Source of the DNA: Agaricus subrufescens
Lineage: Eukaryota; Basidiomycota; Agaricomycetes; Agaricales; Agaricaceae
Direction: 5' to 3'
NCBI GenBank assembly: GCA_029945375.1
Contig: CM057069.1
Coordinates: forward strand, 1,488,001 to 1,552,000
DNA: 64,000 bases
Both the position numbers and the translations under genes were made by a program. The stretch's first letter is position 1; the number at the start of each line of letters is the position of its first letter. Below are positions 1 through 64,000 of this stretch, in pieces. A model generated the notes under the pieces. That model worked only from the letters and a program-made list of their open reading frames with translations, had not been told where the DNA came from and did no database searches.

Positions 1-276
1 TGAGATGGATCGTAACGTTTTCTGATGGACAAGTTATAAAAACGTATTAGGTGGGCGAAAAACAAGATACGCACTTAGGCCTGTGAGAGAGATAGGCGTG
101 AAAGCGCTGTAGTTGGCTTGTTGGAATGTGATCACGGAATCAACTTGGCAGTCCGAGAAAGCCTTCAGAATTGCCGGAGAGTCATCTTCTGACGTGGAAT
201 GGGGTACAGTACACTCTGCCGAAAGAACTCTAGTTATCACAGAAAAAATCACGAAGATTGAACCTAGTGACAACAT
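1..276 (-). CDS. GH28-like pectinase, 5' end only (partial)
   Basis: The gene starts with ATG at 276 and runs off the left edge. Residues 1-20 form a signal peptide (MLSLGSIFVIFSVITRVLSA). The mature start has Cys-Thr-Val-Pro, a DDSPAILKAF segment, a second Cys and a FQQANYS segment, which is the N-terminal pattern of fungal glycoside hydrolase family 28 enzymes (polygalacturonase/exopolygalacturonase, secreted, cutting pectin). Exon 1 is 75-276. An intron with donor GTGCGT at 74 and acceptor CAG at 22 follows, and 1-21 keeps the frame with a plausible LTGLK join. The active-site region lies outside the window, so substrate and activity cannot be judged. Family assignment rests on the first ~70 residues only. 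Confidence 0.5.
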
Positions 277-1835
277 CTGGCTGTGGGTGGTTGCGAACGA
301 GGCAGTTGCTGTTCTAGAAAGCAAGGTCTTGGCTTTTATTTTGCGAGGCAAAAAGCTAGATATGTTGCCTGGTAGGTCAGCTGAACGGATACTCCATGGT
401 ACATCCGGCTCCTGTAGGTCATTATACAACAGACGCGGTGACAGCAGTAATTCAATATGTTTCGCGCCAAGCTCTGTCCTCGTGAACTGTTTTGCGGCTA
501 TAATGCTAGGTTTGGAGAAAGAACGGTTTATGTTAGAGAAGTTCACGGGCCGCCGCTCATCAGATCAGGCCTGGCGGTCCGTTACGGCCGGCATTCAACT
601 ATTTGTCTGTCTCTCATTTTAGAAATCCCCATAAACAACTTTCCGAGAGGCTGCACTTCCCCCGTTGGAATTCTTACGACTATGTCAAAGGCTATCCCGA
701 TGGTCTCTACAATCTTGAATGCCATTCCATAGAGCTCAAATAAATACTGGAGAGTAAAAGAATGAAAAAATCCATTCAATCCAAGCTTAGCTTGCAGTCG
801 TCTAACTTTTCTATATATATATCGTAGGTATAGCCTTCTCCCTAAAGATTTAACATTCCACTGAGATAACGGTGCTGATATCTATCTATACGATACGTGC
901 TTCAAATTCTGAAGATTATTTCGGGCCTATTGATTCTGTGGTAACGAGTTTGGGATGAGAATTCATCTGACATCGAGCTAAGGCAAGTTCCTTAATTAAC
1001 ATACACCCGTGTCACCCTTTTGGCGAATCAGGTCTAGTTCAGGACAAGGGGGACTGGATTAAGGGGTTTCAGCCGTTCCAACGGCTCACTAGTTCAGGAC
1101 TCAGCCATCCCTGCATTGAAGAACCTACCCTAAGTTGGTGACTGAGACTTGAGCAAAAGATTTATCCCAGTGGTGCAAGCGCAAACTCAAGCTTTCCATT
1201 TTTTTCCTTGGCTCATGAAGTTCAGTCACATAATCTACGAGCTTTCTTCCGCGCTCTGAGCATTATCCCCACCTTTAAGTGAAAGATCGATGCCGTCATG
1301 TACTGTGGGGCCTGCCGGTGTGTGTAGAAAAATTTATCATATCTACAATAATGAAGGGGCGAGCACTCTTCATCAATCCCAGGGAGCAGGAAACACCGGG
1401 AAGAGACGAAGAAGGATTTTAATAACGTGAAGGGGGGGAACTTTCAGGGGAATTACGCAATGCAATCCATACATCGAGAAACATTCAGATACGAAAGAGT
1501 TGGACTTGTCCTATGTGCGAAAATTCCTATGCCATTCACGTGAGGTTAGATAACTGTTTTGAGGACATCAATTTAGTCATCATCAATCCGTTTGAATTGC
1601 TGGTCACTTAAAAATTGGCTCCATACACGACGACTCGTACCTCCCGATGACCATCGGGTATGGCCGCTGGCTGACCTATTTTAGCAGCTGACAGCCCTGA
1701 CTCCGATCAGGCTGCGATGGGTTCACGACAGGCTCATGGTGATACGCTGAGGGACATAGCCACACCTCGAGGATATAAACTTAGCTTCGGCGGCCTTTTC
1801 GTTTGGTTTTCCTCACCGCCTATTCTATATTGAAA
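277..1835. other. intergenic region, no gene seen
   Basis: No open frame here looks coding. The stretch separates the divergent GH28-like gene from the secreted-protein gene that starts at 1836. A GATATAAA-type TATA box sits at about 1770-1778, roughly 60 bp upstream of that ATG, and probably belongs to its promoter. Confidence 0.5.
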
Positions 1836-3100
1836 ATGTTCTTGCAACGGAATCATCGTCTTGCTTTCTTTACTTTTGCTGCAGTCTCTTCATTTACCGC
1901 TCAGGCAACACCTCGTTACTGTGATCCCAGAACCAATGAAGCTTGTGACAGTTTGGTACGCCGCTCATCCGTCCTCAGATTTGAAGCTGACTTTGAACCG
2001 GGCTGCTGCGTTCTTGATACTGAATTGGATGGCGGTCAGTGTCTAGCGAAGACCGTGACTCAAACTGTTACCGTCACTGCTGCCCCCTCTTTGCAAACCT
2101 TGCCTATAAGACGCGCTATTGGTGAGCTGGAACGTGTTGCTCTTTCGCGGCAGCAAGTTTACTTATGATACGATCAGATGTTAACAATGTCGATGGCGAC
2201 CCCCAAACATCTTTGAGTGAGTTTGCCTAATCTTGACAATATAATTTCAATTTGTTCATATTTTTAGCCCTTGACCCTGCGACCATTGCTACAGGTTTTA
2301 ACAGCGATGGGCAAGAAGTTCCTGCAGATGGACAAGTCCCCTCCCTCACTTCCACGAACAACTTCATCAACTTCTGCCTGACTGTTCCCAACTTCCCTAT
2401 TACGAACGGTCAACAGATCAAGACCGGCTCGTGTAATCCAGCTCCAGTTGGGATTATTCCCTCTGTCGACAGCATGCCCTCGTCCAAATTCCTCTTCCCT
2501 CAGAATCTCGCGGCTGTTAAGGCTGGCGCGTCTTTCACGATCGAGTTGAAAATTCGAAACCTTGCGACTGGGTTCTATGTCAATGCCGATAAAAACTTTT
2601 TGGCTGCCCCTCAACAAATTGACGACCAAGGTTTAATCAAGGGACATTCACATGTGGTCATCGAGAAACTTGACAATATCACTCAGACAGAGACAACAGA
2701 TCCTCAAAAGTTTGTATTCTTCAAGGGCCTGAATAATGAGGCCGTCAATGGTAAACTCACTGCTGAAGTGACTAATGGTCTACCAGTTGGTGCCTACAGG
2801 CTCTCATCAATCGCGACTTCTGCCAACCATAATCCTATTGTTGTTGCTGTTGCTCAACACGGTTCTCTCGATGATGCGGTCTACGTGAGTAGTTCCATGG
2901 CCCAATGTGACCTTCATCGCCAACCTGATCGACCCGCTTGTTAGTTCTTTGTTACAGATGACGGCCAGTCTCCTGTCAGCCGTCCTGTTCAGAATGGTGA
3001 CAGTACAGGTTCAAAACCTGACTTTGCCCTACTTTTAATGGCTTTCATGGTGCTACCAGCAGCAAGCGTCCTGCAAATACTCAGCAACTGGTGCAGCTGA
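1836..3100 (+). CDS. secreted protein of a conserved fungal family, paralogue 1
   Basis: Four exons: 1836-2121, 2178-2216, 2268-2884 and 2945-3100, joined by introns of 51-60 nt with GT-AG ends and an unbroken frame (365 residues). The first ~24 residues form a signal peptide. A Cys-rich N-terminal segment follows, then a globular domain with the markers QTSLTLDP, TNNFINFCLT, IKTGSCNPAP, GHSHVVIEKL and QHGSLDDAVY. The protein is clearly homologous to the convergent gene at 3919-5725, and the last splice lands at the same point in both (VY, then FFVTDDGQ). I recall this kind of protein in many fungal secretomes, but its function is not known to me and no catalytic residues are evident. It lacks the Gly/Asn-rich linker and the long Gly/Ala tail of its neighbour and ends in a hydrophobic segment that could be a GPI or membrane signal. 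The N-terminal exon differs most. Confidence 0.75.
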
Positions 3101-3918
3101 TCCGATTATCATACTACCTCAGCGTTCTGTCACCCCCACTCGAAGACTTGCAGCTTCTACGCCTGTAATTGTTGCGTCGTTTCACTACCAAATTTGCCAA
3201 CAAGATTACTCTGTCTCTTGTCCATTGAGGGGCTGTATTTCGGCGAGTTTATCCACTCGTTGAAAGAAAAATGAACTAGACATAGTTCAAAAAGAATACT
3301 TGATTGGCTAGGATGTTAATATTACAAGATATGTATGATACGTTGTTGAACCTCCCCCACTCTCATATTGTCAAAGAATGCTCGCTGTTTTCTTGTAAAA
3401 TAAATGATCTTGGACCCAAGTGTCGCATTCTTATCAAACAGGGAGTGCTGATCGTCAAATTCAGCTCTCGCGATATACATTGAATACGAGTCTTTGGGCA
3501 GTAAGTACAGCTACAATAGCTACTGGTGATGGTATAATCATCCTTAGAGAATATCCGGACTCATATGTTGAAGTTTGATTTGTTACAGACAGTGCTTGAG
3601 CACCGATACTGTGGCGTATCCAGCCTTATTAGACTTCATTTCCTCTCGGACATTCAATCAAATAGAGTATCAAAAGAAACCGTGTTGCTCATCTGCTGGC
3701 CAGATGTCGAAGAACAAGAAAGAGCGTGATATGAATACACAAAAAGGGTTACTAACAAAAAGCAAATTATAGCAAGCTAGCAAATGAACGAAATAAATTA
3801 ACAAGCCATCCATTTTTACGGGACCTTCATATAGACAGATGGAAATCTAGTCGATCCGCTAATGAAAATCCTCCAACTTTCCTCTTCATTATATCATTAA
3901 CGAGAAAAAAGGGTGTTC
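3101..3918. other. intergenic region between convergent paralogues
   Basis: This stretch holds the 3' ends of the two convergent secreted-protein genes. The short open frames here (for example 3575-3772) lack an initiation context or recognisable domains. I see no RNA gene. Confidence 0.5.
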
Positions 3919-5725
3919 TCAGTTCCTCCCTTGTGAACCGAACCCCGAGCCGGAGCCGAAGCCATTGAATGAACCTTTCGATGATGTAGAATCACCCTTC
4001 GTCGCCTGGTTACCGGAAGCTCCATTCCCGTTACCCGCATTGGCGTTACCATCTTTTATACTGGTAGCGGCACCGTTTTTACCAGTGGCAGCGGGGTCTG
4101 CTACGGAAGTTGCTGTGGCAGCAGCACCACCCTTACCGGTCGCGGTGGCATTGGCAGCGGCACCCGTATCAGTCGCACCGGCAGCAGCACCGCCCTTTCC
4201 ACCTTTACCGCCTTTAACGCCCTTACCGCCTCTACCAGTCGCAGTCGCAGCAGCAGCACTAGTACTTGTGGCGGAACCAGCAGCAGATCCACCTGCACCG
4301 GCACCGGCACCAGCATTATTAGATCCACCGGCGCCAGCATTAGATCCACCAGCACCAGCACCAGCACCAGCACCAGCACCAGCACCAGCACCAGCACCAG
4401 CACCAGCACCAGCACCAGTACCAGCACCAGCACCAGCACCAGCACCACCGGCACTAGCAGGAACCTGACCGTCATCGGTAACAAAGAACTGTTTACAAGG
4501 TTAAATAGAGCCTGTGCAGAACTGTAACCGAACTCACGTAAACGGCGTCATCAAGGGAACCATGTTGAGCGACGGCGGCGAGGACAGGTTGATGATTGGC
4601 AGCAGCATTGATAGACGACAGCTTATAAACACCAGCCGGAAGACCGTTCGATACATCGACGCTAAGCACGCCATTCTGGGCTGGATCATTCACACCTTTG
4701 AAGAATGCGAATGTATTGGGATCGGTCAGCTCCGTCTGGTCGATGGCACTGAGCTTTTCAATGACAACGTGAGAGTGACCGATGATCTGGCCTTGTGCAT
4801 TGAGGTGTTGAGGGGCGGCATAGTAGTTACTATCGGCATTAACGAAGTTCCCGGTCTGGATATTCTGAATCGCCATCTGGATCGTGAACTTGGTGTTGGT
4901 TTTCACGGCTCCAAAGTTTTTGGGGAAAGCGAACTTGGACGAGGGCATTTTGGTGGTAGCGGGAATGGCACCCATGGGAGCGGGGTTACACGAACCAGTC
5001 TTGATTTGCTTTCCATTAGTGATGGGAAGACCGGTGGTCAGACAGAAGTTGATAAAGTTGTTCTCTGAAGTAAGTGAGGCAACTTGACCCGCGGTGGGAT
5101 TTTGCTGCCCGTCTGAAGCGAATCCTTTGGCAATGACTGCGGGATCAAGAGCTATATGCAATTCAGTACCATGTACATAGGTCGAGTTGAGAGGGCTCAC
5201 TCAGAGACGTTTGGGCATCGCCACCTCCACCGCCTTGAGTGTTGTTAGCCCCACCGCCAGCGTTGTTTCCACCGTTGTTTCCACCGTTACCGCCTAGGGA
5301 AAAGCGAAATTGAGTATTTGGAAGTGTAGATCAACCACAATATCTAGTACACACCATTATTGCCACCGTTGTTGCCTCCTAGAATGGAGCTTCAGTATCC
5401 TGACGAGTTGGATTTGCGGGATATACGTACCACGGCCACCACCACGACCACCGGCTGTGTAAATGTTTAAAAAAAGCTACGCGTGTGGAAGGGAAGTAAC
5501 TCACCGAATTGGAAGCCTCCGTTGCGGCCACCCTGCCTAGCAGTGATGTCTCGACCCTGTTTGTGACATACATAATGAGTGTCACAGCCTGGATACCATA
5601 CAAAAAAAACAACATACCGAGAAAATATCACGAGCAGAGAGCTTGTGATATTGGGGAGCAGCTTGTACAGTATATGAAGAGAGAGCCAAAGTCAAGAAAG
5701 CGACGCAGAGCTTTTGTGCCAGCAT
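3919..5725 (-). CDS. secreted protein of the same family, paralogue 2, with Gly/Ala-rich tail
   Basis: Seven exons: 5618-5725, 5505-5556, 5431-5454, 5355-5378, 5201-5293, 4538-5151 and 3919-4488, with six short GT-AG introns and an unbroken frame (494 residues). Start ATG at 5725 gives a signal peptide ending near ALSSYTVQA. Exons 2-5 encode a Gly/Asn/Arg-rich linker of GGN and GGR repeats, two of them only 24 nt long. Exon 6 encodes the globular domain shared with the gene at 1836-3100 (SENNFINFCLT, GHSHVVIEKL, QHGSLDDAVY). The last exon is a ~190-residue low-complexity tail of Gly-Ala repeats, then GKGG/ATATG blocks, ending GFGSQGRN. The linker and tail suggest a wall-anchored or matrix protein, which is inference. 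Hexanucleotide repeats in the tail are likely length-variable between strains. Function unknown. Confidence 0.78.
4340..4447. repeat. coding microsatellite, AGCACC hexamer (GGTGCT on the coding strand)
   Basis: About 15 nearly perfect AGCACC units, with a single AGTACC variant, encode (Gly-Ala)n in the tail of the minus-strand secreted protein. Because the unit is 6 nt, length change keeps the frame. Confidence 0.85.
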
Positions 5726-7538
5726 TTTTGATAATGAAACAATAAAGATAGGTATGGATGGAAACGTTCAAAGAAAGGGATGCTTTGGGAGCTTGCAAAT
5801 ATACACTTGATGAAAGAAAACCGACGACACCAGTGCCGGGCGAGATTGAGCTGGGGAACGCACTAGGCGACCGCCTCGAACAGAAGAGCAACAGGGGAAG
5901 GGGAGAAAGAAAGAAAGAAGTGGAGAATGCAATTGAGAAGCTCTCAGCTTAATATAGGTTTTCGGGCCCTTTGCGACCGCCAACAAGAAATGGAGCTATG
6001 CTAACAACTGTCCACATGTCATTAGTTCGGCCATCGTCAGGCAATTCCAGCCGTCATCATTACAAAAGCCTGCCCTGCTATAGATTGAACAATGGGTTTT
6101 GTACAGTTTTGTGAGTGCCAACGAAGCTCAAGAACATGCGAACTCGGTGCCAATGGTTCCCCACGAAACAAATACTCTCTGCTCATAAGCCCCAGACCTT
6201 CGCTATGGCTTGCGGCATGCCTGGGAAGCACAGGCTGAGTGGCCAATATACCTATAATATATTTATCCTACAAAGATCTAACACACGACTCAGATCGAAT
6301 TTCGGAGACTGCCGTCGTCGGCATTCTTGCCCGCTATACGGGTGCGGGATAAAATTGGACGAGTCATGATCTTCACCGTATTATTCGTCGCCAGGACATC
6401 TATCTGGTAACCAATTTCTATCAAACCAACGCATCAGAGCGTCGCAACACGTTCTGTTTCGTGCCTCAAGGTTGATGGGTGGTTAGCGGTTGCCTTATAG
6501 GCATGATCGAACTCCAACCGGAAATGGTAACGATCGGGATCGCAACAATATCATCCGATCGTAAAACATTGTAGAGCTCAGACACAGAAAACTGGTTTAC
6601 CTTACATACTTGTACGGTGACCACAGTCTGGCTACGGTTTTCAGACCCTAGGTGAAGTTCACGAAGAATTTGGTCTACCATTCAGTACCACAAGCCGACT
6701 CATCTCCATGACAGTTTCGCAGCATACCAGCGGAGCGGACAGATTGCATCAAACTGAAAATAGTCCTATTGAGATTGATTTGACCGGCGTACTTGGGCTG
6801 TTGCGGTCGAGCGTGTAAACCATCCCACTCCAAGTTCTCAGGATATATTTACCAAAATATACAACTTCGCCCCGTACCCCGACACGCTCCACACCGGTCG
6901 GTACACAAAGCCGCAAGAAAGGAGTACATGTCCACCGTAAATTAACATGTTCACTTGCACAGATCACTATTACCGCCCCAACTAGACAGAGGGTGTTTCG
7001 CGAGATCATGTTACATCCCTCGGATAGTCAATGGTGACAAGGGCCTGTCAACGTTCAGGCTCGATCTGCCGTCCTGCTAAATGAAATGTTTATTGGTCGA
7101 TCAGACGATGAAACAGCCTACTGCCTGGTTAGAGGCCTGTCACGAGGAACCTTTTTTTTAGCATTCCCTTCCCGCTTTCGTCGAACATATAAAATAAGCG
7201 ACATCGCAACAGAAATACCCTAGATCATTCAATGATACTTGGGTTTACACCAGTGGCACACCAGTGGATCCACTGTTTATGCCGGTGCAGTGGAGGTCGA
7301 AGTCGAACATTGAACTGTATCTCTTGCTTGGTGGGCCTTAGGTTTGGAATTATGGGCAAGGAAACCAGGGGCCATAGGCGAGGGGAGAAACGGCTGATAA
7401 TTCGTTTCACAATGAACACTACTTGTCACCTCATCGAAGAAAAAAATTGATCGAGATATCAGAACATTATTTGCAGCGCCTCGACATCCCGGTCGCACGG
7501 ATGCGAGATACAAGAAATTTTCACGAAGACAGCTGGAT
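5726..7538. other. intergenic region with one weak secreted-peptide candidate
   Basis: No convincing gene. The best candidate is a minus-strand frame at 6749-7009 (86 residues) starting MISRNTLCLVGAVIVICAS, which resembles a signal peptide, with two further Cys residues; it has no recognisable domain and no clear downstream exon. The TATAAAATA at 7187-7195 is not obviously linked to a start codon. Confidence 0.25.
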
Positions 7539-9278
7539 CTATTCATCACCGTCATCTTCACCGGCTTCTCCGCTCGTAGCTCTTCTCCCCGCTTTCCTCG
7601 ATCCTTTACCATTTCTCCACCGTTCGTTTATGACCTCTACTGTGTCCAATCGATTTCTCGCTAACACTGGAACGTATTTCTGAACCCTTTTGTATGTCCC
7701 ACCACCAAGTGGATAATTTAGTGACATGCTATGATTCAGAGTTGTACCAGAAACGAGAGGAAGAGGTGAGATCGGAGGTTTATGATGAGCTTCAGCCGCC
7801 TGAAGAAAATGTTGATCTAAAACGCTATATATGCGGGAGCGATTCCATATGGAATGTAATTGATGATATAGATCCGTTTCTGTTCCCAGACCCGAGCGCC
7901 TTGAATCCACATCCGCATCCGCATCATGATTGTGATCTTGATCCGAAGGTTCAAGGGTACCAGTTCTCCAAATCACATCTTCCTCTGCATATGCACAATC
8001 CCAAAGCATCAATGGCAACGCATCAGCCATCTGATACTCCGGTTTCCTATCAACAACTTCCAATCTCGTTTCACAAGTGACATGATCATAGTTCTCAGCG
8101 CCGTCAGACACGTTCATCAACTTGGTCATCAAGGATGGTTCCTCAAGGCCAGTTCCGACCAGGAATAAGATGGCCATGATATGTCGAACTTGATGATAGA
8201 GGAAAGCACTCCCAACCAAATTAAATACGAAAATTCCTTCGCCATTGTTGTCGTTGAATTCGACAGGTTCGATATCAGCCCGCGATATAACACGACGAAA
8301 CATCGTAATCTGTTTCTGGGCATCAACTTTGCACAGATTTCTGAAATCATGCTCGCCGATTAATCGTGCTGCTGCTTGACGCATGGCAGTAATATCGAGC
8401 AGATGTGAGGAGAAGAAGTATTTGTAGTGTCGATATTTGCAAGAGAACCGGGCAGAGAACGTTTCCGCAACGGGGGCCCAAGCAAGAATGCGGATTGTTG
8501 GAGGTAGAAGGCGATTGAGAATGCCGATGTAATCAAGTTCGTGTCGCGGCTTTGAGGACGAGTCTTCAAGTACTTTTTCTGCAATCACAGGCGAGCCGGG
8601 CTCCGAAAGGTCAAGCGTTCCGAAGTCCTCTTGAATGAGTCCTGGTAAGCCTGATTCTTGATGTTGGTTTGTACAGTCCTCCTGTACCGACATCACAGGT
8701 CCGACTTCTTTCTCTTTTCCTTTCCCTTTCTCGACGTTCCCAACGGCACTCCTGAGCCAAAGTGAAATGACCTGCCCGGCGGCACTAACACCTTTATCTG
8801 TCCTTCCACACTTCTCCCACCCGCAACCCTCCATCCCTTCCTCGCGATCAATCAGTCGCGCTTTCGCGAGGGCTTCAAACAATACAGCCTCAACCGTAGG
8901 CAGCTGGGTAGCGCTAGTCTGATATGCAAGTCCGCAATACTCCCAACCTGAATAACAAAAATTTAGGGCGATTTTTCGTTTCGGGTGTTTGGAAAAGTTG
9001 AATTCTTTGGCCGAGGGTGGACGAATAAGACCACTTTTAGGTGGAATCGTGGTTCCATTTTGGCTTCCAATTTGCTCTTGAGGAGGGGCTGGGGCGATAG
9101 GCGCACTGGCAATGCTGGGAGGGAGTATGGACCCGTTTGCCGATTTAGGACCTTCAAGAGCTGAAATACGTTCTATAAGCTGTTCGCGCGACCAACCACT
9201 GTAGTCGGCCGAGCGCAGACTAGTAGTCATGATTTGTCGAAAAAAAGTCGGTAAGTTGGGTATGTATCGATATGTCAT
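7539..9278 (-). CDS. DEG1: tRNA pseudouridine(38/39) synthase, Deg1/Pus3 family
   Basis: An intronless 579-residue reading frame. The TruA-type core carries the catalytic motif CGRTDKGVSA, with the catalytic Asp at residue 161, preceded by ALNFCYSGWEYCGLAYQ. Later come FSARFSCKYRHYKYFF, EHDFRNLCK and FLYHQVRHIMAI, all hallmarks of the Pus3/Deg1 branch that isomerises U38 and U39 in tRNA anticodon stems. The N-terminal YSGWSREQLIERISALE segment also matches Pus3 proteins. The ATG at 9278 adds MTYRYIPNLPTFFRQI before a second Met at 9230; the shorter form fits cytosolic/nuclear homologues, while the longer leader might give mitochondrial targeting. A poorly conserved ~60-residue insertion (about 182-245) and a long C-terminal extension are present. 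Ordinary housekeeping gene beside the duplicated accessory block. Confidence 0.93.
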   Translation of the reverse strand: MTYRYIPNLPTFFRQIMTTSLRSADYSGWSREQLIERISALEGPKSANGSILPPSIASAPIAPAPPQEQIGSQNGTTIPPKSGLIRPPSAKEFNFSKHPKRKIALNFCYSGWEYCGLAYQTSATQLPTVEAVLFEALAKARLIDREEGMEGCGWEKCGRTDKGVSAAGQVISLWLRSAVGNVEKGKGKEKEVGPVMSVQEDCTNQHQESGLPGLIQEDFGTLDLSEPGSPVIAEKVLEDSSSKPRHELDYIGILNRLLPPTIRILAWAPVAETFSARFSCKYRHYKYFFSSHLLDITAMRQAAARLIGEHDFRNLCKVDAQKQITMFRRVISRADIEPVEFNDNNGEGIFVFNLVGSAFLYHQVRHIMAILFLVGTGLEEPSLMTKLMNVSDGAENYDHVTCETRLEVVDRKPEYQMADALPLMLWDCAYAEEDVIWRTGTLEPSDQDHNHDADADVDSRRSGLGTETDLYHQLHSIWNRSRIYSVLDQHFLQAAEAHHKPPISPLPLVSGTTLNHSMSLNYPLGGGTYKRVQKYVPVLARNRLDTVEVINERWRNGKGSRKAGRRATSGEAGEDDGDE

Positions 9279-9548
9279 CTATTGACTACCGAGACGGTAG
9301 TCTTAAATGTCAGCCTGGGGTCGGAGAAGTCATCAGCCAACAGCAACTAGGTTGAGTCATGAAATTTCGATGTGATCTGACTCACGTTGACTTTTATTAC
9401 ACGGACTCGAGAGTCACTTTGCTGAACATCGATTCAGTCAGGGTTCAGGAAGCATTGCTACGAATAGATTCAAACTCTGACTAAGTCTATGCCGAGATCA
9501 GTTCCTTCAGGCTACGGTCACGCGACCGCCACCAAAGTCGCTCGACCG

Positions 9549-9791
9549 TCATTTGATCAGGGACGACCAATCACCATCATCGGACAGGCGACCGATCATG
9601 ATAGTTTTCCTCGACGCTGTTTGCATCAATGTCTGGTCTATCTGGAATTTGTTGAATGTTTCTTGTCTCTCTGGCGATAATGTCACAACGTAGCGAGCCG
9701 TATCCCTGCTATGCTTCACCTTAGACATGCACGCGCAACCGTACGCGAGCTGAATTTGAAAGGGACAAGGTCTAACCCTCGAATTCACCAA
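9549..9791 (-). pseudogene. decayed copy of the N-terminal part of the 11479-13105 gene
   Basis: The minus-strand frame contains a YVVTLSPERQE segment and upstream residues that align with YIATLSPERQE and its context in the gene at 11479-13105. It has no splice sites leading to the proline-rich exons or the enzyme-like C-terminus and runs into unrelated sequence. Its position and strand relative to the NACHT remnant at 9862 mirror the intact block at 12670-15480. I read it as part of a duplicated block that has lost most of its coding sequence. Confidence 0.55.
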
Positions 9792-9861
9792 AGGGAGCTG
9801 CTATGTACCGGCACATCTTAAACCGCGTACCTCAAGCTCGGTGTAATAATCATCATTATGG

Positions 9862-10059
9862 ATGCCAAAGGTTAGGATTTTTGCCTTTATCGAACGGGTA
9901 TGGTGCTTGAATTCTCGAATCTACGACGTTCTGAACCTTGAGAAATTTACTCAGAATAAATCAATTTGCCTCTCCAAGTTCAGGCCGATTCTCTATATCC
10001 CAACACCTGAAGACGCTATGCATACACCGACCAGGTTCCTCAAACGTTTGACATTTTGA
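9862..10059 (+). pseudogene. remnant of a NACHT-protein gene (3' part)
   Basis: DNA and translation are collinear with 14590-14760 inside the intact NACHT gene: for example ggatttttgc, aacgggtatggtg, and IPTPEDAMHTP here against IPTFEDAKHTP there. Frame changes and a large deletion remove everything before and after. Sequence past 10060 aligns with the region downstream of the intact gene (from ~15740), so one deletion appears to have removed the segment equivalent to ~14765-15740. The Walker motifs are absent. Confidence 0.65.
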
Positions 10060-10247
10060 AGGTTGGATATTATTATGTACCACATTAACAGTCATGCTAC
10101 TTCAGCTAATTTCAGACGAGATCTGTTCTATTAATCCACGATTCTTTCGTCAGCAGCATGTGCTCAAAAGATGGGTATTATGTCTGATGAAATACTCACT
10201 GCCTCTTGAACTTTAGTGACCTTCCATTGCACCATCTGATCACCACT

Positions 10248-10615
10248 ATGACTACTGCACCTACATGCCAGCTGCCCAGCTATGCTGAAGCGATCTCATC
10301 GCAAACCTACATCCATGAGCCAATGTATATGACCACTCCACTAGGTAAGTTGCGCCACCAATTTCGGTCAAGTGCTACTCCACTGACTCACGGGTTGTAG
10401 CTGATAGGACAGAGAACGCACGAAGGAGTGACCCCCCTGTCCACGCTATTGGCGCTGGGGATCAGTTCGTTGCATTCCTGTACAGAGGGATGAGAAAGGT
10501 TCGCACTCTAACTCAATTCTACCAGATTATCAAGAAGATAATACCAAGACGATGTCAATTCAGGAAGAGTAAAATGAGGAATGAAGGGGGAACAGAGAGG
10601 GGAAACTCGCAATAG
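10248..10615 (+). CDS. small protein of unknown function, duplicated copy A
   Basis: Exon 1 is 10248-10344 and the coding sequence resumes at 10401-10615 after a normal intron (10345-10400, GTAAGT donor). The protein begins MTTAPTCQLPSYAEAISSQ and contains DPPVHAIGAGDQFVAF. It is paralogous to the gene at 15949-16299, which has the same layout downstream of an NLR gene. In copy B a second intron of 66 nt follows GMRK. Here the matching segment is only 27 nt (10499-10525), too short for a normal spliceosomal intron, and it reads through in frame to TAG at 10613. No domain is recognised. It may be a drifting pseudogene, but the frame is still open. Confidence 0.5.
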
Positions 10616-11478
10616 ACTCTGATACGAGGCCTGGACGTCGCCCAGTGGTTGAGAAACCTGGGGAACGAATCATGATCATCGTATCATAAGGTGATACTGG
10701 TGATATTTTCCCCACCACTACATTATATATATCATCTACTATCTTTCTACGAATCACGGGTTCCTGACAACAATTTTAATTATCATGTATTATAGATTGT
10801 TGTTGATATCAAAGTGTTCTGAACTCAAAAAAGCATATTGCGAGACACGAAACACAGTCCATCATGACCCAGCCGTTCCTTTACAATATGGTGTTCCTCA
10901 CGTATATACATTTAGAAAAGACGCGAAAGAGAGGCGTCACCTAAACCACAAAATATCCCTTTCAATGCACTAGTGGCCACGCCGATCAGAGGCCCAGCTG
11001 CCCTCTTAATAAAAACTCGCTAAGGTCCGAAGCCTGAATGATGCCGGAAGATAGACTACTTCAAGGTCACTTCACGGTGGCCTGTCCGCTGTCGTACAAG
11101 TTGTCTCAACGATATTCTAACCAGAATTAATCTGGACTAGCCTGAAAAATATTTATTCAGATATGTCTTCCTGATCCCTTGGCAAGTTTTTAACTGACCG
11201 AAGGGCCACTAGTTTAATGACCTTTTGAATGCGAGTGCTCAGAGCATGCCATTGTTTTTGTTGGGTTGGCCTTTAGCCCGCAATACCGCGTGTATATACA
11301 GTCTTTATAGGCTAGTCAACACAAATAGAGTGATTCCAGGGCCGGTGCCCAAACTGACCTCTGGCGTAAAGATGCGGATGCAGATCCATCAGAGAGAAGA
11401 AAGAGATGAACTGGAGATGAAAAAGAGATTCAAATTATGACGTCGTATTAGTATACCAAATAGTAGGCCTCGCCCACG

Positions 11479-13105
11479 TTACCCTCCTTTCCTTGCCTTT
11501 TCTTTTCCTTTCTTAATTCTTGTATCACCGGCATCACTATCCGGCCGAAATATCTGGTTTATCTGGTATTTGAATCCTTCCTCTACAATTTCCCGACGGA
11601 GATTGCGCTTTATATCGGATTGAGGTAGAAGTGTCCGCTCGACAATTACAATCATTTCCGAGGTTGAAATTCGCTCGTGACGATAACGCCGTGAATAAAA
11701 CAGTTGAGTCCCGCGTAAAATCTCCTCTCTTAGTTTGTCGTGATCCATGGAGACCTTGTCGTTGCTAGGTGCAATGAACATCACAGGAGAAGGGCGTCCT
11801 TTGCCAACCACAATACACTCAGAGATAAAATCACCACATTCTTGCATTGCGTTATCCTCCATCTCCTTTGCGTTGAAAAATAAACCATTTTCTGATTCTA
11901 TCCAGTTCGCCATGTCGTCAGGGACAAGTTTAGATGAGGAGCTTGGGGGTTTGTCCCAAGGGGTCCAGAAAGAGCGAAGTTCCTGAGGTCCGGGAAAAAC
12001 AAACGTGGGCGAAGGTGTAGCTAATGAAAAGGTTGTTATTTTATAGCCAGCGTATCACAAATAAATGGTTACGTAGGTGATCTGAACTTTTGACATCTTT
12101 ACTACTTCCCGCAGATGAGGAGCTTGAGGGTTGGTTCCAAGGGGCTGAGGGAGGGAGCGGCACCTGACCATATATGACCGGAGGAGGTGTAGCTAATGAA
12201 AAAGTTGTGATTTTATAGCCAGGATATCACAAATAAATGGTTACATGGGTAATTTGAACCTTTACTACTTCCCGCGAATGAGGAGCTTGAGGGTTGGTTC
12301 CAAAGGGCTGAGGGAGGGAGCGGCACCTGACCATATTTGATCGGAGGAGGTGTAGCTAATGAAAAAGTTATTATTTTATAGCCAGGGTTTCACAAATAAA
12401 TGGTTACATGGGTGATTTGAACCTTTACTACTTCCAGCAGATGAGGAGCTTGAGGGTTGGTTCCAAGGAACCCGGGGAGGGAGCGTCACCTGAGATCTGG
12501 GAACAGCAAACATGGACGAAGGTGTAGCTAATGAAAAAGTTATTATTTTATAGCCAAGGTGTCACAAATAAACGGTTACGTAGGTGATCTGAACTTTTGA
12601 CACCTTGACTACCTCCCGCTGCTTGAAAACATGAACGGCATGTCACTCAGGATTCATGCACATACTTACTATTCAGTACATTCACCTGTTCCCGTTTCTT
12701 TATCTCAGCTGTTTCCCTCTTTCTGCGTAACTTGATTGTTGCTTGCCATTGAGCCAGGTCAATTTCAAGTGCTTCCTGTCTTTCTGGCGACAGTGTCGCA
12801 ATGTAGTGGGTCATTTCTCTTGCTTTGTTTCTAATCAGATATGCACTTTGTAGGAATAGATGAGCGATCATACACGAGCTGAATGGGACATGGAGCCTAT
12901 CAATGGGGGTTGACATCCCGTTGCAAGATATGGTGAAAATTTGGGGGTGAGGCAAGGTAGGCTCCTCCCCATCCCCCCACTGAGAGCCGCCCGCAAGCCA
13001 CGTGCCGCGATCCCAAACTTCGCTTGGCGAGCATCCGCGAAACTGACTCTTTGGCGCCTTGGCCCTGGAGGAAGCAAGGTAGTCGTGATCACCGCTTCGA
13101 TTCAT
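11479..13105 (-). CDS. fusion-like protein: repeated Pro/Ser exons plus adenylating-enzyme C-terminal domain
   Basis: Seven exons with an unbroken frame (495 residues): 12670-13105, 12580-12618, 12408-12527, 12245-12355, 12073-12192 and 11479-12020, with introns of 51-52 nt; the exon at 12073-12192 precedes the last, and the 12408 and 12245 exons are its repeats. (That makes six junction-defined coding pieces besides the short 12580-12618 exon being the second.) The final exon contains GLFFNAKEMEDN, ECIVVGKGRPSPVMFIAP and LLPQSDIKRNLRREIVEE, matching the C-terminal lid domain of ANL-type acyl/acetate adenylating enzymes, where a conserved Lys in the final segment contacts the adenylate. The large N-terminal adenylation domain is missing. 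Instead there are three near-identical Pro/Ser-rich exons (LPPSAPWNQPSSSSSAGSS and variants). Enzyme activity is therefore unlikely; a binding or regulatory role is guesswork. It is divergent from the NACHT gene (190 bp apart), and a decayed pair with the same arrangement lies at 9549-10059. Confidence 0.55.
12021..12618 (-). repeat. tandem exon-intron duplication, four ~162-172 bp units
   Basis: Each unit holds one exon of 111-120 nt and one intron of exactly 52 nt (12021-12072, 12193-12244, 12356-12407, 12528-12579). All donors are GTAACC and all acceptors follow TTCATTAG. All units use the same phase, so each duplication adds 37-40 residues in frame. The units differ by point changes and small in-frame losses. 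Confidence 0.85.
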
Positions 13106-13295
13106 CCCACACTTATCAGGCGCCCAACCACTTTCTTCTTGCCTTGGTCGTCAAGAGGCCTCTTACAACCTCATTCAATTCCCGGTTCCTGTTCATGCCT
13201 CGAATGGATGATGCTGGTGCGCTTCATCTCCCAGATGCTGATCTGCATCCAATACTGAGTGACCATTTCCTTAAGCCCCAGGGACGACTTCTCGT

Positions 13296-15480
13296 ATGTC
13301 TATCCAAACAGTTCCAGGGTGGTACTCAGTATTTGGACCGAACAATTCAGCTCCAGGCATTCAACCTCCCTTAATTAGTTCTGCATTCAATTATGCCCAT
13401 GACTTCTCAATGTCCAACCCTGTATTTGCGGAGCAAGCGACCATCATATATAGTCAGGAACAGCCCTCGGGTATGAACACTCTATTTTTTTCTCATATTG
13501 CTGAAATAAGGATATGCAGATTACCAAGCGCTCTCTTGGCTTGGTACTCACACTCTTCGGATGGTTGAATTAAACTCGGCGGCACGCGAGCCTCCACCAC
13601 GTTGTTACCCTGGAACCCGAGAGTCATTTCAAAGCGAGTTTCAAGAATGGCTAGACCAGGCGAAAAACTCTCCTCAAAAAGTCGCTTGCCTCTACGGACC
13701 TGCAGGTGTTGGAAAATCAGCAATTGCGCAAAGCGTTGCTGAACGTGCACTGACAGATCGTAATTTATTAGGAGCTGCTGTTTTCCTTGATCAACCGTCA
13801 AGTCGGTCAGAAAAAGACGTCACTTTTGAGAATCTGTCACGATTGTGGTCGACCATCGCTTATCGTTTGGCTGTCAATTACCCCTCATATATGCTTCATA
13901 TTCGGAAAGTCATCGCACGTGACCCAAAAATAGTTGACCAGAGTATGGATCAACAGTTCTACTCAATGATCACGGAACCTTTCGGTGTTCAAGGATTACT
14001 CAATGACTCGCTGAACATTATCCCTATCTTTATCGATGGTTTGGATCAGTTGGGTAGTCCTAACCTCCAGGAGCAAACAATGCGTCTCATTCTGGAATTC
14101 GCTCGGACATACTCAAATGCATCGCTGGCCTGGATTATAACTTTTCGAGAAGAGACCTATCTTATGAGGAATATTTCCAATTATCTCGATAGCGAGGAGC
14201 TGATACGCCGTGTTCCGGTATCCATGCACTCCGCAGAAGCGAAAAAGGATGTCCAAGTTTTTATGACAAGCAAATTTCGCGAAATGCAGAGACGATATAG
14301 AATCATCAGTCCAATACCATGGCCAATCGAGGAGACTTTGATCCGTCTTCTTGTATCAGCCTCCGGCCTTTTCATTTTTGCTTCTGCAATTATTGTGTTC
14401 TGCGAGAATTGTAGTGTTGCAGACCCGGCATTTCAGTTGGACGCCCTTTTCTCGCTGATCACAAATGATCCGAATCACCCACAAGGCAATCCTCTGCAAC
14501 ACCCCCTTAACTCCGTTCATGTCATGTATCGGCGCATACTTGACGACGTACCTTTGGATATCTATGATCGTTATGTTCGCCGTATACTAGGATTTTTGCT
14601 TTTGCCAAACGGGTATGGTGTTTGGACCCCCGAATCTACGTCTTTCTGGGCCTTGTGCAATATACTCAACATCGATCAAAGAATCGCGTATGCTTGCCTC
14701 CGCAAGCTTACATCGGTTCTCGCCATCCCAACATTTGAGGACGCCAAACATACACCACTCCAATTCCATCACATGACACTTGCCAATTATCTCCTTGATA
14801 AAAATGTCTCTGGTAAATTCTATATCAATAAGACAAGCGTTGCAAATGACCTCCAGCGTTGTCACTCGCGTGCGCTGAAGCAAGCAAATAGTACTAAAGG
14901 TGACTCGTAACCGCAACCACTATCCAGAACGCAATTAACTTCTGTTTCTTCAGCTTTCCAGCTTCCTCGACCGTCTCGAATAAAATTGTCTTGGCCTTCA
15001 ACTTCAGAAGCCGAGGAATCGGAGTTTCGGATTGATTTTTGGGAAAATGCTCGGCGAATGTGTTTTCATTGTTCACCTTACCCGTTACCTTCTTCCACCT
15101 CAACGACTTCCCAAGCTCCACATTACGTTGAGATCATTTCCCAAGTTCATTTTCCTAATCTGGTCGATGGCTATGCCTTCCCAGAACTTCCCTACAAATT
15201 TATCACTTTCTTGGACTGGCTCCTGCAGCTACCCGACAAGAGCCTCGGAGCAACCAGTGATACTCAACTCAAAGAACACTTTGATCCTCTCATATCTCGC
15301 AAACGTGTATCCCTATACCCAGGGTCCGATATTTGGTCCAGGCTGGGCATATGCTTCAAGATTCAAATCGAACATTTCGACGATGGTGGTCGCATCACCA
15401 CCTTCAAATCTTATAAACCTGTCTCCCATCCATTGGGTCCTCCCGTGTGTAATTTGCCACTCATATTTTTCGTGAACTAA
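13296..15480 (+). CDS. NACHT-domain NLR-like protein
   Basis: Three exons: 13296-13470, 13520-14899 and 14954-15480 (693 residues, unbroken frame). The NACHT core begins after the PPPRCYPGTRESF linker seen in many Agaricomycete NLR-like proteins. Walker A is GPAGVGKSAIAQ; the Walker B region is IPIFIDGLDQLG; AWIITFREE matches the sensor-1 strand. A further helical region with LLLPNGYGVWTPES and a downstream exon follow; there are no ankyrin, WD40 or TPR repeats. Such proteins are NTP-driven switches linked to non-self recognition and programmed cell death in fungi. The N-terminal segment is short and has no recognised effector domain. The start is uncertain: 13296 is used, but ATG 13410 is also possible. 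Related to the NACHT gene at 51677-56584 and to the remnant at 9862. Confidence 0.8.
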
Positions 15481-15948
15481 TAAGGTTACCCGTCTTAGCT
15501 TGAGGTCGACCCAAGTAGATTTTTCTCTACTCGAGAACCATCGGAGTCGATTGTTGTGCTACAGAGAGAGCTTAGCGGGCGTAGCGATCTCGCGTCAGTT
15601 ACGATAAGTGAAATTTGTCATATACTGGTGGACACCTCGTTCCCTAGGTATAAATTCTATTATATCTTGTCAAAACTGCCGAAGTAGATGCTCCTTGATT
15701 GGATAGTGTCTCCGATTTTCAGCGTTGATTGTTTTTAAAGTCGATTGTTGAACGTTAATATTTTGAATTATGCCTATTATTATGCCCCACAATAACACTC
15801 GAACAGTAAATTTCGGCAAGGGTCTGTATTATTAATCAAAAGTTCTCTCGTCAGCAACATGTGCTCAAATGATGGGTGCCGCAACCGATGAACTACTCAC
15901 CGCCTCTTGAACTTTAGCGACCTCGCATTGCACCATCTACTCACCACT

Positions 15949-16299
15949 ATGGCTACCACACCTCCTACATCTCAACTACCCAGCTACGCCGAAGCAGTCT
16001 CGTCGGAAACCTACGTCCATGAGCCGATGTATATTACCATGCCACTAGGTTAGTAGAGGTAACAATTCCGGTCAAGTGCTATTTCCACTGACTCATCGGC
16101 TGTAGCCTATAGAACCGACAGTGCACGGAGGAGAGATCCTCCTGTCCAGGATATTGGCGCCGGGGATCAGTTTGTTGCATTTGTGGACAGAGGGATGAGA
16201 AAGGTTAGCAGTCTCACGCATGGCAGCGTCGTGTAACTTGGGAGAACACTCTTAACTCAAATCTACCAGGTCATCAAGAAGATAATACCAGGACGGTGA
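15949..16299 (+). CDS. small protein of unknown function, duplicated copy B
   Basis: Exons 15949-16048, 16106-16203 and 16270-16299 give a 75-residue protein starting MATTPPTSQLPSYAEAVSSE, with DPPVQDIGAGDQFVAF and ending VIKKIIPGR. Both introns have GT-AG ends. It is the paralogue of 10248-10615. An alternative 3' exon is conceivable: sequence at 16538-16600 after a TATTATAG acceptor reads VVFDKYSKEKNIVF in a matching phase and is partly conserved in copy A. No domain is recognised. Its place directly after the NACHT gene in both copies suggests the two travelled together; a functional link is inference. Confidence 0.55.
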
Positions 16300-18083
16300 C
16301 AGTTAGAGAGGAATGTCAGGGGTGAAGGGGGTTTTGAGGAGGAGAATTTGCAATAAGCTCGAATGCGGGGCTTGAACTCTATCCAGTGGCCGTGAAGCCT
16401 GGGGAACGAGTCATGATCATCATCATAAGGTGGTACCTTTCTCATCACTGCATTATATATGTACTATCTATTCTCTTTCTACATCTGTACGAATCATAGG
16501 CTCCTGATAACAATATTGATTATCGTGTATTATAGGTTGTTTTCGATAAGTACTCCAAAGAAAAAAACATAGTGTTCAACACTGAGCACAAGCCGTCGTG
16601 ACTCAGTTGTTCCTCTTCAGTACGATATTCCTCACGTAGTACTATATGGTCTCAGAAAGACGCAAGAAGAGAGGTGTCATCGAATCCGCGAAGCCAACAA
16701 CAAATATGACAGTGAGATCACCGTCCCTCTCAGCACACCAGTAACAACGCCGATCAGAGGCCCAGCTGCCTTCTTAATTAGAACTCGCTAAGGTCCGAAG
16801 TCCGAGTGACGCCGCAAGATGGACTACTTCATCCAAACTCCATCGTGGGCTGTCCGCTGTCGCACGAGCTGCCTCAACGAGATTCTAACCAGAATTAATT
16901 TGGACTAGCCTGAAAAACATTTACCCAGATATGTCTTCTTGATTCCTTGGCAAGTTCTTAACTCACCGAGGGACCACGAGTTTGATGGCCTTCTCAATGC
17001 GAGTGCCCAGAGCACCTTATTTCTGCAGGGTTAGCCTTTTTTCAGAGGGTTCAAACTGAGGTGTACTCATAAAGAAAGATACCCGAGTTTCAAGATAGGT
17101 TAAGGGGACGGTACATGAAGCCTATAACATACAAGTCACAATTCAAAGGCTGTCAAGAAATGACAGGAGATCACGGTATGATGAAAGACGTGTCGTGTGA
17201 TGTTCCAGCTGGTACCTCTTGTACTATACTTGGATACCAAAACAGCTCACAGGGCTCGTCACTTTAGGTAGATGCTGGAGAAAATGGAGCATAAAGAGTT
17301 AGGTCACATCCGCCATCAAAACATTAAGTCTGCGTTGATCTGCCCATTGATCTATCGAGTTTCAACAGACTGCAGACGCACTAACGATCAGCATATTTAA
17401 AACAATGGTAGTACTGACCCAGGTATCGATCAACTATCCGAAGCAACGATCATTGTCCACGTTACCTGGAGATTCCCTATGACCTTCGATTGTAGAGCAT
17501 TGAACACCTATGTCACGAATATGTATCTGTCAGGTTCTTGTGGTTCCTGTTGATGAAGAGCCATTGATCGGTGAAACCGTATGAGAACGTTCGAATTCTC
17601 GATTCCTAACGATGGGCTACCAGGTGTTCATATCAAGAATGCTGTGTGGCGTGCTTTTAGTTTCGCGCTTGCGGGTGTAGAAGCATGAGTATCGCCCACA
17701 ACTGAATTGTTATGTACTAGACAATTATGTACCAGACGACATCTCGAACAAGGAGGGTTTCGTCATCAAACTCCTGATAACTTAAGTGGACATTCTGCGG
17801 AATTTGCCCACAATCCCATTCAGTATGTCAATCGTCACGTATCAGACATGTGCATGCGGGAGTGCTATTTATAGACAGTTGAAGAATTGGGTTACTGTAT
17901 AAAACGGAATCCCTGAACCTGTTACTCAGTTACCTACCCATCATTTCATCTGGTTCTACTCTCCGACCGCATGCAGGCAGCCTTCTCTGATAGGCACGTG
18001 TATATATCCTTCCCTTACCTTTAACGCAAAGAATCCTACCGAAGACGACGAGGCTTGCAACACATTAGGCGGATTGACCGACG
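16300..18083. other. intergenic region, part of the duplicated block then unique DNA
   Basis: Up to about 17035 the sequence matches the region after copy A (10620-11260). A short frame here reads QYDIPHVVLYGLRKTQEER and has a counterpart at 10880-10960, so a conserved exon of the small gene may lie here. From 17036 on I see nothing coding. Confidence 0.4.
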
Positions 18084-20194
18084 ATGGATAAGGCGCAGTT
18101 TTACTTGCAGGTCGAACAAGCACATGCCGTGAGCTATGTTGCGGGTGAGTTTTCACTAGAGTGATCGTCGCCCACCTATCCACGTTCCCCATGCCTACTA
18201 CTAGCTCGGGCAGGCGCATGATCTACATCATTCTATATAAATAATCCTCTCTCGATTCAGACGGGTACTAATGATAATCTCTCTCATCTCGTAGGGGCTT
18301 GTCTGACAACACTGGTATACTATCATATTCTGACGTTAGGTGAAGAGGTATGTAAATCTCATTTTTTCAAAGTGCAGTGCGTAATATGTAACTTTCTTAA
18401 CTCAGATCAGACGGATGTGGAAGTCAGTCACCTTTCTCGCAAAATCAGTTCTATCCTTTGTTTTTAAGCCCCCAAACACACAGAAAGAAGATATCATTGG
18501 CGAATCTATTATTTTTCGCCAACAGATATGTGGTGGAAGGAATGCTTATGTAAGTCTTGGTTCTGATTTCCTCTTGGCTCTGGCAACTTACGGGCAAACC
18601 CCAAAGATTTAATTGCATATGTGAGTCGGGACCGGAGTGCGAGCACTACCATGATTCTGCAATCTAAGTGTAATTATAACCAGCCGCCTCCACCCCGTTC
18701 CGTCCGGTTTCTGTGCGTCAACCGTTTCCTTTCTCCATTACGTCTTGTACTCAACCCGCCCCTTAGTTGTTAGTCAATTCACAGTCCATAGGATATTGAA
18801 CGGTCGCTAAATTGATTCATAGTTGCGTTTTTTTTCTTCGCTGGCTAGTTGTGTGCGCCTTCGTTCGTGCATCGTTTGTAACCTCCTTCTAAAGTGTCTC
18901 TTTCGTCTAGTACTATTACCACTAGTACGGCTGTGGTACAAGGTATTCTGCTCTTGCGTATATGGGCGCTGTGTACGTTGTCAACCCTTAACTATCACTT
19001 TCTACCGTACTCACGAATATAGACCGAGAAAACAAAGTAAATCCTTTATACATACAGACAACAGATTGATAACCGGGAACTAGTTAGTTTTTCGGACAGC
19101 TCTCGCTTTCTACATTGGTAATTTGTCATCAATTTTCCTTGCCGAATACTGACCGCATATCAAAGGGGGCGTGATAACATTGACAGGTCTTACAATCGAT
19201 GATTTCGTAGGCGAATCAGTCCTAAGTAAGTATATGTCTTCAATCTGTATTCTCCGTCTGAACTATGTTACCCAGTTGACGAATCACTGTCTAATTTGCC
19301 CGGGTGTTATCCACAATCGGTGCCACCGGCGATAGCTGGATTTTGGTAAGCAAGAACACCTCGTTGACCGTAATGAAGTTGACGTTTGTACCTTGAAAGG
19401 CTCGCTCCATTGGTTGTAGAAAGTAGGTGTTACCATCCTCTTCGAGAACTCCTTGAAACGAGGTTTTTCTTCTGTAGGTATTCTGTTCATCCTTGTGGTT
19501 TCACGTGCAATCGCATGGTGGAGAGAAGGCTACTCCGTAAACGGTATTCTTGTTATTCTGGTAAGTCGTACATGATTGTAGGCCCAACCAGTAGTCATAT
19601 ACGTCATAGGCGAGAGATTCGTCATTGTATTATGCTATGTAAGTGTACCTCCGCTCCGAGCTATTTAAATACTCAATACCCACTCCCTTAGCATTTTTGG
19701 TACAACTTCAATGATGCATGGATCAATGATACAAAGTGCTAATCGATCTTAAAGCTCTTCTGCTTTCCAGTTATGGAATGTTTCAGTGGGGCCCACCATT
19801 TCTATCAAGTCTTCTAGTCACGCCAAGCACGACAGCGGGTTGCATCCTTGTAAGCTCCACTCGAAAGCGTAATATCTCCAAATTGCTAATGGGGAATGCT
19901 ATGAAGGGTTCTCAACTCCTCCTAAACCTCCGTAGTTATAACAGGCTTGACGAGGAAGTCACCCAAAACACTACACTTGCCTTGAGGGTCCGACGACCTG
20001 CAACGGACATGGGATACGAGACGGAATTAGAATCTCGCATCGGTGCTGAAAGTAAGAGAACAGCGATGAAGCACGCGAAATCCGAGAACAGCTACGAGAC
20101 TGCGGTGGAGGGGGGCCTGTACTCCAAGCATTCTAAAGTCTCTGAGGGTTCCATGGAGCAAGGCTCCACAATGATTCATCCAAGTGCTATATAA
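18084..20194 (+). CDS. DUF6533-type fungal 7TM protein (exon structure partly unresolved)
   Basis: Exon 1 (18084-18144), exon 2 (18295-18347) and exon 3 (from 18406) read MDKAQFYLQVEQAHAVSYV, then LTTLVYYHILTLGEE, then IRRMWKS, the N-terminal pattern of the DUF6533 family of basidiomycete seven-helix membrane proteins. Further blocks fit the family in order: TAVVQGILLLRIWALYRENK (around 18920-19035), GVITLTGLTIDDFV (19170-19225), LPGCYPQSVPPAIAGFW (about 19300-19345), ILFILVVSRAIAWWREGYS (19480-19540), RDSSLYYAM (about 19610-19638), GMFQWGPPFLSSL (19766-19805) and LLLNLRSYNRLDEEVTQNT ahead of a polar tail to the stop at 20192. Several splice joins, especially 18480-18900 and 19640-19770, do not resolve to one open frame by eye, so partial decay is possible. 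Membrane protein of unknown ligand. Confidence 0.5.
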
Positions 20195-20261
20195 ACGTCA
20201 TGAAATAAAAGCAGAGTTTCATATAATCCCAGCCTGTATTCTAAGACTATCTACAACCACG

Positions 20262-20768
20262 ATGAGCAACTTGCCTAACCCCGATTCCAATATCAAATCA
20301 GCTGGTGTCAGGAATCTACACCAGCCTGAAGACCCTCTTCCACCTCCGATTAGGTATTCCGAGGCTTTGTCGGATGACGCTACTCAACATGGAGCGATGG
20401 GCGGCGGGGCTCTTTCCGGGCAGGAGAGGCCTCTAGGCGTCCAGCCGGCGAAGCAAGGTAGGTTACCGAGCCGGTTATCTAAGTCGCTTGTCACTGACTC
20501 TCGTGTCCATCAGGTGGCGTCGCTCTTGGCGGCCGCGAGAGCGAGGACTTGCCTATGGGGAAAGCTAACGCTGGCGAGAAACTGATGGGCAAGACCGAGA
20601 AGGTGACATAGCTCCTGCTATAGAGCAATAAGCTTCGGTCCGCTCATTCCCGTGAAACAGGTCGCAGGCAAAATCTCAAAGAATCCAGAATTGCATGAGA
20701 GGGGAGAGCTTCGGGAAGCGGGCGGTCATGCCGCAGTCGCTGGACAAGCTCGGGCTCCTCATGATTGA
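20262..20768 (+). CDS. small hydrophilic conserved-type protein, unknown function
   Basis: Exons 20262-20457, 20514-20602 and 20661-20768 join through introns of 56 and 58 nt into a 130-residue frame starting MSNLPNPDSNIKSAGV. The C-terminal half is rich in Gly, Lys and Glu (GKANAGEKLMGKTEK, GKISKNPELHERGELREAGG) and ends ARAPHD. Such charged Gly-rich sequences resemble small fungal stress or hydrophilin-like proteins, but I do not recognise a named domain. A CTATATAA box lies about 75 bp upstream of the ATG. It lies close behind the 7TM gene on the same strand; no functional tie is evident. Confidence 0.65.
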
Positions 20769-21659
20769 ATTTTTGAATTTTAAATTTTGAGTATTATTAT
20801 TTATCTCGCGTTAGGTGATCGTCACAGTATACGTTATATTACTATCACTTGTGTGCGCGATCAACTTGTTTCAACAAATGATCCTTCACAATTCATTTGA
20901 ATCTGCCATTTCACAAACTCAGTAGAGTGAGGCACTCAGTACCGAGTTTCACTGACAACGTTGCCTGCACGCTCACACACGGACTCAAATCGTGTGCCGA
21001 TAAAACATCCATGCTATTGGCATTCTATTTTTGTCGTCTCCGCAGCTGAACCCAAGTACTCATGCGACTTACAAAAATTTTTGATGTTCTTTGATGGGGC
21101 CTGCCGATGGGCGGTCCTATATAGATTCTCAAGACCAAGTGAATTCTCATGATTTGAACCACCATTTATATCCAACAATAATCAGAGGCCAAATCTGACT
21201 TTCGGGGAGTCTAGCCTCGGCAAAGGCCTCGGTACGATAATCGGGGGGCCTGGCAACTGGCAAGGTAACGCAGTGCAACCGGCATAAATTTACGCCGCCC
21301 ACTAAAAAATTGACCAAAGGGGGAAGATAATTCGCTAATCTATTTTTAGAATAGCATAAGCACCTTCCTTCGAGTCCCTTCGTTTGAGAAAATATGTTGT
21401 AACTTCCGCGAGGTGATGACCACAAGCCTGTTGTGGTCCAAAAATTTGTCACCATATATCACATGATGGCTTTACCTCATAACCGCCGAAGCCGGTGAGC
21501 AAGTGCTGGTGAATATGTAGCACGCTCGTGGACCTCGACTTGTACCATCATTCTGTCACCCTCCCTGGCACCTGGCTGGTTACTCTTGAGTTTGCAAGGT
21601 TCGTGCTCGGTTGAATTATCACTGCATACAGTCCCGTTGTATAACATCCAGATCAGATC
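20769..21659. other. intergenic region, no gene seen
   Basis: Short frames on both strands (20961-21152, 21147-21455) have no domain or splice support. The last 100 bp are the likely promoter of the F-box gene at 21660. Confidence 0.5.
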
Positions 21660-23057
21660 ATGACTCGACAGAGGAACAGCACGGAAGGCTTACCGGTCGA
21701 AGTCCTTGCTCTTATTTTCCAGCACGCAGTCACCATCTCACCCCCTCAACACCACCCAGCATTCAAACTCGCTCATGTCTGCTCTTTTTGGCGAGAGGTG
21801 GCTTGGTCAACGCCGTCTATTTGGACTGTGCTACAGTCTGGAACAATCACCAACCGTAACGCAACCAGCTTTCTTCAACTCTTGCACATCCACTTCTCCA
21901 ACGTCCGAAACTTTCCAGTCTTTCTCGAAATTAGTTATTCCGAAGCTTTAGCTTCGGTAGAAATCACGACCATCATTAATCGGACACTTCTCTGCAAAGC
22001 AAATGCGCACAAAATCCAATCTCTCGTTTTGAATGGTACCATCGTAGGAATAGCTCCTCCAGAGTTTACGTTCGCCAACCTTGAAGAGTTGGATGTAGAC
22101 ATGGGCTGGAAAAACAAGTTTGACCTGACGACACTGCCCAACCTTAAAAGACTCACAATCCGCCGATTAAACCATCTGAATAAACACAACGCTGGTCAAA
22201 TTTCGTTCTCAAATTTGACTTCCCTTCGCCTCATTAACGTCTGCCCCTATATATGCATCAATTTTCTCGTTCAATGCCATAGACTCATCGAGTTCGTCAA
22301 TCACTTTGACGGTCTACCACTATGGTCGAGTATAGACGTGGAGCTCAAAGTCAAGCAGGGGAACAACATCGTACTCGAAGACTTGGAGCACTTTAGTTGG
22401 ACATATATACCTCAGTCCGGCTCCGACGTTCTTCTTTCCAGTCTCCACTTCCCCTCACTCAAGACCCTAGGTTGGCACCAATCACGCAAGTTCCCTCCTA
22501 CAGACGAACTCGATTCATTCACGAAAACTTTTTGTTCCAACATATCAAGTAACCTAACCAAGCTAATATTCGAATGTCACTCTTTATCTTGGCCACCATC
22601 CATTATCAAAGATATCCTCCTTCGCTTCCCCCACGTCGAAGAAATAATCCTAAAAGATTGTTCCTCACCAAACATCCACCTTCTTCTCGACACACTCATG
22701 TCTACACCAAACTCAAAAACCAACAGCAGTGATAACCACTTCTACCTCCCCTCTCTCCAAGCCCTCACCTTCTCAACCAGTTTCAGACTCACCAACGGAT
22801 CCAAACGTAAACCTTTCAAATCAATACAAGACGCCCACCTCCAATCCCCAATCCAACTCTTCCTATCCTCAAAACGATTCAACCACCCCCAAGGGACCTC
22901 TCGTTTCCGCATCAACCTAATAGACATCGACCCGTACATTCCAGAATCCAGCATACTAGAAGAAATGTTTGGTAGAAGTTTCAATTTGGAAATAATGCGG
23001 AATGGGGAAAGGTTGAATCGGCCAGGGCTTTGGGGTCGGAGGCCTGTCCTGTCATGA
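21660..23057 (+). CDS. F-box protein with leucine-rich C-terminal region
   Basis: A single-exon 465-residue frame. Residues ~10-55 form an F-box-like domain (LPVEVLALIFQHAV ... HVCSFWREVAWSTPSIWT), the variant common in large Agaricomycete F-box families. The rest carries irregular leucine-rich repeats (FANLEELDV, LTTLPNLKRLTI, ISFSNLTSLRLINV, SLHFPSLKTLGW). Such proteins normally act as substrate receptors of SCF ubiquitin ligases: the F-box binds Skp1 and the repeats bind the target. No target can be inferred. Upstream and downstream neighbours are unrelated, and it is convergent with the SurE-type gene. Confidence 0.85.
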   Translation: MTRQRNSTEGLPVEVLALIFQHAVTISPPQHHPAFKLAHVCSFWREVAWSTPSIWTVLQSGTITNRNATSFLQLLHIHFSNVRNFPVFLEISYSEALASVEITTIINRTLLCKANAHKIQSLVLNGTIVGIAPPEFTFANLEELDVDMGWKNKFDLTTLPNLKRLTIRRLNHLNKHNAGQISFSNLTSLRLINVCPYICINFLVQCHRLIEFVNHFDGLPLWSSIDVELKVKQGNNIVLEDLEHFSWTYIPQSGSDVLLSSLHFPSLKTLGWHQSRKFPPTDELDSFTKTFCSNISSNLTKLIFECHSLSWPPSIIKDILLRFPHVEEIILKDCSSPNIHLLLDTLMSTPNSKTNSSDNHFYLPSLQALTFSTSFRLTNGSKRKPFKSIQDAHLQSPIQLFLSSKRFNHPQGTSRFRINLIDIDPYIPESSILEEMFGRSFNLEIMRNGERLNRPGLWGRRPVLS

Positions 23058-23460
23058 TATCGTAATAACATTCACTATTCCGGTTGTTGCCCAAAGTTTT
23101 TGCCGGCGGCTACTAATATGTTTATCACCAAACCCAGGCCGGGGGTGGCGCTGACAACGTCGTGACGGCAGAGACAAGTTTTCTGCTGGGCCTTGACGGC
23201 GTTGTCATGCACGAATTCTTAGTGTAATATTCTTCTTATTCAATTAGTCTAGTAATGATGTATGGGTGACGCTTGTAACTCGTTCCAGTGAAGCCTTTAT
23301 ACTACTACCCCTGTACTCGAACGATATTCCCTGTATCTAACGATAATAGAAATCCCCCAGAAGGATATTAGTTACTCAACTTCAAACAGTACAAATACAC
23401 AAAAGTATTGACCAGCTACAGCCATTCCTCTAAAGTAATCTCTATTCTACTAGTCGCCAC

Positions 23461-24670
23461 TTAGAGACAAGTCAACAGCGACTGTAGCTTGTCAAAAACT
23501 ACCTTCTGCTCCGCCGCAAACACATCTCCCAAAGTCGTCGCATTCATCACACTCACAGTCACAAAACAACCCGATCCCGACACAGTCGTTTCATCAGGAA
23601 GATTATTCGTCCCACACCTCTCCATATCCGACCCCGCAGTACTCTTATTTATCCTAGTAGCAATCCATTTGAATTTGCTCGCGTCATTATTACAGCTGCT
23701 TGTAGCACTAAAATTGATATTGAGACTAGTTCCTGGAGGGAGAATGGGGGAAGCATCTTTTGGGAGGTAGGTAGAGAGGAATTTGAGGACGAGCGAGGTG
23801 TATATGTGAGCGTCGACCGTGGATTGAGCGTTGTGATCGGAGAGGGTGGTATAAGAGACAAAAGCACCAGGGGCACCAGAAAAAGCGAAAGACGGAACTC
23901 CCTCTTTAGCAGCTTCGGTAGCAGCTCCCCTGTAGAATTACAAATCAGTAAGAGCCATCTACCAAAAGGGGGCAGTGAAAGTTTACACTGTGCCAGATAC
24001 GAAGACAATCGGACCCAAGTTATCTGATAAAGAAAAGAAAAGAAAAAAAAGCAAACATTCATTATGCATATTTTTTGTGATAACAGTTTGTGAAGACATA
24101 CTGCCGATATTAGTGCCAGCGACGACAAAGTCGGGTTTAGTCCCCCAACGAGCTTTGGCGAAATTTTGAATACCAAAACGAGCAGAGTCGGCACTAGAAA
24201 AAAATATGGAAAGATGTTGATTAATCAAGTGCATATATCCACATACGGAAATCCGTTGACATAATGGATGTTCGCTATTGAAGCATTAGAAAGACGAACG
24301 GCTGATAAACAATACACTCGTACCGTCATGTTGGTCTGTACCTGTAGCCGGAGCGCCGACAGGGCAGGTATCAAATTCGCAAGATGTAGTCAAAGGCGCA
24401 GGTGTAGTGGTACTTCTTCCGGTGCCCGATTTGTCCACAGCAGGTGCAGAGAGAATAACCTAAAAATATTCTCAGTTTCGAATAAACATCACTAGGCAAG
24501 AATATACTCACCTCGAAACCTGCAGCTTTCAATTGGTTGTACTCGTCACGAATTTGAGCTACCGCCCAACCGTCGTCATTGGTGAGTACAACCTTTTGGG
24601 GGGTATATCCAGCGATTGAGCTGGTAACGAGAGTGGTGAGGGCGAGAAGTTGAGCGAAAGCGACCTTCAT
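23461..24670 (-). CDS. secreted SurE-type acid phosphatase / 5'-nucleotidase
   Basis: Six exons: 24512-24670, 24324-24459, 24247-24274, 24102-24193, 23987-24023 and 23461-23929 (306 residues, frame closed by five short introns). A signal peptide (MKVAFAQLLALTTLVTSSIA) precedes the SurE core. VVLTNDDGWAVAQIR carries the metal-binding Asp-Asp of SurE enzymes; KPDFVVAGTNIG supplies the conserved Asn-Ile-Gly loop; SGTVGAATEAAKEG and the SFAFSG segment follow. SurE enzymes remove phosphate from nucleotides and other small phosphoesters, and in fungi a secreted branch exists. Several Cys in the C-terminal part fit an extracellular protein. In many SurE proteins the loop after NIG is GxN; here it is replaced by an exon join to NNLGPIVF, close to the family pattern. 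Confidence 0.85.
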
Positions 24671-25838
24671 AGTGGTTGAAAGGACGAATATGAAACTGCA
24701 CGGCGACCCTCTCTCTATTTAAGCTAGAGCAAAACCCGACGATTACAAACCTGCATTCACGCGTTCATCGTTCGCCTCTAGCGCCTCCTCGGATCCACTG
24801 CTCCATTACCAAATTTACATCAAAAACTTTGAGCTTGTCAGACAGGTAGCACATACCTCGGGAGATGCGGGTTCTTCTTAAGGCATCCACCACGACGGCC
24901 GACGAGGCTGCTACAAACCCTCGCAATTGCAGGTTCTTGAAAGAGGCTGGACAGGACTCGGTACAACGTGGTTCGGCACGTTCCGGCAACCCAAGTGCAC
25001 AGGAGATTGTGTGGCGGGGAGCAGTGAAGCAACGAAGGTAATAGAGTCATGTGCAATCACAGCGACCAGCGAGCGCCCTAATCTAAGCAGTAGAAAATTA
25101 CAGTAAGTACGGGCATGGGTCGACTGACCGTGCACAGGGTCCGGCCATAATGTAAAAATATAACTGAGTTAATCAAGAAAAATATAGATAATCATTGGTA
25201 CTCATGTGAATGAGAAAACATGAGCACCCATCGGAGGAGAAAATTAACAAGGCAGGCACCGGTTTCACACTCAGCAATAGGATGAGTGGGATTTGGATTC
25301 ATGCCCGAAGGTGAGGGTGGTGCCCTGCTTTCTCCGATTGCTAGTATACCGCCGTCAGCGGACCAGTCTGGCAACCACCACCATACACGGTTCAGGCTGG
25401 CAAACGCATTTGTCAGATTTACAGGTAGCAGTAACGTTTGTGCCAGTAGCTCTGGTAGCAAAGGCAACCAGGTGGGCGAAAGGGGCTTTTGGGGATAGAC
25501 ATGGAAGGACGAAGGAGAATATGAACGGGAAAGTAATAAAGTCACTCGCGTACCCCTCGCTGGTGCATGTCTGCGAGACCCCCTACTCGTACAATCCCAA
25601 CAACACGTTCATGCACGAAAAGCCAGCGCGAAAGCAACGAACGCAAGCCCCTTCATCACGCGATGAGAGCCAGTCCCGTTGGAAATGGGAGCCGTATCGC
25701 AGATTCAAGTGAATGGCGCGGTCGGTAAGGTTCAAGTCGGGAACAAGTTTGATTTCCAGTAAAACTCCGATGGTCCTAGTAGTACCACTCAACAGCTGGT
25801 AAAGTGCATCAATTCAAATTCTACTTGAGTGAGACAAT
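24671..25838. other. intergenic region, one unconvincing cysteine-containing frame
   Basis: The first ~60 bp are the promoter side of the SurE-type gene. On the minus strand around 25250-25480 a frame with several Cys (TATCKSDKCVCQPEPC) could be a fragment of a secreted protein, but I find no start with a signal peptide and no consistent splicing. Nothing else is supported. Confidence 0.35.
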
Positions 25839-26371
25839 CTAGTGATGAGCAGCTTTGCTAGGAAGATCCTGCTCAAGGAAGCTAAGGAATTGTTCAGTAC
25901 CACCCTCATTGCCTTCACTGCTTGCCGAGGCAGTCGAGGTGGCAGAAGCCGCGGTAGGCTCTGCAGCGTCATATGCAGAGAGCTCAGAGGCGAGATCGTG
26001 GGGCACAGCTGGTGCTTGTGGGGAGGGAGGGCTACTGAACTGCTTCACGACACCGACATGCGCGTCCTTTGCCTATTCTGGTATGAGAAACGGACTTTTT
26101 AGCTGCAAAACACGGCTTACCGTAGGAGTGGGCTTGAATGCTTTTAGTTCGCGCAGGTATAGATCCTGGACAAGGTCTGCGGGTGTATTCGGAATTAGGT
26201 CCTCTGCCACGAAATTAAACACACGCACCCTTCCGTGCGACAGTGGTAGAAGAGAACTGGCGGATACGGGACGCCTGGCGAGCCTGCTTTCGTGATGAGT
26301 ATCCTCGAAAAAAAGCAAGGGGAAATGCAACGACGCACAACTGTCGCAGTCCGCCTGAGGATGGTTGACAT
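25839..26371 (-). CDS. ATP14: mitochondrial F1Fo-ATP synthase subunit h
   Basis: Four exons: 26339-26371, 26229-26286, 26121-26176 and 25839-26072 (126 residues). The spliced protein starts MSTILRRTATV, continues with a mitochondrial leader ending RQFSSTTVARK, then the mature start DLVQDLYLRELKAFKP, VVKQFSSPPSPQAP and an acidic Ala-rich tail with FLSFLEQDLP ending AAHH. This matches fungal subunit h (Atp14), part of the peripheral stalk of ATP synthase in the inner mitochondrial membrane. The acceptor of intron 1 could be three bases later, removing one Gln. The gene is divergent from the ATPase inhibitor gene, with 109 bp between the two start codons. Confidence 0.9.
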
Positions 26372-26480
26372 GATAGAGAAAAGGAAGATGTGACGTGACT
26401 GGGCGTGACTAGTCATCCGGTCTCTTTCGCCAACCAAAGCCAGACACTCATCCACTCATCCACTCACAAACAAACCCGCA
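26372..26480. promoter_or_regulatory. shared bidirectional promoter region of ATP14 and INH1
   Basis: Only 109 bp separate the two divergent ATGs. The interval contains TGACGTGACT at 26391-26400 (a CRE/ATF-like core), a second GTGACTAGTCA stretch, and CCAACCAAAG near 26427. A tandem CATCCACT repeat at 26450-26463 lies just before the INH1 start. Co-regulation is inferred from the spacing. Confidence 0.6.
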
Positions 26481-26962
26481 ATGCTCGCCCGTCTTACCGC
26501 TGCTCGTCGCCTTCCTCAGCTGCTCGGTGTGCGCTTCTCCAGCGGCCGCGTCGATGGCAGCGTCGCTCAATCAAGGGAATTCAGGTGTGTATCTCAGCTC
26601 CTCGTGTCTCGAGATACCTGAACTGACCCTCCAATCCTCGTTCCAGCAAGAAGGAGAAGGCCCACGAAGGTAGATCATCACGGCAGTTTTGGCGAGCTCC
26701 GCGTTCTCATTGCGGAATGTAGACCAGTTCATTCGTGAACACGAAAGGAAACAGCTAAAGAAGCTCCAGGAAGAGGTATGTTTCAACATAACCCCGTTCA
26801 TGGCTTGCCCTTATCCCTGTCCTCTTAGATCAACGCAAAGAAAGCCGAAGTGGTGAGTAATTCGATAAATTCCCCTCTAACTGTGTATAACCGTCTCCGT
26901 TTGAACAGAATGCTCTTGAGAAGGAACACGCAGAACTCGCGCAAAAGGCAGACAAGGCGTGA
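26481..26962 (+). CDS. INH1: mitochondrial ATPase inhibitor (IF1 family)
   Basis: Five exons: 26481-26584, 26647-26669, 26723-26775, 26829-26852 and 26909-26962 (85 residues). Residues 1-~22 are a mitochondrial leader (MLARLTAARRLPQLLGVRFS). The mature protein begins SGRVDGSVAQSREFSKKEKA, the inhibitory region of IF1 proteins, followed by HEDQFIREHERKQLKKLQEE and a C-terminal coiled coil rich in Lys and Glu. IF1 binds the F1 catalytic head at low pH and blocks wasteful ATP hydrolysis. The paired ATP14 gene encodes another part of the same complex. Five exons in so short a protein is notable, one of them only 23 nt. Confidence 0.92.
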
Positions 26963-27201
26963 ACAAAGGCAAGTTTGCATGTTACTTTACGCCAGGACCA
27001 TTTCTCATCCCAAAGCTAGGTCTGAGTATGAATAGGTAGAAGTACTGGAGAGTTAGACGTGCCCGTATGGACTAGGTACATCATTTGCAATAAAAGACAT
27101 TCCTCTCTGCTCCAGACTCGGCCGGCTGACGTTGGCTTCTCGGCCCAGATTACGTCACTGATCGGGCGTTTGATCTCACCTCTTCGCTGCTCTGAGCATC
27201 C

Positions 27202-29692
27202 ATGAGCACACAGGAAGCCAATGACTTACCAAATGACATTCTCATCCTCATATTCCACTCCTTGCAGGCTGACTATCATTCTCTGTTCCAATGTGCTCTC
27301 GTGAATCACACCTTCTATCAGGCAGCCTCCAGATTCCTCTATCGTAAAGTCGTGCTCGCGCCCCGATACGGCCTCATCCCTTCTCAGGACAGAGGATTTG
27401 TATGTAGATTATTCTATCAGGAGCCCATACAACCTTCTTATCTTCAAACCAGGACCATTCAAATCTCAAATCGGCCACGTTCTCCTCGTATGCCAGATTC
27501 GTAGAAACTATCGAGATATCACGTACGTCTTTCTTACCCTGAGCCTCGCCAAAACGGCATTACTAACCAACCTCTTTCTTTTTCTCTAATTGCCATCTCT
27601 TCCACTTCTGCCGCGGCGTCAATGTCTCAGGTTGTCTGTCATCCCTACCGCCACCTGTAAACACCTTATCAAAAACCATTCTTAGCGCAATCACCCAGTT
27701 CAAGAACTTGCAAGTGGCAATTTTTACGCCTACAACGTTCCACGAAGATGTGTTTACCGATACACTCAAATACCTTGCTGGTCCTCCCACTCCCTCCGTG
27801 GACAACCCAGGAACTTCCGTACAACCACACCAACACGAGGCCGTCGACAGCAGACCCACCCTCCAAGAATTAGTCGTCAATACGTCTTGCACGGACCAAG
27901 TTCGTGCACCGCTTCTTATTCAAATCACCGGCCTGTCAAAGCTGTCGATCCACAGTCCAACAAGAGCAATTCTTCAACTTCTTTCGGATTGGCTCCACAA
28001 GCTGTCAGATACACTCAAAGAGTTGCATTTAAAGGTACGCTTTTTTTTTGTCCAGTCGACATCTTTCTCTTCTTCTGCTTCCCGTGCCGTCGGCTTCCGG
28101 AATTAGTACACCTATCCAACCCTTTGAGCTACTTTTTTTTTTTATTCCTCGATTCTCGGGTTATACATATTCTATTCTCGTCTCTCTTATTCTTTAATCA
28201 CTTTTTTTTCTTTACTTCTTTTTGCTCGTCTTACCTATCATTTTTGTTTCTACTTGACACTGCCTTTTATCCGATTTGGAAGGACGTCTGGCTAACTAAC
28301 ATTCTTTATCGGGCTTCTTCATCACCGCAATTTTACTTGATGTCATTTTGTGAAATCGAAAAAAAAAAAACAATAGGATAATTGCGGCTCGGTGACACCT
28401 GGCGTACTAAGATCCCTGGTACCCCAATTAGAGCAGAACATCCAAAGTTTATCACTAGGTCTATCCTACTCACTCACAGACGAAGACGTTTTTTCGGTCT
28501 TGCATAAACTGCAAAATTTGAAGAAACTCGAGTTGAGATACTACTGGGTTCGTCCTCGTCCTTTCTAATTTCTCAACTCAAAAGGTCATATTGTGTGACT
28601 TTTTTTTTTTTTTAGCAACTTCGACAACCGGTAACTTTACCTCGTCTAAATCAACTGCACTCTTTTACCGGCTACCACATCAATTACCAAACACGTCCTC
28701 AAGTCCGATCTCTATGCAAATGGATCCGTCGAGCCATAACTTCCTCACCAATCGAATCTCTCCACCTCATCCAAGACGACCCGGATCAACAACAACTAGA
28801 AGAAGACTCCTCCGCCATCCCAAACAACACCGGTGCCCATATCAGTTTTCGCAGTCTAATCGACCACCTATGTTCTTCCCATTCACACACTCTAAGAATC
28901 CTAGATATGAAAAACGAGTACATCGATATCAAATCTCTCAAAAAGTTATTCGAGACTTGTTTGGTATTGGAAGAAATTTACTTATGCGTCGGTCGACATT
29001 CTCTAGTTCGTCTTCTCATAACCCCTCTCTCAAACTTTTATCTTATCATCCAACACTTACCTCATCTCTCTCCCCCAGATGATGTTCAAAAAACACTCTT
29101 CATCATTACACAAACTCCATACCGCCTCATTCAACATCCGCAACATCCGACTCATCAATCATCAAATCATCATCGATCTAGAACTAATCACCGCGATAAT
29201 GAAACATGGTCCACCGTTATTACGAAGATTAAGCGTCAACGGCCAATCCTGGGAGGTCCGTATCGCAAAGTCCTTCCCCCTCCCCCCCCTCCTTTTTTTT
29301 ACTCTCTCTCTTCACCACATTCGCCCTGTATTTATTAATATCATTACCAGAGTTCATGGAAACCCACCCAAGACGATACCAACACACCCATACTCCACAT
29401 ACACAAATACCACCAACCCATTCCTCCATGGAACAAACACCACATCAAATCTTCATCTTCATCTCCCATACCATCCTCACCTTTATCGTCAGAGGGTTCA
29501 GAAACCCCAAACCACCGTTCACCAATACAATCTACCCCAGACCCAACTCCTCCCATTCCATCTATCACTATCACCGACACTCCTACTACACAAAGTATCC
29601 TCACTACAACACATCCTCCTCCCGCAAAGAGCGGCACCACTAGCGGACCTCACGTCCGATTTCGCGAACCTCAAGATCTCAAGCCAAAGTAG
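27202..29692 (+). CDS. F-box protein, seven exons
   Basis: Exons 27202-27399, 27453-27522, 27631-28034, 28377-28547, 28616-29005, 29079-29255 and 29351-29692 give an unbroken 583-residue frame. Residues 9-55 are the F-box (LPNDILILIFHSLQADY ... LVNHTFYQAASRFLYRKVV). The body has leucine-rich repeat-like blocks (LQELVV, LSKLSIHSP, LKELHLK, LKKLELRYYW, LRRLSVNGQ). The tail from exon 7 is Pro/Ser/Thr-rich and probably disordered. The role by family is SCF ubiquitin-ligase substrate adaptor, target unknown. Introns are unusually T-rich; intron 3 is 342 nt, far longer than others in the window, with several T runs, and intron 4 ends in an uninterrupted run of about 15 T before AG. Confidence 0.8.
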
Positions 29693-30272
29693 AGACACGT
29701 ATATCATTAGGGGCCTAAACTATACCGTACTCCCCTTATCGTTCCTGTATTTCGATCTATCTTATCTCAAATATATCTCCTTTCGACTCTTCTACCCAAA
29801 TACTAAACACCCCAATAAACATCTACCCCCCACCACCAATCCATTCTATTCTTTCCCCAAATCTTCGATCCCGATACAAAACCGAAGCCCGATTTCTTTT
29901 TGTTTCCCTTTACACGAATACCCTAAATTTCCTATCCCACGTCTGTCATAATAATACATACATGCATGACCTTAATTAAAAAAAAGTCTGTCAACGTCTA
30001 TTTGACACCTGTTGCCCGACCGGTGAGTCAAAAAGCCAGATTTGCATCTCTCCTTTTGGCAATACACATTTTTAATAATAACCAATCCGTGTTCCAATTC
30101 CAATTCCTGTGAGGGTATAGACACAATATGTAAGGAGGAGAAGAAAAGGGCGACACTGACAGGATAAGACATGAGATGGCTACAGTTATGAAAAGTGGGC
30201 ATGTCCTTATAAAGCTACAGAATATGTAACTTATAATAGTGTAGTAATTGAGAAAGAATTGATGGGAGAAAA
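29693..30272. other. intergenic region between convergent genes
   Basis: 3' flanks of the F-box gene and the P450 gene. Short frames here overlap AT-rich DNA and have no support. Confidence 0.5.
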
Positions 30273-32480
30273 TCATATAAACTGCCTATAAGCGTCTGAA
30301 GGAAACACGTAATCATCCAATTCAGTCTGTTCAACGAGCTTCCAACGATGATCGGATCGAGGTTTGATATTGCATTTGAATGGTTTAGGATGGCTGTGGA
30401 AGGTAGATTGAGTGTTTTTAGTATACGCTAGCAAGAATGGAAGGAGAGCGAGGGACTTGCCTTACGAAGCCGGACCTGAATTCCGCTGCGGGCGTAATCG
30501 GTTGTCCGTTTTCGTCCATCGCCTTTGTGATATCCATTGTTGCAATCAAATGAGTACTGATCGACCAGAGGCTCTCCTCAGCAAAATGGCGACCGGGACA
30601 AATTCTAAGTATCACGACAAAGGTTGGTGTCTTCATCTTTTGTGTTAATCACGCTGACACTCACCTGCGTCCAAATCCGAAAACAACAGAACGGGGATCC
30701 GGTAGATCGGGATTATCAAGATACCTCTCAGGAATAAACTCAGTTGGTTTATCGCAATCATGAAGAATTCCCCTGGGAGATATACGAGTATGAGGAGAGG
30801 GCGAGACTAGGATGTGATGAGAACGGACCGTATGTTTACTAGAACAGTCGAGCCTGTCGTCAAGTAAAAGTCGCGGTATACATCATCTTCCATGAGGCGA
30901 TGCGGCATTCCCAGAGGAACAGGAACATTCCATCTGATGAAAGTCAGCGATTGAAGGAGGAAAGACAGGAAAACTAACCTCAAACATTCCTTAAGAACGC
31001 ACTCGAGGTAGGGCAAATCTAGTCTATCTTCGTAGTTAGGTAACCTCTGGTTCCCACAAACGGAATCCATCTCGTCTTGGAGCTTCTTATATACATGGGG
31101 GTGAAGGACCATTGCCAGTAAAAAGGTTTGAAGTACTGATACAGTCTTACACCCGCGTCAGATCGGAGGTAATTCAGTCGCGTACAGGATATACTCACTG
31201 TGTCCTCAGCAGCTAAGCAGAACTACTGTCAATGTTTACGTTCAAACAAAAAGGAAAAGTCGCTTACCCGCATATAGCGTTGCCGCAGAGCCTTGTATGT
31301 CAGATCGGTCTTCCTGTGACAGATGCCCCTCGGTGTTTGAGAGCTTTTCGATGAGCGTTGAGACGTATGACTGTCCGCCTCCGCCATCTTGCTAAGAGAA
31401 TGTGTTGTTAGCTGACAGGTGATACTTTAGAGCGCATATATTAACCATATCCTTGATTACGAAGTCATAGGGTAGGTTGAACATGACTTCGACCGCTTTA
31501 CGTGTCTCAAGAGCCTTGCGTTTAAAAGCAGTGAAGGGCAACCACGTCGGGATGTATTTCATATAGGGGAAACAGTCGACCAGGGTAGCTGCCGGGGAAC
31601 CCGACTCCACAGTCAACGTTGCTGCCTTGTCAACTATGAAAATATAAGAAGCAAGTGAAAGGAAAGCCGGTTACCACTCACCGAGCTTGACAAACATGTC
31701 ATCGACTGACTGGACGTCGCGGTTGTATGTGATTTTGAGTATTGTGGCGGCGGCATACCTAGCGGATCCATGAGCATACAACCAAAGGTCGGTTAATCAG
31801 ACACAAACCTCTTGAAGTGATTGAACATGGCTTCGGGATCCTGGACCAAGCTCTTGAGAAGGATAACCGTCTCTTTCGCCTGAAGGGGACGAAAGCTGGT
31901 GACGGTGCGGCAGTTGAAGAAATGGTTGATCCAGCGCCGGTGCCTCCTGAATTGTTGGCCGCTTTGAAAAGAGTATCAGAGGCAGTAGAAAGACGGTGTG
32001 ATCTTGGGGGACTGACTATCTAACATGGGTCGTTGCGTGGCTCCATCCCATACTGCCCGGACAAAGTCAATATTTTTTTTTCATTTCATTCCGCTCAGGA
32101 ATACGTACAGCTCCGAGAACAAGACGAATCGGGGGCGATCTGAATACAGAGAGCTCCGTTTGTCCAGAAGTTCGCGAGCAACATCGAGAGTGTTGAGAAC
32201 GAGCAAGGTTTGGCCAAAGACCTTTAGTTTGATGATATCGCCTGCGAGGTGGGATGAGAACTCGATTCCAGACAGCACTAATTTAGCGCGAACCGTATGC
32301 GGCGCCCCACTCGGCAAACTTGTCCTCGGGACGGTGAGGGGGGATCTGCAGCGCATTGCCGATGAAGGGCAGGGGGCGGGGGCCGGGAGGATGACGGTAG
32401 CGACGAGAAGAGAGATAGCGAGCAGCGATGCCGACCACGAAGGCGAGGAGGGCCAGGTAGCGGGGGAGGGAAGAATCCAT
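30273..32480 (-). CDS. cytochrome P450 monooxygenase
   Basis: Multi-exon gene starting at ATG 32480 and ending at 30273. Recognised exons: 32294-32480, 32109-32241, 32025-32052, ~31809-31955, 31682-31758, 31446-31633, 31268-31391, 31199-31212, 30979-31145, 30829-30933, 30665-30772, 30461-~30610 and 30273-30393. The N-terminus has a membrane anchor (LALLAFVVGIAARYL) and the hinge HPPGPRPLPFIGN. The I-helix reads AAEDTTVSVLQTFLLAM, the K-helix has the Glu-x-x-Arg of LKECLR, and the haem loop is FGFGRRICPGRHFAEE with its Cys ligand intact. It is an ER haem enzyme of the kind used in fungal detoxification or secondary metabolism; substrate unknown. The last intron uses a GC donor (30460-30459). 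The join between 32025 and ~31955 does not keep the frame in my reading. A TTTATAATC box lies about 25 bp before the ATG. Confidence 0.85.
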
Positions 32481-33041
32481 GGGGGGAGCAGTGGGGAGCG
32501 GGGGATTATAAAGGCCCGAGCCGCGACAGAGACAAGATGACGAAGAGCGTGCCAAGTAGACAAATAATTAAATGGACAAGAATAGCAGTTCACATGGCCA
32601 GCCAGAGAACCGCCTTGCGCTGGCCTGTGTCAAGTCAAACAGCACCCGCCTGCCCCTCGCCTCGCCCGCCCCCTCCGCGCGAGCATCGCCAGGCGTGCGG
32701 CGTCTGCCAGGGCCGCAGCGTACGAGTGCCCCGCGCCAGCACACGCGCGGGTCATGCGAGAGACTCCTGGCGGCAGACCACTGCAGTCGGAGTCGGATAA
32801 GATCAATCAACGCGGGTAGGGTCAACCACAGGGCTTCTCTCTTCTCAGGGCGAGCGTGACGTGACGAATCAAGGTGGCGGTTAAATTAACACTCTGACAA
32901 ACTTTGTTGCACATTTACCCGTAGTGCACCAGGATTTGCCTTCCAATTGCCTCGCTCCGGCCGTATCGCAGTCGTGCGTCGCCCATTCGTCTCCTCGACA
33001 GCTTCTCCAATTCTTGTCATCATTTGTTCCATCCCCGCACA
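32481..33041. other. P450 upstream region, GC-rich
   Basis: Contains the TATA box at 32505-32512 of the P450 gene and a GC-rich stretch at 32640-32800. Open frames on both strands here are a by-product of the base composition; none has a domain. Confidence 0.45.
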
Positions 33042-33928
33042 ATGGAATCCACACCCCCAAACCGCACCAAGAAGCCGCTAATCCCAAAACCGCAGTTCCT
33101 CTCCAACCGTCGATTATCATGTCTCTCACGTAAACCCGGATTTTCAGCTGCCGCGTGTAAGCGTTTTCCCCCTTCAAGTCTCAGGATCACTCGTCCCGAG
33201 GGCTTGGAAAAAAGAATCCTGTCGTAACCGCTCTCATACGCCACCCCATAAGTTTGCCGGTCGAATCAAATGGCTGTACCTACCACTAAGCCCCCTCTCA
33301 CCTGACTCCAGCGATCGGCGGAAGTAATCGGCACTATTTCCTTTGTTTTTTTTCATAAATGGTTCTTTTTCCTTCAGGACGATCCATATTAAACACCGCG
33401 CGATGTGGAACATGACTAAGCCCATGTTTCTTATCGCCTTTGGGTGGGTAGTCCTGCCAGCCTATTCTCAGTCAACTCGTTACGACTATTCGGTGTGGCA
33501 ACCTGAGCTTCTTTACCCCCAATCGGTTCGAAATCAACCTAACCAACCGCACAAATGGCTTGTGTCCCTCACTCCTGCACTCACCCTCATATCGGGAGCT
33601 CTATAGCTATTATATGAACAACCAAAGGGTCTCTATTGCCTCCTTTTGACTCGGGTAGTCTTCACCGTCCATAGTACATGTGCTTTCGAGTGCGGAAGAA
33701 TTTTCGGATGCACTGTTCTCGCCTGATGACGATGAGTGGCCAGAGCTTCTCCTCGCCTCCCCACCGAAGGAGTCTTCTACATCACCATCTTTCGGCAATC
33801 CAGTATTGGCCGTCAGGATACACGCCTTCCACGCTCTCCGCATTCTTTCTGTCTACCGATCAGTAAAGACCCTCACGGTCACAATCCGTCCAGTGACGTT
33901 ATCCATACATTCCCCCCTGGCACTTTAG
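33042..33928 (+). CDS. putative small gene, structure unresolved
   Basis: An ATG at 33042 opens a basic, proline-rich frame (MESTPPNRTKKPLIPKPQF) with possible GTAAGC donor downstream. A later frame at 33400-33600 contains a hydrophobic segment (FLIAFGWVVLPAYS), and another at 33680-33928 encodes an acidic piece (SAEEFSDALFSPDDDEWPEL). Plausible splice sites could link some of these, for example GTGTCC donor near 33561 to the TAG acceptor near 33656, but no single model stands out. I recognise no domain. It may be one gene, two, or none. Confidence 0.22.
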
Positions 33929-35136
33929 GCCCAGACCTCTATATGAGGAAGACACATATTTCGACTCACTATACCCATCCAGCAAAAAACAAAATTGATA
34001 AAATTCTCCATGTTACTTCTACATTCAATCCCATCTTTCTTCCCATCTTCTTTCAATTCAAAAGAAAATAAAACCATCACATTTTTGAGACCCCATGTCA
34101 ATCATTTAAAACGGCATTCTCAAAGCAGAGGCGAACTGCCATAAAAAAAGACATACGCAATACGTACATTACGACCCGGGACTCCGATAACATATACATA
34201 TACATAACTTTGGTTCATTCGGGCCTTCCTTGATCCCGATGTGACCCCGATTTCATTTGATTCTTTTCTCTCCCTACTCCCCCTTCCCCAGAGCCCCTGC
34301 TGACGCCTTCTTCTTTTCTTTTTTTGGGAACACACCTTCTTCAACTCCGAAACTCAATTGTGGATTAGTTGATTGGATGACGCATGATGATGAGAGTTAT
34401 TCCTTTTTCTTTTTCTTTCTTTTTCTTTTCTTTTTCTTTTTCTTTTTTTCTTTTTTTCTCTTCGGAATTACGAAAACGTTAAGGTTTGTTCCACAATCAC
34501 AAGTATGTCCAGTAAACAAACCACCAACACAACATTACCGTTCGTTTACTTCCCAGAATACAGCTCTCACGCACGCATTCGATCGTACCAGTATCCATGG
34601 GGATACCGATAAACCCATCAGCGCTCACTAGTCCTACTCTCAACTTCACTAATGGGAAATGCCGCCGGATGATTCCAGTCATCAATCACCGCGTCACCGA
34701 GGAAAGAATAGAAATACATCTTAGAGGTACTTCCTGGAACATCTATCTACACATCACCGCTCAGTACTACTTGACAATGTAACAATGCTCCAAGGACGGG
34801 CTTAAGGCTTAAAGGCGGAGTGGTCAACGGAGTTCTTTCGCTCTCCTTTACCTACGGATGCCTAATAGACTAAGCATTCAAGCGAGTAATCCTTGAACAC
34901 CCGTCTATATCGAACCGAGACGAAATCGATTTGTTTGTCAACTACCAACAGATCGGCATTCACCTGCCTCATTAACGTACTCGTACACAACATTCACACA
35001 CTATTCACACACGATTCGTAATGAACCAAAGAAAAAAAGGGGGTAGAGAACGAGAGAGGGATAATAAAAAACCCCATGACTCTCATCAATCAAACCCTCA
35101 CATCAAACCAAAAGCCAAAAAAACACAAGACAGTTC
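33929..35136. other. intergenic region with a long pyrimidine tract
   Basis: No gene seen. A T/C tract with TTTTTC repeats covers about 34399-34460. This region holds the 3' flank of the GH30 gene on the right. Confidence 0.5.
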
Positions 35137-38100
35137 TCAATTCCCAAGAGGAACCTGACCCAATTGATCGTCCATATACAACATAGGTCCTTGTTCCCCG
35201 GCTCCCGAGGAATCGCATACATCAAACGAAGTGGGAGGCCCTAGAACAGTAAACAAACGTCATTAACACCGCTCTGGCGTCGAGAGTATTCGACAGGTTT
35301 GTACGTACCATACCACCACAGGGTAGTTACTCCAACAGGGAAAGTATAGGTCGCCTGTTCAATAAAATCAATCAACTATCCAATTCCTCCTTTTTTACAA
35401 ACACTTGACCAAAAACTGACCTGAGTACCTCTGAACTCAATTGTAGCCGTGACAGGTTGAGGATTCCATCCACCTATACTATCATCCCCTAATCACCCCC
35501 GAGAACTCATATATCAAGGACAATCACCAGAATTGGGAATGACGGAAAAACTCACAGTTGAGGACGACAATAGAATACCTCAACCAATCGGAAGGATTAA
35601 CCCTCCCTGTAACAAAAGCCGAGACTCTCAAAGCCCAACTCAGGTCACCGCTAACGGTAACCTTAATCCGTTTTCCCCAAGGACCACCGACATCACGAGG
35701 CAAAATAGCCTTTGACGCTTGCGCCAAGGAATAAACTGATAGAAACAAAGCGAAAGGAAGCACAAAAAAAAACCGAAAATCCATCAGCTCGCTGAATTAG
35801 TCCAAATATATCGTACTGCGATGTGATAGGAGGATGGAATAAAAATGAAATAAAAACAAACTTACATTCTTGATTGACACTCCAAGTACCATCAGAATTG
35901 ACAGTCACGATGGGTCGACAGCCTGGCCCACCGCAACTACTCGTCCCAGGAAGCTTGGGGTTTCCTTTACCGTCCAAAGCGATATTCCACATCAACCCCG
36001 TGTGTGAGTTGTGTTCGATCGTTCCTGACGCATAAATATGAGCCTTTTCGTTCGGTAGATGATATCAGAAAAACCTGGGTACCTATACCACTAATATCAC
36101 CAAAGATGAAGATTTTTTCTCGGCAGGTATAGCGAGTTATGTTACTCACATATTATCCATGTCCCACTGATCAATAAAGAATCAGTCTTTCACAAGCTAG
36201 AACGCCGTTTTTTTTTTACCTTGATGTCGCTCCACCAATCACTTCCAAAAGTCCCTGAGCACTCTAGAAGCAGAAGCAAAAGCACATCATCAATCACCAG
36301 ACCTCCCCAAAGAAATCCCGTGCACACGCCGGATTTGAACACTTACCTGTGAAGAATATTTGCTATACAAAGAACATCAGTATACCTCGGTCAACCCATT
36401 CTAAGCACAATCAGAAAAAAAAAAAAGACGAACCTTGTCAGGAAACTGTGTATGGAAAGAGTCTTGCTGCGAAAAGTTTCCCTGTGATGTCATTCAATTA
36501 GACCCTGCCATACTCCCTTACTCCCTTACTCCCTCCCCCTTTTTTTCCCGCAAAAAAAGGGGGAAGAAAATGAAAATAAAAAAAAGAGCGGAAAAAAAAT
36601 TGAAATAAAAAAATAATAAAGAGACTCACGGCATAACAATGGAATGACACCCCGTCAAAAGCACTAGCGGCATCTTGGATTAATTGAACAGGATAGCCCG
36701 CCGCATTGCTCCAATTATGATCGTATCCTATATGCATATCACGAGACAACGGATCAACAAACCATATTGAAGAAAGAGAACTTCTTTTACGTATAGAGAG
36801 AAAAATAAAATAAAACAAAATAGAAAAAAAGTGAAGCACGTGGAACGTGGAGGGGAAGCAGCCGCCACACTCCAAAGAATGGAAAAGCGACTGAGAGTCA
36901 AGGTATTTTTTCCTCCATAACCCAGTCACCACCACGCGCCACTCTCTCCATAAGAATTCGGGCATCATCTTCAAAAAAAAAAGGTGAAAAGAAAGCTCCG
37001 ACTCACCAATAATTTTAGTATCCGAAAACCCATTCGAATCCAACAAACTCCTAAGTTTAAGACCGATTTGTGCTTCTTGCGCAGCCGTTAATTTGGACGT
37101 CGGGTACGTAGGGTTCGTATTGAGTGGTTCATTCTGAGCGGATATAGCATACGCCCTGAAGCCTTTAGAATTCCATCCCTGTACACACTTCAGGAGGTAT
37201 GTGGCGTCTTCGGTTCCCGTATAGCTTTCAGTTTACAGTGCTCCCCTTTGTGAGTTAACACGTACATGCGTTGATAAGTTCCGGTTTCAACGCTCCTCCC
37301 TTCATCGTGCCGCTGTCCTTCATCCATCCGGGCTATTTGTGGTGACGTTACATAGGCGTTTCTATGAACCGCAAATTAACTCACAGGTGACCAAGGTATA
37401 AAATGGAGGCGCATGACTACAAAAGAATATGATCAGATCAGGATCCGATATTAATAGTGTCAACGGAACCAACTGACTCTTGTTGAGAGACCTAATGTCG
37501 TTCAAAACTGAAAACACATAAGAAGGCGTGCGGTTAATATCAAAGTTGCTGAAGGATGTGTCGCCGGCAGTGTCATCATAACTATAAGCTATCAAAGGTA
37601 TCAAAACCCGGTAAGACGCAGCCAGACTCAAAAGTACAGTCGACTCTCACCAGAAGCCGAGAAATCAGACGCTCCCAAGGGTATGCGCATATAGCTAAAT
37701 CCAGCTGCATTCATATCGTCTGTAGGATTAAAAAGATAGTTGAGAAGGTTCCAGTAGCTAGCCGCATTCTTGGCCTATACAGTGTGGGGAAGAATAAAGA
37801 AGAATCAGAATCGGGATCAGTTACAGTGTCGGCGGACATTAGCAATAGTGCTCCTTATATATGTACCTTTAAGTTATTGAGCGTTAGTGCAGAAGAATCA
37901 GCTACGGACAACTTTGGTCAAGACTAGAAGCTGGCTTCTTGATCATCAGAAGAACTGACTGAGAGAGCCGCCAAATCCCCAAACAGATTGGAATGTCGAT
38001 GTATCATCAATGCTGATATCGGCTTGACCAGTTCCAGAAACAGGCCCGAAAGCCCACGGAGTACTGGGCTTGAATGATGTGAACAGTTTAGAACGATCCC

Positions 38101-38242
38101 AAGTTGTTGTCCACTGATCAAGTATATCGTTGTCTCGTGATCAGTTAATAAACTGTTGAAAAGAATTACTTACAGTATCCCATATGACGTATTGTGCGAA
38201 AGCATTGCTCGCTAATGCGAGAATGATAGAAAGTCGTTTCAT
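35137..38242 (-). CDS. GH30 endo-beta-1,6-glucanase, secreted
   Basis: A gene with at least 14 exons from ATG 38242 to the stop at 35137. The signal peptide is MKRLSIILALASNAFA. Family landmarks in order: VWGFGGSL near the start; NAASYWNLLNYLFNP; GFSYMRIPLGASDFS; PGWMKDSGTMKGG; the acid/base Glu in AYAISAQNEPLNTNP; the Asp-His-Asn-Trp loop; the nucleophile Glu in IFFTECSGTFGSDWW; then SCGGPGCRPIVTVNSDG and LPRDVGGPWGKRIKV in the C-terminal beta region. This is the fungal GH30 (subfamily 3 type) pattern, enzymes that cut beta-1,6-glucan of fungal walls. Introns are many and some contain long A/T runs, the longest about 280 nt. One join (37952-37904) does not keep frame in my reading: the exon ends GGSL with a GTCAGT donor, yet the next block SVADSSALTLNNLK is in another phase. 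Confidence 0.85.
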
Positions 38243-41200
38243 GTTCCAGCCTACGATAAATTGTTTGAATGAAGGCAAGATAGTTCAGGGTATGCAAGAC
38301 AACATTTGTTGAATTCATGGCGCATATATATATGCATTTCCCAGCCTGTCAAATCTAGCACATTTAACCAGTAAAAAAGAGAAAAGAGCCATGTTTCACC
38401 GAGCTAGCAACAGTCGAGAGACGTTCACAATTGTCATAGCGAGTGGGGCAGAGGTCATAGATGACACGCATGGCGACTTTGTATTCAAAGATCAAACCGT
38501 ATGTTCACATGATATCCATCGGAAAGCCTAAAATATGTCAGGCATCATCCCCAAGACGGCTTGCAAGCTTTACGAAAGCAGAGAAGTTCGCTCAGATGGC
38601 TGATAGAAGCACAAGCTTCACACGACAATGGGAACACATGGAACCACGCAAAATTTCTTGGACTCCTGCGAAATAACACTTGACAAACTAGCAATGAAGA
38701 TAATCAAAGCACGCACGACCTTTTGGTGGAGTGGGAAATAAAACTTTAAAGGCTACCGTGTTTTTGATGAGTCGATGAGTCCCTGCGGCTTGACAGTAAC
38801 AATCACAATTTTTGCAACCCTGACCGGATAACCGCGGCATCCCTAGAATCATAATCAGGAGATAAGAAAAATGGAAGTTGAAGACCGGAAAAAAACCGTA
38901 TGCCAGTGAGAAATCAACTCCAAAGCGATCCTCGTGTGGCTTTCGTGCTTGCCGCGGTCATGCAGATAGCCCTAGGTGTAGGGCTGGAACTGCACCCGAA
39001 ATCCACATGTTGCAAGGCCCGCACGCTCAGCAAGCTAAACTCTTATGGCGCGACTTAGAGCTTGCAGCCCAAGCTCGAAAGTCAGCTGATGATATCGAGT
39101 CAAAGGAGCAACCGAAGAGGTCGACTTTAGCTGCCTTGAAACTCGACACCTCGAGGTCAAGTTGTCTCTAACAGGCATTCGGCATTCTTTACACCCAATC
39201 CGGCATACCTAGGCCCAGGTATTATAACGGCCGAAACGCGGGTGGGTAAAAAAGTAAACCTACCCAGACCGACGCTTCAGGAACGTTCCACGTGATTTAA
39301 AACGAGGGTCAGACTCAGGGACTTGGAATATGGGATTGACGGAGCTTGTACTTCATCTCCGATTCTCCTTTGTAGACGGACTCTATAACCGTAGTGAAAG
39401 GGCAAAATTATTGGTACCCTAGAGCCGGTGCATCGTAATCTCCTGTGCCCTACCTCGTTGCCTCCTGACTGGAATGACTAAGTATTAAAAAACAAGCTTG
39501 TCGTTCGTGTAAGCACAATCCAGTGTCCACAACCATACTCAAAATCTCCTCTCCGATATCAAAATAATAATCTTAAAGTGAGTTATCCATTCTACCGCAA
39601 CGCAACACCTGCAAACTAAATTAAAAAATATTATTAATATTAAAATTTTTCGATCAGAATTCAGGCTATAGAACCAGAACCAGACCAGAATATCACTTCG
39701 CCCTCTTCAACTCGGTTTCGTGATCGCACTGGAGCGCTGATCGGTCTCGTATTACTGATTCGGTAATTACGGAGATAAAGAACATGGGCGGCAAGGGTAA
39801 AAACATCTGTCACAATCACAGGCCCAGAACCTTCACGGCTGAACAAAAGAGCGGTAACAAGGATCTTTTTCTGATGATACAGGTGCCTAAATGCCTTGCG
39901 GGGGTAGTCAAGTAGTTCTAATATATTCACCGTAAACGAATCACGAATTACTTATTAGATCTTTTTTTAGGCCAAACCCCTACTTCGACTAGAGGTAAGT
40001 ATTACGGTCGGACAATACACTACTCCCGTCTCCCCTCCAAAACTTCGGCAATAAGGTCATCTCAACCTGCTTGTGAGGGGACGGTATTTTATCATAGGTA
40101 AAACTCAACGACCGGGAGACCTACCTTCCAAAAATATCCTGAGGATCTACTGAGAGGAGAGTAAGTTACACATCTACCAGGGAAACTCACGGCCAGCATG
40201 ACTCAGCGACGAGTGGCATAACGTGCGCTCTATCCCAGTCAAGTTTGTTAATTAAAGAGTCCGATACGGAAAGAACGGTCGAAAGCGACTCGGGAAAAAG
40301 CTTTGCGTATTAACTAAGGGTAGTAATGCGCCGGAGGCTGATAACGCCCATAACAGTCACTACTATGGACGTCCGAACTGCTGTTTCGCACAACATTTCC
40401 TCCCCCCCTAACCCCAATATGGCCGGACCTCGTTGCAGAGGTCTATCGAAGGTATTTGGCGGCCTTCTCCTCGGCTTCTCTGGGGGAAAGCAGCCAACAC
40501 ATAATAGACCTCAACGTTCCTTACCCTCTTGCAATCCAATTCGCCCATAATATATTCTACGACCTACACTGCGCTCGGAAACCTTCCATTACACACCCTC
40601 TCCCCCCAACTCTTACAACATCCCTCTAAGTAACACCACAAAACATTCGTCATCAACCACAGCTCACCCAAAACCAACACTTGTAAGCCTCAGCTTACAG
40701 CATATATACTAGTCGGCTGCAGAATATCTAAGATATTCCGTTGTGTCCCTTTGGGTGTAACGGTTATTTGGCCGACTAGGATAGCCAGGTTACAGCATTA
40801 CACCATCCTCCAACTCCAACTTCAATCCTATCCGTGACAGCGTCTGATCAAAGTCGTCTTGTCGGCTCCAGAAATGCATATCATATTAACATTGGGAAGC
40901 AGATATCAAAACTATTTCTATCAGATGCTCTAGAAAAAAAATCAGAAAAAAGCCAACCTATCATAAACCTCAACGTTCCTCACCAACCTCTCGCGATCTA
41001 ATTCGCCATAATACATTCTACGAGTTACACTGCGCTCGCAGTCTTCTATGTCGAACCTTCCCATCACATACACTCCCCCCTCCCCCCCCCAACTCTTACA
41101 ATATCTCTCCAAGTAGCGCCACAAGATATTCATTCTTTGCCCCCCTCCCACTGTCAAATTCGTCCTCTACCACAGCTCACCTGAAACCAGCATCAAAGAC

Positions 41201-41360
41201 ACCCATATCGATGACCTGTCGTCTCTAGAGAAAAACAAAAAGTATATATCACATTACCACAAAAAAAAAATACAAAAGTAACAAACAGACTCAGAATTAC
41301 CCTCTCCTTCACCTCTCTCTACACCCCTCAATACATACACAACCCTCACCCCGCACAAAC
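38243..41360. other. long gene-poor region
   Basis: About 3.1 kb without a supportable gene. It includes the upstream region of the GH30 gene, some short frames (for example 38878-39171, basic, no domain), AT-rich DNA around 39600, and a pair of direct repeats (40497-40690 and 40965-41185). The right end is the 3' flank of the adaptin gene. Confidence 0.45.
40497..41185. repeat. direct repeat pair flanking ~270 bp
   Basis: 40497-40690 and 40965-41185 share long stretches in the same orientation: acctcaacgttcc, aattcgcc.ataat, ttctacga, tacactgcgctcg, ccaactcttacaa and caccacaa/cgccacaa. Identity is roughly 80% by eye. The right copy is open on the minus strand (40942-41157: LDRERLVRNVEVYD) and the left copy has stop codons in that frame, so an old coding fragment may have been duplicated. 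The DNA between the copies carries short palindromic pieces (gtcggctgcag ... ggccgactag). Confidence 0.6.
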
Positions 41361-44064
41361 CTAAAACAACCCCAACAAATCTTCCTGCGGTTGCTGTCCC
41401 CCCGTCTGCGTCTGCGTCTGTTGTCTCCCAGCACCAGCACCACCCCCACCCGAAATCGACAACCCCCCCAACTCCGCAAGCGGATCCACAACACCCGACA
41501 TCCTCTTCCCACTATTCCCACCACCACCACCACCACCACCACCACCAGCCAAACCCTGCATCCCACCAAACGCACCCCCACCACCACTCCCATTCGTCCC
41601 AAAAATAGAAACAAGATCATCCAACGGATTACTCGACATCCCAGAAAGCAAATTCGCCGCAGCAGGCGTTTGCGAAAGTACCTCCGTAGCCGCCAGACCA
41701 GACGGTTGTCCTCCCATCGTCGAAGAAACTTCTTCATCGTCATCGAAATCGCTAAAACACAAAAAAAGATGTAAATGAGTATAAAGAAAATTAAATTAAA
41801 TTTTAGGATTGGATTGGACGTACAGAAGATTCTCCGCTTGTCGTCCCGCCACAACTGTTTGTAACGCTTTCTGTGCCGCAAGTCTATCATCATCCGCTCT
41901 AAACAAAAAAGTCAACAACCAAACTCTCAAAATAAGAACCCCCGGGCCACACATACCCCGCTTTTCTTTGCACAGAATCAATCCCAATCCTCCCCTTCCC
42001 AATAAAAGTCTCCGCAGGTTTATGATAAACACTCGCAAGCGTCGGTATCTCTCCCAACAACTCTTCCAACAACGCCGGCGCAACCGTCGTCCTCTGTATC
42101 GAAATCGGTGGCTTATTAGCCCAAACGACAGCCTTGGCAGCACCGGGATCCGTGGAAAGCAATCTCCAATAGATGTACGCTCTATCCCTCACATCTGGAG
42201 AATCGCATTCCTTCGTGGCGGTGTCTAGTATTCGTTGGACTAGCCCTTGTGATGTGTCGGGTTTCTTGAGGAAAAGTTTGACTACGGCTGTGAGGGTTTG
42301 TAGTTGAACCTGTTTTTTTTATCACAGAGTCAGTTATGGCTGATTGGAAGGAATGGAAGAAACGCATAGGGGCGCGTATACTCCATAGATGAGCTATACT
42401 CACCGGATACGATTCCTCTGTAAAAGTGTCTACAAAGAACCCAAGTAGTGAATCGGCATTGTTGATTTTATTCGCATACTCTCCGATGATCCATATCAGA
42501 GATGCTTTTGCTTCTGGTTCTTCCAGTTCATCCAGGTTGGCACACAAAGTAGGAATAACACCCTCATAAGTAGATGGATACCGGCGGAAGATATCCTGTA
42601 TACCACAAACGATGAGGAACAACAAACCAATTGATAAGTGAATCACACATACTTTCATGACGACAACGGCTTCTTGTACCACGTAGCTGACTCGTGTAGC
42701 AATGAGCTCAAGAAGAACGTTAACGCAGCGTTCAGCCGCAGACTCTATTTTGATCGCCGTTTGACCAATAGCCTTGATACTCTTCCGCACAAAATCAACA
42801 TCAACCTCCGAAGCGTACCTGCGGTCGAAATGAAAATCTAAACTCGCGGGATATGAAAAGTATTACTCACTCTTTAAGCTCGCTCAATAGCGCGTCCACG
42901 TTGTTATCCGACGCTAAACGAACCATAATATCCAGCTTCTCCACCTTGACATACAGCGGATCGTTATACTTGCAGAAAAAGACCCTCATTTCGTTTGAGA
43001 GGATGTCGGGTCGTTTCTGGAGCAAGAGATTGATATTTCGGAGTGCGACCCACTGCACTTCGGGAGGAGATGAGAGTAGTGTGACGAGTGGTGGGGCCAT
43101 CTTCTTGACGAGTTGTTTGATGAGGTCCTCTCTTGTAACGTGGCGCATGTGGATCATGATAACCTTTACTGCTGCGAGTACCACACTGCCGTTGATATGC
43201 TGAAACTGTGGCACGACGCGTTCACAGATATGTTCGGATTCTTTTTCGTCTTGGGCTATGTACCGGGCGAGGGCATTCAGAACGGCAACACGGCCCCACT
43301 CTGAGCATTCGTTTAGAGCGATGAGGAGTTTGTTGAGGATCGAGCCTGTGATGTTGAAGATGGCAGTATCATCGGGTTGTATAGCGGGATTAGAAGAGGC
43401 GGAAGCGTGGATGTCTGTGAGAGCGGCGACGGTGTTGGCGACTACCTACAAATCAAAGCAACATGAGTGTGAAAGAGCTGGAGAAGAAAGGCTCACCATA
43501 GGGTTCGAATCCGATATCATGTCATGCAACTGGGTCAAAAAGCCGTTCTCAATGACCAGATCGGGTTTGAGGTCGTACAACTTTGCTACGCAGAGTGCTG
43601 CGGTCTTCCTAACGTAGGGATTCTCATCCCGCAGGCTTTTTTGCAACGGATCGCAGAGGTAATCGATAATCTTCTCTGCTCTGAGACAGCCCATGGTCCT
43701 GATTGCGAGGGCACGGACAAGAGGGTTTGGATCATCGGCGTCCTTGACGAAGGTGTTGACGGCGAGGATGACGAGTTCGGGCTGGGTCTTGGCATAGTTC
43801 ATTAGGTATAGGTACACGAGTTTCTTCTGCTCCAGGTCTTCGGTCTGCATGTTTTTGAGGACATCAGGAAAGAGGCCGCTGACATCTGTCGGAGGGAGGT
43901 TAGGTGCCAGTGAGAGTAGAGAGGCCGAGAGGATAGCGACCCTTGCCAACGGTCATGGAGGCGATGACGCGTTTAATGGCATCTTTTCGTTTATCGCGGT
44001 ATTCGCTGTTGAGGTCGACGCTGAGCTCGTAGTTTTCGCCTTTGCGGGGCCCTCGAATGCTCAT
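41361..44064 (-). CDS. APL2: clathrin adaptor complex beta subunit (AP-1/AP-2 beta-adaptin)
   Basis: Eight exons: 43941-44064, 43497-43885, 42871-43445, 42653-42818, 42404-42595, 41957-42309, 41824-41898 and 41361-41751 (754 residues, all joins in phase). The N-terminal trunk reads [70 protein letters not shown] and [19 protein letters not shown], which is the beta1/beta2-adaptin signature. A HEAT-like trunk follows. The C-terminal part is a short Gly/Gln-rich hinge ending DLLGLF; there is no appendage (ear) domain, which fits fungal AP-1 beta of about 730-750 residues. The symbol assumes AP-1, and AP-2 beta cannot be fully ruled out. The complex sorts cargo at the trans-Golgi/endosome. Confidence 0.9.
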
Positions 44065-44331
44065 GGGGTCGGGAAGAGATCTGCTCGGCGGCCATATAAG
44101 GCAATCCCTCGGTCATCTCCTCGCCAAGACGTGATATGTTAGGTTCGCCCCAAGACACGTCATTACTCGGGAGTCGCAACTGACAATCAAGCTCGTTCAT
44201 TGTGTAGAATGGACAGCCCTGTAGGGTCCCCCAGCCCCCCGTCGCAAAACGTAAATCGTGAGAAGGAGAGGCAGAGTACATAAGGGTTCCACCTGCCCCA
44301 TCTCCTATCCCCCTTCCTGTCCTCGAACCCC

Positions 44332-45482
44332 ATGGCCCGCATCTTCTGCATCCCCGGTGCCGCCATTCTGTTTGCGGCCTTTGTCCTCAACCTCATCGTC
44401 TCCATCTCCCTTCCCTTCCTACCCGCCCTCGACGTCACGCGCACGCATTTCCAGCACGTCGCTTCAGACAATGGCCAGAGCAGTATCAGCCAGATTCGAG
44501 TGAGTCTTTCTCTCCAGCCGTCTGCCTTGACTTATATTATTTCTCCAGTTCGGTATATGGTCTGTCATTACAGCATCCCACCATCGCCTCTCATCTCTAA
44601 CACTTCCGTCCTCAGGGCACCATGCACCTACACCCAAGACGATGACCGCACTTGTATAAAGCAAGGTCACGACCACAACCTTCTGTTATCCTCATATACT
44701 CAACCCCACCTAGGTCACGCCTACAGCGTCACTGTGTCGAGCCAAGGCCAACAGTCCAACCAAGTAACAATCGCCCCATCGTGGACTCGTGGCCTCGCCA
44801 TCCATCCAGTCGGTATGTCAATCAAACTTCTCCTTTTGTTCATCACCCCAAAAGTCTCCAATCCCCGTGTCTCCGATCTCACTAATCATTAACCTCTTCC
44901 AACAGCCGCCGCTGTCTCGCTATTGGCCGTACTACTCTCGCTATCCGAAAACCTGACCGTCGTTCTCGCGGCGACATTGACCGCATGGCTGGCGGGTCTC
45001 ATCACACTAATCGCTTTCCTCTGCGATGTAGTCCTATTCGCACATTCAAGGACTCAATTCAAGAAACTCAATCTCGGCACCCGAACTATTCCTGGACCAG
45101 GTGAGCTAATCTATAAACTCTATTACCCACTATCCCCGCCCAATTGCCACCACTCCCTTCCATACGTCAATTCCTTAAATTGGCTTAAACCTCATCCTCT
45201 TTCAAACGTTTCTAACACCACACCCCAATTTCGCTAGGATTCTGGATCAGTCTCGCTGCCTTGATCCTTCTCTTCCTCGGCGGTATCACCACATGCCTCG
45301 GCCGGATCAAAGATCGCCGCACCAAACACAAAGACTTCTCCAACATGCAATCCGTCAGAGCTCAAGCCCTCAAGATGGATGAGAAACACGACGGAAAAGA
45401 CAGGAAATTCGGCAGTGACGCTATCGAACTTTCTACTCCCAACAAAAATTGGGCTGGGAAATTCAAGTTTGGTAAAAACTAG
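44332..45482 (+). CDS. SUR7/PalI-type membrane protein
   Basis: Six exons: 44332-44499, 44549-44559 (only 11 nt), 44616-44665, 44714-44812, 44906-45100 and 45238-45482 (255 residues, frame closed). The protein has four membrane helices: residues ~5-32 (ILFAAFVLNLIVSISLPFLP), then after a luminal loop with two Cys, AVSLLAVLLSLS, ATLTAWLAGLITLIAFLCDV and WISLAALILLFLGGITTCLG. The loop and helix spacing match the SUR7/PalI (Rim9) family of plasma-membrane proteins linked to eisosomes and ambient-pH signalling. The C-terminal tail is basic and short, unlike long-tailed PalI. It is divergent from the adaptin gene with 267 bp between starts. Confidence 0.75.
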
Positions 45483-45841
45483 GATTGCTTTTTCTTTTCC
45501 TATCCCGAGTTATTTTTTTTTTCTTGCTTTTCGGCTTTTTTGTTCTGCGTAGATAAATGATATGCTGTGATGCTACTGCTCTTCTCTTGCGACATGCTAG
45601 AATGTACTTCATTCTCCGAAAAATGAACATTTAATGATCAGTTCCCTTATTTCTATTGTAACCGCCAGAGATAATCTAAGAAGGGATCATTTGTAATTAC
45701 ATTATCGATAACGTCATGTAAACTTTTTACGTGGAAGTTAATGTGAGAATAGGGAGTACTTAGTACTAGACTCTCTCGACAACTAGACTAGATCCAGCAA
45801 CTGAGCTGCCTCGCAGAGCTGATCAAACATATGTTATCCCA

Positions 45842-46187
45842 CATGTTAGATTCCTCATCTCGCAGTTCCCACCGTTTCTACAGAAATGACCACTTCCGAG
45901 AGCTGTCGCGTGTCGCGCTGTTGTGTATGTCTGCAATATGTCACCCCACTAGCTAGATTACTGATCCTTTGTAGCTCGCGTAATTTCTACAGGCACTGTA
46001 AATGACCCCTCCAACATTCCTTCCTTGCTCCACAGGTTCTTAAAACTGGACATTCGAGCATCTACTTTCAGCTAGTCTTGTCCCCTCATTGCTGCCACTT
46101 TCACTACTTGCACACTTGCTCAACCTATTCTTGATGGACTCCATGGTGTCAGCCTGATCGTTCATCCTCACATCACGGTATGTGCAT
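45842..46187 (+). pseudogene. SDH4: broken SDH4 copy A, cut by transposon
   Basis: Reading on the plus strand, WTFEHLLSASLVP (about 46046-46085) is followed, after a frame change, by ATFTTCTLAQPILDGLHGVS and LIVHPHIT up to 46174. This matches succinate dehydrogenase membrane anchor subunit (SDH4/SDHD), with the helix that carries the haem-ligand His region. The frame change corresponds to one base missing in the CCCTC run. The following intron (GTATGTGCAT) is interrupted at 46188 by the transposon end. The upstream part 45842-46010 is similar, in inverted orientation, to 57850-58000. Confidence 0.7.
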
Positions 46188-47565
46188 TACAGTGGGGGAC
46201 AAAACCATTCCAATGTTTTGTACCTTTGGAAAGAATGTTATATACCAGCACACATAAAGTGTTCAAAATCTTGAGGACATTTATGAGCATATCTTAGTAT
46301 CTAAGCTACCATTGTATGATGTTATGTGGCTGTACAGTTATTATTGGTCATTATATAATACTTTTAAGTCAAGAGCATCATTGGAACAGTTTTGTCCCTG
46401 TACATTGAAAATACAGAATTAGCTACTTATCAAGGCAGAGGATACTATTTTCTGGCTATCAAAGCTACAAATGGTAGATTTGGTATTGATGCCATCAATA
46501 TCTGATAAAATGCTGCTGATATGATATCAGAATCCATCTACATATATGCTACTATAAAGATTAGATACTTTATTAAGTAGTAAATCTTTAATCTCTAGCT
46601 TATTATTACATTGTCTTCAAGGCTTGTGATGTAATTTATATTAAAACAGTTATCTAAGTACAATAATATACTGGATTATGTAATTTATGCCATTTAAAGA
46701 CTTATTTGCTGACATAAATATGATTATCCTTAGGTAGAAATATGCTTTCATCTATTTTTTGCACACAAACAACCCACTTGCTGGAAAGCTGATTGTTTCA
46801 CTTAATGCTATAAATGTTAGTGCTTATGTAACAATCAATCAAAGAGCAAACAAAAGCTTTGACCTTCCTCCACAAGCCTGTATTTGTACATAAATATATA
46901 GTAGACTCTAGAGAGTATCTGTAAAAGTGCACCAGGGCTTGTTTCTGATGACTAATCAAGATACAAATAGGCTCAGAATATTGAGAATAATAGATTATAA
47001 TCATATGTAACTGAAAACATGCTGATGGAAGTGTAAGAGCTTTACAAGCAGAGGGTAAAAAGTATTAGTGTGTATAAATGAAAAAAATTGTACTGTAAGA
47101 TTGCATGGAATGGGCAAGAGCTCAAATAAATACTAAACATGAAGTATTATTGAATGTTAATCTTTTCAGATATATTTTGGAATTTTCACATGATTCAATC
47201 CTAGAGTATTATAGGTAGAATATATCAAGTACAAGCTTAACAAATGTGATATACAGTCATCACTCTCTTAACCCATATGCCTCATAACCCATAACCTCTC
47301 ATACCCCATAGTTTTTCAGAGTTCCCAAGTTGGTTACCACATAATTTTGCCTAAAAGCCCATACCTTCTAATATTCAATAACCCATACCCATCTGGAGAA
47401 AAAACCCATACATTTGACCCTGATTAACAACATGTCATGTCATTTACTGAGCTTTTAAAATTTAAATCCTTATATACTGAGCAAGCTAGCAGCCTAAAAT
47501 ACCCAAAATATAATAATCTTGAACTTGTGGAGGGTTGGGGCAGTGCCTGAATTTCATCTTCGATC

Positions 47566-50500
47566 ATGGCTAAACACCCTAAGGCCCCCATTACTGTTCT
47601 CAAAAAGGGTCTAGAGAAATTAAAACAGAAGATTCAGATCTGCAAGGTTGACCTCAAGGCTAGGCTTCAAAAGAAGGAAAAATTGGCAGTTGTTGATAAG
47701 GAATAGTTGGATAACAATGGAAATATCATTCAGGAGCAATGTGTTGTTGAGATTTTGGAAGCAGCATCTGATTATGAGTGAGAATATGAAGAACTTGATG
47801 AAAATGGCAAAGGAATTGTTCAACGTCTTCATAAACTGACTGGAGATCATGTTAGAATTATTGGTAACAAGAGAAAACATACAGATAATTTTTTGTTTCA
47901 AAGGCTATCATTTTCTAAACTTTGATTTACTAGGACCCAAAAATCTGTCAAAGCCAGAAAAATGTAGTAATATCAAGGAACCAGAAAATCCTCTCCTGAT
48001 TTCCATGAAAAAGAAGAATGCATCACTTGAGCAAAGAATTGAAATCCTTGATTGGCATCACAAAAATGGCAAAAATCAATCAAAAACTGCACATGAGTTC
48101 AAGAAAAAGTATTCCAATATGAGGCTTGGACAACCTCTTATCTCAGATTGGTTAAAAAATGAAGAGAAGTGGAGAGCTGATTGGGAAGTGGCTAGTGGGC
48201 AAGCTGCACACAAGGCAAAGCATATCTGACAAACTCAGCATCCAGAAATAACTGATATGCTTGATTTATGGATTCTCATGCTGATGGCTCAGAAAACCTG
48301 CAGCCACTTGTAATGGGAAAAGCTCAAAAGCCTTGTGCCTTTAGAAACAAGTCAGCTGCTCAGCTTGGTTTCTATTACTGGAACAATGCCAAAGCATGGA
48401 TGATGATGGATATATACCAGGAATGGCTAAATGACTGGGACCAGAAACTAGCTATTAATGGCTGCAAAATCCTTTTGATTGTTGATAATTTTTCTGGCCA
48501 TACGACTCCTCAAGGCCTGAAAAATATTGAAATGATCCATTTCAAACCAAACCTCACCTCATATGTACAACCAGCAGATCAAGGCATTATTTGTTGTTCT
48601 AAAGCCCATTACTGATCATGATACATCAAGAGAGCAATTTTACACTATGATTCTGGGACAACACCAGGCAAAATATACAACATTAATCAACTTGAGGCTA
48701 TGTGACTTGTGGATGCAGCCTGGAAAAAGGTTGACACAACAACAATTTGACACTGTTGGATCAAGGCTGGCATTCTCCCATCATCAATTATAAATGCCAC
48801 AGATGTTATCAGTCCTTCTCTCCCTGTCTTGTCACTTGTTCATATACCCAATCCTCAGACAGACCCAGTTTTGCAGGTGGAAAATCAACTTCAGGTTGTA
48901 CTCAATAACTTAGAAAGTACTGGATGCCTTCAACATGCAAATCAGATAGACATAGAGGGTCTTCTTACTCCAGCTGAAGAATCACTGATCTTTGACAATG
49001 CTACAGATCAGGACATATATGAGGCAGTCATAGCCTCACATAATGCTCTGGAAGATATATTAATCAATGGTGGGGATGATGACGCTAATGATGATTATGT
49101 ATCAGAGCCTTACCCCACTTACAGTGGGGGACAAAACCGTTCCAATGTTTTGTACCTTTGGAAAAAATGCTATATACCAGCACACATAAAATGTTTAAAA
49201 TCTTGAGGATATTTATGAGTATACCTTAGTTTCTAAGCTACCATTGTGTGATGTTATGTGACTGTACAGTTATTATTGGTCATTATATAATCCTTTTAAG
49301 TCAGAGCATCATTGGAACAGTTTTGTCCCTGTACATTGAAAATACAGAATTGGCTACTTATCAAGGCAGAAGATACTATTTTCTGGCTATCAAAGCTACA
49401 AATGGTAGATTTGGTATTGATCCCATCAATATCTGATCAAATGCTGATCAATATCAGATATCCATCTATATGCTACTATAAAGATTAGATACTTTGTTAA
49501 GTAGTAAATCTTTAATCTCTAGCTTATTATTACATTATCTTCAAGGCTTGTGATGTAATTTATATTAAAACAGTTATCTAAGTACAATAATATACTGGAT
49601 TATGTAATTTATGCCATTTAAAGACTTATTTGCTGACATAAATATGATCATCCTTAGGTAGAAATATACTTTCATCTATTTTTTGCACACAAACAACCTA
49701 CTTGCTGGAAAGCTGATTGTTCCAATTAATACTATAGATGTTGGTGCTTATGTAACAATCAATCAAAGAGCAAACAAAAGCTTTGACCTTCCTCCACAAG
49801 CCTGTATTTACATAAATATATAGTAGACTCTAGAGAGTATCTGTAAAAGTGCACCAGGGCTTGTTTCTGATGACTAATCAAGATACAAATAGGCTCAGAA
49901 TATTGAGAATAATAGATTATAATCATATGTAACTGAAAACAATATGCTGATGGAAGTGTAAGAGCTTTACAAGCAGAGGGTAAAAAGTGTTAGTGTGTAT
50001 AAATGAAAAAAATTGTACTGTAAGATTGCATAGAATGGGCAAGAGCTCAAATAACTACTAAACATGAAGTATTATTGAATGTTAGTCTTTTCAGATATAT
50101 TTTGGAATTTTCACATGATTCAATCCTAGAGTATTATAGGTAGAATATATCAAGTACAAGCTTAACAAATGTGATATAGCAGCAAATCAACTTTAAAATA
50201 GTATGGATTACCTAAAATTAGATATTGTTGAGTTTAACCAGCCTCTTAATATGATTTTTTCCAAAATACAGTAAATAAATATCAATAGTGAGGTAAAAGT
50301 TAATGAATTTCTACCTAATAGATTATTACATCTATAGAGCAGCATATAGATGGATTCTGATATCATATCAGCAGCATTTGATCAGATATTGATGGCATCA
50401 ATACCAAATCTACCATTTGTAGCTTTGATAGCCAGAAAATAGTATCCTCTGCCTTGATAAGTAGCCAATTCTGTATTTTCAATGTACAGGGACAAAACTG

Positions 50501-50876
50501 TTCCAATGATGCTCTGACTTAAAAGGATTATATAATGACCAATAATAACTGTACAGCCACATAACATCACACAATAGTAGCTTAGAAACTAAGGTATACT
50601 CATAAATATCCTCAAGATTTTAAACATTTTATGTATGCTGGTATATAGCATTCTTTCCAAAGGTACAAAACATTGGAACGGTTTTGTCCCCCACTGTATA
50701 AAGAGGTTCTTGCAGCTATTTCAACTGTACAGAGGCACATAGACTTAGATTCTGATCTATGTGCACAAAAATTGGACTCCATGTTGGATTCATTTAGATA
50801 CAATCTCCATAGAGAACACTCAAAATCTTTGGAACCTACACTGGTTACAAATTATTTTTGTTGTATTAGTTCCTGA
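47566..50876 (+). pseudogene. degraded pogo/Tigger-type transposase
   Basis: From ATG 47566 the frame has in-frame stops at about 47704 and 47779 and frame changes later. Pieces match the family in order: a basic coiled N-terminal region, the helix-turn-helix part SLEQRIEILDWHHKNGKNQS and QPLISDWLKNEEKWR (48020-48180), then DDE_1 blocks AQKPCAFRNKSAAQLGFYY, LLIVDNFSGH (second catalytic Asp) and YVQPADQGII (third Asp). The segment that normally holds the first catalytic Asp seems deleted around 48235-48270. The C-terminal frame is interrupted at 49121 by the nested element and resumes in the same frame at 50699, ending TGA at 50874-50876. No functional protein can be made. Confidence 0.85.
49122..50696. 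mobile_element. long-TIR TA-inserting element, copy 2 (complete, 1575 bp)
   Basis: Complete copy of the element at 46190, same end sequence at 49122 and inverted at 50696, with TA at 49120-49121 and 50697-50698. It sits inside the transposase gene. The two arms are very similar to each other over about 370 bp; a 62-codon open frame (MMLCGCTVIIGHYIILLSQS) recurs in three of the four arms of the two copies, which simply reflects arm similarity. Confidence 0.9.
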
Positions 50877-51676
50877 TGTCCCAATAAACCTTGAATGAAT
50901 TTTTCCCAATTTTTCCCAATTTTTCCTGTTATTTAGGGCCTATTTTTCACTCGTTTCTCTTAACCTATACCCCCTCATAACCCATAGCTCCAAGTGTGTC
51001 CCGAGGGGTATAGGTTAAGAAAGTGACAACTGTAGCAGCAAATCAACTTTAAAATGGTATGGATTACATAAACTTAGATACTTTTGAGTTCAACCAGCCT
51101 CTTAATATGAGTTTTGCCAAAATATAATAAATAAATATCAATAGTGAGGTAAAAGTTAATGAATTTCTACCTAATAGATTATTACATCTATAGAGCAGCA
51201 TATAGATGGATTCTGATATCATATCAGCAGCATTTGATCAGATATTGATGGGATCAATACCAAATCTACCATTTGTAGCTTTGATAGCCAAAAAATAGTA
51301 TCCTCTGCCTTGATAAGTAGCCAATTTTGTATTTTCAATGTACAGGGACAAAACTGTTCCAATGATGCTCTGACTTAAAAGTATTATATAATGACCAATA
51401 ATAACTGTACAGCCACATAACATCACACAATGGTAGCTTAGATACTAAGGTATATTAATAAATATCCTCAAGATTTTAAACATTTTATGTGCACTGGTAT
51501 ATAGCATTCTTTGCAAAGGTACAAAACATTGGAACAGTTTTGTTCCCCACTGTATGTACAACTTCAGTTGATTTCCTGGCCATTTACACAATTCATCATT
51601 TGTATACTATTCTTAGATTGCCCTCATCATGATGCCTTTGAAAATATCCTGTCTCCTTTCATAAACCTTGCTTCAG

Positions 51677-54600
51677 TCACCTGGTTCTAGTTACAATAAG
51701 TCTGCCCACATGCCTTATTTTTTTAGTATTAGTATTAAGGAACATAATCACCATGTACACTTGCTTACCCTCAGAATTGTGTGTTACTATTTCAATTGCT
51801 TGATTTTCTCTATTTTGCATTATTGTGTTGTATTTAGAAAAGATACAATATCTTTTCTCCTTTGCATCTCCTACTAAAAGAGCAACTTGGGCACTGGAAA
51901 CTGCTCCACAGATAAGCACTGGTAAATCTGGTGATTGTTGCAAAAACACTTTTGTTTGGTGATCAATAGGCTTGAGAAATGGAATGAAAAGATCATTCAC
52001 AATTTGCAGTTTACAATTTGAGTTACTCACATGCTAAACCAGGAATTGTAGAAGAGGTAATGGTCATTCACAGGACCCAGGTCACTAACAATTAGACTTA
52101 CAAGCTGATCAAAGAATTGTGGAAGAGAAATTGATGAGTCACAGATCTCAGGTCACCAACAGATAGACTTACACGCTGAGTCAAGAATTGTGAAAGAGGA
52201 AATAATCAGTCACAGACTCCAGGTCACTGATAGATGGACTTACATGCTGATCCAGGGATTGAGGAAGAGGAAATGATTAGTCACAGACTCCAACCCACCA
52301 ACAAATGGGCTTACAGCCTGATCAAGGAATTGTGGAAGAAGAAATGGTCAGTCACAGACCTCAGGTCACCAACAGATGGACCTACATGCTGACCCAGGAA
52401 TTGTGGAAGAGGAATAATCAGTCACAGACCCCCAGGTCACCAACAGATGGACTTACATACTGATCCAGGAGTTGTGGAAAAGGAAATGATGAGTTATGAG
52501 CCCCAGGTCACTAACAAATGGACTTACATGCTGATCCAGGAATTGTGGAAGAGGAAATGATTAGTCACAAATGTTAGATCACCAACAGATGGACTTACAT
52601 GCTGATCCAGGAATTGTGAAAGAGTAAATGATCAGTCACAGATCCCAGATCACCAAGAGATGGACTTACACGCTATTCCAGGAATTGTGAAAGAGGAACT
52701 GATCAGTCACAGACCTTAGGTCATCAACAGATGGACTTACATGATGATCCAGGAGCTGTGGACAAGAAAATAATTAGTTACAGATCCCAGGTCTCCAACA
52801 CTTAGACTTACAGGCTGATCCAGGAATTGGGGAAACAGAAATGATCAGTCACAGGCCCCAGTTCACCAACAGATGGACCTACATACTGATCCAGGAATTG
52901 GAAAAGAGGGAGTGATCAGTCTTGGACCCCAGGTCACCAACAGGTGGACTTACAGCCTGATCTGAAAACTGTGGACAAGGAAATGATCAGTCATGGACCC
53001 CAGGTTACCAACAGATGGACTTACAGCCTGTTCCAAGAACTATGGACAAGGAACTGATCAATCATAAACCCCAGGTCACCAGTAGATGGACTTACAGGCT
53101 GATTCAGGAATTGTGAAAGAGGAAATGATTAGTCACAAACACCAGGTCACCAACAGATGGACTTACAGCCTGATCCAGGAATTGTGAAAGAGGAGATGAT
53201 TAGTCATAGACCCTAGGTCTCCAACAGATGGACTTACAGCCTGTTCCACAACCTGTGGACAAGGAATTGATCAGTCATAGACTCAGGCCATCAACAAATG
53301 GACTTACATGCTGATCCAGGAATTGTGAAAGAGAAACTAATCAGTCACAGACCCCAGGTCACCAACAAATAGACTTACATGCTGATCCAGGAATTGTGAA
53401 AGCACAAATGATCAGTCACAGGCCCCAGGTCACCAACAGATCAACTTACAGCCTGATCCAACAATTGTGGACAAGGAAATGTCAGTCACAGACCCCAGGT
53501 CACCAACAGATGGACTTACATCCTGATCCAGGAATTATGGAAGAGGAAATGATCAGTCACAAACCCCAGGTCACCAATAGATGAACTTACAGGCTTATAC
53601 AGGAATTGTGGAAGAGGAAATGGTTAGTCACAGACTCCAGGTCACCCACAAATGGACTTACAGACTGATTCAGGAATCATGGAAGAGAAAATGATCAGTC
53701 ATAGACCCCAGGTCACCAACAGATGGACTTACAGGCTGATTCAGGAATTGTAGAAGAGGAAATAATCAGTCACAGATCCCAGGTCACCAATAGATAGACT
53801 TACAGCCTAATCCCAGAATTGTGGAAGAAGAAATGATTAGTCACAGACCCCAGATTACCAACAGATGGACTTACACCCTAATCCAAGAATTGTGAAAGAG
53901 GAAATTATCAGTCACAGACCCCAGGTCACCAATAATGGACTTACAGGCTGATCCAGGAGTTGTGGAAGAGGAAATGATCAGTCACAGCCCCCAGATTACC
54001 AACAGATGAACTTACACGCTGATTCAGGAATTGTAAAAGAGGAACTGATCAGTCACAAAATGCAGGTCACCAACAGATGGACTTACAGGCTAATCCAGGA
54101 ATTGTGGAAGAGGAAATGGTTAGTCACAGACTGCAGGTCACCAACAGATGGACTTACAGGCTGATTCAGGAATTGTGGAAGAGAGGAAATGATCAGTCAC
54201 AGACCCCCGGGCCACCAACAGATGAACTTACATCCTGATCCAGGAATTGTGGAAGAGGACATGGTCAGTTACACACCGCACCTAAGCGACTGATGTACTT
54301 ACCTCTTCAATCACGTAATTTTCATTATCGTCATAGTCAACGTCCAGATCATTGAAATGGACTTTCTCAAACATGTCAACATTACCAGCCCTGTGTGGAT
54401 ATTCCTGTAATAGTAATGAGAGTGCGAAATATTTGATGTTATGTATGATATTACCACCCAAGATTCAAATGCTTGTTTAACGAATGAAAATAGGATCACA
54501 GGTCCATCCCATGGAGTGAAGGGACCATGGTTGTAGTTGCATAGACGACTCATGTTGATATTTTGTAAAGAGTTTAAAAACTCATCGTACTTTTGCTGCG

Positions 54601-56584
54601 ATCCCGACGAGACCCCTCCGTGAGGCTCATGGCTCTTCACTATCTGAGTCAGTAGTGTTCGACCCATGTCCGTGAGAATGCCTCTGGTGAATGCCGCAGT
54701 GTCTTTTTCTGGCATCCCTTGTAACTCGTTTTGCAAAGAATCGGTACCAGAAGCTGAACGCGAGTATGAGCATCCCTCAAACATGATGACGAATACACTC
54801 AAACATACCAACATTCTCTCCAAAATGTTTATACCACAGGTTGAGATAGCCCGATAGGACATCGATCTCCACATCATGAACATCAATATAAAACTCTCCC
54901 GATCTTTGCGCATCCGTCAAGTAGTCGGGGAAAGAAGCATGTAAGAAGGTCAACGGTGTCGTGTGTGCTTCTTCCCAAGGCGGTATCTTAAGCGTTGATA
55001 TGCATTTTGTGAGAGCAGGATAGACCCGATGAAGCTCTAGCTGGAGAATCGTGGCCATGCCTCTGAGAGTTCTGGACTTTGACGAAGCCCGAAGCCCAGA
55101 AGCAGTGCTGCTGCGGAATAACAATGTCGCCCCGAGCAAGAGTTTTGTTATGTTTAACAATTCCGGTGGGATTCTCAAGAGAATTTCCCTATACAAGTTA
55201 TCGAGGTTCTTGAAAGGCTGCTCCGCGCTCGAAACACTCTTCGAACCATCAATAGCGGATAAGACACGATCGAGTCGTGAGATAGGATTAGAGTGATCAG
55301 GATCCTTGATGAAACGAATTGCGGTTTGCGCAAAAATGAAGTGGCCAGAGGAAGCCTCCGCGAGTTTGGCGAGGACAGTGTTTCCAGGCCAATCATCTGG
55401 GGTAGGGCCAGGAAACTCGTCTCGTATGGTGCGGAAGCTATCAGCCAAGAAGCGTCGAACGTCGTCCCGAGCATCTAGGGCGTTGATGAAGATAGAGTGC
55501 GACTCAAACCGGCCTTGTATGGAGGCCTCTTTGAACGTGTTGGTTACATGGAGCTCCGGACGACTCGCGATAATCCACGCGAGGGGCTTATCACGATGCT
55601 CCCGTGTAAACTTGCTGATGATTCGGATAATGTCCCGTTGGGGGCCCACACCCTCGACCTCGTCAAGTCCATCCAGCAAGATAGCCATGGGTAGCCCACC
55701 CGTTCCAATCTTCCTCACTACGAATGGCTCGATGATGAAGGCTCGAAATTGAGCCTCCATGTTTTTGGTGAGGATGCTGGGGTTGATAGTAATTCGATCG
55801 ACGATATAGTCGCGGTAGGCCTCAATACGATGAGCGAGTTGATTCGCGATGGTAACAAAGATACGGTTTGGGTCATTACAGTTATTTGGTCGCGAAATAA
55901 ATACAGAAACGACGCGATCCCCGATTTTTTCCGCAAAGGTTTGCATGATGGCAGATTTGCCGACCCCAGCAGGTCCAGTCAGCAGGAAAAGGGAATTCAA
56001 GCGGGAGATATCATCGAACCAGGTAAGGAGTAATTCGAGAATCGCTTCACGTGTACCGGGATGACACCTGGGCGGGTATTGGCGTGAAGAATCATCATGG
56101 GCTGCACCATCGATGATATACTTTAAGATCAATCCCATAACTAGGGATAAGACAAGACGAATAAGTAGGGTTCTCGAATAGATGACGCAGCTATCCTCAC
56201 CATAGCGCATTTTATCCTCTCCTTGAGTTTCCACCATGACGGGATTGTTCAAAACAAAGTGGTGAGCTCCAGACAAGAAACCACTAGAGCCAGAGGACAC
56301 TGCGACAATCATGAGCAGCTGACTATTGTGAAAGCACACATAGAAACGCACCTTGTATGTGCGGGGAAGCCATGGCGAGACCTGGGGAAACGGATTGGGG
56401 GGCCACGTCAGTTGTAAACATCCGCCGAAGGGCCTGAAGAGGGCCTGATGCGACGATAAGCTATGACTGTACTCTCAAGCACAGGGTGCATAAGCATACC
56501 AGAGGTGGCCGGTCCAGACATAGCAGGGTTTCCGGACCTAGATCGATCATCCGTGTCGTCGATAGGCTTGGAGAAAAGTGGCAT
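51677..56584 (-). CDS. NACHT-domain NLR-like protein with a 3' intron array
   Basis: Exons 56500-56584, 56352-56381, 56201-56299, 54797-56140, 54458-54753 and 54303-54404 join in phase; ATG at 56584. The core has PPRCHPGTREAILE, Walker A GPAGVGKSAIMQ, Walker B MAILLDGLDEVEG and AWIIASRPELHV. The C-terminal half contains HASFPDYLTDAQRSGEFYID, shared with other Agaricomycete NACHT proteins. No repeat domain follows. Exon 6 ends ENYVIEE with a GTAAGT donor, after which 33 successive intron-like units reach an acceptor at 51971; the open exon 51677-51970 (PIDHQTKVFLQQSPDLPVL..., AT-rich, no known domain) continues in phase 0. If the array is removed as one intron the protein has ~749 residues; if every 3-nt block is kept, 32 more. 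NLR-type signal NTPase, probably non-self recognition. Confidence 0.7.
52024..54302 (-). repeat. tandem intron array with 3-nt micro-exons (~71 bp units)
   Basis: On the minus strand each unit starts GTAAGTCCATCTGTTGGTG, has a branch-like GTGACTGATCA or GTGACTAATCA, a pyrimidine run TTTCCTCTTCCAC, and ends TTCCTGGATCAG. Three bases later the next donor begins. I count 32 three-base blocks, all of the form NNT (CAT 8, GCT 7, CCT 7, CGT 3, TAT 2, GAT 2, and CTT, TCT, GGT once each). All 33 donors start GT; 31 of 32 internal acceptors end AG (the one near 52743 reads AT). Mean spacing is about 71 bp. Confidence 0.9.
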
Positions 56585-57299
56585 AGTCAAGAGTACTAGA
56601 AACAGAACAAAGGTCGTGCTCAGGAGACAAATACAAGGATCGTAGAGGTCTAGCGTTCATGCCACACACCTGCGAGAAGATCTTTTGTGAGCGGGGATGT
56701 GTGCGTACGGAGTTGGGTTACAAAGACGAAGCTGTGCTGGCCTCGTGCCTACAACGGTACTAATGAGGCATCCCACGAATAATCACACAACCGATCGCTC
56801 GATCTCAAGTGCTGTAGTGGTGACAACTATAAGCTATAGGCATAGCTAACATATTGCATATCTAATTCAGAATATATAACGCCCCGCTGCAAGACATAAG
56901 AATAAAAGGAGTCGAGGGAACAAAAATAAATATTCCCGTCAACGGGCCCCACCTGAGAGTCTTCGCGTTTATCATGACCACCGCCTCATGCTATAATAAC
57001 ATGACAATAACACTGGCAAAAGCTAGCATTATTCCATGCTGCTAGCACTTTCCGATTTGTTTGGGACATTTCGGTCTTACAGAGCCCTCCTTTTGCCTTG
57101 CAGAATCAGGGGACCTGTACTGCAAGATAATGAGATTTGGTACTTGTGATTGTCACAGACATACTTTCACTGCCACTCCTGCATATGCGTAACCCCAACC
57201 CGTATAAAGTCTCGACCTATGGTCGTGGGTACAGTTCCTCGTAAGCCGACCCGCGCTGATCTATACCTTTGTAAGAGATATCACGAAGGTAGTCAGGAG
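56585..57299. other. intergenic region, no gene seen
   Basis: Upstream region of the NACHT gene. No open frame with support on either strand. Confidence 0.5.
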
Positions 57300-58000
57300 C
57301 AAGAACAGGGCATTAAACAATAGAGTCGCATTTCTGGGAGTCCCTAATACTACACAAGGCGAATGTGTAAACTTGATTTTTATGCAACCCAGGCCCTTGC
57401 AATAAGCCCAGTGAGACATTTAAAACAAAGATCCACCTTTCAGACAAGACAATCAGCATAGCAATCGACGACATACCGATATCATCAATCTTGGATTGGT
57501 AGATGCCGTCGGAAAAGAAGTCCAACCGTCGCTATTCGTAGAGTCTATGTGGTGATTTTAGCAAGGACGGGAAATTTGCGAGGATGAGGGTATTCCACAA
57601 GGATGCAGTTAAACTAAACAGGTTTGAATAAAACGAGGATGTAATGCACGTACCCAGATGTGAGAATGAACGATCAAGCTGACACTAAGGAGTCCATCAA
57701 TAATAGGTTGAGCAGGTGTGCCAGTTACAAACGCGGCAACAGTGAGCAGTGGCGGGGCCAGCAGAGAGCAGACATTCGAATACCTAATGATAAGAACCCG
57801 TGGAGGAAGGAGTAGATGTTGTAGGGTCATTTACAAAACCTGTAGAAAGTGCGCGAGCTACAAACGATCAGTAGTCTAGTTAGTGGAGTGGTATATCGCA
57901 GACGTACACAAACAGCGCGACGCGCAATGACTCTCGGAAATGGACATTTACGGTGCCTGTAGAAACGGCACGAGCTGCGAAAGATCAGGAATCTAACGTG
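57300..58000 (-). pseudogene. SDH4: broken SDH4 copy B
   Basis: Minus strand. An exon at about 57650-57790 reads VAAFVTGTPAQPIIDGLLSV and SLIVHSHIW after a frame change near the start (FECLLSA in another phase). A later piece at 57548-57600 reads VEYPHPRKFPVLAKITT followed by a TAG where homologues have Trp, and DGIYQSKIDDIG (57480-57520) lies in another frame, matching the conserved YQFNTNDIG end of SDH4. It is a disabled copy of the succinate dehydrogenase anchor subunit gene, inverted relative to the copy at 45842-46187; 57850-58000 corresponds to 45842-46010. Confidence 0.7.
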
Positions 58001-58181
58001 TGGGATAGCATATGTTTGACCGACTCTACAAGGCTACTCTGAGTACAGCACGATGTGCAGCAGCCCTCGGAAAATTTGCCCGAAGGATGAGATTGGAGGC
58101 CATGGTCAACAACAGACGAATGTGGGAAACGATACTTCGCATAACCCTAGGGTTAGGGTCTATATAAATAATAACCGCGAT

Positions 58182-58420
58182 CTACCTAATAGACAAGATC
58201 CCGTCCCTAGTAGAATTTAACCCTTGTCCTCCAACATCCTCTGAATTATCTACCACCACTGGCTTCTTCTTCTCGCCTATATTGCTGCCATCCCCACTCT
58301 TCGATGCACATACTCTCCAAAACTTCAAATCCTCATCACCTGCACCGGTGCAGATGACATCCGATTCCAGCTGGCCCGACACAACTAAACAACACTCTCG
58401 AGTCATGAGAGTCACATCCA
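58182..58420 (-). pseudogene. C-terminal fragment of a Cdc20/Cdh1-family protein
   Basis: The minus-strand frame reads VICTGAGDEDLKFWRV, equivalent to the last WD40 blade (TGAGDETLRFW) of APC/C activators, then a polar stretch ending with the dipeptide Ile-Arg at the stop. A C-terminal IR tail is the diagnostic APC/C-binding signal of Cdc20, Cdh1 and Ama1. Just upstream, HDSRVLFS fits the preceding blade but is in another frame. The other six blades are absent, and the sequence fuses into the acetyltransferase fragment. A truncated relic, or an odd 3' exon of a fused gene. Confidence 0.55.
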
Positions 58421-59156
58421 GCAGGAATCAAAATGGAGGGGAAAAAATTTAACGAGGCGAAATAAAAGTCATCATCTTCCTTGTCAGGATATGGTACAAC
58501 TTTGATGCCACGATAAGGAGGTGGTCGCCTGGGGTAGGAGGACCTCGTGGGAGATACATTGGATGGATTGTCTGAGTTGTCGCCGGAGCTAGAAGGGGAT
58601 ACGACGAGAACCAACCTAAAGGCGTCTTTGCCGTTGAGATAGAAACGATAGAACCGCTTCTCACGTATGAGACCAAGTGATACATAGAGCGAGAGAGCAG
58701 CGCAATTATCGAATTCTGTTTCGAGGATAATCTGTTACGAGTGGTGTGGGTGGCGGACGAGGAAGAAAAGAAAGGGAACCAACCTCTTCGACGCCATCCT
58801 CCTGCATGGCATCGATGGAACTACGGACGAGGGCACTAGCTGGAAAGAAGAGAAAAAATAAACAACAGAGACCGCACCAAGGTTGAGGGATATCCCCGTT
58901 CATCTGTAAGAAGTGAGGATGGAAAGGGGGGGGAACTGGACAGACCTATGCCGCATTTTCGCCAGTTCTGTCGACGCTGAGTATAACGATATATCCACGA
59001 TTGGATCCGTTGTGATGGAGACTCTGTTTGCAGGCAATGACACCTATGGGATGAGAATTGACGGGATTGCCTGCGTATGTCTGGAGTTGGGGAGGGTATT
59101 GAATGACTGGGCTGACTGGAAGAGAGAAAACGCGTACCAGGAATGAGAGACGGGGC
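58336..59156 (-). pseudogene. NAA30: N-alpha-acetyltransferase NAA30 (Mak3) fragment, frameshifted
   Basis: Minus-strand exons 59138-59156, 58946-59080, 58784-58839 and 58336-58731. Recognisable GNAT blocks are PIGVIACKQSLHH, NRGYIVILSVDR, the acetyl-CoA loop region CGIASALVRSSIDAMQ, EEIILETEFDNCAALSLY and YRFYLNGKDAFRLVL, i.e. the NatC catalytic subunit. The normal R/Q-x-x-G-x-G/A motif is reduced to WRKCGIA. Exon 58946-59080 is one base short: DR is followed by ACTGGC where an extra T would keep WRKCGIA in frame. Upstream exons of the N-terminal third are not found. The last exon runs on past the normal end (LVL) into a Ser/Pro-rich stretch. Confidence 0.7.
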
Positions 59157-59230
59157 CTGCGGGGGCAGGTAGAAGTGTGTCGGCCTTTCTGAGTTATCCG
59201 TGAATCGCAGAGACACGTCTGCAGGTCAGG

Positions 59231-60080
59231 CTGGGTCTCAATATCGCACTTGATTGTTCCATGGGAGAGCAAAGACGAGTTGACTCGGGCATAGCCGATC
59301 GACTGTCCCTACGTCTTCCGAGGTGTTTTCATACCGACCTCCCGGTCAGTCTGCATCGGCGGTGGTTGCGCGAAAGGTGGGGAAGATGACTGGGGCGTGG
59401 TGGGCGGGCATCAAGAGCGTGCAGTTGTGTACAAATGGTCATGGTGGTTGAGGATAGGCTGGTGCGACTTTGACTTGATATTCAATTAATCTGTTGGTAG
59501 ATACATGGTTTCATGAGAAAGAGAGAGATGCAGTGCTTTATGATGCAATTTGAAGAGTTCTGACATCGGTCCCGGCGCTGTCAACTAACCAACAAGTTCA
59601 TGGGTGCAGCGTTGTTTGAACTTCGATTGATGATCATATTTCCCATAATCAGGCTACTTTCCTATACAAGCGACTTGCACTTCTCACCATCCCACTATCC
59701 CAACTTTCCCCCTCGCCTCCGTCTTTTTTACCCATAACATTTAAGGTACACCGAACAATTCCCAGGTAAGTTGTCATGTCATTATCTCCAAAATTTTCAC
59801 TTACTATACTAGTTCCCCGAGAGAAAAACTCGGTCTATTCCTCTGCCTTCTCACCTATCAAGGCACGCGCACAGTCCTAATTCTAAAAGAGGCGGCCCAC
59901 CGCCTCAGTCAGGTACCCCTTTGTACATTCTCCATAGTATACTACAGACTGTGCTTAAGCATCGCGTAAAAAATCTCAACTTCAAATAAAAGACAAAAAA
60001 AAACATTAATGTTCATCAAGTCCGTACAGCAATGTCTCCCCCACAAAAAAGAAAAAAAAAAGGATATCTATAATGACACA
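59231..60080. other. intergenic region, no gene seen
   Basis: No supported frame. The right end is the 3' flank of the DUF6534-type gene. Confidence 0.45.
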
Positions 60081-62063
60081 CTAAGAATGTGATCTCCGCC
60101 TCTTAGAATCCACCGCCACCACCGGCGACAAACTACAATCCCTAGCCTCAATATCATGAGCCACACTAGACTCAACCAACCGACTCCGTTCCTCCTCATC
60201 CGACCCCAAAAACACCGATGCCACACTAGCAGTATGTTGATCAAACACCAAGCCACTGATCTTTTCGAGTTCAGGTTCAGATCGTAGTTTGGCGTTGAGC
60301 TGACGACGGACGTTGAGCATTGCTAATAGAGAGTTTGTGTATACTATTTAAATTCGTTGTATTAGATATATTGTGGATGTATGATGGAAGGGGGACTTAC
60401 GTCTTGATACTGAAAGTGCCACAGCGATATAAACCAGGGTGTTCGGTCTCGCTACAAACTTTCATAATTGAGGATTGTTAGCCAAACTCGTGCAGAATAC
60501 CCCTTTTGCAACTTACAGAAATAATAACCAAAAGCGAAGCAAGACTTCAAAAAACAAAAACTTTTAGTCCCTCACGTCCTTTTGAAAACGAAAACACCAA
60601 CTCACGCAGTCAACAATCCCGACGCGAGTGCATACTTAATCAACGTCGACAAAACCGTAGCACTCCTCTTATCACCTCGCGAATGAAGATATGCAGTATC
60701 GAGCTTGTGTTTATGCAGGACAAAACACATCATCAACGCAATAGATATATCCAGGATAGTTGTCGCTCCAAACCCGAGATAAATCATCCACTGCTTAATT
60801 ACATCTCACAGGTCAGTAGCCATAAATAGATTGGTCGGTTAAGTCTCACCTCGGAATTATTCCCAAAACTCAAGATGACATCTACGTGTTGTCTGAACAA
60901 TAAAGATCAGAACTACTCTTCTTCCACGAAAACGAAAAGGGAGGAGATACTGACACTTCATAGCAAACAACTGATTTAGAATTAAACTAGGAGTCAACAC
61001 TTTGGAAGTGATAAAATTAGAGAAATTTCCGCACCAACTCCAACACCTACGTAACGAACATTGGTCAGTTTAATCTTCTGTCTATGATCATCATTTTATA
61101 ATAGAACTCACCGATCGCGCTGACTACAATCAACCAAATGACAGTCTGCCATATCAAAAAGATGATCACCAAGCAATTAGTATCCCGTCGCGAATGATAT
61201 TAGAAATATCCCCATACCCTGATCAGTCTTGAGAACACCTTGCCAACCAGTTGTGGAAAAGTAGCAACTACATGATCATTTAGTCAACGAGATCGTTTGG
61301 AGTTCGGGAGACGAGGTGCATACGGGTATGTATCCGTTTGAGGTAAGCCCTTGATTCGAGGAGATACGATTAGCCTAACGGGATAGTATCTCTGGGCGAA
61401 GACCACCAACATTTGTACAAAGATGATCAAAATGGTCTGGTCCATCTGTCAGTTAAACTTATTTCTTGGGTTAAGGATATACCCCGTACCTGAGTAGTTC
61501 CTATAGCCTAAGTAATGTAATGTCAGAGATGAACACCACCGGTATATTGTAACAATTAATTACTTTGAAACTCCTAGTTATCTTAGAGTCAGGCAAAAAA
61601 ACTCGTGATCAAGATGGAGACTGAACGCGTACCACACGTTTCGAGTTGAAGCAACGACCGATCCGAAATTCGAAATCAAAAACGTATACATCAGAATCGC
61701 CGAGAAGACGAAATGGGCGGCATCCAGCAAACTTGACACATAATGAATCAGTGAATGTGTGTTCGACTCAGGGGAGCAAACATACCAGATAGCAGCGACC
61801 TATGTTCAATGAGAGTCAGTTGAATGGAAGCAATACAGCCCACATTGTCTCTCACTCTGATCTTACACCATAAACTATCCTCTGGATAGTTCACGAAGTA
61901 TTGGAATGCTTGAAGGATAGTGACTCCAAACAATCTAGATTAGAAACCGTCAGTCACAAACAACGAGATGAGACAGCTCCTTGAGACCGCACGCAGTTCC
62001 AACAACAAAACCAACAAAAGGCGGGGTCAACGTATCAGAGTCGTAGGTAGCACCCGTATCCAT
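60081..62063 (-). CDS. DUF6534-type fungal 7TM protein
   Basis: Starts at ATG 62063 (MDTGATYDSDTLTPPFVGFV). Exons 61993-62063, 61856-61934 and the 14-nt 61786-61799 are certain; further short exons follow, including a hydrophobic one near 61390-61450 (ILIIFVQMLVVFAQRYYPV), one at about 60605-60790, and the last exon 60081-~60320. Family markers: ALFGVTILQAFQYFVNYPED in the first loop, LLDAAHFVFSAILMY, TILDISIALMMCFVLHKHK with a later STLIKYALASGLLT, and SLLAMLNVRRQLN-like MLNVRRQLNAKL opening the cytosolic tail. This is the fungal integral-membrane family with a C-terminal DUF6534 domain. Ligand unknown. The tail ends in a basic RRRSHS. Confidence 0.75.
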
Positions 62064-62631
62064 GGATGAAGAAAACGCAGAGAGAGAGAGATAGTCCGTG
62101 TCTGCCGTAGCACAACAGAGGGTGTTTATCAGCTGAGAAGTCCTTTTAAGACTATGGGTTTGGCATGTTTTTTCCCAGCGGCCTTTCTCCAAAGTGAATG
62201 GAAGGGCGCTGAAATGCGATCAGCTAGTCCTGATTATCTAAGCTGACTCCCGAGAAAAGTGCGTCATGGGCGGACTAAGAGTAGTACTGCGGTAACATCT
62301 TGGTTGAGAGGTCGCCGGCTTTGAGGCTGAGCGTACAGGAGATCGCCCAGAAATCGTTATCGTAGAACGTGCCCAGCTACATAAGCGTTTAACTCTGGCT
62401 TTTTGAATCACTTGAATTACCGTGTTCCTGCCAAGTCCGAGTGGCCGAAGCCCCGCAGTGTAGTCACAGGCCGAAGTGTGAGATAATGCCGGGGTAAGGG
62501 CCATAAGGGAAAAATCAAATAGAAAATCCCACGACGCCTCCGACTCCCTCTGAACAACACTATCATCCGATATCGACGAGACATTCTCAGCATCCTACAA
62601 AAGCGGAGCTCCAAAAACCACGCCTATCCAG

Positions 62632-62814
62632 CTAATTCTGGGTTTTAATCAGATCCCGCCGGCCCTCCGCATAATTTGATAGGTTGAGCTTACCAACCTC
62701 AACAGCTATCGAACTCAACGTGGCCAATAAGTCTCCCGGAATGACAGCAGATAGTGCCTTACTTATTGTTGGAAGTAGCGAATGCTCTGCTTGCTCATTC
62801 ATAATATCTGCCAA
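62632..62814 (-). CDS. short open frame of doubtful status
   Basis: A 60-codon frame starting MADIMNEQAEHSLLPTISKA, amphipathic and without a known domain. A GTAAGC donor inside it could lead to an early stop after the next acceptor. It lies between the two divergent 7TM genes and may be an alternative 5' exon or random. Confidence 0.2.
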   Translation of the reverse strand: MADIMNEQAEHSLLPTISKALSAVIPGDLLATLSSIAVEVGKLNLSNYAEGRRDLIKTQN

Positions 62815-63224
62815 TCAGGTGTTTCTATTCTCGAAATGATGGCCTGAATAGTAACCGGAAAATCCACCCCCAGAAACATAAATTAGACGAACTCGACATT
62901 CGGTGCTGTGCTCCATTGCATTATCAAACAACCTATTCAACACAGCCTGTATATTAGAAGAATGTGGGGGCCAGAATAAATGCGTTGCGTTGCTGTGATG
63001 ATATCCATCACTTCTTCGTTCATTAAGTTTGATAAATTTGCTTTGTTATCTCACGAATGACAGGAATGTGGTGGTGACGGGTGACCGGCTGGTCCGGGTG
63101 ACATCGTTCCCGCTGCTTTCGTGCGCGAAAACAAACCAAAAGTATATGAGACAGTATGGCTGACAGGCATTCGCACTTCCCCCGCCTCCTCCCACAATCT
63201 CCCCCCGCCCCCTAGCTTCTACCC

Positions 63225-64000
63225 ATGGCTCTCGTTGATCAAGTCATCCAGACGTTGGGGGCCTCGTTTTTCACCTTTGTATGTGGTTGCGTGTACGTCT
63301 TCTTTGTTCGGGTTTCAATGTCGTTTCTGGACGTGCGAACCCCTTCAGGCTATATGGCATTACTTTATCGCAAGTTTACCAGTACATGAGAATGTACCCG
63401 GAAGATGGCTGGTTTCTTAAATCTACCGTCAGTACTTTCAACAGCTCCCCTATCTGGTATAGTTGATCTTATGTTTATGAAAAGGTTATTCTAATATGGT
63501 GCCGTACCACTTCCAACTAGACTTTCCCCTGAGACCTGAGAGAATTAATCAGTCGCTTCTAGCGTACTCGATTCTCTCCATTCCGCATTTTCGATCCACA
63601 TGATGTGGTCCTGGCTAGTAAAAGGAATAGGATCGGATGTTACCCAGGCTCGAGTGATATGGTGCGTCAATCTTTAGAATTTTCCCACTGAAACGAATGA
63701 CTTATGAGCGGATATGCCAAAGGAGTGTCAAGGTCTGTTAACTTCGATTTACTCTGATATCAAACATTTTAAATCATCGTCAAGGCTGTTGGATATGTAC
63801 ACGTGGGTTCATCGTTTCCCAGGTATACGACATCTCATCAGCCGGCAACTTGTAGGTTTTTATGATGTTATTAGTTCAAGGGTCAGTCAGCTCTATCCTG
63901 AATTAGATGTCCTACTCACTTAACCCACTCGCAGAACCTACCTATCAAGAATATATCTATGTGCGCATAAAATCAGCTTCCACTTTCATCTTCTTGCCCA
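63225..64000 (+). CDS. second DUF6534-type 7TM protein, 3' truncated by window
   Basis: Exon 1 (63225-~63292) reads MALVDQVIQTLGASFFTFVC; with a GTACGT donor the next exon (from 63350) continues LYGITLSQVYQYMRMYPEDG, the same first-loop signature as the divergent gene at 60081-62063. A later exon around 63567-63660 reads VLDSLHSAFSIHMMWSWLVK, the family's third helix. The exon between them is not resolved by eye, and the rest lies beyond the window. The two genes start 1.16 kb apart, back to back, suggesting local duplication and inversion. Confidence 0.6.

Follow-up and report, generated by a model that had tools for sequence, protein, structure and literature searches.

The closest described systems are found in truffles. 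The NACHT-ANK (nank) genes of Tuber melanosporum are described, in passages of PMC4986451, PMC3689799 and PMC10197012 that cite Iotti et al. 2012, as diversifying through alternatively spliced microexons of codon size (3 bp), of which there are multiple or tens. A passage of PMC4986451 also presents the HNWD/het-D/het-R NLRs of Podospora and the conserved WD, ANK and TPR repeats of fungal NLRs as tandem units in concerted evolution. Very short exons in filamentous fungi appear in excerpts on Trichoderma Xlr2 (PMC11121469) and on Fusarium CYP621A, which has a one-nucleotide exon (PMC12940212); these are single short exons, and the excerpts mention no arrays, whereas the gene described below carries one. 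The word 'microexon' in the relevant passages of two basidiomycete papers (PMC4014442, PMC3990503) denotes a read-mapper setting only. Among the titles and abstract openings listed in searches of the open full-text literature, no report of an array of codon-sized microexons in a basidiomycete was found.

We analysed a stretch of 64,000 nucleotides from Agaricus subrufescens, hereafter the window. Its minus strand contains an NLR gene with the following features, in which the one-codon exons are predicted:

54809..56312, minus strand: NLR exon 1, NPHP3_N/NACHT ATPase (open frame and Pfam)
54455..54753, minus strand: NLR exon 2 (SGTDSLQ...FESWV), frame kept on joining, similar exon in sister genes
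54303..54404, minus strand: NLR exon 3 (EYPHRAGN...NYVIEE), 34 codons, phase 0 at both ends
51971..54302, minus strand: array of 33 introns and 32 one-codon exons (DPPRPGAPSPDAHHAAPAAYPHRHHYHAHRLH)
52741..52755, minus strand: unit with lost acceptor AG, microexon CAT at 52743-52741
51971..52030, minus strand: last intron, no copy of the repeat unit
51677..51970, minus strand: NLR exon 4 (PIDHQTKVFLQQSPDLPVLICG...RTR*), 98 codons including the stop, one open frame

The ordinary introns beside the array are 50 and 55 nt long, the latter separating exons 1 and 2, and exons 56312-54809, 54753-54455 and 54404-54303 join into 635 residues in one frame with no stop; the putative start codon is the first ATG, taken at 56312. 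Exon 4 has a possible shorter form that ends at a GTAAGC donor. Exon 1 (54809..56312) matched NPHP3_N above the Pfam cut-off (2.6e-13) and NACHT just under it (6.3e-6, 26.6 bits; cut-off 26.7), and the gene carries the NACHT or NB-ARC type P-loop ATPase of fungal NLR (STAND) proteins. Neither ankyrin repeats nor a C-terminal WD or TPR repeat domain appeared among the Pfam matches of the window gene to E 1. For the C-terminal module, a protein search of 16 candidates gave no match at E up to 10, and in a further protein search the query itself was the sole match. The NLR has 980 homologs, and most of the best 120 have NACHT and/or NPHP3_N domains. Among the matches listed, the closest are metagenome proteins, the first nine of which share 59-76% identity, and an Agaricus bisporus protein at 58% identity; more come from Agaricus, Macrolepiota and Leucoagaricus, so that protein similarity points to an Agaricaceae-like mushroom. 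Elsewhere in the window, a second NPHP3_N/NACHT gene lies at 13561-14910 (plus strand), with a 163-bp tandem repeat before it at 12013-12598. Just downstream of the array, at 48500-51600, we noticed by eye several repeat copies in both orientations, with ends like CAGTGGGGAACAAAACTGTTCCAATG, resembling a small DNA transposon. A viral contig scan gave 3 repeats, which were unrelated to the array.

The window gene resembles the truffle nank genes, as far as the passages describe them, in belonging to an expanded fungal NACHT family, in having tens of codon-sized, in-frame microexons (32 in the window, at the sequence level) and in the receptor diversification proposed, here from sequence alone. 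The truffle genes belong to an ascomycete, carry ANK repeats and are reported to be alternatively spliced, whereas the window gene belongs to a basidiomycete, has no ANK in Pfam and holds its array in the C-terminal part, in the place of an ordinary intron. The published tens of codon-sized microexons, as those passages report them, are also a caveat to the suggestion in the original prediction that this array, if spliced unit by unit, would be the densest intron run. The Podospora HNWD genes, in the passage cited, share with the array tandem units, concerted evolution, few hypervariable positions and a location in the C-terminal part of an NLR, but their units are protein repeats of 33-43 residues, whereas the present unit combines an intron with a single codon. 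PRDM9-type zinc-finger minisatellites likewise have near-identical units in which a few contact codons are saturated with change; those units are coding and lack introns, unlike the intron and codon of the present array. Introners and intron gain by tandem duplication also produce many copies of one intron sequence. Introners are spread over unrelated genes, whereas here, among the matches listed, intron copies fall in or beside NLR arrays, head-to-tail at one junction in one gene family; stray single copies may exist elsewhere.

The 33 intron-like stretches and 32 three-base blocks predicted for this gene were found on the minus strand at 54302-51971. The tandem unit, put at ~71 bp in the prediction, measured 71 bp (range 70-74), with 31.7 copies and 80% matches in TRF, and unit introns were mostly 68-69 nt. 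A recount agreed that 32/32 blocks are NNT and that 0 are stops. Two details required correction. The 33 introns are consecutive, but the last of them (52030-51971) is not a unit copy; and the units had been described as complete introns ending in CAG, which is true of 25 of the 32 acceptors (the others being 5 TAG, 1 AAG and 1 CAT), so that AG is present in 31/32 and lost in one. In 31/31 window units with AG, the branch-like CT(G/A)AY box has retained both its T and its A. In the unit without AG, a CAG just upstream would give a 15-nt in-frame exon at 52755-52741 (CTC CTG GAT CAT CAT). If the array were retained in the transcript of the window gene, a stop would be met within the first few codons.

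The same layout recurs across the genome (44.65 Mb in 44 contigs searched). Two consecutive AG-NNT-GTAAGT joints occurred 262 times (112 forward and 150 reverse), and the reversed control pattern had 0 matches genome-wide; three joints with a non-T third base gave 15 matches, all within arrays of the same family, and 0 control matches. Arrays were parsed at 25 loci including the window. About 19 of these are distinct, differing in unit sequences, unit numbers and codons, and six are near-identical copies (C25_66, C25_132, C27_64, C6_2315, C6_2401 and C25_0) that may be alleles, duplications or assembly duplicates. Genome searches found the downstream exon at 27 places, two with an in-frame stop, and the upstream exon (exon 3) at 15 places, one with a stop. 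Among 23 array loci tested, 19 had both flanking exons and three had one (upstream only at C27_64 and C8_1407, downstream only at C8_1390), while C25_129 had neither within the stretch examined. The flanking exons are in phase 0 on both sides, as had been claimed, with the same boundaries in sister genes, and in the window the array is joined in frame to the NACHT exons beside which it had been placed.

Some members of the family depart from the regular layout (C4_622, C27_64 and parts of C4_924, C6_2315 and C6_2805), through either decay or faulty assembly. The locus at C6:2401k (L093, C6:2399800-2402100) is an exact copy of part of that at C6:1844k (L070, C6:1842800-1846500), 556 kb away on the same contig, and reflects either a recent duplication or an assembly duplicate. 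The array of L075 (C8:1406000-1408900) seems intact, but it is followed by unrelated sequence in which the usual downstream exon was not found. In L090 (C13:1365k) and L095 (C1:5834k) the downstream exon contains an in-frame TAA and hardly any array can be recognised in the stretch examined; both are probably decayed family members.

Splice signals are constrained across the family. At the five core splice positions (A-2, G-1, G+1, T+2 and G+5), 5 departures were counted against 115 expected from the divergence of intron bodies, in 282 of 299 joints from 18 arrays (the remaining 17 differed in alignment length and were set aside); the joints belong to related units and are not independent trials, although the contrast is large. 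In the window array alone there was 1 departure against 18 expected at the intron-body rate. When joints were located via the intron body alone, AG, three bases and GT were present in 328/358 (22 arrays, near-identical copies included). The remaining 30 include several alignment offsets; scrambled stretches and one two-base exon in C4_924 are among the real exceptions. Joints of exact length contained four true cases of lost AG. Three of the four have a replacement AG 12, 9 and 9 nt upstream, in frame, so that the exon would gain whole codons and no stop. In the fourth case, C6_2805, there is no AG within 40 nt, and this gene has an in-frame stop in its upstream exon.

Relatives of the gene bear on where the array came from. 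By eye, the array junction holds a single ordinary phase-0 intron in L088 and L089, two distant array-less relatives, and two introns around a nine-base exon in L087 (the upstream exon of L087-L089 has diverged beyond the reach of the tblastn test); in L084 there are four one-codon exons. Also by eye, 6/8 Agaricus-family proteins, and 4/120 homologs in a motif check, read through the junction without any added peptide. P0010 (var. burnettii), the nearest A. bisporus protein, does have by eye ~15 additional residues at the array's place that other A. bisporus relatives lack; these could represent either a peptide or a retained intron. An ordinary intron is thus the most likely origin of the array.

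The array probably forms a hypervariable C-terminal segment of a mushroom NACHT receptor (NLR), encoded as a run of translated one-codon exons. A phase-0 intron at an exon junction would have been tandemly duplicated along with three exon bases. Every copy would retain its donor, branch site and acceptor and be spliced separately by intron definition, the introns leaving in succession, and each spliced unit would insert a single residue between the two conserved exons. As nearly all exons are of three bases and every junction is in phase 0, recombination between units would be frame-safe, and recombination anywhere in an intron would add, remove or swap whole codons with the frame intact. Such exchange would homogenise introns and not codons. 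With the introns as recombination substrate, the segment would thus evolve by whole codons, and the much faster change of codons than of neutral sequence between sister genes may reflect diversifying selection on a segment used in recognition. The resulting segment would most likely comprise 4 to 32 residues (the other 17 arrays counted have 4 to 25 intact units, vs 32 in the window) in the C-terminal part, the usual site of repeat domains in fungal NLRs. Splicing, its order, translation and a role in nonself recognition are what we infer, the last from the gene family. The unit-by-unit splicing and 32-residue variable peptide in the NLR tail that the original prediction entertained are favoured by the comparative evidence, namely splice constraint and the behaviour of the first two codon bases (NN). 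Several observations weigh against this explanation, among them the following: a constraint beyond the protein acts at the third base, which is T in 32/32 window blocks; removal of the array as one intron would likewise preserve the frame; and codons are not fast in every comparison (C13_1375/C25_132; C9_1369/C9_1417).

The tempo of codon change was examined between sister genes. C6_2196 and C6_2213 lie 17 kb from each other, and their codon strings are unrelated (LCS 8, shuffled 8.7) despite an exon dS of 0.13 and an ordinary intron that differs at 3/50 sites. In the comparison of codon strings, which covered ten pairs, six sister pairs besides this one shared little or no order; C9_1369 and C9_1417 kept some (LCS 9, shuffled 6.9, p 0.035), and three pairs with nearly identical flanks retained their strings (15/15, 17/20 and 14/17). 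C13_1375 and C25_132 kept 15/15 codons, with 0/30 NN changes vs 41 intron changes. The near-identical copies C1_5904 and C25_66 differ by the replacement of three codons, and a repeated TAT-ATG run and a hybrid intron mark the junction; codon replacement with a hybrid intron, that is, with its breakpoint in the intron, is what frame-safe recombination within introns would leave. C6_2213 and C6_2315 differ by one unit, although this pair includes a scrambled unit that an assembly error may have produced. Constraint on the gene holds on both sides of the array: purifying selection acts on the downstream exon, with a median dN/dS of 0.45 (134/136 pairs usable, 4 above 1). The medians were 0.46 for the upstream exon (80/91 pairs usable, 3 above 1) and 0.45 for the three exons joined (range 0.33-0.91, 69/78 pairs usable).

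Near-identical splice sites and uniform phase 0 also mean that any donor might pair with any later acceptor. Microexons would then be skipped randomly or under control, and one gene would yield very many in-frame peptides, a reading that we hold to be possible but tentative. All window junctions are in phase 0, with exons of 3 (or 12, 15) nt and near-identical sites, and the passages on truffle NACHT-ANK genes report alternative splicing of codon-sized microexons. However, skipping would weaken selection on single codons, and codon strings are for the most part preserved between copies whose flanks are nearly identical. More doubtful is a combined version, in which the array would be a splicing-based diversity generator (33 donors by later acceptors) whose codons are also rewritten in the germ line by intron recombination, giving somatic and germ-line variation independently of the truffle case.

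The proposal of translated one-codon exons was also compared with the behaviour of the three-base blocks within arrays, which vary as codons would and unlike the intron. Both NN columns were more variable than every intron column compared in 18/22 arrays, or 15/18 without near-identical copies, the exceptions being C6_2213, C9_1417, C6_2315 and the decayed C4_622. Among 156 pairs of units with identical introns (17 arrays compared), NN differed in 119 and both bases in 67 (76% and 43%); the pairs come from nine arrays, none of them from the window array, and mostly from C4_924, C8_1363, C9_1417 and C6_2196. Without the partly scrambled C4_924, NN differed in 90/110. In simulations with uniform rates, 2.2% of such pairs differed in NN and 0% in both bases, and with unit turnover alone a codon rate ~300 times the intron rate was needed (73% and 33%). 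Exchange confined to introns gave 56% and 15% at equal rates, so that the decoupling of codons from introns by itself needs no fast codon change, and 80% and 45% (69 pairs) with a tenfold codon rate. Simple unit-by-unit duplication that carries codons along is not the whole story, since identical neighbouring codons were not enriched (31 vs 33.3 expected) and codon identity tracked intron similarity at p < 0.05 in 4/17 arrays only, where nominal p values overstate significance because units share ancestry.

Stops were absent from 306 codons in 18 arrays (7 rows were dropped as ordinary or divergent introns), vs 2.1 expected, which is a weak test. The third bases of these codons were T 266, A 32, G 7 and C 1. 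At position -1 a match to U1 prefers G, not T. As T-to-C at the third base would be synonymous and C was present in 1/306, the splicing machinery or another constraint must see this base. In L077 and L085 (C9:1369k and C9:1417k), many codons end in A with A or G as second base (CGA, CAA, GGA, GAA and AAA), and their first base is never T, which would make a stop.

A targeted mutational process, and not selection on point mutations, might diversify the codon positions, and we judge this unlikely. The ~300-fold rate needed without intron-only conversion to approach the observed decoupling would fit such a process, as would the lack of enrichment of adjacent identical codons and the Ts/Tv ratio of 285:800 at NN vs 579:826 in introns. 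On the other hand, intron-only exchange with a tenfold codon rate fits equally well, block copies hold their codons while introns change (C6_1844, by eye), and the unchanged NN of C13_1375 and C25_132 in the face of 41 intron changes disfavours constitutive NN hypermutation.

The array might instead be a single 2.33-kb intron that grew as a minisatellite and is removed in one step, with internal splice signals as fossils. The frame stays intact when the whole array is removed, and the array-less relatives have one ordinary intron at the junction (by eye), as this reading would have it. Nevertheless, we regard it as very unlikely: core splice sites are retained in nearly every unit, NN bases behave differently from the other unit positions, replacement acceptors keep the frame, and 2.33 kb is far above the lengths of the neighbouring introns. 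The original prediction had offered one 2.3-kb intron as a mere minisatellite as its second option, and the splice-site decay and unit-like NN that this entails are both contradicted. A pure minisatellite without a coding role, in which units would evolve alike and splice sites would be unconstrained, was likewise rejected. A collapsed or invented repeat produced by the assembly is highly improbable, for although contig C27 ends within an array and a few arrays look scrambled, the layout occurs at ~19 distinct loci with different units, numbers and codons, with both exons at 19/23.

To return to translated one-codon exons, codon-sized microexons in fungal receptors are already known from truffles, as the passages cited above describe; the phylum, architecture and evolutionary pattern seen here are new as far as searches of one open full-text library show. 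Gene predictors seldom call three-base exons. Given this, and given the early stop in a retained array, annotation of the C-terminal part of such genes is unlikely to be right. The array joins two questions, namely, how the spliceosome copes with successive exons of three bases and how fungal nonself receptors diversify without adaptive immunity. If transcripts confirm the proposed structure, codon-by-codon exon arrays in immune-type receptors would be no truffle oddity but would have arisen in a mushroom family of different architecture too.
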